Below are positions 1 to 51,310 of a stretch of DNA of 51,310 nt, piece by piece. The stretch spans positions 1 to 51,310 of the forward strand of contig CAIOKO010000035.1 of NCBI GenBank assembly GCA_903858935.1, in the 5' to 3' direction. This DNA is from an uncultured Schlesneria sp. Lineage in GTDB: Bacteria; Planctomycetota; Planctomycetia; Planctomycetales; Planctomycetaceae. The translations under genes were made by a program, and so were the position numbers. Within the stretch, counting starts at the first letter, position 1. Each line of letters opens with the position of its first letter. Under the pieces are notes generated by a model that was given only the letters and a program-made list of their open reading frames with translations, was not told the DNA's origin and searched no databases.

Positions 1-495
1 GGAGCGATGATGGCTACTTTGGTCTGAGGCAAAGCCTCGAAGTCGCCTTCGGAGAAGAAGTGTCTTTGCATTTCGGCGTTCAAAGAGCACTGCTTGACCG
101 CGGACGGTTAAGCAGTGGCCCAAAGATTTGGAATTCGAATCATGTGCCGCTGCTTTGGACTTCTTCGCGTGCGGAAGTTGACTTTATGCGTCAATTTTCA
201 GGAATTCTTCCAAAGTAGCCATCATCGTTCCGCGTGATGAGCATGCGTCGAACACGACTCAAGCGTTGCCTCAGCATCGGGATAGCGACGTCATTTGAAA
301 TGCTGAATTGCTGAATTGAAAACATGGTGTTTGTTATTCGCCTGGTTCTCGAACAATGCTCATCACGCGGAGCGATGATGGCTACTTTGGTCTGAGGCAA
401 AGCCTCGAAGTCGCCTTCGGAGAATCAGTGTCTTCGTGTTTCGGCGTTCAAAGAGCACAGCTTGACCGCGGACGGTCAAGCTGTGGCACACGAAG
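1..495. repeat. Repeat region with REP-like palindromes, no gene
   Basis: About 118 bases are present twice in direct orientation (1-118 and 369-486) with scattered mismatches. The first 20-odd bases of this unit also occur inverted: 210-253 is close to the reverse complement of 345-390. Each direct copy contains a hairpin. In the second copy the stem CACAGCTTGACCG pairs perfectly with its complement across a CGGA loop, and outer arms GTCTTCGTG/CACGAAGAC enclose it. The first copy has the same hairpin with one stem change. The core AAGCAGTGGC / GCCGCTGCTT resembles hairpins found again near 41680. No convincing gene is visible. This looks like a REP/BIME-type or MITE-like cluster rather than coding DNA. 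Confidence 0.75.
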
Positions 496-503
496 ACGTT
501 TGT

Positions 504-3500
504 CTATATCACTAACTTGTGGGCCGTATAATCGCTCGACAATTGCTGGCTGGCAATTTCGAGCAGGTGTTCGTGGTGCGTGAAAAAGATGACCTGTCGC
601 TGCTGACCCACACGCGCCAGGATTCGCAGCGCGGCTGCCGCGCGAGCGTCGTCGAACTGAATTAAAATGTCATCAATGATCAGCGGCAATTCACATCGAG
701 GTGCGGTTTCAAGTTGCAGCGTGGCCAGTCTCAAGGCCAGATACAATTGATCGCACGTTCCTTCGCTCATTCCATTGACGGTGATTCCTTCGAGACTTCC
801 AGGTCTGATTCCAACGAGAACCGGACGATAATTGTCGTCCTCATCGACGCGCAGGCCGTCAAACGACCCCAGAGTCAGTTCGCGAAATAATTCGCTGGCA
901 ATTGCCAGAACGGGTCCGCGAGTTCTTTCGCGATACCGTTCAATCGATGAATGCAAGATGCAGCTTGCCAGTTTGAATCGGACGTAGGTTTCTGCATCCG
1001 AACGAATCTGAGCAAGCGTCTGTTGCCGTAGCTCTTCGGCGAAAGCACCCGTTTCCCCTCCATCCATCTGGCGGAGTTTTTCGAGGATTCCGCCCAGTTG
1101 CTGATTGAACTGGTCACGATCAGCAGTCAAACGATTAATTTCAAGCTCCAGTCCGCGCACCTGGTCTGTCAGGGATTCAAGCGTCTGTTGGCGGATATGT
1201 TCGGAAAATTGAACGAGGGGTTCGTCGAGGGACAGTTCTGTCAGTCGAACACGAACGCGATCCAGTTTTCTCTCAAGTGTCTCTCGATCCATGGACCGTT
1301 TCTCGACAGCCTCCAGCTCTTCAAACAGCAGAGCCATTGATTTGTCGTCCTCGACAGAGATTGTTTCCAGGTCGGGACGCGTGACTCCGGCGGCCTGGCA
1401 CAGCTCGTCAAAAAGCCGTATTCCCGACACACGCGACTCGCGTGCGAGAGCTAATTGCTGTTCGGCCTGAGACTTTTTTGCGAGGTGCTTATTTCGGACT
1501 GCTTCGTCGCGTTGACCAGCGATCATTCGGTCGCGAAGCGTTGCAACGGCATCGTTGACGTTGGTGTCGACAAGATCCGGAGCAATTTCCTGACATAGGG
1601 AATCGACTTTCGTCGTCAGTCGTTCGGTATCAGCATCGATTCCAGAAATCCGTGCTTGAAATTGTTCTGCTTGACGCTGATGGTCTGTCAGTTCGATTAA
1701 CGTCTCGACCAACGTTGCCGCCATATCGGTTGTCGAATCAGGAGGAAGTCCCAATTCGCACATCACGCCGGCCCATTCGGTCTTCCACTGGCTCAAAGCG
1801 GTTTCTGCCGTGGTTACTCGATCAATCGATTCCGAGAGTTCCCGAGTCCATCGCGCAATGGACTCGGTAGTCTCCTTTCGAAGCTGTTGGAAAGACTCAA
1901 CTTCTTTAAGATGCTTTTCGGCTCGTGCAATCAAATCTTTCAGGTTGGTCTCACTTTCGGAAGTCGAAACGATTTCCATAAGCTTACCGAGTGCTTCGAC
2001 GTTTTCCTGAATTCGCGTGGCGAGTGAATTCGCCTCGTTCTCGCATCGGCGGATGTGAATTTCGCTTTGCAGGAGAGTTTCGCGTTGGGCGAGCCACGCA
2101 TGTGTTTCGTTCGGCATAGGGGCTTTCGCACCCACGGACTGCCACTCCAACTGCCAGTTCTGTTGGAGTGTAAGGTGTTCGGCTTCGAGTTCCGCCATCC
2201 GAATCGTCGCTTCATGCCGACGTACGTCGTTTGTTTCCAGATCGGCCACTTCTTCCGCCAGTTGGGCCACGCGATCGGCGTCGTTTCTCAGCCGGTCAGC
2301 AATCGAGTCCGCCTCATTAATCAGTCGCTCAAATTCTACAATCAGCTTCGACTCAGGAACTTCGTCTTTCGAGAGCTTCTGCCGAATTTCCAACCAGACT
2401 TCATCTCGTCGATTCCGTACATTCGCCAAATCCGCTTCCGTGGGAAGTTGAAATTCATTACGGAGCTTTTCAATTGTCTGGCAGAGTTTTTTTTGTTCGA
2501 TGTCGAACTCAGCCAGCCGCGAACGAAGCATTAACTGTTCGGCATGGTTTGCTTGAAAGCCCGCCTCCATTTGTTTCAGCAAAGTGAGGTCGGGAATTTT
2601 CATCGACGCGAGTGCAGAAATCGAGTTGATCTCAAGACCGAATCTGGCACTTTGCTGACGTGGAACTTCCTGCATGGCCGTGATCTCTTCACGGGCAAGA
2701 GCGAGACGTGCTTCAAGGTCTCCATCGTTTTGTACTTTTCGAAGAAGATTTCGAAAAACTTCAAGCGGGCGATCTTCAGGGATTAATTTTAATGACTCTT
2801 GAAGTTCATCGAGTTGAACCGAAAGTCGTCTGCGTAAAAGAAGTGCCTGCTCCAGCGACTGCTGGAGTCCGGTCTGCTGTCGACCCAATTGACCAAGTCG
2901 CGTTCGGAAAGACCTGTCAAGGATGGCCGTTGTATCAGGGATCAGATCCGTTGAGACGGGCATCGACTGAAGCAGTTCTCGAATTGATGCTTGATGACGA
3001 TCACGATCTTCTACAAGTTTCTGACGATCCAGAACCCCTTTCTGGCAAGCACCCCATTCGGTAACAAGTTTGGAAATCTCGTCGGAACGGCCCATTATTT
3101 CTTGCGGCCTGGCCAGTTTTTCGAGCTCGTTTTCAGCGAGCTCAATTGCTTCTGTTGCCGCCTGCTCGTGAACGCTGTGCTGTTTGAGTAACAGAATGGC
3201 CTGCTGTCGCTTCGCAGTGAAGTCAGGATTAAGTCGAGGGATTGACCCAAGCTGTGTGAGTTCCTTTACGACAGAATCGAGTTCTTGAACGAGAGGCCAT
3301 GCGAGTTTCCATCGCTGGAGTCGATCGCGATCGCTCGTCTGTTTTGTCAGTCTGGCGGAAAGATCGTCAAGCCGAATTTGCGTTTCAAGCCGAATTCGAT
3401 CAGCCTCTTCCCATTCCGCAGCGGACAACAAATTGTCACGCAGTTTGTCCTTTTGTTCCTGCAGCGTGGCGATTGACTGATTCAAACGCTGTTTCTTGCC

Positions 3501-4022
3501 TTGGGGTTTGAAGATTTCTGCCGCATCGTCAACAAGCCTCTTTTTTACGGCGTTCAGGTCTGTGACGCCTGAGCCTGTCGCAAACAGGATGTCGCCCAGG
3601 TCACCGCTTCCCGTTGCGATCTGGTGGCCGCCTTGAACCAATTGCTCATAGTCAATCCCGTATCGTTGCCGGAAAGTCGTTTCATCGATTCCGACCAGTA
3701 ATTGGGTCCAGCGATTGGGGTCGATGATCGCAATATCATCACCTGCTCGGAGGGAATCCTTGCGAGTCTTGCGTCGGATCACTTCAAGTTCACCCACCGA
3801 ATCGCTCGAAACGATTCCACCGACCCGAAGATTCGGATTCGAATGCACAAAGTTGTCATCCGTTCGTTCGTCGAATCCGAATAAGAGCTGGCGAATGGCT
3901 CGCAGCGTTGTGCTCTTACCAGCCTCGTTCGGCCCGTAGATCAGGTGAAAACCTTTACCAAGATTTAGCCGGACATCGGTGAATTTTCCAAAGGCAATCA
4001 AATCCAGTCTTGAAAGCCACAT
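504..4022 (-). CDS. YhaN-like AAA/SMC-type ATPase
   Basis: A large coiled-coil ATPase of about 1172 residues. The N-terminus carries a Walker A motif GPNEAGKS (about residues 30-37) in the setting typical of YhaN/SbcC/RecF-like proteins. The middle is a long Gln/Glu/Leu-rich coiled coil. The C-terminus has a signature-like LYLALRLATLQ, a Walker B strand LPLIIDD (about 1112-1118) and a final FFTHHEH, so N- and C-terminal halves would form one ABC head. I chose the ATG at 4022 (MWLSRLDLIAFGKF) over upstream in-frame starts because family members begin at this motif. YhaN relatives are usually paired with an SbcD-like nuclease, but none is visible on either side. Role in DNA end processing or repair is inferred from family. 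It lies downstream of the nucleotidase gene, separated by about 80 bases. Confidence 0.85.
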   Translation of the reverse strand: MWLSRLDLIAFGKFTDVRLNLGKGFHLIYGPNEAGKSTTLRAIRQLLFGFDERTDDNFVHSNPNLRVGGIVSSDSVGELEVIRRKTRKDSLRAGDDIAIIDPNRWTQLLVGIDETTFRQRYGIDYEQLVQGGHQIATGSGDLGDILFATGSGVTDLNAVKKRLVDDAAEIFKPQGKKQRLNQSIATLQEQKDKLRDNLLSAAEWEEADRIRLETQIRLDDLSARLTKQTSDRDRLQRWKLAWPLVQELDSVVKELTQLGSIPRLNPDFTAKRQQAILLLKQHSVHEQAATEAIELAENELEKLARPQEIMGRSDEISKLVTEWGACQKGVLDRQKLVEDRDRHQASIRELLQSMPVSTDLIPDTTAILDRSFRTRLGQLGRQQTGLQQSLEQALLLRRRLSVQLDELQESLKLIPEDRPLEVFRNLLRKVQNDGDLEARLALAREEITAMQEVPRQQSARFGLEINSISALASMKIPDLTLLKQMEAGFQANHAEQLMLRSRLAEFDIEQKKLCQTIEKLRNEFQLPTEADLANVRNRRDEVWLEIRQKLSKDEVPESKLIVEFERLINEADSIADRLRNDADRVAQLAEEVADLETNDVRRHEATIRMAELEAEHLTLQQNWQLEWQSVGAKAPMPNETHAWLAQRETLLQSEIHIRRCENEANSLATRIQENVEALGKLMEIVSTSESETNLKDLIARAEKHLKEVESFQQLRKETTESIARWTRELSESIDRVTTAETALSQWKTEWAGVMCELGLPPDSTTDMAATLVETLIELTDHQRQAEQFQARISGIDADTERLTTKVDSLCQEIAPDLVDTNVNDAVATLRDRMIAGQRDEAVRNKHLAKKSQAEQQLALARESRVSGIRLFDELCQAAGVTRPDLETISVEDDKSMALLFEELEAVEKRSMDRETLERKLDRVRVRLTELSLDEPLVQFSEHIRQQTLESLTDQVRGLELEINRLTADRDQFNQQLGGILEKLRQMDGGETGAFAEELRQQTLAQIRSDAETYVRFKLASCILHSSIERYRERTRGPVLAIASELFRELTLGSFDGLRVDEDDNYRPVLVGIRPGSLEGITVNGMSEGTCDQLYLALRLATLQLETAPRCELPLIIDDILIQFDDARAAAALRILARVGQQRQVIFFTHHEHLLEIASQQLSSDYTAHKLVI

Positions 4023-4103
4023 GCTGCATTCGCCTTGGGTCATCACAGACCGTGATGAAAAATGTATGGTCAGTCTCAGGCTTGGAACGGCGTCGTTCGA
4101 GGA

Positions 4104-5090
4104 TTATTTCAACGATGCCGCAACTGATTCAGCCGTTCCGAGAACCGCTGTGTGCAACGGTCCATTCGTGACGATGATCCCGCGATTTTCCCGGAGTTCA
4201 TGTCCATGAGAGAAATCAAGGTTTTTGCCCTGAAGGTCCGTCACTGTTCCGCCGGCTTCGGTCACGATAAGAACACCCCCCGCATGGTCCCAGATCTTTT
4301 CGAAATAGCCTGTCTTGGCCGGAAGACGAAGGTACACATCGGCTTCTCCTGCGGCGACCATCGCATACTTGGCCTGGCTGTCCATTCGAACGGGGGCAGC
4401 TTTGATCCCAAGCTTTTCGGCGATCGTTGCGGATTCACTATGAGAACTGTGGCTCGACTCAAAGGATTCACAAAACCGGGCGAAGGTCGGGTCATTCAAC
4501 TCCGTGACATGAATTCTTCGTGGCTCAGATTCAGCATCCAACCGCAGTGCGAAGGTCCCTTGCCCCAGGACTGCGTAAAATAAAGAGTCGCCGCTTTGAT
4601 TCCTTGTACCCAGATTCGGGCAGGCAAGAATTCCAATCTGGATTTGACCATCGACGATAAGCGCCAGTGAAATGGCGTATTGGTCTCGACGAAGAAATCC
4701 TTTGGTTCCGTCGATGGGGTCCAGCGTCCAGAATCGTGGAGAGAAGTGTTTGGCACCCCCCCGATCGATCCAATTGCGGATTTCGTCGTGAGAAGCGTCG
4801 CGATAATGATCACAGATTAACCTGTGAATTTCTTGAAGAAAGTGTTCATTCTCAGGTTGATGTAACGCCAAAGCATCTTCTTCCGCGATGACGGGATCAT
4901 CCGGAAACGCCTCGCCAATTGCGTGGCAGACAACAGCCTGGCTGGCGAAGTCGGCAACGGTGACCGGGCTGTTGTCTTTCTTGTCCAGAACTTCCGGCGT
5001 GATTGCCGCTTGAACAACCCGGCAAATCCTGGAGGCCTTCCTGACGGCATCCAGTCCAACTTTCAGTTCTTCGGCGTATGCATGGGACAT
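4104..5090 (-). CDS. cysQ: 3'(2'),5'-bisphosphate nucleotidase, CysQ/HAL2 type
   Basis: A 328-residue member of the lithium-sensitive inositol monophosphatase superfamily. Metal-binding motifs are visible: EED (about 70-72), DPIDGTK (124-130) and WDHAGGVLIVTEAGG near the C-terminus. The N-terminal pattern KKDNSPVTVADF and overall length fit the HAL2-type 3'-phosphoadenosine 5'-phosphate phosphatase better than plain inositol monophosphatase. The expected role is removing PAP made during sulfate assimilation. The ATG at 5090 is preferred to the GTG at 5105 because family proteins start near this point; neither has a strong ribosome site. It sits between the dehydrogenase and the YhaN-like gene on the same strand with short gaps, so an operon is plausible. 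Substrate choice within the superfamily is not certain. Confidence 0.8.
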   Translation of the reverse strand: MSHAYAEELKVGLDAVRKASRICRVVQAAITPEVLDKKDNSPVTVADFASQAVVCHAIGEAFPDDPVIAEEDALALHQPENEHFLQEIHRLICDHYRDASHDEIRNWIDRGGAKHFSPRFWTLDPIDGTKGFLRRDQYAISLALIVDGQIQIGILACPNLGTRNQSGDSLFYAVLGQGTFALRLDAESEPRRIHVTELNDPTFARFCESFESSHSSHSESATIAEKLGIKAAPVRMDSQAKYAMVAAGEADVYLRLPAKTGYFEKIWDHAGGVLIVTEAGGTVTDLQGKNLDFSHGHELRENRGIIVTNGPLHTAVLGTAESVAASLK

Positions 5091-5125
5091 GTTGAAAAGT
5101 CTCACTGACGATAGTTCAAAGTTCT

Positions 5126-6181
5126 TTAGACAGCGGGAACGGCAACCTTCAGTTGAGCTGCAAGGTCGACAAGTGCTTTCCAGTTACCGTCATCAAGCGG
5201 GATGCCTGCAGCACTTCGACTGGCGAGTGTTCGCCGTTCAGGATCACCTGGTAGCGTAACATCATTCACGCCATCGATTCGCGGTACGTCTCGCACGTAC
5301 GTTTCCAGTTGTCCGACTTCGCCCAGCAAATGTTGCGTACCACCAAAGAATTCGGGATTCATCACCCAGAAAACCGCGCAATTTCCAAGCGGAGGAGGCG
5401 GATTTGGAAATGCACACTGACCTCCAGAGAACCCACCCGCCAGCATTTCGATCATGAATGCCAGGCCGAAACCTTTATAGGCCTGGTCGCCACCAAGTGG
5501 CAGGATTGTCCCTGGTGGATTTCCATAAAGTTGATTGGGATCAGTTGTCGGCTTGCCGTCAGGATCGAGGATCCAACCAAGAGGAACAGGTTGTCCGGCA
5601 ATCTTTTTGACTCGTACTTTTCCCTCAGCCGTTGCGCTTGTTCCGATGTCGAAAATAAATGGACCGTTAGCACCTCCTGGTATGCCGATACAAATGGGGT
5701 TTGTTCCCAACCGGGGTCGTTTGCCTCCCACGGGTGCGACGCGCTGCGCGGCCCCCTGATTATTGGCGATGACAATTGCAGTCAGTCCAGCAGACGCGGC
5801 CATTTCTGCGTATTCACCCAGGCGACCGATGTGACAGGCGCGACGAAGTGTTCCACAGGCAATTGCGGACGTCTGGCATTTGGCGATCAGCCGCTGCATC
5901 AGATCCTGCGACAGGACCTGACCAAGTCCCCAACCACCATCACATACCAGAGAACTCGGCGATTCTTTTTCTACGGCCAGTTTCGCGTGGGGATTGAGCG
6001 TCCCGTCCAGGACTTTGCCAATGTAAAACGGGATTCGCATCACGCCATGAGAATCGTGCCCGCGCAGGTTCGCGTCGACGAGACTTTTCGCAACCAGGCT
6101 TGCCTCTGCTTCATGAACGCCTGATGCGGCGAACAGAGCGGTCGAAAACTGAGTCAAAACGGCATCGTTCAGAACTGGCAA
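5126..6181 (-). CDS. Ldh2-family NAD(P)-dependent oxidoreductase
   Basis: A 351-residue protein of the malate/L-lactate/ureidoglycolate dehydrogenase family (Ldh2, structurally distinct from Rossmann-fold dehydrogenases). The hallmark RGHDSHGVMR (about 40-49, catalytic-region His45), CHIGRLGEY (His117) and GTNPICIGIPG are present. The start is TTG at 6181, preceded by AAGAGGT seven bases upstream; this good Shine-Dalgarno is what decides the start. Relatives reduce or oxidise 2-hydroxy/2-keto acids, including sulfolactate and 2,3-diketogulonate, and substrate cannot be read from sequence. The gene ends about 35 bases before the nucleotidase gene. Confidence 0.85.
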   Translation of the reverse strand: MPVLNDAVLTQFSTALFAASGVHEAEASLVAKSLVDANLRGHDSHGVMRIPFYIGKVLDGTLNPHAKLAVEKESPSSLVCDGGWGLGQVLSQDLMQRLIAKCQTSAIACGTLRRACHIGRLGEYAEMAASAGLTAIVIANNQGAAQRVAPVGGKRPRLGTNPICIGIPGGANGPFIFDIGTSATAEGKVRVKKIAGQPVPLGWILDPDGKPTTDPNQLYGNPPGTILPLGGDQAYKGFGLAFMIEMLAGGFSGGQCAFPNPPPPLGNCAVFWVMNPEFFGGTQHLLGEVGQLETYVRDVPRIDGVNDVTLPGDPERRTLASRSAAGIPLDDGNWKALVDLAAQLKVAVPAV

Positions 6182-6303
6182 CTTGGCACCTCTTATCCAA
6201 TGTGTCGGAAAACAATCTCGGCAAGAACCAAGACTGTATCAGACCGGATAGCAAGGGCAAAAGTCAGCGATTTTGAACAGAAGTGGAGAACGTTGGCGCA
6301 GTC

Positions 6304-7197
6304 TCAGAAAATTTTCGTCAGGGAAATGACGGTGTTCTGTCCTTGAGTGCGTCCGATCACTCCCATGTCAGTTTGAGTTCGGACCGAAAAAATGGTCTTG
6401 TAGGGCGCGTAGAAGTAGTTCACTTCAGGGCCGAGAGCGTAGAAACTGTCGTGAATACTGTTGTCGTAATTCACCGCCGAGCCACTATCTCTGGTGGTTT
6501 GCCAAAACGTATAGGCGGTCAGGCCGACATTCCAGTTCTTGGCAATTGTCTTCCCTAAACCCCATTCGATATGGAAGCAGTCGCCGGGGCGAATATCACG
6601 GTCGGTTTTAGTGCTGCTCGATTCATAGCGACACAGCGTCGACAAATGCCACGTTTTGTCTTCGTCGAAATAAAGTGTACCGCCCCATGAGAACATCGCC
6701 GTCCAATAACCTTTACCAACGTTGACGGGGCTTGTCGAATCGTAATCGCCGGTCGGTCACCAAACTCCTGCAGCCACCCCTAAATCACATTGCTTGAAGT
6801 GCCAGCCGAGAATCACTGGTTCGACCAGGATATCCCCTATTCCAGATTTATATTGCTTGATTCCGAGTGCCGAAACCTGTTGATCCACACTGACGAAAGG
6901 GACGGCGACGTCGAATCCGTAATCCGCGCCGAGAAACTTGAAGTCGGTCATCTTGATTAAACGAGGGGCCGTAATAAAGACGTCCAGATCTAATCCGGCA
7001 GGAACAGTATGGCCATTCGCATCTCGCAAAGTGCCCGCATCGTAAGCGATGTTGTACCATTTGAGGTACGTTCCCGGCGGGGGGAGTGTGGCCCCCTTTA
7101 AACCTTCGGCGCCCTGAGGGTAATGCCCAGATTGCTGCTGTGCCGCAGCGAAGTTACCCAGCAACAGAATAAGGCAAAGCCCTGAAATAAATCGCAT
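6304..7197 (-). pseudogene. MetA-pathway-type barrel protein broken by an in-frame TGA
   Basis: Two open segments lie in exactly the same frame, separated only by a TGA at 6757-6759. The first part has a signal peptide (MRFISGLCLILLLGNFAAAQ) and the start of a beta-rich protein like those annotated 'phenol degradation MetA' or SphA-like transporters. It ends AAGVW-stop, and the frame continues directly as PTGDYDSTSPVNVGKGYW and then MFSWGGTLYFDEDKTW. That PTGDYD...GYW stretch is exactly where homologues continue, so one base change (for example GGA or CGA to TGA) explains the break. The product would be an outer-membrane barrel of about 297 residues. A single sequencing error is also possible. 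An ATG follows a GTG at the start; I took the ATG. Confidence 0.75.
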
Positions 7198-7574
7198 CAC
7201 GTCGCGTACTTTCGTCCATGAATGCCATTCAAACGGAAACGCCGACTCCGTGCTAATCCTGACGGTATCGGCGGACGCAGATGTGCACCTTCATGCCGAG
7301 TATTGACGAAACCTGGATTTCCAAGACGCGTGCTTGTTGCAGGAATTGGTTAATTTGTAGCAGTCAGTCAAGAAGTTCCGATTAGGGAAAAACGACAATC
7401 CTGGCCTGAATGGCTTCGAGAATATCCCGGAGCGTCGATGATTGGGTGTGACCGCTTTGATCATTGACTATCGTTAAATGTCATTTTTTATTTTTTCAAA
7501 GCTTTGAACACGGGACCTATGACTGAAGGAGATCTGCTCAAAGTGGTCTTAAACCGTACTGGCGGTCCCCGTTT
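7198..7574. other. Intergenic region without recognised gene
   Basis: About 375 bases between the broken barrel gene and the DHFR-like gene, both on the minus strand. I see no convincing small gene or tRNA. A 12-base palindrome TCAAAGCTTTGA lies near 7496. AT-rich sequence around 7480-7500 could hold promoter elements but none matches consensus well. Confidence 0.4.
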
Positions 7575-8159
7575 TCAGTTGTCCGAAATCGTCGCGCGTA
7601 TGACCTCGAAGCGAAGCTCAACCCTGCCGTCCTGATAGGCCTTCACGTCCGCCAGATGCAGAGGGATGTCTCTGTCTAACCGTTTGATGAATGTGAGCCC
7701 GTCACCGATCAAGATTGGTAGAATCGAATATCGAATTTCGTCGGCCAGCCCGAGACGAAGGCAATCTGAGCAGACGACGCCACCTCCAACAAACCAGATG
7801 CTACGGAACTCAGTCCGCAGGCGACCATTCACAAACCCCGCGAGATCCCCTGAATAGAACTCAACGGTATCACGGGCCCGTGGCAGTTCGCGACTGGTGA
7901 GAACGAAGGTTGGTTTCTCGCCGTACGGCCACCCCAACCCGTCAGCGTCAAAACGAAGGGCCGTTTCATAGGTGTGCGATCCCATGACGTAGCAGTCGAT
8001 CGTCGCGAGAAATGCTTCGACGAATCCAGGGTCGGTCGTCTGGCCGCCTGCGAATTCGTCCGAAGTTTCAAGCCAATCGACGCGCCCGTCCTTTCGAGCA
8101 ATGAAGCCATCCAGGCTCGCAGCCATGTGGATCGTAACGCGAGAATCTCGTGGTTCCAT
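7575..8159 (-). CDS. Dihydrofolate reductase-like (RibD C-terminal fold) protein
   Basis: A 194-residue protein of the DHFR/RibD-C superfamily, YyaP/YwjB-like. It opens VTIHMAASLDGFIARKDG, the usual first strand and nucleotide-binding region, then CYVMGSHTYE and PTFVLTSREL. It closes with the diagnostic IWFVGGGVVCSDCL and a SILPILIGDG strand. Such stand-alone proteins probably reduce a pterin or flavin-like substrate with NADPH, but most are uncharacterised, and this is not the thymidylate-cycle DHFR. It ends before an untranscribed gap and starts 26 bases after the glutamine cyclotransferase gene, so the two may be co-transcribed. Confidence 0.85.
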   Translation of the reverse strand: MEPRDSRVTIHMAASLDGFIARKDGRVDWLETSDEFAGGQTTDPGFVEAFLATIDCYVMGSHTYETALRFDADGLGWPYGEKPTFVLTSRELPRARDTVEFYSGDLAGFVNGRLRTEFRSIWFVGGGVVCSDCLRLGLADEIRYSILPILIGDGLTFIKRLDRDIPLHLADVKAYQDGRVELRFEVIRATISDN

Positions 8160-8185
8160 TGGTTCTGAATTCTTTGATCAGGCGG

Positions 8186-9010
8186 TTACTTGCGTCCGAC
8201 GGTGATTTCAAACATTTTTGGCCAATTCTTGCCGGTGACGAAGAGTCGTTTTTTCTCGGGGTCGTAGGCGATTCCGTTCAGGACGTCTTCGGTGGAATCT
8301 CGTTTGTTTCTTGGGTAAAGGCCGGACAGATCAATCCAGCCGAGGACTTCGCCATTTTGAGGCGAAAGTCGAACGATACGGTCTTCGTACCAGATATTGG
8401 CCCAGATCTCGTCGTTGACATATTCGAGCTCATTCAATTTGCTGACTTTGCCATCAGTCCCGTGGGCTGTGATCCGCTTGACGACTTCGAACGACTTAGG
8501 ATCGATAAATCGAATCGTGGACGAACCATCGCTCATCAGCAATCGTTTGCCATCGTTTGTCAGCCCCCAGCCTTCTCCGGAATATTGAAATGTCTTCTCA
8601 ACGTTGAAGGTTTCAAAGTCGTAAACGATTCCAATTCGATTCTGCCAGGTGAGCTGGTAAATTCGATTGTCGAGAAGCGTGATCCCTTCACCAAAATAAT
8701 GCGCGTTTAATGGAGCGATTTTTTCGACTTTGCCAGATTCCAGGTCAACCAGGCGAAGCGAAGATTCCCCCTTTTTCCCCGTCCCTTCTAACAAAGCCCC
8801 TTTGACGAACACGAGGCCTTGGGTGAACGCCGTGGCGTCGTGAGGATAGGTGGCGATCACTTTGAATCCCCAGACTTCGCCCTTTGGTGCGCGTTTGAAT
8901 TGCGCAAACGCGCTGATACCGATCACACTGCTGACCAGCAAAAGTGTCGCCAGCAGCCAGCTTGAACGGCGAACAACAGATTTTGAAGTCGAGGTGACTT
9001 TCACGGACAT
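8186..9010 (-). CDS. Glutaminyl-peptide cyclotransferase
   Basis: A roughly 274-residue secreted beta-propeller of the plant/bacterial glutamine cyclotransferase family, which converts N-terminal glutamine of peptides to pyroglutamate. A hydrophobic segment near residues 17-36 ending SAFAQ looks like a signal peptide or anchor. Family blocks are clear: ATAFTQGL, GKKGESSLRLVDL, YFGEGITLL, IYQLTWQ, SGEGWGLT, LNELEYVNDEIWANIWYED and VLNGIAYDPE. The start at 9010 is supported by GAGGATGG ahead of the ATG; an upstream TTG lacks this. It is divergent from the alcohol dehydrogenase gene with 116 bases between starts. Confidence 0.9.
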   Translation of the reverse strand: MSVKVTSTSKSVVRRSSWLLATLLLVSSVIGISAFAQFKRAPKGEVWGFKVIATYPHDATAFTQGLVFVKGALLEGTGKKGESSLRLVDLESGKVEKIAPLNAHYFGEGITLLDNRIYQLTWQNRIGIVYDFETFNVEKTFQYSGEGWGLTNDGKRLLMSDGSSTIRFIDPKSFEVVKRITAHGTDGKVSKLNELEYVNDEIWANIWYEDRIVRLSPQNGEVLGWIDLSGLYPRNKRDSTEDVLNGIAYDPEKKRLFVTGKNWPKMFEITVGRK

Positions 9011-9126
9011 CGCGCCATCCTCAAAGGTCGTAAACAATTCAAATTAAGTCTGCCGGTACTCTCGAGAATACTTTCGCAACCTGTCAGAAAGACGTCCAGT
9101 CGGATTTTCGTTATCCTTTCGCCATC

Positions 9127-10293
9127 ATGAATTATGACTTTCTATCACCAACGCAGATCGTCTTCGGCTGGGGACGTCGATCAGAACTCGGAAAGCTTGC
9201 CGCGAAGTTCGGATCGCGTCTGTTTCTCGTATCTGGCAGCCGGACGCTTGAGCGAATTGGCGTGATCGCTCAGCTTGTTGCGGGATTCGATCAATGCGGA
9301 TTGAAAACCGAACGATTCGAGGCGGCATCTCGTGAGCCTGAAGTTGCGGACGTTGATTTACTCGTCGAAGAGTTCTTGAAGCGAGATCCAACAGACCGTG
9401 ATGTCGTGATTGCGATTGGAGGTGGATCGACGATCGACCTGGCAAAAGCGGCTGCTGCCGTTGCGACGAATCGGCAGGGGTCGTCGGTCGTTGATTTTCT
9501 TGAAGGGGTTGGACGCGGTCTGCAGATCACGCATGCTCCGCTGAATCTGATTGCGGTCCCGACAACGTCCGGGACTGGTACGGAAGTGACAAAAAACGCC
9601 GTCATTTCATCCTATCAGCCTGCTTTCAAGAAAAGTCTTCGCAGTGACCTGATGATTCCGCGAGTTGTCCTGGTCGATCCCGAATTGTCCGTCAGTTTGC
9701 CTCACGAAACGACCGCTTACACGGGGATGGACGCGATTACACAACTGATTGAAAGCTATATTTCACGTCGCGCCGCTCCGATACCTCAGGCGCTGGCGCT
9801 ATCGGGATTGAAGCTTGCGATACCAGCGTTGCCTGCTGTGGTCAGGGATGGGACGTCTCGTGAAAACCGGGAAGCGATGTCGCAGGCGGCCTTATTGTCC
9901 GGATTGGCTCTGGCAAATTCGGGGCTTGGCCTGGCGCACGGCGTTGCGGCGGCTCTTGGATCGCATTGTCGAGTTCCACATGGACTCGCGTGTGCTGTGA
10001 TGTTGCCAGCAGCATTACGATTCAACTTATCTGTCCGGGAAACTGAGCTTGCAGCGCTGGAACGGCTCTTTGATAACAGCCATTCCAGCGACGCTGAATC
10101 AGCGAAGGCGTTTGTCTCCCGAATTGTTGAGCTTTGTCGTGAAGTTGGTGTTCCGCCTCGGTTGCGGGAGATCGGCGTTGGGATTGAGCAACTGCCAGCA
10201 CTTGTCAGCGGTTCGCGCGGGAACAGCATGAGCGGGAACCCTCGTGACGTCAGCGACCACGAACTACTCGAAATCTTGCAACAGATGTGGTAG
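9127..10293 (+). CDS. Iron-containing-type alcohol dehydrogenase with a variant metal site
   Basis: A 388-residue group III alcohol dehydrogenase. The NAD-binding motif GGGST (98-102), PTTSGTGTEVT and the metal region GLGLAHGVAAALGSH (His271) with VPHGLACA (His285) are present. The expected aspartate ligand is D202 in GMDAITQ, but the usual second ligand, the His of DALTHA, is Gln206 here. This Gln variant occurs in a known branch of the family whose substrates are poorly defined. So the fold is certain but the metal and substrate are not. No strong ribosome site precedes the ATG. The gene converges on the barrel gene to its right with about 30 bases between stops. Confidence 0.88.
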   Translation: MNYDFLSPTQIVFGWGRRSELGKLAAKFGSRLFLVSGSRTLERIGVIAQLVAGFDQCGLKTERFEAASREPEVADVDLLVEEFLKRDPTDRDVVIAIGGGSTIDLAKAAAAVATNRQGSSVVDFLEGVGRGLQITHAPLNLIAVPTTSGTGTEVTKNAVISSYQPAFKKSLRSDLMIPRVVLVDPELSVSLPHETTAYTGMDAITQLIESYISRRAAPIPQALALSGLKLAIPALPAVVRDGTSRENREAMSQAALLSGLALANSGLGLAHGVAAALGSHCRVPHGLACAVMLPAALRFNLSVRETELAALERLFDNSHSSDAESAKAFVSRIVELCREVGVPPRLREIGVGIEQLPALVSGSRGNSMSGNPRDVSDHELLEILQQMW

Positions 10294-10324
10294 CGAGCTT
10301 GGGGCGCAGGCTGAAAAGTATTGC

Positions 10325-11554
10325 TCAGAAGGCAAATGCAAATCCCACTTGCGACGAAAAACTCGGGGTACTTGGATCAAGTCCTGCGTTGTAGGAGTTG
10401 AAGAACGTGGCGCGTTTATCGAACTGATAAAAGTATCCCACGCCGACGACCCGTCCTTGAGCGCTCTGTCGGAACACATCTCCGTTGTAATAGCCCTGCA
10501 GGAAAACCTGAAATTTTTCGGTGACCTGTTGCTCAAGAGCCCATTGGAACGAGAACAGGTTCACGTTGAGGTTGGATTTGGAAAGTGTCGGGATGTTGTG
10601 TCCCAGTCGTGGAATGAATCGCTCGCCTCCGATGACACGTACTGCATCCTGAACTCCGGAATAGCCGAACGTCATTTCCACGTTCGTATCCTTCGTAAAC
10701 GGGAAATCGAGGTTCATGTTGATCGAAGGCTGGAAGCCACTTTGGAAGGTTGGGCTCGCCAAATTGGTCTGAAGGAATGCTTCAAACGAAGCGGCGGGAA
10801 TCAGCTTGTCCATTTGATCATCCCAAAGATGAATCTTGGTATCGATGATCAGCGGCGCAAAACCGACAACTGTGGTATTCGGATCAAAAACAGTTGTTAA
10901 ACCAGATCCGGTTAATCGAAACTCCACATCGTCCGTAACCCCATACCTGAAAAGGTAGTTGTAACTGTTTGAGGCCGAGTTGTGGCGGTCTTTTCCCAGG
11001 TAGTTGATGGGAGCAATTTCGAGATAGGCTCGTCCCTTTGGCAGGGTGTAGGCGCTGTTGGGGTAATCACCGAAATCGGCACCGGGTTTTGAAATATCCG
11101 GTTCGGGTGGCGCTTTTTGGCCGCCCCTATCCGCGTCTTTTTTATCGTCGTCATTTTTGTCCGCCCCATCGTCCTTTTTCTGATCCGGTATGCCTCCGTC
11201 GTCGCTGACAAGTTTCAGAAACATTGGATTCTTCGATTCCCCTGGACGTCGCAGCCAAGGCCAGATCAGGAACGGGTCGGGAGAGGAGGGCTGATTCACC
11301 GTTGGTATCAATTGAGCGACAAAAGAGTTTTCGCCGTTCAGCAAAGCCTGATTTTCATGGAGGACCGGCTGAATGAGTGGCGTTCGACCTAAGTGACTTG
11401 CCGAAAAAGGGTTATCGGCAGCGAGGCAAGTTGACGCGAACATCAACGTCAGAACGATACCGCTCATCAAATTGACTGGTAATGCCCAAGATAGCCACTT
11501 TATCAAATGGTTTTCGGCGGAAATCGGGTTAGAGGTCGTTCCGAAGCACGACAT
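10325..11554 (-). CDS. Outer-membrane-type beta-barrel protein, MetA-pathway-like
   Basis: A 409-residue exported protein. A hydrophobic stretch ending MFASTCLA is a likely signal peptide, preceded by an unusually long charged N-terminus. Next comes an acidic low-complexity linker (about 125-155, Asp/Lys-rich), then a beta-rich domain opening KGRAYLEIAPINYL. The C-terminus alternates hydrophobic residues and ends VGFAFAF, the terminal Phe typical of outer-membrane barrels. Fragments resemble MetA-pathway/transporter proteins of planctomycetes. The ATG at 11554 is backed by GGAGG eight bases upstream, and a 7-bp inverted repeat encloses that site. Function is unknown beyond likely envelope location. 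Confidence 0.75.
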   Translation of the reverse strand: MSCFGTTSNPISAENHLIKWLSWALPVNLMSGIVLTLMFASTCLAADNPFSASHLGRTPLIQPVLHENQALLNGENSFVAQLIPTVNQPSSPDPFLIWPWLRRPGESKNPMFLKLVSDDGGIPDQKKDDGADKNDDDKKDADRGGQKAPPEPDISKPGADFGDYPNSAYTLPKGRAYLEIAPINYLGKDRHNSASNSYNYLFRYGVTDDVEFRLTGSGLTTVFDPNTTVVGFAPLIIDTKIHLWDDQMDKLIPAASFEAFLQTNLASPTFQSGFQPSINMNLDFPFTKDTNVEMTFGYSGVQDAVRVIGGERFIPRLGHNIPTLSKSNLNVNLFSFQWALEQQVTEKFQVFLQGYYNGDVFRQSAQGRVVGVGYFYQFDKRATFFNSYNAGLDPSTPSFSSQVGFAFAF

Positions 11555-11576
11555 CAGATCAGCCTCCGGTGATGTC
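11550..11576 (-). promoter_or_regulatory. Inverted repeat enclosing a start codon and its ribosome site
   Basis: GACATCA and TGATGTC are separated by 13 bases. On the minus strand the ATG of the barrel gene lies inside one arm and GGAGG in the loop. An RNA hairpin here could influence initiation. Seven base pairs is short enough to be chance. Confidence 0.35.
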
Positions 11577-12135
11577 TCGGTAAGAAGCTCATGACGTGCT
11601 TAGAATCCAAAAACGCGAATGTTGAACGTAATCCGCCAGTTTCACTCAAGAAAGGGAAACTCAAAATTGGTTTATGCATTTCGTCCGCAACCGATCGAAT
11701 TCCTAATTTGCGGGTTTTAACGGAAGTAAGGAATTTATCGGATCGCGCCTGTTTGGGGCGTGAGTGCAGACAGTTTGCAGGTTAGATTGGTGTGTTCGTG
11801 GACTTACGGTCAGGAGGTTTGGGGAAAATATTCCGTTTGGCCGTGAAAAGAGTGGTTGGTACCAGTTCCATGCGGACTGCCGAAATTGGAGGGAAATTGA
11901 TGAATATCATGATTCCCGAAGAAAAATTCGCGGAATTTCCAAAGTCGAGAATCCTGATTCCTTCCACTCGCCGTCTGTCGGGAGAAATGACTATACTTGA
12001 CGAAGGGAAAACCATCTTCAGTCGAGGGTGTTTTTGATTACGCGTTCTTGGTTCGCCGCGTTCAAAATTTGAATCAGGCGAGATTAGTTTCAGTCGAGCA
12101 AAAGCGACTGGCTGCTCAGTGCAAGGTAGGATGTC
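11555..12135. other. Divergent intergenic region
   Basis: About 580 bases between the barrel gene (minus) and the ferredoxin gene (plus). It must hold promoters for both. I see AT-rich stretches and a TATACT-like box near 11990 but no clear paired -35. No tRNA or convincing small gene was found; short open frames here lack ribosome sites and family character. Confidence 0.35.
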
Positions 12136-12537
12136 ATGGCCAAAGCGGGTTCGCGAAAAAAGCTTCCAAAAGAAGTAGCCGTCATCAATGCCGACAATTG
12201 CACCGGCTGTGAAGCCTGTCTGGAAGTCTGCCCGGTCGACTGCATCTACAAGGTCAAAGGCGAATCGATCTCCGTGCTTCAATCGTGGTGCGAGATTGAT
12301 GTTGAGCGATGCGTAGGTTGTGAAGTTTGCGTTCATATTCCGACCAAAAAGTCAGACCCTTATGAACTGACCGTCTGTCCTTGGGATGCCATCGAGTTAA
12401 TTCCAACAGTCCAGGTTGCTCAGTACGTTGCGAATAAGGGTGGACCCCCAGATTACATCTACAAGAACTGGGATCGATTGGTTGTTCCCGCTCAGCGAAT
12501 GGCAGAACTTGCTGCCGAACAGGCAAGTTCGAAATAA
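12136..12537 (+). CDS. 2[4Fe-4S] ferredoxin
   Basis: A 133-residue ferredoxin with two cluster motifs. The first is C22-x2-C25-x2-C28-x3-C32-P, followed by an extra C36 in the same loop. The second is C59-x2-C62-x2-C65, then 15 residues before C81-P, so the last cysteine is displaced compared with the standard CxxCxxCxxxCP. A basic N-terminus (KAGSRKKLPK) and a C-terminal helix extend the core. By family rule C22/25/28 with C81 and C59/62/65 with C32 would bind the two clusters. The partner enzyme is unknown. The ATG follows AAGGTAGG. It is followed by about 210 bases before tyrA, so it is probably transcribed alone. Confidence 0.9.
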   Translation: MAKAGSRKKLPKEVAVINADNCTGCEACLEVCPVDCIYKVKGESISVLQSWCEIDVERCVGCEVCVHIPTKKSDPYELTVCPWDAIELIPTVQVAQYVANKGGPPDYIYKNWDRLVVPAQRMAELAAEQASSK

Positions 12538-12746
12538 CGATTTCGATCGACCGGTAATCGCCATCTTCAGATTTCCAAGAGTGAGTGCCTCCTCTGTTTC
12601 GATGGGCACGTTGTTGATCTGCTGAATTGCAAAGTCAGATCCCGGTCTGGCTGGCCGCTTACGCCATGTTGATGATGGATCAGGTTTTGAATTGTAATTC
12701 CGTGTGAATTCAGTTTGACCTTATTCATCGTTATACTGCTCTCGAA

Positions 12747-13649
12747 ATGAATGAACTTCCGTTTTCGTCGCCGCTGGAAGAAACCGTCGTTATCGTCGGC
12801 GTGGGGATGATTGGCGGGTCACTAGCCGCTGCACTGAAGCGTCGAAAGATTGCTCGCAGGGTGATCGGAGTTGGTCGAGACCAGGCCCGGGTCGAGGCGG
12901 CTCTTGCCGCAGGGTTGATCGACGAGGCGACGACGATCACGAAAAGTGTGATCGATCGTGCGAATCTGGTCGTGTTCTGCACTCCTGTGGAGCGTGTGGC
13001 ATCTGATGTTCGGGACGCAGTCGCAGGTCTAGCGATGCACGATGGCAAATCGAATGCTTATCCTTCAGATTCTGGGCTGTTGTTCACCGACGTAGGAAGC
13101 GTGAAAGGTCCCATCTGTTCCGATCTGATGGACATCCCGATGTTTGTCGGTTCGCATCCGATTGCCGGTTCCCATCGGCAAGGTTTTGAGGCAGCAGATT
13201 CGAGATTATTTGAAGGACGTCTTTGTGTTCTGACGCCGACACCGTCGACACTCGAACCGTCGATCTCTCGACTCGAGCGATTCTGGCGAGCACTTGGAAT
13301 GCGAACGATCCGCATGTCGCCGGTGTCTCACGATGCGGCTCTGGCTGTGACAAGCCACTTACCGCACGTTGTTGCAGCTGCTCTGGCGACCACCGTCTGT
13401 GACGATCAACGCAGGCTGACGGGGACCGGGTTTCGTGATACCACACGAGTTGCTGCAGGTGACCCCGATTTGTGGGCGGGAATTTTGATGAATAACGCAG
13501 AGCAGGTCGTGAATGGAATCGACGAAGTGCAGAAGCGACTTTCCGCATATCGAAACGCTCTTTCAAGTCATAACCTTAATGAGATCCGACAGCTTTTAAA
13601 AGATGGTCAGCAATTCCGAATGTCTTTGGATGAGACCATTCACGAATGA
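12747..13649 (+). CDS. tyrA: Prephenate dehydrogenase
   Basis: A 300-residue TyrA: an N-terminal Rossmann domain with VGVGMIGGSLAAALKRR (NAD(P) loop) and a helical C-terminal dimer domain. Motifs include FTDVGSVKGPI, the catalytic-site GSHPIAGSHRQGFEAAD, and TSHLPHVVAAALA. It oxidatively decarboxylates prephenate (or arogenate) in tyrosine synthesis. There is no fused chorismate mutase or ACT domain, so feedback control at this protein is not evident. The gene lies 125 bases ahead of purL on the same strand; a link is not implied by function. Confidence 0.9.
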   Translation: MNELPFSSPLEETVVIVGVGMIGGSLAAALKRRKIARRVIGVGRDQARVEAALAAGLIDEATTITKSVIDRANLVVFCTPVERVASDVRDAVAGLAMHDGKSNAYPSDSGLLFTDVGSVKGPICSDLMDIPMFVGSHPIAGSHRQGFEAADSRLFEGRLCVLTPTPSTLEPSISRLERFWRALGMRTIRMSPVSHDAALAVTSHLPHVVAAALATTVCDDQRRLTGTGFRDTTRVAAGDPDLWAGILMNNAEQVVNGIDEVQKRLSAYRNALSSHNLNEIRQLLKDGQQFRMSLDETIHE

Positions 13650-13774
13650 ATGGAAACGGGTTAGCCTCGCATCCTAAGTGCGGCGACGCCAGAATCTCAG
13701 CGAAAGCCATTTTTTGAAACACCTTTCCGGGGTGACTCGGAAGGACAAGCATATTTTTTGGGAAGTGAATTCGA

Positions 13775-16723
13775 ATGCTTTGGGAAGTCGAAATTCGTCC
13801 GTCTGCACATGAGATTGACCGTGAAGGGCTGCGAATTGTTCAGGAGGCTCATGATCTTCATGCTGCAACAATCAGCCACGTCGAAAGTGCCCGGTCGTTT
13901 CTTCTTCAGGGAGCTTCTCTGAACGCTGCTGAAGTCAGACGGGCAGCCTCGATGTTGCTCGTCGATCCTGTGGCGGAACGATTTGAAATCCGCGAAATTT
14001 CGGACGCTGAAGCGACTGTTTCGAGTTCAAAGGCGTCTGTGACGTTGCTGAACGTCCTGTATAAGCCCGGTGTCACCGACAACGTCGCGACGAGTACCCA
14101 GAAGGCGCTCATCGACCTGGGATTCGCAGTCGACACCGTCGCCACCGTGCGGAAGTACTGGTTTGAGGAGAGCGTCTCGGCGAGTGATCTCGAACGGGTG
14201 ACAAAGCGGGTCCTGGCCAATGATGCTGTTGAACGTGTGATTTCCGGTCCAATTCGGATGAGCAAGATCGGAGCTGGTTCGGATTATAAATTTCAATTGC
14301 GGACCGTCCCGATCCGAACGATGGATGACACTGCGCTTAAAGATCTCAGCAAGTACGGCCAGTTGTATTTGAGCCTGACAGAGATGCAGACCATCAAGCA
14401 ACATTGGGTTGAACAACAACGTGATCCAACAGACATCGAACTCGAAACCGTCGCGCAGACGTGGAGTGAGCACTGCTCGCACAAGACGTTGAAAGGTCGT
14501 ATTCGATATCGTGACGAATCTGGGGAACACGTCTTCGAAAACATGCTGAAAGAGACGATTTTCGGAGCGACCGTCGAGATCCGTCGAAGACTTGGAGCAG
14601 ACGACTGGTGCGTGAGTGTGTTCAAAGACAATGCTGGAGTTGTGAAGTTCGATGACAAGCAGCATGTCTGCTTCAAAGTCGAAACCCATAATCACCCGTC
14701 GGCAATTGAGCCTTACGGCGGAGCGAATACGGGTATCGGCGGTGTCATCCGCGATCCGCTCGGTACCGGATTGGGCGCGAAACCAATCTTGAACACCGAT
14801 GTATTTTGTTTTGCACCGCCCGACACACCCGTCACGTCTCTTCCTCCTGGCGTGCTGCATCCAAAGCTAGTCATGAAGGGAGTTGTTTCGGGAGTTCGGG
14901 ACTATGGCAATCGCATGGGAATCCCCACGGTCAACGGGGCGGTTTTTTTCGATGAACGTTACCTGGGAAACCCGCTGGTTTACTGCGGCACTGCGGCCAT
15001 GATCCCCGTTGACCGCGTCGAGAAGACGGTTCATCCCGGTGATTTAATCGTGGCAGTCGGGGGACGTACAGGTCGTGATGGAATTCACGGAGCGACATTC
15101 TCGTCGGCGGAATTAACGCAAGAAAGCGAGACGATCTCGGGCGGTGCCGTTCAAATCGGCAATGCGGTGGTCGAAAAGATGGTCGCCGATGTCGTGCTTC
15201 AGGCGCGCGATCTTGAACTTTATCATGCGATTACTGACTGCGGTGCTGGCGGATTCAGTTCAGCAGTTGGTGAAATGGGAGAAGAAATCGGAGCAGTCGT
15301 GTGGCTCGACAAGTGCCCGCTCAAATACACGGGACTTTCTTACACAGAAATCTGGATCAGTGAAGCTCAGGAACGAATGGTTCTTGCTGTTCCACCGGAC
15401 AAGTGGGACGAGTTCCGTGCGATTTGTGAGGCAGAGGGAGTTGAGGCTTCTGCCATTGGTCAATTCGGAAACGCAGGGCGACTGCGATTGACGTATCTGG
15501 GAGAAACGGTGGGGGACGTCGCGATGTCTTTCCTGCACGATGGTCGCCCGCACGTTACTCGAGATGCCATCTATACGCCCCCTCGTGAAACTTCTATCGA
15601 AGGTCTTGCCTCTGCTCATGGAAAACTTTGCGATCATCTGAATTTGACGTTGAAGCAGATTCTCGGCTCGCTGAACGTGTGTAGCAAAGAATGGATCATC
15701 CGACAGTACGACCATGAAGTTCAATCTGGGTCAGTCGTGAAGCCTCTCGTCGGTGTGTCCTGTGACGGACCTTCTGATGCTTCTGTTGTCAGGCCAGATT
15801 TGACCTCATACCGAGGCGTCGTAGTTTCCAATGGCATGAACCCGCATTATGGTGATTCCGATCCGTACTGGATGGCCGCCGCGGCGATTGATGAAGCGGT
15901 TCGTAACTGTGTCGCAGTAGGGGCTGACCCCGCACGAATTGCGATCCTCGACAATTTCTGTTGGGGAAACACCGAGCGACCAGAAACGCTTGGTTCACTT
16001 GTACGTGCCGCGATTGGATGTAAAGACACTGCAATTGCATTTGGAACGCCATTCATCAGTGGCAAAGATAGTCTTAATAACGAGTTTTCGTACGTTGATG
16101 TTGAGACCGGTGAAAAACGAACGGTTGCGATCCCGTCATCTCTCTTGATTAGCGCGATTGGACAAGTTGCTGATGTTCGCCGATGCGTGACGATGGATCT
16201 CAAGAAATCTGGGAATCATCTGTATCTGGTGGGTGTGACACGAGATGAATTGGGAAGCAGCCATTACGCCCTGGTCAATCAATTGACAGGTGGCCGCATT
16301 CCGCACGTTGACATGGTGTTGGCTCCGGCAATCTTTACTGCAGTCCACAAGTCGATTGGGCGAGGACTCATCCGCAGCTGTCACGATCTGAGCGAGGGGG
16401 GGTTAGCCGTCGCAGCGTCAGAAATGGCATTTGCTGGCGGGTATGGAGTCGATCTAGACCTTAATCAGCTTGCAGAGCACTCCGGCCTTTCTGACCCGGC
16501 CGTGCTCCTTTTCTCGGAAAGTACAACACGATTTCTGATCGAGGTTGAACTAAAGAATTCCGCGCACGTTGAAGAGGAGTTTGCGAGACTGCCTCTCATT
16601 CGTATTGGAAAGGTTACGTCGAGTGGTCGAGTTCGAGCAACATTTGAAAATGGCCAGGTAGTGCTTGATCAAGACTGTGCTGAATTGAAGGCGGCATGGC
16701 AGTCGCCTCTTGCCTGGGATTGA
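13775..16723 (+). CDS. purL: Phosphoribosylformylglycinamidine synthase, PurL with PurS-like N-terminus
   Basis: A 982-residue FGAM synthase, larger than stand-alone PurL (about 740) but lacking the C-terminal glutaminase domain of the 1300-residue single-chain enzyme. The catalytic PurL core begins near residue 180 ([15 protein letters not shown]) with [10 protein letters not shown] and the signature [24 protein letters not shown] second AIRS half contains NNEF and [13 protein letters not shown]. The first about 150 residues include a PurS-like segment ([14 protein letters not shown] to DAVERVI, about 87-153), so PurS appears fused and PurQ should be encoded elsewhere. It performs the fourth step of purine synthesis. 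No strong ribosome site is seen, but the ATG fits the family start. Confidence 0.92.
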
Positions 16724-16815
16724 ATCAAATCAGTCATCGAGCAGATTGAAGCCAGAACCGACCCCGGGTGAGAAAACTGTTTGTCACAGTATTGGTGGAT
16801 TCGCCGGTCAATCTG

Positions 16816-17955
16816 CTAATCGTCACCGATCACGAGTCTCAAGTAACTTTCATATCGGATTTGTGAAATCAAATCTCGTTGGACTGCTTCTCGAACGGCG
16901 CAGCCGTCTTCGACCATATGCAAGCAGTCAGGAAATTTGCACTGGGGAACGAACGGACGGAATTCGACAAAGTATCCTTCCATTTCTGCCGGGTGAACAT
17001 CCCAGAGCTCCAATTGTCGGATTCCTGGAGTATCAACAACCCAGCCGCCAAATTCGAGTTCTCGAAGTTGAGCAAAGCGAGTCGTGTGGCGTCCTTTTTG
17101 AGTCACGCGGCTGACATCTCCCGTTTTGATTGCCAGTCCCGGTTGGATCGCGTTCAACAATGACGATTTGCCGACACCACTTTGTCCGGTGAAAACCGTT
17201 TGCTGGTGCATCAACAATCTGCGAAGCCAGGCAATCCCAAGTCCTGTTTGGACGCTGGCCGGAACGACGGTGTATCCGAGTCGGGCATATTTTCCAATCA
17301 TCGGTTGCAGGTCTGCCAGATCCACGAGATCGCATTTGTTGATTACGATGATCGCACGGACTTCTCCTTTGGCGGAGCTGACAAGAAACCGGTCGATGAG
17401 TGCCGGTTTTAGCGGGGGTTCCTCTGCGGAAGAAATAATTGCAACCTGTGAGACGTTTGCAACAAGGATGTGCTGTTTGTATTGATGGCCCCTCGCCAGG
17501 ACTCCGTGACGGGGTTCAACTCGTTCAATCACGCCGCAGTTGTTTTCACTCGGTCGAAACAGAACTCGATCACCCGTTACTACCGCATTGCGTGCGTTGC
17601 GTGCGACGGTTCTGACGACTCGCCGGACTGTGCATTCAAAATGGGTTCCAGCCAGCGGCTGTCCTTCGTCGACTTGAACGGTACATTGGGTTGAACCGAT
17701 TGCCGACAACACACGTCCGCGTAGACAGGCTGTTTCATCAACGGAAAGAACGAAGGTGTCACCTTCTCCCGCTTCACCGAGCACGGTTCGCCGTCTGGTT
17801 AATTCACCCTTTCCCGAGACCCGCTGGTCACGATCGATACGATCAATGTCAATTTCGTCGGCTTGCACCTGACGCGTAAAGTCGTTCTGACGAGTAGGGT
17901 TCTGGCGGTTTTTACGGAAGTCAACACGCACCTTTTTAGAGAGTTTTTTTGCCAT
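16816..17955 (-). CDS. rsgA: Small ribosomal subunit biogenesis GTPase RsgA
   Basis: A 379-residue circularly permuted GTPase (RsgA/YjeQ) that matures the 30S subunit. Motif order is the permuted one: NKCD (206-209) before the P-loop GQSGVGKSS (257-265) and DTPG (308-311). An OB-fold occupies about 75-150. The C-terminal zinc site is C339, C344, H346 and C352. A lysine/arginine-rich N-terminal tail (AKKLSKKVRVDFRKNRQNP) precedes the OB-fold. The gene converges with purL; about 90 bases separate the two stops. Confidence 0.93.
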   Translation of the reverse strand: MAKKLSKKVRVDFRKNRQNPTRQNDFTRQVQADEIDIDRIDRDQRVSGKGELTRRRTVLGEAGEGDTFVLSVDETACLRGRVLSAIGSTQCTVQVDEGQPLAGTHFECTVRRVVRTVARNARNAVVTGDRVLFRPSENNCGVIERVEPRHGVLARGHQYKQHILVANVSQVAIISSAEEPPLKPALIDRFLVSSAKGEVRAIIVINKCDLVDLADLQPMIGKYARLGYTVVPASVQTGLGIAWLRRLLMHQQTVFTGQSGVGKSSLLNAIQPGLAIKTGDVSRVTQKGRHTTRFAQLRELEFGGWVVDTPGIRQLELWDVHPAEMEGYFVEFRPFVPQCKFPDCLHMVEDGCAVREAVQRDLISQIRYESYLRLVIGDD

Positions 17956-18041
17956 GATGTAAGATCTCTCTAATCACGTTTTTTATGACTTCTGCCTCAT
18001 GTCATCGCAGATTCCATCACAGGATTCAATTTTAGTCGGCG

Positions 18042-18077
18042 AAAAAAAAGCGTCCGAGTCTTGGGAGACTCGGACGC
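18042..18077 (-). terminator. Intrinsic terminator after tRNA-Glu
   Basis: A perfect 12-bp stem (GCGTCCGAGTCT / AGACTCGGACGC) with a four-base loop lies just downstream of the tRNA on the minus strand and is followed there by eight U. This is the best rho-independent terminator in the window. Confidence 0.9.
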
Positions 18078-18080
18078 AAC

Positions 18081-18153
18081 TGACCCCATGGGGATTCGAA
18101 CCCCAGTACTCGGACTGAAAATCCGATGTCCTAGGCCTCTAGACGATGGGGCC
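18081..18153 (-). tRNA. tRNA-Glu (anticodon TTC)
   Basis: A complete 73-base cloverleaf. The acceptor arms GGCCCCA and TGGGGTC pair (one G-U), the anticodon stem TCGGA/TCCGA encloses TTTTCAG giving anticodon TTC, and the T-arm contains GGTTCGAATCC. The discriminator is A and CCA is not encoded. It lies about 150 bases downstream of csrA on the same strand and ends at a strong terminator, so read-through from csrA is possible. Confidence 0.95.
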
Positions 18154-18301
18154 TTCGTTCGATGGTGTGAGTAGAAGATCGGAGTCTACGGAATTACTCT
18201 TCAACGAGACTTCCGAAATTTTTCGATTAGACTACAAACAGGCAGAAACGACTGGCAGGAAGTACGACGGTCATTGTCGCAAGTTCAACAAAAACTTTCA
18301 A

Positions 18302-18523
18302 TCATTCAGCAACCGCTTTTACTTCCTCTACCGGAGCCACGGCGGTGGCTTGTTCAATTTCTGCCGCCGCGATAGCGTCGCGGACTTCGCTTCGGTGAAT
18401 GGAAACTTCTCGCGGAGCCTCAATGCCGAGTCGAACTTTGTCGCCCCGGATTTCGACAACGGTGATGACGATTGAGTCATCAACAATAATGCTTTCGTTT
18501 TTTTTCCGCGACAGAACTAACAT
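18302..18523 (-). CDS. csrA: Carbon storage regulator CsrA
   Basis: A 73-residue CsrA/RsmA RNA-binding protein that binds GGA motifs near ribosome sites to control translation. The N-terminal [18 protein letters not shown], the [11 protein letters not shown] core and EVSIHRSEV are typical. The C-terminus is a longer Ala/Glu/Val-rich tail than in the 61-residue E. coli protein. The ATG at 18523 is chosen because all family members begin MLVL; an upstream TTG would add only three residues. CsrA often controls flagella (FliW/FliC) in non-gamma groups, but no partner is adjacent. It has its own near-consensus promoter about 90 bases upstream. Confidence 0.95.
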
Positions 18524-18846
18524 TTCCCACAACTCCGAGGGCCAAGCCCTTTCTTCATCCGTGCAGTTTAAGTCTCTGAAGCTGTCTGCGCAACGATACC
18601 GAGTTTTTCACATCCACCGGATTGTAGACTCTACAAGCATCGTGTCAACCCTGCAGATTATGCTTTCCTGGCATGCCAGTCTCACTCCCTGCCGATTATA
18701 GTCGAATCCAAGGAGTCCTACGATCCGATTTGATTCACAAATTCATAGGAAGTTAGAGTTTACGTATAATAACGTACCTCAGAGCTGATACCTGGATTCA
18801 ATGTTTTTTACTTTGAAAACTTTGGAAGGAGTTTCGCATTGGTCTA
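18524..18846. other. Leader and promoter region of csrA
   Basis: About 320 bases between csrA and the 45-residue gene. It contains the csrA promoter and leader. A second AT-rich patch with TATAAT-like sequence sits near 18765 without a clear paired -35. No further gene is seen. Confidence 0.5.
18621..18648 (-). promoter_or_regulatory. Sigma-70 promoter of csrA with overlapping palindrome
   Basis: On the minus strand TTGACA (18643-18648) is followed after 16 bases by TACAAT (18621-18626). This matches the housekeeping consensus closely and points at csrA. A perfect 15-base palindrome, TTGTAGA-C-TCTACAA (18622-18636), overlaps the -10 box and spacer, a likely operator position. The predicted 5' leader is about 90 bases. 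Confidence 0.75.
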
Positions 18847-18984
18847 TTAAAAGGGCTTCTTTTTTTCTGCCTGTTTAAATCTTAATGTCTTTAATTGATT
18901 GGCCCCTTTGGTGTTCTGATTTTTTTGCATCTGCTTACGCAGGTGTGGCAGCTTGGTTGCAGGCTTTCGCGGTGCTCCGGTCAT
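18847..18984 (-). CDS. Small basic protein overlapping the mutM stop
   Basis: An open frame of 45 residues whose ATG overlaps the TGA of mutM as ATGA, the usual layout for translational coupling. AGGAAAG precedes the ATG by three bases. The product starts MTGAPRKPATKLPHLRKQ and ends RFKQAEKKKPF; roughly a third of its residues are Lys or Arg and there are no Cys or acidic clusters. I do not recognise a family. The charge suggests nucleic-acid or ribosome binding, but that is only inference. The 4-base overlap, ribosome site and absence of any other content here argue that it is real. Confidence 0.6.
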   Translation of the reverse strand: MTGAPRKPATKLPHLRKQMQKNQNTKGANQLKTLRFKQAEKKKPF

Positions 18985-19829
18985 TTTCTTTCCTGTTGGC
19001 AGTTTAAACAGTAAAAAGTCGAACGTTGTGCCTGGACAATGCGGGTAATTTCACCCTTTTCGCAAGAAAGACAGGTTTGTCCCTCACGCATGTAGACTCG
19101 ATGCTCATTTTGATAGCTGCCATTTTGATTCAATGCGTTTCGGTATGTTCCATCCCCCAAAGTTGATCCTTCACATTCAATTGCCTTCAAAAGTACTGAA
19201 CGTACGGCACCTGCGAGCTTTTTGACATAATTTGCGTTTAATGAATTAGCGGGTCGCATCGGGTGGATCCCTGCTCGGTGAAGGATTTCACTCGCATAAA
19301 TGTTGCCGATCCCCGCTACGACTTTTTGATCCAACAACAGAACTTTAATCTCGCGACTGGTTTTGCCGCAGCATTCTGTCCATTGCGAGACATCGAACTC
19401 TAATGCGTCGGGCCCCAGAGTTCCTGATCCAAGTTTACTTTCAAGTGCGCCAGGCTCGAGCCAGGTGACGGTTCCGAGGCCTCGCCGGTCCCAAAACCAA
19501 AGGGAGTTGAAATCTCCTGGTCCATGGAAACTGATCTGGATTCTCAAATGGTTCAAGTCGGGAGGGTCGGACAGCACCATCAGGCCAGTCATGCGTGGCT
19601 CAATGACGAGGTTTGATCCATCGGATACATCGAAAACTATGCGTTTTCCCAGTCGCCGGACGTCGACAAATTGATGTCCGGTGAGTTTTTTTCGCAATTG
19701 TGGCAGCTTCGGTGCGACGGAAATCGGTTTAAAATCGTTCCGACACATTACAATGTTCTCAATAGTCCGGTTAATCACGTGTGAACGAATTCCACGAACC
19801 ATCGTTTCCACTTCGGGAAGTTCGGGCAA
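18981..19829 (-). CDS. mutM: Formamidopyrimidine-DNA glycosylase
   Basis: A 282-residue Fpg/MutM that removes 8-oxoguanine and related lesions. It starts (M)PELPEVET, with the catalytic Pro2 and Glu3. The middle contains IEPRMTGLM and the helix-two-turn-helix VVAGIGNIYASEILHRAGIHP. The C-terminal zinc finger has C253, C256, C274 and C277. The start is TTG at 19829, with GGAG seven bases upstream, and no ATG would preserve Pro2. It is translationally coupled to the 45-residue gene downstream. Confidence 0.95.
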   Translation of the reverse strand: MPELPEVETMVRGIRSHVINRTIENIVMCRNDFKPISVAPKLPQLRKKLTGHQFVDVRRLGKRIVFDVSDGSNLVIEPRMTGLMVLSDPPDLNHLRIQISFHGPGDFNSLWFWDRRGLGTVTWLEPGALESKLGSGTLGPDALEFDVSQWTECCGKTSREIKVLLLDQKVVAGIGNIYASEILHRAGIHPMRPANSLNANYVKKLAGAVRSVLLKAIECEGSTLGDGTYRNALNQNGSYQNEHRVYMREGQTCLSCEKGEITRIVQAQRSTFYCLNCQQERK

Positions 19830-20119
19830 CTTTGATCTCCTGGAAAAATCCGACTACAGCGACCGTATCGATCCTAATCAATTCACAAATCTGAACGCGA
19901 TTATGACCAACAGTCCATTCTAACGGCAAATCGGATTGTTGGGATGAGACGCGTCGGGTCGGTGAACAACAACAGAAATTTGCAGAATCTTCTTGACGCC
20001 GGCGCTTCGGAGGACGATTCTAATCCGATACAGGGGTCTGTCTGTTTGACGAACAGTTTTACCCATGCTGATGACGACGTCCCTTTCATCTCCGTCTTTT
20101 TCGCCACGAGGAACCTGAC

Positions 20120-21856
20120 ATGGTCCAGCTCGGCCGATTGACTGCTGGTAAGAATTTTTTTGGTCGGTTATTCACCCTCGGTGGTTGTTTGATTGCCTTG
20201 GCGTCAGCGACGATGGGGGCCGAATCGGCTGTCACAGTGGCGCGATCGCAGCAAGTCGCCGACCATTTGAGCTCCGGCGAATTTGGTCCTGCGATGGTCG
20301 AAGCGCTGGCCGCCCCGAGTCCGGACGAGCGATCGACGTTATTGAAACAAGTTGCAACGGCTCAACAGGCTGCCGGCGAGACAGAAGCCGCTGCCGGGAC
20401 ACTTCGGCGAATTCCCCGCAACATGAAGCGAGCGGCTGAGCCAGGTATCTTGCGTGGTGGTGCGCAAGCAGACTTTATGACACTGATGAATTTGATTCGT
20501 CAGAACACTCCTGGCAAGTGGGAGGATGACGACGGTGAAGGTGGAGCAATGACCCCCTTCCAGACCGGTGTGCGGGTTTCTCCGAATGGGTTACTGCAAC
20601 GGTTAACGAGCGAAGAGCAAAGTGGTCAATTAACTTCAGTGGGGGTTCAAGCCCGCAAGGCGGATCTCAACGACGACGTTTCTCGCACCAGCGAATTGCG
20701 AATGGTTTCGCTGACAAGACTTGAACGGTCGGTTGCTCGTCGCATCGAAGAGGGATTGCCCGTTCCCGAAACAATGGCACAACTCGCCGGCTTGGCTCAG
20801 GTCAAATACGTATTTGCTATCCCGGAAACAAATGAAATTGTCATTGCTGGCCCAGCTCATGCCTGGCAATACAATGATCAAGGTCAGCCCGTGTCATCGG
20901 TGACGGGACGCCCCACTTTGCAACTCGACGATCTCGTCACAGTCTTGCGAACATTTGCTCGCGGGAATGCAGATTTCGGTTGCTCGATTAACACTCGCGA
21001 TGAAGGAGTGAAAACTCTAAAGGAATTTGTCGAGAAGTCGCAGAACAAAGGACCGATCAGTGATCTGGCCGTCCGTTCGTGGGTCAAACAAATTCAGCAG
21101 AAGTTAGGTCGTCAGGACGTCGTGGTTTGGGGAGTTCCAGGAGAAAGTCGAGTTGCCCGAGTCATCGTTGAGGCTGACTACCGAATGAAGTTAATTGGAA
21201 TCAACAAGATAAATGCTGGCAAAGATATTCCAGGTTATTTCGACTTGCTTCCCGTTGCTCAGCAAAAAATTCAGCCGAATATGGATGCTCTGCGATGGTG
21301 GTTAACTGTCAAATGTGATGCTGTACTTCATAGTGCTGACAAAAACGTCTTCGAAATTCAGGGGTCTTCTGTACTCTGTTTATCGGAAAACCAGCTGGTA
21401 ACAGCCGACGGAAAACATCTCCCGACAGGTCAGTCAGAGCCAACGAACCGTCTATTCGCTCAAAACTTTACTGCCAGCTACTCCAAGCTCGCTCAAAAGG
21501 ATCTGGTCTTCGCAGATGCTCAAAATATCTTCGATATGGCCTTGTGTTCGGCCTTGATCCAGCATGAAGACTTGCGAGGCAAGGCCGGATGGAATATGGG
21601 TGTGTTTGCTCCGAATGGTGCCTACGCTCCCGCCATCTATCCAGTACCGAAAGAAGTTGATTCAGTCGTTAATCATCGTGTCTACCGAGGGCGTGACATT
21701 GTTGTGCAAGCGGCCGGTGGCGTAAGGTGTGACGTCATGTCGCTGGCTAAGGATTCAGCGAAAAACAAGCCGGAAGCCGAGCTGGATAGCCTCTCGACAA
21801 CCGTGAAGGCTCCTCAGCTGTCGGTGGGACGATGGTGGTGGGATTCGGTAAAGTAG
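20120..21856 (+). CDS. Secreted planctomycete protein, DUF1598-like
   Basis: A 578-residue exported protein of a planctomycete-specific family that I recognise as DUF1598-like; function unknown. The N-terminus has a hydrophobic stretch (LFTLGGCLIALASATMGAES) serving as a signal peptide, then a short TPR-like helical segment (about 35-95). The conserved middle contains VKYVFAIPETNEIVIAGPAHAW and GCSINTRDEG, followed by LGRQDVVVWGVP and VIVEADYRMKLIGI. The ATG is preceded by GAGGAA. Codon use matches its neighbours. A hairpin (CGGCTCTGGC...GCCGGAGCCG, about 21880-21905) lies after the stop but without a U tract. Confidence 0.7.
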   Translation: MVQLGRLTAGKNFFGRLFTLGGCLIALASATMGAESAVTVARSQQVADHLSSGEFGPAMVEALAAPSPDERSTLLKQVATAQQAAGETEAAAGTLRRIPRNMKRAAEPGILRGGAQADFMTLMNLIRQNTPGKWEDDDGEGGAMTPFQTGVRVSPNGLLQRLTSEEQSGQLTSVGVQARKADLNDDVSRTSELRMVSLTRLERSVARRIEEGLPVPETMAQLAGLAQVKYVFAIPETNEIVIAGPAHAWQYNDQGQPVSSVTGRPTLQLDDLVTVLRTFARGNADFGCSINTRDEGVKTLKEFVEKSQNKGPISDLAVRSWVKQIQQKLGRQDVVVWGVPGESRVARVIVEADYRMKLIGINKINAGKDIPGYFDLLPVAQQKIQPNMDALRWWLTVKCDAVLHSADKNVFEIQGSSVLCLSENQLVTADGKHLPTGQSEPTNRLFAQNFTASYSKLAQKDLVFADAQNIFDMALCSALIQHEDLRGKAGWNMGVFAPNGAYAPAIYPVPKEVDSVVNHRVYRGRDIVVQAAGGVRCDVMSLAKDSAKNKPEAELDSLSTTVKAPQLSVGRWWWDSVK

Positions 21857-22142
21857 TTGGTCTGCAAGTCGGCTAACACGGCTCTGGCCTCTTAGCCGGA
21901 GCCGCAATGGGGAGCGCGAGCCGCTTTTCAGGCCGCTCCTCATTCGACGCGAGTGACACCGCAGCTCGGCACGAGCCTTGCCCTCACTTTGCCGTAGTTT
22001 TGCGGTACGTGAAGAAACAACACATTAGTACTACGAAACTGAAACTCGTGATGCAGTTGGATTCGAAATCGGACTGTGACTGCAAAGGCGGGCTGGTCTA
22101 GTTCCCATGTTTTAAAGCCTTAATGGAAGACAAGCAACGGCC

Positions 22143-23012
22143 ATGCAAGTCGTGATTACAGCAGTCGGTCCCGATAACCGAGGGCTGGCTGACCCGATCG
22201 TTCATCACGTTACGGATGCCGGCGCGAACATCTACGAAATTCAAATGTATGACCACGACTCGGAGCGGCTATTCGCCATGCTGCTCCGTTTTGACTGGCC
22301 ATCGACTGCGGCGCAGGATATCGCAGAATTGCGTCGCCAAATGAACGAGATTGGCAGGTTAAAAAATCTTTCGATTCGAACCTGGTCGCGTGATGAAGCC
22401 TCACGGCCACCGAGGCTGGCAATTTGTACGACGTATCGTCCAGAACCAGCGCTGGCCCTCTTGCGATCGATCCGGGATAAAAGACTGAATGCGACAACAG
22501 CAGTGATGCTGGGAAATCGCGATAGCTGCCGGGGTGTTGCTGAACAATTTGGCGTCGACTGGCACCTTGTTGGTAATGCGCGCGGCGAGCCTGATAATCA
22601 GCGAATGATTGAATTATTCGACCAGTACCAGGTGGATTATATTGTCCTGGCGCGCTACATGCGAGTTCTTCCTGCCAGTACCTGCTGGCGGTTTGCTGGA
22701 CGAATTATCAATCTTCATCATGGCTTATTGCCACCGTTTCCTGGTTTTCGCCCTTATGAAGACGCCTTCCAGCACCGGATGTTAACTTACGGGGCGACAG
22801 TCCATTTTATCGTTCCCGAACTTGACGCTGGAAATCAGATCATTCATCAAAGCACATTTACCGTCTTTCCCGGTACAACTTTAGAAATGATTAAGCGCCA
22901 GGGAGAAACTGATCACGAACCGAGTTGTCTCGTGGAAGGGATGCGTCGGGTCGTTGACCGGGAGGTTGAGTTGCATTTTCATCGCGTCGTCCGGCGCGAT
23001 CCGGTCAGTTGA
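22143..23012 (+). CDS. purU: Formyltetrahydrofolate deformylase-like protein
   Basis: A 289-residue protein with an N-terminal ACT-like domain (VGPDNRGLADPIVHHVTDAGANI, residues 8-30) and a C-terminal formyltransferase domain. The catalytic triad region is present: N190-L-H-H193 in IINLHHGLLPPFPG and D228 in ELDAGNQI, plus VLARYMRVLP. PurU hydrolyses 10-formyl-THF to formate and THF to balance one-carbon pools. The ACT would be the glycine/methionine sensor in the characterised enzyme. The divergence in the HHxxLP motif (HHGLLPPFPG rather than HHSFLPAFIG) leaves substrate slightly uncertain. It is followed 15-55 bases later by the acetyltransferase gene. Confidence 0.85.
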   Translation: MQVVITAVGPDNRGLADPIVHHVTDAGANIYEIQMYDHDSERLFAMLLRFDWPSTAAQDIAELRRQMNEIGRLKNLSIRTWSRDEASRPPRLAICTTYRPEPALALLRSIRDKRLNATTAVMLGNRDSCRGVAEQFGVDWHLVGNARGEPDNQRMIELFDQYQVDYIVLARYMRVLPASTCWRFAGRIINLHHGLLPPFPGFRPYEDAFQHRMLTYGATVHFIVPELDAGNQIIHQSTFTVFPGTTLEMIKRQGETDHEPSCLVEGMRRVVDREVELHFHRVVRRDPVS

Positions 23013-23066
23013 ATCAGTCTGTTCGTTGTGACAGAATCGCCCCTTTTACCCAGGGGGATGAAACTG

Positions 23067-23507
23067 ATGCCAGGTGACACCAGAGGTATATCAATTCGAT
23101 TGATGGACGCGACCGATCTCGGTCGCGGTTTTCTCGACGCGCTTCGAGCACTCAAGCCGATCGACCTGACGGAACAGCAAGCGATTGACGTTTACCGAGA
23201 TCGGCTGAAATCCAGAATCCGAACGTATGTGGCTGTGATTGATGACCGAATTGCGGGAACCGCATCTGTCTTTATCGAGCCCAAATTTATCAACTCGGGC
23301 GGAGTAGTCGGCCACATCGAGGATGTGGCCGTCCACCCGGGTTTTCAAAAACATGGGATCGGACGCTTGCTCGTCGAGCATCTGCTTGACGTCTGCCGCG
23401 AATTTCATTGCTACAAGGTCATTCTCGATTGCGCCGAAGGGGTGATTCCTTTCTATGAAAAGATCGGATTTCACCGGTGGGAGCGAGCAATGCGAATTGA
23501 TCTATAG
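23067..23507 (+). CDS. GNAT acetyltransferase resembling eukaryotic GNA1
   Basis: A 147-residue GNAT protein. The conserved core GHIEDVAVHPGFQKHGIGRLL gives the acetyl-CoA loop (Q-x2-G-I-G), followed by YKVILDCAEGVIPFYEKIGF. These two blocks match glucosamine-6-phosphate N-acetyltransferase (GNA1) of eukaryotes closely, more than typical bacterial RimI-like proteins. The bacterial UDP-GlcNAc route normally uses GlmU, so the substrate is an open question. The start is taken at 23067 because AGGGGG lies nine bases upstream; ATG 23058 and GTG 23028 are alternatives. The stop converges with the sigma gene 36 bases later. Confidence 0.75.
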   Translation: MPGDTRGISIRLMDATDLGRGFLDALRALKPIDLTEQQAIDVYRDRLKSRIRTYVAVIDDRIAGTASVFIEPKFINSGGVVGHIEDVAVHPGFQKHGIGRLLVEHLLDVCREFHCYKVILDCAEGVIPFYEKIGFHRWERAMRIDL

Positions 23508-23543
23508 CGCAATAATTTCAGCAAATCGGCATTTCGATAAGTA

Positions 23544-25208
23544 TCAGATTCCTGGAACATCAAGGTGCTCTTCTTCGGCAATCTTGCGAAGCTTCTGAAG
23601 GGCACGTGATTCCAGTTGTCGAATCCGTTCTTTTGTAACACCGAGCTTCTGTCCGACCTGTTCGAGTGTTTGAGCAGGCTTTCCGTCTTTCAAGCCGTAA
23701 CGAGAAACAATGATATCGCGCTCGCGAGGATCGAGTTGTGCGAGAATCTGCATCAATGCCTCGTGTTGACGCTGATTGACGATCTCTTCATTCAGTCTTT
23801 CGCTTCGCGGATCAGAGGCCTGATAAAACACTTCGTCATTTCCCGTTCGGAAACGGTCAAGCTGAGTGTATTCAGCAGGGATCGATCTTGCGAAATTCTT
23901 CATGATCGCCCAGCTTGCATAGGTCGAAAACTTGAATCCCCTTGTATAGTCAAATTTCTCGATGGCCCGAATCAGGGAAATATTTCCATCGCTGACCATT
24001 TCAAAGAAATTTGTATTCGGCTTCATGTGCTTTTTGGCGATCGACACCACGAGACGCAGATTGCTGCGAATCAGAAAGTTCTTGACTTCGTTGGCCTGTT
24101 CGAGCATCCGTTCGATGGAATCCAAGTCTTTGGTATTGGGCCGGGAAACATCGATCTGCTTTTGCAGTTGGGCTGCATGAAACATCAGGAAATTCATTTT
24201 GCGAAAATAGTAAAGCTCTTCTTCCTTGGTCAGCAGCGGCACTGAATACAGGCTATTCAAGTACGGTGGTAAACCAGGGGGAGTTTTTGCCGGCGCTGAT
24301 TTCCGTTCAACAACGGGTGGTTGCTGAAGGATTTGTGCCTCGGCGTCAGCGTCACTGAATTCCGGCGCTTCCATATACTCGATTGGCTTTGCCAGCAGGG
24401 ACTCGGCACGTACTTCGGCAACCATGCGATAAATACTGGCTCGAGTACGATCAAATCTCCTGGCGAGCTCATCGACCGAAACACCGTTGCGGAAGCTTCG
24501 ATAGATGTCGAGCTTGTGTTCCTCGGTGATCGTGTTAAGCGCGTTAGGGAACACAGCAGACTCCGGATGATCCTTATCGTGGTTCTTCAGCGTGTAACGA
24601 ACCGTCTCTGGTGAACGGTGAAATTTCTTTGCCAGGCGGTGGCTGATTTCCGTCGGGCAACCACCTGCTTTGGCCAGGCGTCGAGCTCGAAGAATCAGTT
24701 TTTCACGTTCTTCAACGCTGAGCTGGCTGAACTGGGAACCTCGGTCCACATCGTCTGCGTGTCTCGTCACGAATCTCTCGACGGACGATCGCAAGAAGCC
24801 AACACGCTTACGCCCTCCAAAGCGAAACCGTCGGCTGACAAGTCCACGATCGCGCCAGCGAGAAACGGTTTTGGACGAAACGTTGAAACGCTTGCTGACA
24901 TCTTCCACGGTCCAGACTTCTTCCCCTGCATTTTCAGCGGCAATGTCTGCACTGTCAGAAAGATCTTCGACAAAGCAACGCAAGTCATGCACCGCTTCGG
25001 CGCCACTCACGACCAGGTCGGGATACATCTCTCCCCGATAAGTTGTGATCTTTTCACACAACTCCGGGTAACGATAAGTCCCTTTCGGGTTCAGCTCGTC
25101 CAGTAGTCGCTCCGCGCGTGATATTTGCGTCAATTGGACGTCACGTGGCGCGTATTTGATTTGATGATCGCGTAATTGCTTCAATGCAGGATTTCGATAG
25201 CGTTGCAT
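23544..25208 (-). CDS. Sigma-70-type factor with multi-HTH N-terminal extension
   Basis: A 554-residue sigma factor. The C-terminal half has region 1.2 (about 314-340, PPYLNSLYSVPLLTKEEEL), region 2 (375-445, including DGNISLIRAIEKFDYTRGFKFSTYASWAI) and region 4 (485-545, TLEQVGQKLGVTKERIRQLE). Region 3 is very short or missing, since only about 40 residues separate 2 from 4. The N-terminal 300 residues are unusual: an excisionase/MerR-like HTH (98-150, WTVEDVSKRFNVSSKTVSRWRDRGL), a second HTH-like segment (170-210, PTEISHRLAKKFHRSPETVRYTL) and a third (230-268, VSVDELARRFDRTRASIYRMV). The start at 25208 has AGGAGG six bases upstream. Such proteins appear in planctomycetes, but I know of no function. 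Confidence 0.88.
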   Translation of the reverse strand: MQRYRNPALKQLRDHQIKYAPRDVQLTQISRAERLLDELNPKGTYRYPELCEKITTYRGEMYPDLVVSGAEAVHDLRCFVEDLSDSADIAAENAGEEVWTVEDVSKRFNVSSKTVSRWRDRGLVSRRFRFGGRKRVGFLRSSVERFVTRHADDVDRGSQFSQLSVEEREKLILRARRLAKAGGCPTEISHRLAKKFHRSPETVRYTLKNHDKDHPESAVFPNALNTITEEHKLDIYRSFRNGVSVDELARRFDRTRASIYRMVAEVRAESLLAKPIEYMEAPEFSDADAEAQILQQPPVVERKSAPAKTPPGLPPYLNSLYSVPLLTKEEELYYFRKMNFLMFHAAQLQKQIDVSRPNTKDLDSIERMLEQANEVKNFLIRSNLRLVVSIAKKHMKPNTNFFEMVSDGNISLIRAIEKFDYTRGFKFSTYASWAIMKNFARSIPAEYTQLDRFRTGNDEVFYQASDPRSERLNEEIVNQRQHEALMQILAQLDPRERDIIVSRYGLKDGKPAQTLEQVGQKLGVTKERIRQLESRALQKLRKIAEEEHLDVPGI

Positions 25209-25217
25209 GATTTTCCT

Positions 25218-25262
25218 CCTGTCATAAAGGGACAGGTACGAAACACACTTGTCAGTCTGACA
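25218..25262 (-). promoter_or_regulatory. Hairpin and palindrome in the leader of the sigma gene
   Basis: On the minus strand CCTGTC and GACAGG (25218-25236) pair across a seven-base loop, and the second arm overlaps the Shine-Dalgarno sequence GACAGGAGG. A 13-base palindrome TGTCAG-T-CTGACA lies at 25250-25262. The first could mask the ribosome site, and the second could be a DNA operator. Both are short. Confidence 0.4.
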
Positions 25263-25706
25263 GAATGAGCCTGGCCGTTCCAATTGGAGCAAAGCCGATG
25301 CCGTTTGCTTTTGATGTGGTTCAGGAGGCTTTAGCCGTCACATATTAACAATACGTTGAAACCGGACACTTGGATCAAAGAAATGTTCGTGGTGAGTTAT
25401 GAATCGTTAAGTTGTTAATGATAAATGGGTTACGTTGTGTCTGGGTTGCTGCTTAACAGAAATGAAAGAATTGCAAGTGACCTTTCTTGTGGAATGAGGT
25501 TCTGGCACCGTTTTTACGAACTCATCCAAAGCCTTTTCCGGACCGAACCAGCCGTCAAACTCGAACAGACTGCCATAGCCCGCTTGTTCGTCAGTTTGAA
25601 CGAAGAAACGGTGCCGTCGAATGTGACAATGTTGAAGGCTTGCCGCTGACTAACCGAATTCAAGGGATATCTGGATCTCTGATGTTCAAGTCCCACGGAG
25701 GAGTGA
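25263..25706. other. Divergent intergenic region
   Basis: About 440 bases between the sigma gene (minus) and a small membrane protein gene (plus). It is AT-rich near 25340-25430. Short open frames here (for example from 25425) lack ribosome sites and recognisable character. No RNA gene was recognised. Confidence 0.35.
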
Positions 25707-25919
25707 ATGTTCAATTTGTTACAAACTGCAAGCGACGATCAGACCGCGATTGGTTTTTGCGTTCTTGCACTGAGTGTTTCGGCGTTTTTTGTTTTCATCA
25801 GTTTTCACCTGGGACCAGCAGGTCGAAAAATCAGGGAATTGGAACAGAAAAAATCCGAATCGAAAAAAATGCCATCAATTTCAACGGAAACCCATCGTTC
25901 ACGTGACCGGGCTGCGTGA
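25707..25919 (+). CDS. Small single-pass membrane protein
   Basis: A 70-residue protein. After a polar start (MFNLLQTASDDQ) a hydrophobic segment TAIGFCVLALSVSAFFVFISF would span the membrane, followed by a basic, Lys/Glu-rich cytoplasmic tail. GGAGGAGTGA lies directly ahead of the ATG, which strongly supports translation. I do not recognise the family. A longer frame overlapping it in another register (from 25774) encodes the next real gene only from 26089 on. Confidence 0.65.
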   Translation: MFNLLQTASDDQTAIGFCVLALSVSAFFVFISFHLGPAGRKIRELEQKKSESKKMPSISTETHRSRDRAA

Positions 25920-26088
25920 GTTTTCGAAGTATTTTCCCTTCGACACGGTTCATGCTTACCCTGCACTTACAAGTGATTTCGAACAAGGAAATTTGATTTT
26001 GTGCTGGCTGAGGAGGCAAATCCTGTGGCAAGCCGTCGGTGTCGGCGATATTTTCAAGCTGCGTTCGGCACAAAACAGGAGTAATCTC

Positions 26089-26607
26089 ATGCGAAGTTCA
26101 GTACGAGTTTTGACGGCGGGGTGTTTGGTCGCGATCGGATACGTGCTTGGGACGTGTCAGCTTCACCGAGTGGCTTTTGCTCAACCCGAAGAAACCGTTT
26201 CCGATGAAGCGACAAAAAAAATCAATGATGCTCACGACGCCATGAAGAAAGCAGTGGAGCAGTTAAAACTTGAATCACGCTACGAGTCAGCGACAAAAGG
26301 CGTAAATCCCTATTCGGTGTTCGTTGGCGGCATCAATGCCAAAGACGACCTGGAAAGTGGACACGGAGTTGATCCCGATACCTTTGCCGCATTGAATGTG
26401 GCCGTTTACCAATTGAAAAAGAACAATATCAAGGATGAATCTCTGGCGGATTGGGTCGACACGAATCTTCTGGGATACGACAACAATGGACATTTGACGT
26501 ATCGGAACAAAGTCGTACGTATCTATTCGATCTCTCGCCTGCGAAAACTCAATGCTCAACGCATGGTCATTCTGGGTGAAACGAAAGAAGTCAAAAAATC
26601 GAGGTGA
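26089..26607 (+). CDS. Small exported protein of unknown function
   Basis: A 172-residue protein with a signal sequence (SSVRVLTAGCLVAIGYVLGTC followed by ...RVAFAQP). The mature part is mainly helical and charged, with KKINDAHDAMKKAVEQLKLE and a C-terminal VVRIYSISRLRKLNAQRM. The frame is open well upstream, but ATG 26089 is chosen because AGGAG lies eight bases ahead and the signal peptide begins there. A hairpin with arms GATTCA/TGAATC and CCGCC/GGCGG follows the stop, with a weak U tract. No family is recognised. Confidence 0.65.
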   Translation: MRSSVRVLTAGCLVAIGYVLGTCQLHRVAFAQPEETVSDEATKKINDAHDAMKKAVEQLKLESRYESATKGVNPYSVFVGGINAKDDLESGHGVDPDTFAALNVAVYQLKKNNIKDESLADWVDTNLLGYDNNGHLTYRNKVVRIYSISRLRKLNAQRMVILGETKEVKKSR

Positions 26608-26650
26608 TTCATTTCCGCCAGCGACTTCAGGCGGGTGAATCAGCTTTTCG
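26606..26650 (+). terminator. Probable terminator after the small exported protein
   Basis: Arms GATTCA...CCGCC and GGCGG...TGAATC form a two-part stem with a short run of U (CTTTTCG) after it. The weak U run makes it a moderate candidate. It separates this gene from the large VWA gene. Confidence 0.45.
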
Positions 26651-26792
26651 AAAATTCAGTGTAACGAATGAAATTTGTTTTCATTTCGGGCATCCAAACG
26701 GCTAGAATTTTTTTATCAAATCTAACGCGACGTACCAACCAGGAAATCTCCGACTCAGGTGCTAAGCCTGATTCAGACGCGAGGGAAGAAAA

Positions 26793-29375
26793 ATGAACCG
26801 ATCAATCTTCAAGAGACTGTTCCTGGTTCCGGTGATTGCCGCCGGCTTCGTTGGGGGCGAATTACGCGCAGCCGAAAATTCGGTTCCCGCGCCGGTGTTG
26901 AAACATGTCTCAGGCGACGGCAACATTGCTCAGGCTTTGCTGTTTCAATTGCAGCAGGGATCTCTTGGCGTGACATCTCACGACCATTTGGTCTTCGTCG
27001 ATACATCGGCAAGTCAGATCGGTGCACATCGACTTCACGCTTTCACAGTGCTCGAATCGTTACTCAAGTCGCTTCCTGAAACGGACCGCGTGCAGGTTTT
27101 TGCCGTCGACGTTCAGGCTGAACCGTTGATGCCGTCGCTTGCAAGTCCTGCTGGCGATTCAGTCTCTTCAAGCCTTGCGGCGTTAAAGTCGCGGATCCCT
27201 CTTGGTGCCACAAATTTCCAGGCGATTATCCAGGCCGCTCTGCAGTCCGGTGCAGGCAGCCAGAAGTCGATCACGTACATCGGAGATGGGTTGAGTACCG
27301 CTGATCTGTTAGAGTCGAAAGAACTTCGCGGCCTGGTTGCACAATTGCGAAGCCAGAAAACGCCGTTCAACAGCTACGGTGTCGGGCCGCAAATCAACCT
27401 TCAACTGCTTGGTGTAATGGCACATCAAACCGGTGGCTATGTCGATTTCGACAGCCGTAAAGACGTCGGTCGAGATGGGGCAGGACAATCCCAACTAGCG
27501 ATTGACGCAGGGCAAAAACTGGGACGAGCAATCCAGCAACCAGTGTTTTTCCCGTCGCAAGTCACGCTGGCAAACAACGAAGTATCATCGTTGCCGCTGT
27601 TGCCGCTGCGAACCGATCGCGAAACGATCCATATCGTTCGCGGTAACCTTGCCGCCGATGCCCGAGTAGTATTCACAGCTGACAAAGCAGGTGAAACCTT
27701 GGAGTGGCGTCTTTCAGCACCGCTTGAGCAGCCAGGTTCCGCGTTTCTTGCCGCCGTTGCCGATCAGGTCGAAAAAGATCAGGGGTTAAGTAATTCACTT
27801 GCCGGCCGTAGCTTGATGCAGGTTTACCAGGGAAGTTTCATCGATTCGATGGAAGGGGCGTTACAGTACGGCGATCAGCAACTTGCCCGAGGCCAGTTCG
27901 AACAGGCTGCGGAAATTGCTCGTCGAGTTGGTGACGTTGATCCAGGAAATCGAGCTGCAAAATCATTGGCGAACTCGTCCGCAAGGCTTCGAGTCACGCA
28001 AGTTTCGCAAGTGCAGGCCGGGGATATTCCGGCAGCTCCTGAACCAGGCGAGCTTGAAAGCCGCGCAGTGCCAAATGCAAATTCCAGTCTGACTCGAGAT
28101 CAGGATCAAGCGATCCGTGTCAAAACAGAAAAGCTTCGCAACCAGGTCAGTAACGCAATCGACGGTGCCCGGAAGACGGATGATCCTGAGTCCAGTCTGG
28201 CTCAACTCAAACAAGTAGAGAATTCTGTTCGTTCATCGATTGACATTGCTCCAGAAGATCGCCTTCAACTGCAAAAGCGTTTGGAGAGCGAAATTAATCA
28301 GATGAAGAATCTGTCTGATAAACGAGCTCAAGATAAGGTTCACTTTGCTGAAGAGCTTTCTCAATTGGAAGCTCAAAAGCGATTGACTGAACAGCTTCAG
28401 CTGGATGAAGAACGCCTTGAAGGTCTGATTGACCGCGTTCGAGCGTTAATGTCCGAAGGTTTTCATGGACGTGAAGAGGCGTTTGGTGAAGCTCAGAACG
28501 TCGCAGACGTGGCAATCAATCTTCGACCGGGCGAAGGAACTTCGGCTGCGGCTCGTTTTGATTCGGAAGCCGCCCACCAGCTCGCACGTGCTAATCGATT
28601 AAGAGCACGCCGTTCCGATCAATTCCTGGAAGCTCTTTACCAAGTTGAGTTGGCTCATATTCCATTCCCGGACGAGCCTCCGATTCGGTTCCCTAATGCG
28701 GAAGTCTGGAAGGCCTTAACCGAACGGCGAAAAAAATGGGCAACTGTTGATCTTCGTAAAGATAGCCCCAACGAACAACGAATCCAACAAGCCTTGAAAG
28801 ATACGACTGAAGTCCAGTTTACTGATCAGCCTCTGAAAGATGCTCTGGAATATCTCGAAGATCTGCACAAGATCGAAATCTGGATTGACCAGCCCGCCCT
28901 GGCTGACGCTGGGATCAGTACCGATCAACAAGTGAACCTCGTGATGTCAGGTATTACGTTGCGAAGTGCATTGCGTCTGCTGCTCGAGCCTTTACAGCTT
29001 ACGTACGTAATCGAAGACGAAGTGATGAAAATCACGACCCAGGAAAAGGCCGACGAAAAAATGTCGACCCGCGTTTATCCGGTTGCTGACCTGGTAATTC
29101 GCATCCAGTCCGGTGGTGGTGGAATGGGCGGCGGTATGGGTGGTGGAATGGGCGGCGGTATGGGCGGCGGTATGGGTGGTGGTGGTATGGGCGGTGGTAT
29201 GGGTGGTGGTGGTATGGGTATGGGTGGTGGCGGTTTCGGCGGCGGTGGTTTCTTTAATATTCCACCGGAACAGGTCAAACCTAAGGCCAATAATGTTGAT
29301 GCTGCAAACCCTGCTGATGCTCCGAAGCTCGATAATTCAGCCGTTAAGAATCTGAAAAAAAAACGGAACAAGTAG
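26793..29375 (+). CDS. VWA-STN Gly-rich exported protein, N-terminal part of a larger frame
   Basis: 860 residues. A signal peptide (LFLVPVIAAGFVGGELRA) is followed by a von Willebrand A domain with MIDAS D70-T-S-A-S74 and GATNFQAII. A TPR/coiled-coil stretch follows (about 350-620). Next is a secretin/TonB short N-terminal-like (STN) module (672-755, FTDQPLKDALEYLEDLHKIEIWID to VMKITTQ). The tail is a Gly/Met repeat (about 772-822, GGGMGGG units). ATG follows GAGGGAAG. The frame stops at TAG just after nine A. The -1 frame is open from 29348 and continues the same protein in homologues I recall, so this is probably the first two thirds of a roughly 1300-residue protein. An envelope scaffold role is inferred. 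Confidence 0.8.
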   Translation: MNRSIFKRLFLVPVIAAGFVGGELRAAENSVPAPVLKHVSGDGNIAQALLFQLQQGSLGVTSHDHLVFVDTSASQIGAHRLHAFTVLESLLKSLPETDRVQVFAVDVQAEPLMPSLASPAGDSVSSSLAALKSRIPLGATNFQAIIQAALQSGAGSQKSITYIGDGLSTADLLESKELRGLVAQLRSQKTPFNSYGVGPQINLQLLGVMAHQTGGYVDFDSRKDVGRDGAGQSQLAIDAGQKLGRAIQQPVFFPSQVTLANNEVSSLPLLPLRTDRETIHIVRGNLAADARVVFTADKAGETLEWRLSAPLEQPGSAFLAAVADQVEKDQGLSNSLAGRSLMQVYQGSFIDSMEGALQYGDQQLARGQFEQAAEIARRVGDVDPGNRAAKSLANSSARLRVTQVSQVQAGDIPAAPEPGELESRAVPNANSSLTRDQDQAIRVKTEKLRNQVSNAIDGARKTDDPESSLAQLKQVENSVRSSIDIAPEDRLQLQKRLESEINQMKNLSDKRAQDKVHFAEELSQLEAQKRLTEQLQLDEERLEGLIDRVRALMSEGFHGREEAFGEAQNVADVAINLRPGEGTSAAARFDSEAAHQLARANRLRARRSDQFLEALYQVELAHIPFPDEPPIRFPNAEVWKALTERRKKWATVDLRKDSPNEQRIQQALKDTTEVQFTDQPLKDALEYLEDLHKIEIWIDQPALADAGISTDQQVNLVMSGITLRSALRLLLEPLQLTYVIEDEVMKITTQEKADEKMSTRVYPVADLVIRIQSGGGGMGGGMGGGMGGGMGGGMGGGGMGGGMGGGGMGMGGGGFGGGGFFNIPPEQVKPKANNVDAANPADAPKLDNSAVKNLKKKRNK
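29355..29363 (+). other. A9 run, candidate slippage or frameshift site
   Basis: Nine consecutive A form three AAA codons in frame. One extra A in the transcript, or a -1 ribosomal shift at A-AAA-AAA, moves reading into the downstream open frame. A 14-bp perfect hairpin (29423-29456, six-base loop) follows 59 bases later. Confidence 0.6.
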
Positions 29376-29422
29376 ACCCATCGGGGAAAGCGGAAGCGAT
29401 CGAAGACATCAGTGATAAAAAA

Positions 29423-29456
29423 CGGCGGAGTTCGTCAGATTCGACGAACTCCGCCG
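29423..29456. other. 14-bp perfect hairpin
   Basis: CGGCGGAGTTCGTC pairs with GACGAACTCCGCCG around AGATTC. It lies inside the -1 frame joining the two parts of the VWA protein. No U tract follows on the plus strand; on the minus strand six U follow, giving a terminator-like shape in the wrong direction. Confidence 0.6.
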
Positions 29457-29521
29457 CTTCCGTTGATGCTTCAAAGCGATCGCAAACTAAGGTTCCGCCG
29501 GTTTCCAGCCCAGAAGATCGA

Positions 29522-30736
29522 TTGGCTTTCTGGAACCGCTTCTTCGAAAAAGAAGTTCCACCTGAGATTGTACATGATGTCGTCCTTGAGCTTGTCGAAA
29601 GTCGCAAACATGAAGACGTGATTGTGTGTCTTGAACAGGCGATCTTGCACAGCCAAATTCAGCCCTGGATGTACCAGGTTCTGGCACTTTCCATGCAAGT
29701 CACTGGACGTCCCAAGGCGCAGATAGAGCGTGTCCTTCTATCAAGTCAGGATGTGATCCTGAACGATCCTCGCTCGATGATGCATCTGGCGGCTTATCTT
29801 GTCCGGTTCGAACGATTCGATCGCGCCTTGGAGCTTTACAGGCAAGCTGCGGCGCTAGACCCATCGCGTCCCGAGCCTTATGTTCTTGCTTTGGAGCTTG
29901 CGACACGGACAAAAAACTATAAAGCGATTGCCTGGTCCGCTCCTGAGGTGCTTACATTCTCATGGGTTAAAGGTCGTGAGCCGCTGAATCGATTGGCTGA
30001 AGAATCTGCAGCGATCGCTGAGTCGGCCCTGATGAAGAGTGGCGATTTTTCAAGAGCTTTCGAGCTTCGGGCCGAAATGCAGAAAGCTCGACGTCTGGAT
30101 CTCGTCGTTCGATTGGAATGGAGTGGACAGGGGGATCTCGATCTGCAAATTCGTGAACCCGGAGGAACGATCTGTTCCGCCGTACAGACGATGACTTCTG
30201 CTGGTGGGATTTTCGTTCACGATGGATTTGGGCCGATTCAAGACCACTGCTACGAAGAGTACCTTTGCCCTCAAGGCTTGGCGGGCGAGTATAGTGCCAT
30301 TGTGAAGCATGTGTCCGGCGACATTGTCGGAAAGCGAGCTCGAATAACAATTACGCGAAATCGAGGGACTGCAAACGAAGAATCGTTTACCGAAACGCTA
30401 TTTATCGGCCCGACTGATCAAAGTATTCGCTTTTCGCTTAGTCGAGGAAGACGGCAGCAGGCGAATTTGGAGCGACGCAATGGCGAGCTGAAGCTGAGTT
30501 CAAATCCGGGCGCCCGCCAGTCGGTCCTCGCTCAACTGGGTGCTGGAGGTGGCGTGGGTCAGATTGCTCAGCGAGGCGCAGCGGTTGGATTTACTCCCGT
30601 CATCACTCAAATTTCAGAGGGTGTCAGAATGAGTGCGATGGCAACGGTCTCGGGTGATAGAAGATATGTCCGGATCAACGCGAACCCTGTGTTCTCGGCG
30701 ATCACCGATGTTTTTTCATTTACGGTTAACCCTTAG
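29522..30736 (+). CDS. C-terminal part of the VWA protein: TPR-like plus DUF2135-like domain
   Basis: 404 residues from a TTG, but the frame is open from 29348 and there is no ribosome site before the TTG. The first half (about 10-170) is helical and TPR-like: [41 protein letters not shown]. The second half (about 190-280) has a beta domain [24 protein letters not shown] and [21 protein letters not shown], which resembles DUF2135/YfaP-type folds. The stop overlaps the ispG stop tail to tail by 11 bases. I think it is translated only as a fusion with the upstream frame, or is the stranded half of a broken gene. Confidence 0.65.
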
Positions 30737-31868
30737 ACTTTGAAGCGATGACGATGTCGAGTTCGGCTTTGAGACGTGGCAGAATTGCGTCGTAGGGGAA
30801 AGCTCCCAGTTCGAGCGAGCCTTTTTTCAGATTCACGAAGTTGGGTCCGCACCAAAGTCCAAGATCTGCATCGTCGGTTTCGCCGGGACCGTTGACGCGG
30901 CATCCCATCACGGCAATCGTGACCGCGTGGTCTTCGGCGTAAGCGGTCATCGCTTTCACTTGTTGAGCCAATTCGATGAAGGCTTCGTTTTCTACGCGAG
31001 AGCAACTCGGACAACTGATGATATTGAGTGTCTTAAGTCCGTAGTCCACGACTGAACGTACGCGTCCTGCCGCGATATCTTCGAGTATCTTTCGACCGGC
31101 GATGATTTCTTCAGACTTTTGCGAATTCGGGACCGTGAGTGAAACTCGGATCGTATCTCCGATCCCCTTGCTGATCAGCTGCTCGAATGCAATTCGAGTT
31201 TTGATGATCCCGTCGGGCGGCATCCCCGCCTCGGTAACGCCGAGATGTAGCGGAATATCGGGGCGTTTTTCTGCGAATCGCCGGTTTCCTTCGATGACCT
31301 TTCTGGGATCTGAATCCTTCAGCGAAACGCAATAACGCACGAAACCCATCGAATCGAGAAAATCACAGTGTTCCCAGGCACTTTCAAGCATCGGAGTGAT
31401 TGAGTCTTCCGGGTCGTACTTTTCCTTTTTGGCCGGATCGACCGAACCACAATTCACACCAACGCGCATCGCGCAGTCATGATCCTTCGCGACAGACGCA
31501 AGATATCTGACCTTTTCCTGCCAGGGCTTTTCGCGTTCGTGATGATAGAGATGACCCGGGTTGTAGCGAATCTTATCGACGTGTGGTGCGACGACTTCTG
31601 CCAGGCGATAATTTTCTTGCAAATCGACGACGAGATTCGCCTTTGTCTGTTTGCGGATTTCCGCCAACGCGGCAGCGTCCTTCGTGCTGTCAACAGCGAC
31701 GCGAATCACGTCAGCGCCAGCCGCAAACAAATCTTCGATTTGAGCAACTGACGCGTCGATATTCTGAGTTTGGGTCGCGGTCATGCTTTGAACGGCAATT
31801 GGATGTCCATCGCCAATTGTCGCCGAACCAATTTTGACTGCCCGAGTTGCGTTTCGTCGAAGTTCCAC
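30726..31868 (-). CDS. ispG: 4-hydroxy-3-methylbut-2-en-1-yl diphosphate synthase
   Basis: A 380-residue IspG (GcpE), the iron-sulfur enzyme converting MEcPP to HMBPP in the MEP isoprenoid pathway. The TIM-barrel part has [13 protein letters not shown] and DKIRYNPGH. The C-terminal part has the cluster cysteines in CPSCSR and the [10 protein letters not shown] motif. It is of the short bacterial type. The start is GTG at 31868, with AGGAAG upstream. No other isoprenoid genes are adjacent. Confidence 0.95.
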
Positions 31869-32060
31869 TTGTCGCTTCCTTGGTGTCGCCTTGTAGTACT
31901 AACTTTTTGTTTCTTCGCGAGCTACAAAAATTTCCACGGGAGAGCGATGCTCACGCCGAACTGCGCAGCAGGTACGCAGATTAGCGAGTGCTAGGCTGCC
32001 CCATTCAGTCGCGAGCAATGGCCAGCGCCGTGATCACATGAATGCGGATTCTAGTGGGCC

Positions 32061-32093
32061 ACTGACCGATGGTCCACCGGTGGATTGGTCAGT
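32061..32093. other. Inverted repeat between ispG and fliJ-like
   Basis: ACTGACC and GGTCAGT flank an inner perfect palindrome TCCACCGGTGGA. It lies 20 bases past the fliJ-like stop and could end that transcript, although it has no U run. Confidence 0.4.
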
Positions 32094-32112
32094 ACGAAAC
32101 GAGGCGAGATTT

Positions 32113-32553
32113 TTACGCGACTCTTCGATCTGGCTTCGCAAGATCATCAATGCTTCGAGCCTCATTTTTCGCTTCTATTCGATGGAATTCGGTGCGCTGA
32201 AGTTCCGCGAGCCGTTCAAGCGAACACGCAGCCTGGTCCGCGGAGATTAATCGCTTCAAACATTCCGCAAGAAGTAGCTCCGCGCTGGCAATGTCCGCTT
32301 CGGCGCGGCGCAGCTCTTGATTAAGAATTTCGATGTGACACTGGCGACTTTGGATCTGATCAACCACCCAGATGTCATCGAGCTTCATTTGACGAAGTTC
32401 GCTGATGACTTCGAAACGCGCTTGTGCGATTGCTTCCTTTTTGCTGGTGACTTCTGCATGTCTGCGTCGCGCCTGTGCGACAATCTGACGTTCCCGTTCT
32501 CGCTCATGTTGTCGCAGCTTCAACACGGATTCTAACCGGAAATGAAACGTCAT
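32113..32553 (-). CDS. FliJ-like coiled-coil protein
   Basis: A 146-residue coiled-coil protein. It opens MTFHFRLESVLKLRQHERERER, matching FliJ, the flagellar export chaperone/ATPase stator component, and is Gln/Glu/Arg-rich throughout. Family identity rests mainly on the first 30 residues. FliJ normally follows fliI in a flagellar operon, but neither neighbour is a flagellar gene. The ATG at 32553 was preferred to an upstream start because it places the FRLESVL motif at the N-terminus. Alternative: an unrelated coiled-coil protein. Confidence 0.6.
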   Translation of the reverse strand: MTFHFRLESVLKLRQHERERERQIVAQARRRHAEVTSKKEAIAQARFEVISELRQMKLDDIWVVDQIQSRQCHIEILNQELRRAEADIASAELLLAECLKRLISADQAACSLERLAELQRTEFHRIEAKNEARSIDDLAKPDRRVA

Positions 32554-34742
<2,189 letters not shown>

Positions 34743-34817
34743 TTCGCTTAGGCATCTGATTCTGAACTGACGCCTCGATAATTGAATAACTAACTTCACT
34801 TGATAGGACCAAAAATA

Positions 34818-35108
34818 ATGAAACTCAAGCCTCTTGATGACCGTGTTGTTGTCGAACCACTGACCGCTGAAGAGAAGACCGCCGGTGGTATCGTTCTGCC
34901 AGACACTGCCAAAGAAAAGCCACAACGCGGTAAAGTGATTGCGGTAGGACCAGGCCGATTGCTGGATAGTGGCGAACGAGCACCAATCGCTGTTGTGATT
35001 GGCGACGAGGTTCTGTTTGCCAAGTACGGCGGGACAGAAATCGAAGTCGACAAGAAGGACATTAAGATTCTTCGCGAGTCAGACATTCTCGCGAAAGTTG
35101 TTTCGTAA
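34818..35108 (+). CDS. groES: Co-chaperonin GroES
   Basis: A 96-residue Gro[31 protein letters not shown] is typical; the mobile loop is [12 protein letters not shown]. It caps the GroEL ring. The ATG at 34818 is chosen over an upstream in-frame start because AGGA lies ahead of it and the family starts here. It lies between two groEL genes, so it must serve one or both rings. Confidence 0.95.
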
Positions 35109-35143
35109 CTTATCGCTCGAAATCGGATGTCGATGATTTGAAT

Positions 35144-35176
35144 TGACAGGGAGACCATGTGAAAAGGTCCCTGTCA
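35144..35176 (+). other. Hairpin between groES and the second groEL
   Basis: TGACAGGGA-g-ACC pairs with GGTCCCTGTCA around a nine-base loop, one bulged base. There is no U run, so it is more likely an RNA processing or attenuation structure than a terminator. Confidence 0.45.
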
Positions 35177-35235
35177 GTTCCTCGACTCCGGTCGCGGATG
35201 GCATTCTCTCATAATTTTTCCATTGGAGTCCCGTT

Positions 35236-36852
35236 GTGGCTAAGCAATTGTTGTTTGAAGATCGAGCCCGCATCAAGCTGCTTCACGGCGTGGAAACGCT
35301 GGCAAAGGCTGTTGCCGTGACGATGGGTCCCACCGGACGAAATGTCATTATCGACAAATCCTTCGGCAACCCTGTCGTAACGAAAGACGGCGTCACTGTT
35401 TCAAAGGAGGTCGAACTCGACGATCCTTACGAAAACATGGGTGCCAAACTCGTTAATGAAGTCGCATCGAAAACGAGTGACGTGGCGGGAGACGGTACCA
35501 CAACGGCGACAGTACTCGCTCGAGCAATTTACAGCGAAGGTCTTCGCGGTTTGACACTCGGGGCGAACCCGACTGTTGTCCGCAAAGGGATCGAAAAGGC
35601 CGTTGATGCTGCGATTGCGTTTGTTGAGAAGATGGCCAAGCCGGTCGAGAAGAAAGAAGAGATCGCTCAGGTCGGATCGATTTCGGCCAACAACGACCGG
35701 GTTGTCGGCAATCTGATTGCCGATGCGATGGAAAAAGTCGGTCGCGATGGCGTGATCACAGTCGAAGAAGGTAAGGGAAATTCAACAACTCTTGAATTGG
35801 CTGAAGGGCTTCAGTTCGACAAGGGTTACATTTCGCCTTACTTCGTGAACAGTCCTGAATCCATGCAGTGTGTGCTGGAAGACTGTTACATTCTTCTCTT
35901 CGAAAAGAAGATCTCCAGCCTTCGTGACTTTGTTCCGCTGCTGGAAAAGGTTGCTCAGCGAAGCAAGCCTTTGCTTGTGGTGGCGGAAGACGTTGACAGC
36001 GAAGCCTTAACGGCTCTGGTTGTCAATAAGCTGCGTGGTGTGCTGAATATCTGTGCCGTCAAGGCTCCAGGATTCGGTGATCGTCGCAAGGCCATGATGG
36101 GCGATATGGCCACGCAAACTGGTGGTACTTTGATTTCGGAAGATCTCGGCATCAAGCTTGAGTCGGTCGAAATCGCTCACTTGGGCCGTGCCAAGAAGGT
36201 TGAAGTCACCAAGGACACCTGCACGATCATTGATGGTGCTGGCGATAAAGAGCAAATCAAGGCTCGCGTTGATCAGATCCGTCGCCAGATCGAAGCAACC
36301 GAAAGTGAATATGACCGTGAGAAGTTCCAGGAACGACTCGCCAAGATGACAGGTGGCGTCGCCATCATCTCGGTAGGTGCTGCGACCGAAGCCGAAATGA
36401 AGCAGACGAAGGCTCGGATGGAAGACGCATTGCACGCGACTCGCGCCGCAGTGGAAGAAGGAATTCTTCCAGGTGGTGGTGTGGCGTTGCTGCGTGCCAT
36501 CTCGGCAGTCAGCGAAGTTAAAGCGAAGGGCGACGAGAAAATCGGCGTTCAAATCGTGATCAAGGCTTTGGAAGCCCCGATTCGCCAGATTGTCGCGAAC
36601 TGTGGTCTCGATGGCAGTGTTGTGGCTGATGAAGTTCGCAACATGCCAACGAACACTGGTTATGATGCGAACGCAGCCAAGTACGTCGATATGTACAAGG
36701 CGGGGATTATCGATCCTGCCAAGGTTGTGAAAAGTGCCCTTCGTAACGCTGCATCGATCGCAGGGTTGATGCTGACAACGCAGGTTCTCGTCACTCGCAG
36801 TGATGACACCGAAGGTAATAAGAAGAGCAAGGTCGAAGGATCGGTGCGGTAA
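35236..36852 (+). CDS. groEL: Chaperonin GroEL, second copy, without GGM tail
   Basis: A 538-residue chaperonin with all main motifs ([57 protein letters not shown]). It ends [16 protein letters not shown], with no GGM repeat. It differs from the first copy throughout, so duplication is old. The start is GTG, with GGAG seven bases upstream. Sequence divergence and the differing tails suggest separate client ranges or conditions, as in other multi-GroEL bacteria. Confidence 0.95.
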
Positions 36853-36953
36853 CACGGACGACAGACGCGATATCCGGTGATCCGACCTTCCCGATTAACG
36901 GGTCGATTCGGTAAACCCGGTCTTGTCGGAAATCTGTAATCGATAACAATGAT

Positions 36954-36986
36954 CGAGCCGCCGGAGCATTCTCCGGCGGTTCGTTG
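36954..36986 (+). terminator. Terminator after the groE cluster
   Basis: CGAGCCGCCGGA and TCCGGCGGTTCG form a 12-bp stem (one G-U) around a six-base loop, followed by a weak U-rich TTGTGTAT. It separates groE from dnaJ. Confidence 0.6.
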
Positions 36987-37058
36987 TGTATCTAGATATC
37001 GAAAAAGCGACTGGCCGGCTGATTTTTAATGTCTGCCCAATGTTGGAGTGAAGCCGTG

Positions 37059-38186
37059 ATGGCGACGAAGCGGGACTATTACGAAGTGCTGGGTGTCGCC
37101 AAATCGGCATCTGAAGACGATATTAAGAAAGCCTATCGTAAACTGGCGGGAAAATTTCATCCCGATCGCAATCCAGGTGACGAGGTTGCAATTGTATCGT
37201 TCAAGGAAGCCGCAGAAGCGTTCGGTATCCTGAGTGATCCGGACAAGAAAGCTCGCTATGACCGCTATGGTCATGCCGGAGTCGAAGGGGGCTTCCAGGA
37301 CGTTGATGACATTATGTCGGCGTTCGGCGGCATTTTTGGCGGTATCTTTAACGGCGCTGGTGGCGGAAGTCGCGGACCAGGGGGGCCACGTGCAAGAAAG
37401 GGTGAAAGTCTTCAGACGTCACTGACGATCGAGCTGCTGGATGCCGCGGTCGGGTGTTCTCGGGAACTTCAGATCGATAAACATGTTTCCTGTGTCACAT
37501 GTAACGGGTCGGGTGCCAAGCCGGGAACACAGCCACAGAAGTGCGACTATTGCAATGGCCAGGGTCAGGTCATTCAATCGCAAGGTTTCTTTCGCGTACA
37601 AACGACCTGCCCATCGTGTCGAGGGCGAGGAACAAGTATTCGCGACAAATGTCCTGAATGTCGCGGGCAACGGGTTGTCAGCCGCCCGAATACGCTTGAG
37701 GTCAAAATTCCTGCCGGGATCGATAATGGCATGCAGCTTTGCCTGAGAGGTGAAGGTGAAGCAGGAGAAAATAACGGACCGCCGGGTGATCTATACATTG
37801 ATATCCGCGTGAAATCACATCCGCTGTTCAAACGTGATGGACGGAACCTGGCTTGCGAGGTACCGATCACGTTTGCCCAGGCGGCACTTGGGACATCACT
37901 GGATATCCCCATCCTGACGGGAAAGCACCACATTACCGTTCCTGCGGGGACTCAGCCGGGCGAAGTCTTTCGCTTGAAGCACCAGGGGATGCCAGATCCT
38001 CACGGAGGAATGAGAGGCGACCTGCTCGTCGAGTTTCATGTCGAAGTCCCGAAGAAGCTTAACAAGAAGCAGGAAGAGTTGTTGAGACAACTTGCAGAGC
38101 TGGATGACAAACAAGTTTCCGCCAAACGGAAGACCTTTCTAGATTCCGTCAAGGCGTTCTTTACCGTACAAGAGGAAGCGGAATAA
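37059..38186 (+). CDS. dnaJ: Chaperone DnaJ
   Basis: A 375-residue type I J-protein. The J domain carries H34-P-D36, followed by a Gly/Phe-rich linker (about 80-105, [14 protein letters not shown]). The zinc domain has four CxxC repeats: CVTC, CDYC, CPSC, CPEC. The C-terminal substrate-binding domains follow. It stimulates DnaK ATPase. I chose ATG 37059, which has GGAG ten bases upstream; an upstream in-frame ATG (37029) would add ten residues. Its TAA overlaps the grpE ATG (TAATG), so the two are translationally coupled. Confidence 0.95.
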
Positions 38187-38713
38187 TGGCCAAACAGACT
38201 ACAGAAGCGAACGTTGATCCCGACGACGCTGATACGAATTCACCAACCCTGGCCGAACAACTTCAGGCGGCGCTCGGCGAGCGTGATCAATACAAGGAAA
38301 AATGGGCTCGAGCACTCGCCGATCTCGATAACTTCCGCAAGCGTGTTTATCGCGAGATGGACGACGAGCGAAAGTATCAGTCGGTACCAGTGCTGAAATC
38401 ATTGTTGCCAATCTTTGACGGACTTGATCGAGCCGTTTTCGCTGCATCTCAATCGAAGAATTTCGACGCCCTGCTGCACGGCGTGCAAATGACGATCAAG
38501 CAACTGGAAACAGCGTTAGGTGGTCACGGAGCAAAGCCGATCGTGGCAGCAGGCCAACCATTCGATCCGAATCTGCACGAAGCAATCAGCCAGGTGCCAT
38601 CGGCGGATCATCCACCAATGACAGTCATGAACGACGTCGAGCGAGGATACACGCTTCACGATCGAGTCATTCGACCAAGCAAAGTCATCGTTTCCGTCGC
38701 ATCACCGAAATAA
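38186..38713 (+). CDS. grpE: Nucleotide exchange factor GrpE
   Basis: A 175-residue GrpE. A helical N-terminus (EQLQAALGERDQYKEKWARALADLDNFRKR) leads to the beta head with FDPNLHEAISQVP and GYTLHDRVIRPSKVIVS. It releases ADP from DnaK. No dnaK is in the window. It is coupled to dnaJ by the one-base TAATG overlap. Confidence 0.95.
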   Translation: MAKQTTEANVDPDDADTNSPTLAEQLQAALGERDQYKEKWARALADLDNFRKRVYREMDDERKYQSVPVLKSLLPIFDGLDRAVFAASQSKNFDALLHGVQMTIKQLETALGGHGAKPIVAAGQPFDPNLHEAISQVPSADHPPMTVMNDVERGYTLHDRVIRPSKVIVSVASPK

Positions 38714-39085
38714 ACAATCAGGTGACTTGAGAAATCTTTCGGAACGGATTTGTTCTCGCTCTCATGCACTCTCGTTCCCAGGCTCGTTCCTGGGAACGAA
38801 TTTCTTCAATTCTCCACGTCGCGAATCGTCAAGCAACCCGCAACTCGAATTTTTTTCTTCATTCCAAATCAGGCCGAACGGTATTTTTCGGCCAGCGCAG
38901 GGGTTTCGTCATTACTGCAGGAATATCGTAAGTAACCGCGATTTGTGCCGGGGCACGATATTCCTGTCTCTCTGGATTTGATCGAAGTCCACCGAAAACT
39001 CTAGTACTGGTGTTGCCTTCAGACGCGATGTAAGACATATTGACTTGTGTTTTTGGGGGCCGCGTTGTGCGATCTTAACCCAGAT
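38714..39085. other. Intergenic region
   Basis: About 370 bases between grpE and the regulatory-like protein gene. It contains the palindrome at 38773-38798 and little else that I can identify. Confidence 0.4.
38773..38798. repeat. REP-like palindrome
   Basis: CGTTCCCAGG and CCTGGGAACG form a 10-bp stem around CTCGTT. Closely similar palindromes occur as dispersed repeats in many bacterial genomes; only one copy is seen here. Confidence 0.55.
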
Positions 39086-41107
39086 ATGCAGAAGTCGCGT
39101 TTTCGTCGAGAGATGGTCATGACGTATCGGACGATCACTTTCGCCCTGTGTGTGTTCGCTGTTTTGTGGTTGCGACTGCAGATCATCGACACATTTGGAC
39201 TGGGAAGGTCCCTGGCACAAGACGGCAGGTCGCAGGAACAAGAGAATAAGGCGTTTCCGTCCGAGAACCAGCGAAATCGAATGGATAATGCAGAGCGGAC
39301 CGATGGCAAAACGAAGTTCCGTCACCCTGCCACTGTGTCATTTGATGTGACTGGAAAGATCGAAAATCCGGATGGCTCTGCAGCAGCGGAGGCGACCGTC
39401 ATCGCCATTCGATTGAGGCCAGGCTTGGGGCCCGATTCTCGTCGACAAGTCACTGCCGACGAGCGAGGTGAATTCTCCATGCGGTTGACAGGAGTTGCTA
39501 AATCAAATGCCGAGTGGTGGATGCTGGCATTGCATGGCGATGACAGTGGACGTCAAAGCGTGTCGTTTATCTTTCCTTCCCGAGCTGAAGACGGAACGAA
39601 GCCCCTCGAACAACAGCCAGAGTCGATACTTATTCGGATGGTGCCGGGAAGAGTGATCTCTGGTACTGTGTTTGATGAGGTCACCCGAAACCCAATCCCT
39701 TTTGCAAGGGTCTATTCGCATCAAGGACAACTCGTACGCACGAATCGCGACGGGCGCTTCGAGCTGCGAGGGGTTCCCGCTGGCATCGAAACCCTGGTCA
39801 TCACGGGACGATCCAGTTCTGTTCGAACACGGGTATTTGTGGATGTTTCCGAGAGAAATCACGCCGAGATTGATCTTTTCCTTGCACCCGGTGGCACTGT
39901 ACAGGGCCGAGTTCTCGATCAGAACGGCGATCCGGTTCCTGGTGCTGCCGTGTCGCGTAGCAGCGGCAGCATGATTCTGAGTGCTGCCCTGACCGAGACA
40001 ACCGATGATGAAGGTCGATTCACTTTTGATGGCTTTCCGCTGAAAACATTGATGTATCCATTGCAAGTCAGTGTACCCGGGTTTTACGCAACAGAATCGA
40101 ATATGTTCGCCATCCGCGATTTCGATCAGCCATTGGAATTAACGCTGGGGGTTGCAGCTGCCGAGGAAAATGGCGGACCTGCGGGCTTGCGAAATGCCCT
40201 GGCCGGGGGAGCCCAGGTCCCTCCGGTTGGTGCCATACGAGGCCGGGTATTTGACCCACAAGGACGACCCGTTCGGAACTTCATCGTCAAACTGCTCGCA
40301 GTTACCAGCAATGAGGCCCGTGACAGCGGGAGTTTTTCCGCGTCGACACGACATTTCTGCGACGACGACGGACGATTCGTGATCGGCCAGCTGGATGAAA
40401 ACAAGCGATACCGTATTGCTGCGATGGCACCGGGATTTGGCTGTGTCGTGATCGAGCCGATATTTGCTCGACGAGGATCAGCGTTGATGGAACAGGACGC
40501 GATCGAATTCCGACTCGGCCCGCCTCATCAATTGCAGCTACAGGTGGTCGATGCAGAGACACGGCAAGCCATTCCCGATGTCATGATCGGATTTTTGGAG
40601 AACAGTGGTCGTCGGGGACCGTTTGAATGGAACTATCGATTGAATGGTGCTCATGTGGAATGGACATCCACAACGGGGACAGCATGTTTCACCGATCTTT
40701 CGACAGACGAGGGATCTGTTTTTATCGAACATCCGGGGTATGCAAGGCATCAGCAATTTTGGAGACAGGCTGTCAAATCGCCTGCCGGAATGGACGAAGG
40801 TCGAATCGAGATTGTTCTGGTCAAGGAGTCGCGTCTTAAGATCCGGATTGCGAACCTCGGCAAGCGCGACGTTCGCGGTTTGTACGCAACTGTGACAACA
40901 TTGACTGGTCAAACCCTCGATTCGCCGATGGGCGTGCCGGGTGATCCACCGACGATCACTTTGCGGCAACTTTCACCTGGTAAACAAACACTCGTAATCT
41001 ATGACGCCAGTGCGGCCCAACCGTGGATTCCACTGGCAACCTTCGAAGCTAACCTCAAACAAGGTGACAACGAGACGGAGATCGACCTGAGCCGAGATTT
41101 GAAGTAG
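39086..41107 (+). CDS. Carboxypeptidase-regulatory-like repeat protein, membrane-anchored
   Basis: A roughly 673-residue protein. A hydrophobic segment (RTITFALCVFAVLWLRLQI, after a basic start) anchors or exports it. The rest has several CarboxypepD_reg-like beta-sandwich repeats: VPGRVISGTVFDEVTRNPIP, APGGTVQGRVLDQNGDPVPG and VGAIRGRVFDPQGRPVRN, each with a following turn such as DEGRFTFDGFP. Such repeats mediate surface or periplasmic interactions and no catalytic domain is visible. The start is uncertain (39086, 39116 or 39122, or an upstream GTG). A good terminator follows. Confidence 0.7.
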   Translation: MQKSRFRREMVMTYRTITFALCVFAVLWLRLQIIDTFGLGRSLAQDGRSQEQENKAFPSENQRNRMDNAERTDGKTKFRHPATVSFDVTGKIENPDGSAAAEATVIAIRLRPGLGPDSRRQVTADERGEFSMRLTGVAKSNAEWWMLALHGDDSGRQSVSFIFPSRAEDGTKPLEQQPESILIRMVPGRVISGTVFDEVTRNPIPFARVYSHQGQLVRTNRDGRFELRGVPAGIETLVITGRSSSVRTRVFVDVSERNHAEIDLFLAPGGTVQGRVLDQNGDPVPGAAVSRSSGSMILSAALTETTDDEGRFTFDGFPLKTLMYPLQVSVPGFYATESNMFAIRDFDQPLELTLGVAAAEENGGPAGLRNALAGGAQVPPVGAIRGRVFDPQGRPVRNFIVKLLAVTSNEARDSGSFSASTRHFCDDDGRFVIGQLDENKRYRIAAMAPGFGCVVIEPIFARRGSALMEQDAIEFRLGPPHQLQLQVVDAETRQAIPDVMIGFLENSGRRGPFEWNYRLNGAHVEWTSTTGTACFTDLSTDEGSVFIEHPGYARHQQFWRQAVKSPAGMDEGRIEIVLVKESRLKIRIANLGKRDVRGLYATVTTLTGQTLDSPMGVPGDPPTITLRQLSPGKQTLVIYDASAAQPWIPLATFEANLKQGDNETEIDLSRDLK

Positions 41108-41173
41108 ATCTCGAGCCATGCAGCAGGGACTCGTCTCTTTATCAATAAGATCTTTTCGCTAGAACGAAAGTCC

Positions 41174-41216
41174 AAGCGAGCCGGGCGGCGTCAGTCTCCC
41201 CGGCTCGCTTTGTTTC
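41174..41216 (+). terminator. Intrinsic terminator
   Basis: AAGCGAGCCGGG and CCCGGCTCGCTT form a 12-bp stem with a long loop, then TGTTT. It ends the regulatory-like gene. Confidence 0.75.
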
Positions 41217-41224
41217 CCGGTTTT

Positions 41225-41789
41225 TGCGAATGAGACGGGTCCAATGACGTTAAATACAGTGGGATGAGTCTCCTTCCAAGCCACGAAGCAGGTACTTGCA
41301 TCGACTTGGCAACTCGGCGCGAGCTTCGTCCTCCGGGGGTTCTCGTCCCGAAATCGAGGGGAGGGAGAGTGCTGCCATTTGAGTGGCCTCCTTGCCTCGA
41401 ATTGCATTTTCAGTTGTTTCCTGTAATATTATTTTGTTATCCATAAATAGCTGGCGTGGATAAGCAGGAAAAGCCGATCTTCACCGCTGGGGTTTTCAAC
41501 TTGGCAGGCATGCCGTGATTCCGGAGCGATGAGAAAAGGTCTGGATTGACAGTTAATAATACGAAGTTGGTCTGAAGGCCAACGCTGCGATGCATTTTCT
41601 TCGAGAATACACAGCCTGACGGAAAGCCGTGCGACTGCTTGACGGTCTTCCGTCAAGCAGTCGCGAGTTGCAAAGTGAATCTTGATGTGCCACTGCTTTT
41701 CCGAAGCAGTGGCACATCAAGATGAAGCTCGAAGAATGATACTTTACAGCGTTGCCCAGCGGGCTGATCACTCTGGAAAGCGAGCTGTG
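41225..41789. repeat. Repeat-rich region ahead of the transposase gene
   Basis: About 565 bases of non-coding DNA. It contains an imperfect inverted repeat TTATCCA/TGGATAA near 41440-41460 and two strong hairpins: a 15-bp stem at 41631-41664 (GCGACTGCTTGACGG) and a 20-bp stem at 41679-41723. The second has core TGTGCCACTGCTT and resembles the 1-495 repeats. Confidence 0.6.
41679..41723. repeat. 20-bp perfect hairpin before the transposase
   Basis: The arms are reverse complements of 20 bases around a five-base loop TTCCG, 67 bases ahead of the transposase start. IS200/IS605-type and REP-associated transposases recognise hairpins at element ends, so this may be such an end or a REP copy. Confidence 0.65.
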
Positions 41790-42245
41790 ATGTCTCAGTC
41801 ATTGTCCCAAATCTGGCTGCATCTCGTCTTCAGTACCAAGAACCGTCAGGTCTTTCTGCAGAATCCTGGCTTTCGGGACGAGATGTTTCTGATGTTAAAC
41901 CAGCCTCTGCAGGAGCTTGGTTGTCTCTCTAAATGTACTGGCGGCTGGATTGATCATGTTCATATCGTCTGCGGGCTGTCACCTGCGGTGACGATCGCCA
42001 AGCTTGTCGAACATGTGAAGACCGAGACCTCGAAATGGGCCAAAAAAACGTCGAGTGGTAGTCCGACATTCACATGGCAAGCGGGTTACGGAGCGTTCTC
42101 CGTCAGTCGGTCTAACCTCGACCGAGTTGTCAATTACGTGGAGCGACAGGAAGAGCACCACAAGCGGCATTCGTACCAGGAAGAATTCCGGGAACTCTGT
42201 CAGAAACACGAACTCGAAATTGACGAACGTTATGTCTGGGATTGA
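41790..42245 (+). CDS. IS200/REP-associated Y1 tyrosine transposase
   Basis: A 151-residue Y1-family (HUH) single-strand DNA transposase. The HUH motif is H56-V-H58 in WIDHVHIVCGLSP, and the likely catalytic residue is Y116 in VVNYVERQEEHHKRHSY. It ends DERYVWD, a form I recall in planctomycete transposase-like proteins of the RAYT/TnpA-REP type. The ATG at 41790 has GGAAAG ahead. A longer frame from 41682 would put coding sequence into the hairpin and is rejected. The stop is one base from the ATG of imuA. No right-end hairpin follows. Confidence 0.85.
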   Translation: MSQSLSQIWLHLVFSTKNRQVFLQNPGFRDEMFLMLNQPLQELGCLSKCTGGWIDHVHIVCGLSPAVTIAKLVEHVKTETSKWAKKTSSGSPTFTWQAGYGAFSVSRSNLDRVVNYVERQEEHHKRHSYQEEFRELCQKHELEIDERYVWD

Positions 42246-42246
42246 A

Positions 42247-42954
42247 ATGGAAACGCAACGTGCTGAGACTCTTCAAGCTTTGCGGCGAATTTGCCAGGGA
42301 ACCGCCAGGCAATTCACTCCAAAGTTTGATGAACGGCTCCGGTTGTCGACAGGACTGCCGGTACTGGATGCACTGTTGCCCGACCGAGGCCTGGAACCAG
42401 GCTGGATCATCGAATGGTTGTCTCCAGTCGAGGGTTGCGGAGCCAGCGTACTCGCACTCCAAGGGGTGCGAGCAGCCTTGCAGCGCCAACCGGTTTGGGC
42501 TGTCGTGGATGAAACGGGTGAGTTCCATCCACCCGCCGTGCAGGGTTGGGGAGTCTCTCTGGAGGCATTACTTTGGCTTCGGCCTTCGTCGGTTGCGGAG
42601 GCGGCATGGGCTGTTGAGCAGTGCCTTCGTTGTCCGGCTGTTGGAGTGACCTGGTTTCAGGCCGAACGGCTTCCTGACCGGGTCATCCAGCGCTGGAAGA
42701 TTGCGGCAGAAACAGGGGGTGGCCTGGGAGTGCTGTTTCGGCCTGCGAAAGCGGCTCAATATGCGTCGTGGGCGGATGTGCGCTGGCTGGTCCAGCCGAG
42801 GCCGGCAATGACAACCGCAGGGCGGCGGATGCGAGTGGAACTTCTCTCCTGTCGCGGTGGATATCGCATGGGAGACTCTGTCGAACTGGAAATCTGCGAT
42901 GCGACGGGTGATGTGCGTCTGGTGTCCGCTATGGCCGATACAGCGTCTGCGTAG
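42247..42954 (+). CDS. imuA: ImuA-like RecA-fold accessory protein
   Basis: A 235-residue protein of the ImuA/SulA-like family, partner of ImuB in SOS-type mutasomes. Visible segments are LSTGLPVLDALLPDRGLEPGWIIEWLSPVEGCG (the degenerate P-loop region), AVVDETGEFHP and RVELLSCRGGYRMGD. It is RecA-like without a full Walker A. Start at 42247 is chosen because ORF length and family start fit; a start inside the transposase gene is possible. It overlaps imuB by 56 bases, so the two are co-translated. Confidence 0.75.
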   Translation: METQRAETLQALRRICQGTARQFTPKFDERLRLSTGLPVLDALLPDRGLEPGWIIEWLSPVEGCGASVLALQGVRAALQRQPVWAVVDETGEFHPPAVQGWGVSLEALLWLRPSSVAEAAWAVEQCLRCPAVGVTWFQAERLPDRVIQRWKIAAETGGGLGVLFRPAKAAQYASWADVRWLVQPRPAMTTAGRRMRVELLSCRGGYRMGDSVELEICDATGDVRLVSAMADTASA

Positions 42955-44461
42955 TGCAGGGTCAGGAGGCTCTGGACCGATGGTCATCTTCGCAGAAGGC
43001 CGACGAGGGTTTCAGGTCACCGTCTGTTCTCCTGAAGCCGCCGAATGGGGGATTCGTGTCGGAATGCCGCTCGGGGAAGCTCAGTCGCTCTTGCCTGTTT
43101 CCTCACACAAGACATCCCGCCCACCACGTCGAAACGAAGTTCAGCGGGAGAAATCTCCCGCGTTGCCGGTGCTGAAACGGGCTGATCCGGCGGCCGATCG
43201 AAGTCGATTGCAGGAACTGGCCCTTTATTGCCAGATCTATAGCCCGCTTGTCGGCATCGAAGAGGCTCCGTCGCCCGAATCGCTGTGGCTTGATATCTCA
43301 GGCAGTGAAGTTCTGTTTGGCGGGGAACGGGGCTTGGCCGAGAAGCTGCGGGACGATCTGGCTCGGCAAGGAATCCAGGTGCGCATAGCCGTTGCCGACG
43401 CATGGGGTGCGGCGTGGGGAATCAGTCATTACGGTGAGTCGGATATCTCGCTGGTTCCACCGGGTCAGCAAACCAACTGGCTTTCCCCTCTACCCATTGC
43501 AGCACTGCGAATCGCCCCGTCGGTGAAGCAGTCGCTGCAGTCGCTGGATGTCATGACGATTGGCCAATTGCTGCGTATCCCTCGGGCGAGTCTGCCGTCT
43601 CGATTTGGCAAAGAACTGGTCCGGCGGATTGACCATGCATTGGGACTGGCTCCTGAACTACTGCAGGCCGAACGGTTGGCCGAACCGGTGTCTGAGGAAT
43701 GGCTGTTTGAAGAACCGGTCTCTGATCGCCAGACGCTCGATCATGTCTGCGAGGTCTTGTTAGAGCGGCTATTGACCCGGCTTGTGGCAAGGCGGGCCGG
43801 GTTACGCGAACTCGCCTGTCACTGGCTTGGCACGGTCACGGAACCGACGCGGCTGCGTCTTTTACGGCCAACAACCGAAAAGCGGCATCTGACTGAACTG
43901 CTGCGTCTGCAAAACGAACGGCGAGTTTTCATGTCAGGCGTCCATGGCGTACGTATGGAGGTTGTCGAAGTCGGCTTGCCCCCTCTTCGACAAGCGACAT
44001 TATTTGGAGACGATGCCGGTGAAGAGCACCCGCAGGCACTGGCAGAACTGGTCGACCGGCTGAGCATGCGGCTCGGTCGCCAGGCAGTACTGTGTCCACG
44101 GCTGATTCCCGACCCACAACCAGAATTCGCATTCGAGTCTATTCCCTGGCTCGATGCTCCACCTTCGACTGAGAAGGAAACCATCGGCATTGCCTCGCAC
44201 CTTCGTTGTCGACCATTGCGATTATTACGATCACCTCAACCACTCGTGGTCCAGCAGTTTTCGGCCGAAGGGCTGCCAACTCGCGTCCAGCGAGCGACCG
44301 TTATTCTTGCCAGCGGTCCCGAGCGAATTGAAGTCGGCTGGTGGCGCGGCCTGGATGTGAAGCGGGACTATTATCGCCTGAGTCTGGCGAACGGAGCAAT
44401 CTTATGGGCTTTCGTTGACCGAGACACAGGAGATTGGTTTCTGCACGGCTTGTTCGTGTAA
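42899..44461 (+). CDS. imuB: ImuB, Y-family polymerase-like mutasome protein
   Basis: A 520-residue Y-family-related protein. It opens MRRVMCVWCPLWPIQRL, the ImuB form; the usual DxD of active Y polymerases is absent, so it is likely catalytically inactive. The thumb-like HhH region LQSLDVMTIGQLLRIPRASLPSRFG is clear. QATLFGDD fits a beta-clamp-binding motif. ImuB links ImuA and DnaE2 at lesions. DnaE2 is not adjacent. Start 42899 has GGAAA eight bases ahead. Confidence 0.85.
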   Translation: MRRVMCVWCPLWPIQRLRSAGSGGSGPMVIFAEGRRGFQVTVCSPEAAEWGIRVGMPLGEAQSLLPVSSHKTSRPPRRNEVQREKSPALPVLKRADPAADRSRLQELALYCQIYSPLVGIEEAPSPESLWLDISGSEVLFGGERGLAEKLRDDLARQGIQVRIAVADAWGAAWGISHYGESDISLVPPGQQTNWLSPLPIAALRIAPSVKQSLQSLDVMTIGQLLRIPRASLPSRFGKELVRRIDHALGLAPELLQAERLAEPVSEEWLFEEPVSDRQTLDHVCEVLLERLLTRLVARRAGLRELACHWLGTVTEPTRLRLLRPTTEKRHLTELLRLQNERRVFMSGVHGVRMEVVEVGLPPLRQATLFGDDAGEEHPQALAELVDRLSMRLGRQAVLCPRLIPDPQPEFAFESIPWLDAPPSTEKETIGIASHLRCRPLRLLRSPQPLVVQQFSAEGLPTRVQRATVILASGPERIEVGWWRGLDVKRDYYRLSLANGAILWAFVDRDTGDWFLHGLFV

Positions 44462-44570
44462 AAGAAGCGGAATGTCTATCATCACAGTCGTCAGGAAATA
44501 ACACGATCATGTCCAGACCGACGAATAGCATTACGTGATTGACGGTGCCGGAACGTATGGAGTTTCAGAA

Positions 44571-45083
44571 GTGAGCGCAGAAAGCCGGTTACATCCTGTG
44601 GGGCGAGTTCTGTTCGGGGCAGGAATCGTGCTGGTCATTTTACGTGGGATCGAGTTATTCACACGAATGCCCGGACTTCCCGCGTTCTGGTATGCCAATC
44701 AATCAATCTGGGTTGCCATCGGATTGGGGCTGACCGCTGCAGGCTGGCAAGTTTTATGGGGACAAGCGGGTGCGCAAACCACTCAATGGCATCCATCAGT
44801 TCCAGGTAAACGATTTCGCACGACGACGCTGTACGTGGGGGAAGGCTGTCACCTTTGCGATGAGGCCGTCAAAGTCTTGGCAGAATACCACAAGTGGATT
44901 CCCACCCCTGATGAGATTGATATTCATTCCAACCCTGATTTAAACAAACGTTTTTGTACCTGCGTCCCGGTCGTCATGTTCGACGGAAAGATTCGATTTC
45001 GAGGCCGAGTGGACGAGACATTGTTACGGCGATTGATTGAAGGGACTCCGCCGATTCACGATTTAGCGTCTGCGAAATTCTAA
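44571..45083 (+). CDS. Membrane-anchored glutaredoxin-like protein
   Basis: A 170-residue protein: two hydrophobic helices (about 11-30 and 45-63), then a thioredoxin-fold domain. The redox motif is C93-H-L-C96 in YVGEGCHLCDEAV, with the cis-Pro region CVPVVMFDGK. It resembles DUF836/glutaredoxin-like proteins. I chose GTG 44571 because GGAG lies eight bases upstream; the upstream GTG 44535 has none. It may reduce or oxidise periplasmic or cytoplasmic disulfides; topology is not certain. A hairpin-like CCTGAC/GTCAGG lies after the stop. Confidence 0.65.
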   Translation: MSAESRLHPVGRVLFGAGIVLVILRGIELFTRMPGLPAFWYANQSIWVAIGLGLTAAGWQVLWGQAGAQTTQWHPSVPGKRFRTTTLYVGEGCHLCDEAVKVLAEYHKWIPTPDEIDIHSNPDLNKRFCTCVPVVMFDGKIRFRGRVDETLLRRLIEGTPPIHDLASAKF

Positions 45084-45318
45084 GAGCTCGGTTATCGGCG
45101 GGTTTCCTGACGACTTCTGTTTACAACTTCTGGTCGTGTCAGGCAGAGTTAAAAAAGCCATCTAATCGCATCGATTCGTCACAAGGAGTCCCCAGTGTCG
45201 ACCTCCGACATTAGAATCTGGCAACGCTTTACATTCATTTTGATCTGAACCCTGAAGTTTTACGTTAGCGTCTTAAATCCCATGGAGACGCGTACCTACC
45301 CGATAACAGGGCCAGTTC

Positions 45319-46770
45319 ATGTCGACTTCAACTTCTTTGTCTGATTCTCATGAGTATGTCCGTCGTTCATGGCGTCCGAGTTTTCGGACCTGGCTTTTTC
45401 TAATTGTGGCTTTGATTCTGACGACTCCGTTCCTGTTGCGAGCCTGTTTCATCTGGAGTGTTCCCGACATTCAGCCGTTTGATGAAAACGCATTCTGCAA
45501 AGTGGAAGTCCCCGCCGATCAGAATGCGTTTACTTATTATCGCGAGGCAGGTCGTCTGGCAGAGGGTGTCCAGGCGGCACTTCAGGCCAGTAACACCGTC
45601 ATGCCGATCGAAAACATGGACGAAGTGGTTGAGAACGGTTGGAGCGTTGCCAACGACTCATTGAAGGCCTGGTGTCAAGACTACCGCAAAGCACTGGACG
45701 AATGGCGAAAAGGGACCGAACTTTCAGACGCCTTCTACGTTTCGCCACGCGAAGTCACGTTTAAAATCGACGTGATGACACAGTTCCCGGTACTCAGCGA
45801 AGCTCGCAACTTTGCGCGTCTGGCGAGGTTTGAAGGATTGCGACTGGAGTCGGAAGGAGATTTTTCCAAGGCGAGGGAGTGGTACATGGCAATTTTCAGG
45901 TGCAGCCGCCATTTCACTCGACATGCATTCAACCTTCAGCGAATGACTGGTTCGGCGCTGCACGCGATGGCTTCCGCATCGCTTGTTCGATGGGCGGAAG
46001 ATTCACATGTCACGTTAGATCAGCTTCGAGCTGCACTGAGCGAAGTTCAAAACGCAGATCGGATGACCGATGCGGCTTCGTCAACTCTAAAGACTGATTA
46101 CCTTCTAGCGTGTAATACACTGAACCAGCGCGGCTGGCTTCAGGAAATGCAGGTCGACGAGGACGACGAAGGAGGCAAGGAACCCGGCGCAACGTTGACA
46201 AACATTGCTTTATGGCTGGTTGGTGAACCACAAACGACCCAACGAATTCTTCGGCAGGTCCTGTCGAATCAACTTAACGAAATCGACAAACCTTTGTCTA
46301 AACAGCAGCCACAAGCGGGTTTAGCCAATGCCGCACTCTTTCAGCCCGATCAAAAACTGCCTGGAAAACCAAATCAGCTTAATCCAGTGGGGATCAATCA
46401 AGCTGTCTCGCGGCTGATGATCACAAGGATCTTCGTCTCTGCACCACAGAACTTCGATCAGTTCACGAATTATGTCATCCGAGATCGAGCAAGACAGTTA
46501 TCGCTGGAAATTGGACTTGCTGCACAAGCATATCGCCGCGAACACGGGGAATTTCCCGAAGATACGATGGCGCTTGCGCCAAAGTTTTTGGATCAATGGC
46601 CCGCTGACCCCTTCAGTCCAACAGGCCAGCCAATGCACTACCGACGCGAGAAAGCGACGTCAGCCATGGTTTGGAGCGTCGGGCCCGATGGCAGCGATGA
46701 CAACGGGGATTTGACCTACACCGAAAAACAACACGCGAAGGATTTGGGGAACGAGTTGAAACCACGCTAA
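45319..46770 (+). CDS. Tandem paralogue 1, membrane protein with pseudopilin-like C-terminus
   Basis: A 483-residue protein. An N-terminal membrane segment (FRTWLFLIVALILTTPFLL) is followed by a helical domain with AFTYYREAGRLAEGV. The C-terminus has YRREHGEFPEDTMALAPKFL, WPADPFSPTGQPM and WSVGPDGSDDNGD, resembling the C-terminal pattern of type II secretion pseudopilins. It is highly similar to the next gene. No family is named with confidence. A long AGGGCCAGTTC sequence before the ATG is shared by both genes. Confidence 0.65.
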   Translation: MSTSTSLSDSHEYVRRSWRPSFRTWLFLIVALILTTPFLLRACFIWSVPDIQPFDENAFCKVEVPADQNAFTYYREAGRLAEGVQAALQASNTVMPIENMDEVVENGWSVANDSLKAWCQDYRKALDEWRKGTELSDAFYVSPREVTFKIDVMTQFPVLSEARNFARLARFEGLRLESEGDFSKAREWYMAIFRCSRHFTRHAFNLQRMTGSALHAMASASLVRWAEDSHVTLDQLRAALSEVQNADRMTDAASSTLKTDYLLACNTLNQRGWLQEMQVDEDDEGGKEPGATLTNIALWLVGEPQTTQRILRQVLSNQLNEIDKPLSKQQPQAGLANAALFQPDQKLPGKPNQLNPVGINQAVSRLMITRIFVSAPQNFDQFTNYVIRDRARQLSLEIGLAAQAYRREHGEFPEDTMALAPKFLDQWPADPFSPTGQPMHYRREKATSAMVWSVGPDGSDDNGDLTYTEKQHAKDLGNELKPR

Positions 46771-46920
46771 AAGTTAAGGATTCAGTCGCCTTATCAAACT
46801 TGAGCCGTGACATTAGACTCTGGCACCGGTTTCCGTAAATTTTGATCCGAACGGTGAAAGTCAACGTTCGCGTCTTAAGTCGTACGGAAAACAGTTCTCA
46901 CCCGACAGCAGGGCCAGTTC

Positions 46921-48390
46921 ATGTCGATCACAACAGCTTTGTCCGAGTCCAGATTCGATGCGCGCACGCGTCGATCATGGACGCCGACATTTCGGAACTG
47001 GTTTTTTCTGATTTCGGCACTGACCCTGTCAGCGCCGTTCCTGCTGCGAGCCTGGTTCATCGCGAGTGTTCCGGACATTCAGCCATTCGATGAAGATGCA
47101 TTCTGCCGAATGGAAATACCGCTTGATCAGAACGCGTTTACCTACTACCGAAAGGCCGGACGCCTGGCGGAAGGGGTTCTGGCAGATCGCAAGGCGGACA
47201 ATCGTGAAATGCCAATCGAATTCATGGTTGAAACGATGGATGAGGTTGTTGCCAGCGGATGGATTGCAGCCAACGAATGGTTGAAAGGCTGGTGTCAGGA
47301 CTACCGCAAATCGTTGGACGAATGGCGAAAGGGGACGGAACTTTCCGACGCCTGTTACCTTTCGCCGCGCGAAATCGCATTTAAAGTTGACGTGACAAAT
47401 CAGTTTCCGGTCCTCAATCAAGCGCGTCATTTTGCGAGATTGGCGAGGTTTGAAGGGTTGCGGCTTGAGTCCGAAGGGGAACTCGCCGAAGCCAAGGGTT
47501 GGTACATGGCGATTTTTCGTTGCGGTCGCCATTTCACTCGTCATGCTTTCAACCTTCAACGTATGACCGGTTCGGCTCTACACGCAGCCGCGTCCGCATC
47601 GCTTGTTCGATGGGCGGAAGATTCGCAAGTGACTCAAGACCAGCTTCAAACAGCTCTTAGAGAGGTCCAAATCGCAGACCAGATGACGGACTCAATTTCG
47701 TCGACATTCAAAGCGGAATACCTTCTGGCGTCGAATACTCTGAACAATCGCGGCTGGCTTCAATCGATGGAGTCTGACTACGATCATGAACGAGGCAGTG
47801 AACCGGCCAAAACGTTGACGAGTATTGCTTTATGGCTGGTCGGTGAACCACAAACGACGCAACGCGTCCTTCGGCAGATCCTGTCGAATCAACTCAGTGA
47901 GATCGACAAGCCCTTGTTCGAGCAGCAGCCGCAAGTGGATTTGACTAATACAGCACTCTTTCAGCCCGATCAAAAACTGCCTGAAAAACCAAATCAGCTT
48001 GGTCCGGTTGAGCTCAACCAGGCCGTATCACGATTGATGATCACCAGGATCTTAGTACCAAGTCCACAAAGCTTTGAACAATTGACAGGTTTAGCCACTC
48101 GCGATCAAGCCAGGCAGGTTGCACTGGAAATCGGACTCGCCGCACAAGCCTATCAACGTGAAAACGGCGAATTTCCCGAAGATTCGGCTGCCATTGTGCC
48201 AAAGTTTTTGGATCAATGGCCCACCGACCCCTTCAGCCTGACAGGCCAGCCGATGCAGTACCGTCGCGAGAACAAGACGTCAGCCACAGTCTGGAGCGTC
48301 GGACCCAACGGCAACGATGACAACGGCGAAGTGACCTACACCGAGCAACAACCCGCCAAGGATTTGGGGATCGCGTTAAAATCGCGGTGA
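46921..48390 (+). CDS. Tandem paralogue 2, membrane protein with pseudopilin-like C-terminus
   Basis: A 489-residue protein with the same build as its left neighbour: membrane segment (FRNWFFLISALTLSAPFLL), helical middle, C-terminal YQRENGEFPED, DPFSLTGQPM and WSVGPNGNDDNGE. Most residues are identical by eye, and the upstream leaders are also similar, so the whole unit including promoter was duplicated. It has an insertion (EFMVETMDEVV) relative to the first copy. It converges with inositol-phosphate synthase; stops are 14 bases apart. Confidence 0.65.
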   Translation: MSITTALSESRFDARTRRSWTPTFRNWFFLISALTLSAPFLLRAWFIASVPDIQPFDEDAFCRMEIPLDQNAFTYYRKAGRLAEGVLADRKADNREMPIEFMVETMDEVVASGWIAANEWLKGWCQDYRKSLDEWRKGTELSDACYLSPREIAFKVDVTNQFPVLNQARHFARLARFEGLRLESEGELAEAKGWYMAIFRCGRHFTRHAFNLQRMTGSALHAAASASLVRWAEDSQVTQDQLQTALREVQIADQMTDSISSTFKAEYLLASNTLNNRGWLQSMESDYDHERGSEPAKTLTSIALWLVGEPQTTQRVLRQILSNQLSEIDKPLFEQQPQVDLTNTALFQPDQKLPEKPNQLGPVELNQAVSRLMITRILVPSPQSFEQLTGLATRDQARQVALEIGLAAQAYQRENGEFPEDSAAIVPKFLDQWPTDPFSLTGQPMQYRRENKTSATVWSVGPNGNDDNGEVTYTEQQPAKDLGIALKSR

Positions 48391-48404
48391 GTTGCCCGGC
48401 CTGT

Positions 48405-49628
48405 CTATTCTTCGCCCTCTTCCTTCGCCGTTCGTTCGACCCATTGCATCAGTTGCTGGAACTGGTAGGCAAATGCAGGCTCATCCGTTCCCATGGGGCT
48501 CTTGAAGAACGAGCCCAGATGCGACATGACCCCGCTGGTCCCACGGCGCGCTTCGCGTTCCGTCAGTCGAACCAGATCGATGACGAGTGGTGCGGCGAGT
48601 AACGAATCACATCCCTGCCAGGTGAATTGCAGCACCATCGGTGTTCCAAGGAATCCTTGAAAATGGATGTGATCCCAGGCGGTCTTCCAGTCGCCCATCG
48701 ATTCGACATACTCGATGGAGACCAATGTTTGCGGTTTATAGCCCAGAATTTCTGTCAGTAAGTGGTCTTTGGATTTGACCTTGTTGGCTTTGTTGGCCGG
48801 ATCATCAAGGACCTTGCCGTCGAGATTTCCAAAAATGTTGTGACCAACCCAACTCATGACTTTCAAATTACGAGCGGCAAACATGGGGGCCAGAACGGCC
48901 TTCATGAGGGTTTCGCCTGTCTTTCCGTCTCGACCGACATGCAGTACTTGTTGTTTTCGAGCATATTCGTCGAGACCGGGCAGGTCTGAGCCGATTGACG
49001 GGGTGAAGTTTACGAAGTGACTGCCGCTCTGCATCGCAGCGATGGCATATAGCGTACTGGCAGGGAGCGACGAGTGACTTTTTCCCGAAAGTGATTTCTG
49101 AACATCGGACCAATTCCATGTTCGGACTTCGTCTGGCGGAGGGGGCTCCGTCGAAGAGACATTCATCACGATGACGCGGTCGAGTTTGTGGCTTGCTTTG
49201 AACTCGGTGATATCTTTTGCCAGGCGCGCGACCACATGAGAGGCCGTCTCGTTGCGAGTCTTTAGTGCCAATGGCCCGGCAAGGGATTCGATTTTAGCCC
49301 CGACGTTGTAGAGCGTTCCGGGACGAATATTGCGATCAAACCTGGCGAGTTGGGACGAAATTCCCGCAAGTGTTTTTTCGTTAAAAACGTGCGACTTTTC
49401 AATCAGCACTTGAGCTTCAGCGGAGTAGGTCGTTTCGCGAATTTCGTGACCACCGATCACGATCTCGTCCCATTGGACCAGGTCCAGCGGCGCAAACGGA
49501 GGGAGCGAAGTGACCAGGCCAGTCGTGTCAGATAGTCCTTTACGAAGTGCTGCGAGACCGACCACAACGGTTGTTGCGACACCACCCCAGGCTCCGACCA
49601 ACCAGACGCCAACTTTCCGCTTCGCCAT
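48405..49628 (-). CDS. Inositol-3-phosphate synthase
   Basis: A 407-residue myo-inositol-1-phosphate synthase converting glucose-6-phosphate to inositol phosphate. The NAD-binding start is VWLVGAWGGVATTVVVGLAAL. Family blocks include VMNVSSTEPPPP, FVNFTPSIGSDLPGL, GRDGKTGETLMKAVLAPMFAARNLKV and SWVGHNIFGNLDG. The product may feed inositol lipids or compatible solutes. The ATG follows AGGAAGG. No inositol phosphatase is adjacent; the HAL2-type gene in the window is a relative, not a partner. Confidence 0.92.
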   Translation of the reverse strand: MAKRKVGVWLVGAWGGVATTVVVGLAALRKGLSDTTGLVTSLPPFAPLDLVQWDEIVIGGHEIRETTYSAEAQVLIEKSHVFNEKTLAGISSQLARFDRNIRPGTLYNVGAKIESLAGPLALKTRNETASHVVARLAKDITEFKASHKLDRVIVMNVSSTEPPPPDEVRTWNWSDVQKSLSGKSHSSLPASTLYAIAAMQSGSHFVNFTPSIGSDLPGLDEYARKQQVLHVGRDGKTGETLMKAVLAPMFAARNLKVMSWVGHNIFGNLDGKVLDDPANKANKVKSKDHLLTEILGYKPQTLVSIEYVESMGDWKTAWDHIHFQGFLGTPMVLQFTWQGCDSLLAAPLVIDLVRLTEREARRGTSGVMSHLGSFFKSPMGTDEPAFAYQFQQLMQWVERTAKEEGEE

Positions 49629-49901
49629 ACCCTACGCCTTCCTATGATGCAATCGCCATGTTGTTTTGAGCGTCAGCCACGCATTTTTTGATCCTTCACT
49701 CTATCAGAGGGATTCGAACACCGCGAGGCCGCTTGTATCCAATTTAGAGACTCCAGCCGGGGATTTCGAAATGGGCTTTTCCGTTTTTGGAGTCACATTT
49801 CGATCGGCATTTGGTTTTTTGGTGAAATCGGTAGAATGTGGCACAGAAAGCCCGAGAGGATGATTGGCAAGATCGATCCAAGTCAAAGAAGAGACGGAAC
49901 G

Positions 49902-50798
49902 ATGAATCGCTGTGACTTAGAAGAAAAAAGCCACCTTGGCATCCGATCGAGAGGACTCTCGATCACGATGTTAATCGTATTGATATTGGGTGTCGCCCGC
50001 GTCATGGGAACAACGGCGTCAGCGCAAGAGCCGTTGCCGATTGGCGATTCTTCGACTCCGGTCAAGCCGGCGTGGTCTAAAGACGCTGCCTGGTCTAAGG
50101 AAGGAAAAATCCCGAGTGAGCCTTACGAGGTCTGGGACGCGCTCGGCCCGTTTCGATATCCGCTTGCTTTCACCTCGATCATCGTTGTCTGGTTTACAAT
50201 TGAGAGGCTGGTTGTACTGCGAAGTGGTCGCGTTATTCCGCGTCATTTCGTAAAACGATTTTTCGAGCATATGCAAGCGGGGAATCTCGACCCCAAAATG
50301 GCGATCAAATTGTGTGAGGACAATGGCAGCCCCATCGCATTGGTGTTGGCGAGTGGACTCAGGAAATGGGGCAAGAGCAGCGTTGAAGTGGAACAGGCAA
50401 TTATCGACGGCGGGGAGCGGCAGGTCAGTCAGCTTCGTAAACACATTCGAGTTCTCAATGGTGCGGCAACGGTGGCTCCGTTGCTTGGATTGCTTGGGAC
50501 CGTTGTTGGGATGATTGATTCTTTCAATCGCATTTCACAAAAGGCCGCGATGGGAAAATCTGAGGCCCTGGCGAGTGGTATCGGACTTTCGCTGCTCACA
50601 ACCGCTGCGGGGCTGGGGATCGCGATCCCTGCTCTGGTCATGTACATGTACTTTACCGGTCGTGTGGATTCACTCGTGATCGAGATGGACGGGATTGCTC
50701 AAGAGCTCGTGGATAAGATCTCTGCCGAGGGGCTCGCTGAGCAGGCCCGAGCTGCAAAGCTTTCAGCAGCGAAACCCGAATCCCGTCGGGCTGTTTGA
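49902..50798 (+). CDS. MotA/TolQ/ExbB proton channel family protein
   Basis: A 298-residue ExbB-like protein. An N-terminal hydrophobic segment and a periplasmic stretch (about 35-90) precede the membrane segment PLAFTSIIVVWFTIERL. The channel signature is VAPLLGLLGTVVGMIDSFNRIS, followed by GIGLSLLTTAAGLGIAIPALVMYMYF. It transduces proton flow to TonB-type energisation. The usual ExbD partner does not follow within 500 bases. I chose ATG 49902; an upstream ATG (49836) extends into a poorly conserved stretch. Confidence 0.88.
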   Translation: MNRCDLEEKSHLGIRSRGLSITMLIVLILGVARVMGTTASAQEPLPIGDSSTPVKPAWSKDAAWSKEGKIPSEPYEVWDALGPFRYPLAFTSIIVVWFTIERLVVLRSGRVIPRHFVKRFFEHMQAGNLDPKMAIKLCEDNGSPIALVLASGLRKWGKSSVEVEQAIIDGGERQVSQLRKHIRVLNGAATVAPLLGLLGTVVGMIDSFNRISQKAAMGKSEALASGIGLSLLTTAAGLGIAIPALVMYMYFTGRVDSLVIEMDGIAQELVDKISAEGLAEQARAAKLSAAKPESRRAV

Positions 50799-51310
50799 AT
50801 TCAGCGTTTTGAGGTTGATTGGTCGTTGATATCTCCCCGGCTTCACGCTGGGCGGCAAGGTCGGCGCGGCAGCGTTCGAAGAGATTAGCCGAACTCCGAT
50901 TTGCCTGCGCCGTTGGCTTCTTATCGTTTAACCGCGCCTCACGGAGAAGCGGGAGCGGAGCGGCGGAATTGATGACAACCGCGATGTCATTTCTCTTTGG
51001 GGCGTTGCGAAAAGTCGGGGCTGGGGCAACGTTCGAAGAGATCGGCTGAACGCCGATCCGCCTGCGCCGCTGGCTTCGGGTTAAACTAAGAAATGGTTTT
51101 ATCGTTTAACCGCGCCTCACGGAGAAGCGGGAGCGGAGCGGCGGAATTGTCGTCACCCGAGGCGTCATTTCACTTGGGGATATCGCGAAAAGTCGGGGTA
51201 GGGGCAACGTTCGAAGAGATCGGCTGAACGCCGATCCGCCTGCGCCGCTGGCTTCGGGTTAAACTAAGAAACGGTTTTATCGTTTAACCGCGCCTCACAG
51301 AGAAGCGGGA
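50799..51310. repeat. Degenerate tandem repeat array
   Basis: Three units begin CGTTCGAAGAGAT at 50873, 51030 and 51208; spacings are 157 and 178 bases, and the last runs off the window. Each unit has CGCCTCAC(G/A)GAGAAGCGGGA and, in units two and three, GATCGGC/GCCGATC hairpins. Units two and three carry an extra GGTTAAACTAAG segment that forms an inverted repeat GGTTAAAC/GTTTAACC. No gene is visible here. Confidence 0.75.

Follow-up and report, generated by a model that had tools for sequence, protein, structure and literature searches.

Promoter selection by a sigma factor is normally the task of its regions 2, 3, and 4. How, then, might promoters be chosen by a sigma factor that carries DNA-binding modules of its own ahead of the core? 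The question is raised by a gene in a 51,310-nt contig of an uncultured Schlesneria sp. (the window, meaning the whole stretch analyzed), whose product, P0001, had been described in an initial annotation as a sigma factor with three helix-turn-helix (HTH) segments preceding the core, an architecture that Pfam and AlphaFold bear out. P0001 belongs to the sigma-70 family, with regions 4 (Sigma70_r4, E = 2.5e-24, 85 bits versus a cutoff of 24.1) and 2 (Sigma70_r2, 6.7e-13, 48.7 bits versus 24) both above the curated Pfam cutoffs. The annotated gene boundaries are exact, as start codon, stop codon, and Shine-Dalgarno sequence agree (Table 1). All 80 orthologous loci that were fetched encode an ORF of 553 to 579 aa, so the architecture is no chance product; counts out of 81 given below, including those of invariant residues and charge, are counts of sequences. 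Four features went unmentioned in the initial annotation: the unit formed by residues 1 to 92, a finger resembling that of region 3.2, a changed region 2.4, and the class-wide spread with its tRNA-tuf neighborhood. No description of a triple-HTH planctomycete sigma factor was found in the literature searched, from which subscription journals were mostly absent, and within that literature the combination of three extra N-terminal HTH modules with an altered promoter-reading part is apparently undescribed.

Table 1. Features of the P0001 gene and its upstream region (window coordinates; residues are those of P0001)
Feature	Position	Strand	Basis or remark
Sigma-70-family CDS P0001, 554 aa, N-terminal triple-HTH arm	23544..25208	-	ORF, Pfam, profile and PDB alignments, orthologue set; ATG at 25208 and stop at 23544 read directly
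N-terminal alpha/beta unit, residues 1-92	24933..25208	-	AlphaFold; no family
HTH1, winged, MerR/excisionase (HTH_17, HTH_23) type, residues 96-150	24759..24923	-	Pfam, AlphaFold, weak PDB profile match
HTH2, three-helix unit, residues 160-214	24567..24731	-	AlphaFold; sub-threshold Pfam
HTH3, HTH_11/Mor type, residues 225-275	24384..24536	-	Pfam, AlphaFold
Linker, residues 276-310	24279..24383	-	Short motif resembles one in two core-only paralogues
Sigma region 1.2, residues 311-350	24159..24278	-	Profile and PDB alignments, AlphaFold
Sigma region 2, residues 378-446; W433 A434 I435 M436 K437 N438, A440 R441 invariant	23871..24077	-	Pfam, alignments
Short linker with 3.2-like finger, residues 447-470	23799..23870	-	Aligns with RpoD 'SLDRPVGESED'; most of region 3 missing
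Sigma region 4, residues 483-546; K526 E527 R530 Q531 invariant in 81/81	23571..23762	-	Pfam, alignment
Shine-Dalgarno AGGAGG	25215..25220	-	6 bases 5' of ATG, read directly
Hairpin CCTGTC-7nt-GACAGG, overlapping Shine-Dalgarno	25218..25236	-	z -2.18, 60-nt stretch folded
Inverted repeat TGTCAgtcTGACA (pattern TGTCAnnnTGACA), candidate operator	25250..25262	.	41 bases before start codon

The arm that precedes the sigma core (residues 1 to 275) consists of an unassigned N-terminal domain, for which no Pfam match was found in any of three sequences scanned, and three HTH units. In P0001, HTH_17 and HTH_23 (residues 97 to 150) as well as HTH_11 and Mor (residues 218 to 270) all score above their curated Pfam cutoffs. 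Among 39 orthologous N termini (E ≤ 0.01), HTH_17 and HTH_23 were present in every one, Mor in 36, and HTH_11 in 32. The excisionase-like HTH of the initial annotation is HTH1, the only unit of MerR/excisionase type (HTH_17, 33.0 bits versus a cutoff of 27). Of the two further HTH-like segments listed there, HTH3 is confirmed by the Pfam cutoffs, and HTH2 stands as a three-helix unit of the AlphaFold model with sub-threshold Pfam matches (HTH_38 at 3e-4 to 6e-3 in four of five sequences, none above the cutoff, and no match in the fifth).

The full-length AlphaFold model, built with 56 sequences, has a mean pLDDT of 84.2, and all but two ten-residue blocks within residues 1 to 280 reach 81 to 94 (the exceptions are 71 and 74). 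Its N-terminal elements are an alpha/beta unit (residues 7 to 87), HTH helices (101 to 120) with a wing (126 to 139), and two further helical HTH units (165 to 213 and 229 to 273). Nearly the same elements were obtained when the N-terminal part was modeled alone (pLDDT 87.8), so the structure prediction that the initial annotation had called for returned three HTH folds in both runs. The arrangement of the arm relative to the core is left unset by the full-length model (pTM 0.47). A Foldseek search with the arm alone gave no match at E ≤ 0.001 (best 0.28); the 50 weak matches shown include many DNA-binding proteins of HTH type, several with tandem units (POU, Pax, Tc3), and others that are unrelated. 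In a comparison of the arm profile with the PDB, HTH1 weakly matched chains of 6ama and 6amk (E = 0.008 and 0.011), which we take to be BldC. HTH1 thus resembles the winged HTH of MerR/excisionase/BldC-type regulators, for which we know of no fusion to a sigma core. The recognition helices of the arm carry conserved Arg, Lys, Ser, and Thr residues, many arm residues are invariant, and the net charge of residues 1 to 275 is positive in all 81 sequences (mean, +12.2). The Pfam scores, the three-helix models, the recognition-helix residues, and the charge support the earlier proposal that the extension is built of DNA-binding modules, as predicted from sequence and modeling.

The core, as annotated, keeps regions 2 and 4, which are recognized by Pfam, and region 1.2, which is recognized by profile and PDB alignments; Pfam's own region 1.2 model did not appear in the list for P0001, which showed 25 of the 29 families with E ≤ 10. 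Region 3 had been called nearly missing, and rightly so, since the alignment with one RpoD of the same genome (L001) has a 57-residue gap after P0001 residue 448, opposite L001 residues 382 to 438, that takes 48 of the 77 residues of Pfam region 3 as placed in L001 (391 to 467). Likewise, the 25 listed families do not include PF04539 (region 3), which is found in both RpoDs of this genome (4e-24 and 6e-22). In the remainder of region 3, LDRFRTGNDEVF of P0001 aligns with LDRPVGESEDSYF of RpoD, the 3.2 finger; the AlphaFold pLDDT of this linker is low (residues 443 to 469).

In the E. coli sigma factor, Q437 and T440 read the −12 pair, and W433 and W434 take part in melting. The E. coli numbering presumably matches that of P0001, which would carry the replacements W434A, R436M, Q437K, and T440A: all 81 sequences have WAIMKN.AR at residues 433 to 441, where both RpoDs of the same genome have WWIRQAITR. 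The four invariant region 4 residues (Table 1) are close to the R, E, R, and Q of RpoD. With the region 4 contacts invariant and the region 2.4 motif replaced, the sequences suggest that −35 reading is probably kept in P0001 and −10 reading changed.

Compared with known sigma factors, P0001 is like RpoD/SigA (group 1) in that regions 1.2, 2, and 4 and the 3.2-like finger align, and its best PDB matches are HrdB and SigA. However, group 1 proteins have region 1.1 and a full region 3. The genome encodes two RpoDs besides P0001, and in both of them Pfam regions 1.1, 1.2, 2, 3, and 4 are all present, whereas in P0001 region 1.1 was not found (the 25 families listed out of 29 do not include PF03979), region 3 is largely gone, and there is an N-terminal HTH arm. 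P0001 thus falls outside group 1, and it scores 143.4 bits with the RpoD C-terminal equivalog model TIGR02393, the cutoff being 354. The only sigma factor named in the accessible part of a report concerning essentiality is “the housekeeping sigma factor” (PMC10632474). P0001 is like ECF (group 4) sigma factors in having sigma2 and sigma4 joined by a short linker, and it exceeds the 42.9-bit cutoff of TIGR02937 (113 bits). ECF proteins, however, have only regions 2 and 4, and P0001, with region 1.2 and an arm in addition, is not one of them; it clusters with its own paralogues in a tree built without ECF proteins. A long N-terminal part (profile length, 726) joined to a sigma-70 core is also found in MzaA, the sigma-70-like protein of the MZA anti-phage system (NF041931, PDLC02203), whose profiles match the P0001 core (best stretches, residues 333 to 443 in NCBIfam and 370 to 463 in PADLOC). 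With 154.4 bits versus a cutoff of 800 (NF041931), P0001 is not an MzaA.

A scan of genome contigs gave 406 relatives. The 80 that were listed are 51 to 98% identical, and their titles name planctomycetes (three as Kuenenia) or, in two cases, only a “bacterium.” Within the class Planctomycetia, all 248 genomes searched had a match, 246 of them at E ≤ 1.6e-87; these E-values include the sigma core, not the arm alone, and the 246 comprise five genomes of genus g20 without HTH1 and HTH2 as well as G433, with a best match confined to residues 2 to 215. The two weaker genomes are G463, whose copy of the gene is fragmented and sits at the end of a contig, and G535, assembled into ~1,420 contigs. In nine genomes inspected closely, core-only paralogues reached 1.4e-68 and RpoD ~1e-22. 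The arm profile alone had one single match in the window's genome and matched 116 of 392 genomes of the phylum at E ≤ 0.001, 52 of them from the same family or class and 64 from other classes (6 of these weaker than 1e-7); of the 276 genomes without an arm match, the 20 that were listed are all marked only “same phylum.” By tblastn, the protein was found in 19 of 20 separately fetched loci, 18 of the 20 being from outside the class, with an arm-only match in L154 and L156; the alignment of these far loci drew on a usable sigma ORF from 5 of the 20, the wrong ORF being taken in 4 and none in 11. No copies of the arm were found in plasmids or in viral sequences other than phages. The phylogenetic distribution, also called for in the initial annotation, is therefore near class-wide, and the arm is recognizable in some other classes.

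In genus g20 (L170 to L174), all five genomes lack residues 1 to 228 and keep an HTH3-like stretch and a core with WAILKNF. We built a tree from 32 chosen sequences (11 of the 81 triple-HTH proteins, 3 of the 5 g20 proteins, 4 far ones, 6 paralogues, 7 RpoDs, and 1 other). Triple-HTH proteins, g20 proteins, and paralogues are split from RpoD and one further sigma factor with support of 100/98. Support is weak for many inner branches, and long branches come together, so only this split and the place of g20 are relied on. The three g20 proteins nest inside the triple-HTH group, which makes the absence of HTH1 and HTH2 a secondary loss, and both units are thus not needed everywhere. The window's genome also encodes two core-only paralogues, L021 and L008, which are 40% and 34% identical to P0001 in the core.

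At the L109 locus, the orthologous gene is followed by tRNA-Thr, -Tyr, -Gly, and -Thr, tuf, tRNA-Trp, a short membrane ORF in the secE position, nusG, rplK, and rplA, the protein names being our reading of the ORFs. A same-strand tRNA-Thr(tgt) lies downstream in 30 of the 68 loci with at least 1,300 nt of downstream sequence (35 of all 80), and tuf follows on that strand at a distance of 0.9 to 5.7 kb in 18 of 24 genomes and 10 of 16 genera, among genomes that were picked by hand (ten from two genera). The tuf neighborhood is missing from six genomes (G000, G155, G252, G258, G365, and G389), the window's own included. Of the 20 separately fetched loci, only L159, from the same family, has it, and L143 is too short to tell. 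Lying near the tuf cluster is in itself no evidence of regulation.

In 31 of 35 loci, L109 and L044 among them, a very conserved motif, TTGCn-N17-TATA[T/C]T, lies upstream of tRNA-Thr. It resembles a strong sigma-70 promoter of the ordinary kind. We considered CTTGCA-N17-TATATT as a target promoter of P0001 and dropped this reading: TTGCn-N17-TATA[T/C]T occurs in none of 79 regions upstream of the sigma gene, CTTGC-N18-TATATT is not enriched in 59 genomes (48 matches versus 41 in the control), and in the window's genome the CTTGCA-type promoter with one mismatch gave 4 matches versus 13 for the control. A first, differently spaced CTTGCA-type pattern had no match. With one mismatch allowed, TTGACA-N17-TATAAT gave, in the same genome, 18 matches versus 9 for the control. 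A site resembling the tRNA-tuf promoter (L199:1501, same genome) precedes an ORF that we take to encode ribosomal protein L28. We also set aside Rhodopirellula baltica RB12251, an “RNA polymerase specialized sigma factor” (567 aa, pI 9.4) that looked like the P0001 orthologue and that, in the part of the report available, is listed together with ribosomal protein genes as repressed under heat, cold, and salt (PMC2754498). One RpoD of the window's genome has nearly that length and pI (565 aa, pI 9.39; 555 aa from the first listed start), and the identity of RB12251 as the P0001 orthologue could not be demonstrated.

The explanation that we rank first, with about even confidence, is that P0001 is a lineage-wide, growth-linked alternative sigma factor of the class Planctomycetia whose own DNA-binding arm adds contacts. 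Near-universality and a place beside the tRNA-tuf-nusG-rplKA cluster suggest a core growth-linked role. The arm of three predicted HTH units and one small domain, basic overall, is fused to a core without most of region 3, in which an invariant different set of residues takes the place of those reading or melting the −10 element in RpoD and those reading the −35 element are kept. On this model, region 4 would bind a TTGACA-like −35 element, and the arm, tethered ~35 residues from region 1.2, would bind extra DNA near the promoter. Such contacts may make up for the lost region 3 and the altered −10 reading; promoters would then be chosen by arm site plus −35 element, and the regulon may be tied to growth or the gene expression machinery, not to occasional stress. 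No DNA site, regulon, or contact of the arm was found in this analysis. This first-ranked explanation is also opposed by the absence of tuf in 6 of 24 genomes and of the tRNA in 38 of 68 loci, a tRNA-tuf promoter that looks sigma-70-like and could be read by RpoD, the g20 loss, the two paralogues that keep the core without an arm, and the lack of a strong Foldseek match. A bolder form, which we offer tentatively and regard as rather improbable, makes P0001 an activator and a sigma factor in one protein: the arm would read its own operator and replace region 3 and normal −10 reading, in a second obligatory transcription program of the class that is tied to translation genes and partly controlled by a dedicated RNA leader. 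A conserved, class-wide sigma factor with most of region 3 dropped, its −10-reading residues changed, and three HTH units acquired would offer a natural example of a built-in activator choosing promoters.

Region 1.1 self-inhibits free sigma factors, and the arm sits at its place in RpoD, P0001 showing no region 1.1 and both RpoDs of the genome having one. The arm could fold back on regions 2 and 4, holding free sigma away from DNA until it is released by a partner or by core RNA polymerase. In line with this, the unit of residues 1 to 92 is negatively charged in 79 of 81 sequences and neutral in 2. However, the whole arm is basic in all 81, in contrast to the acidic region 1.1 stretches of the RpoDs (net charges, −10 and −9), which favors extra DNA contacts; the HTH folds and conserved recognition-helix residues point the same way. 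A purely self-inhibitory extension, the alternative that the initial annotation had set against its own proposal, loses ground by charge and fold, and we consider it unlikely.

Alternatively, the protein may have two jobs, the arm serving as an autoregulator or repressor on its own control region and the core as an ordinary alternative sigma factor. The TGTCAnnnTGACA repeat upstream of the start codon has similar counterparts in some Schlesneria loci, and some members of the class have a conserved leader ahead of the gene. Yet the repeats similar to TGTCAgtcTGACA were seen only in close relatives, and TGTCAnnnTGACA as a regulon operator was rejected, its 12 places in the genome versus 3 in the control being too few to claim; the mirror pattern gave 4 versus 4. 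The leader is a 44-nt element 5' of the orthologous gene (e.g., L109:4926-4969, L083:4928-4971, and L097:4919-4962), which a short regular expression detects upstream of the gene in 19 of 80 loci, although some of these matches may be due to chance. Sixteen aligned leaders share an outer stem and an inner GCG/CGC hairpin, together with a bulge rich in purines whose sequence, AGGGAACA, is conserved. The covariation is modest: its score was reached by 2 of 500 shuffles, but the number of pairs changed on both sides by 225 of 500. Some covariation of the stem nevertheless makes an RNA likelier than a protein operator, and we regard the autoregulator as distinctly improbable. In 59 genomes of the class, a covariance model (E ≤ 0.1) matched 8, directly upstream of the sigma gene in 6 and elsewhere in 2; over 54 sources it gave 5 matches, 4 of which are model-building sequences and the fifth of which (L045, E = 0.32) lies elsewhere. 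It found no leader in the window or its genome. Rfam matched neither the leader as a known RNA in 10 loci nor any part of window positions 22000 to 27000. The z score of folded leaders was below −2 in 4 of 8, and visual inspection of some Schlesneria loci showed hairpins akin to that of the window (Table 1).

HTH units are also able to mediate contacts with proteins, and with residues 1 to 92 in no Pfam family, the arm might bind a partner (an activator, a nucleoid protein, or RNA) instead of promoter DNA, as a protein-interaction scaffold; the conserved basic and polar recognition-helix residues argue against this, and we give it little credence. That P0001 is a minor, dispensable sigma factor with an arm drifting without a core role, as the g20 genomes without HTH1 and HTH2 might suggest, is very improbable, given that nearly all class genomes searched carry the gene and that many arm residues are invariant.

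In the window, the sigma gene stands alone. Among the 80 loci, L031, L032, and L041 share both of its flanks and L033 shares one, while ispG alone is a common neighbor in L089 and L104. On one side, a DUF1598 protein (positions 20120 to 21856) adjoins a PurU-like formyltransferase with an ACT domain (22143 to 23012) and a GNAT acetyltransferase (23028 to 23507). On the other, positions 26793 to 29375 encode a VWA-domain protein with a long glycine/methionine repeat tail of the GMGGG type.
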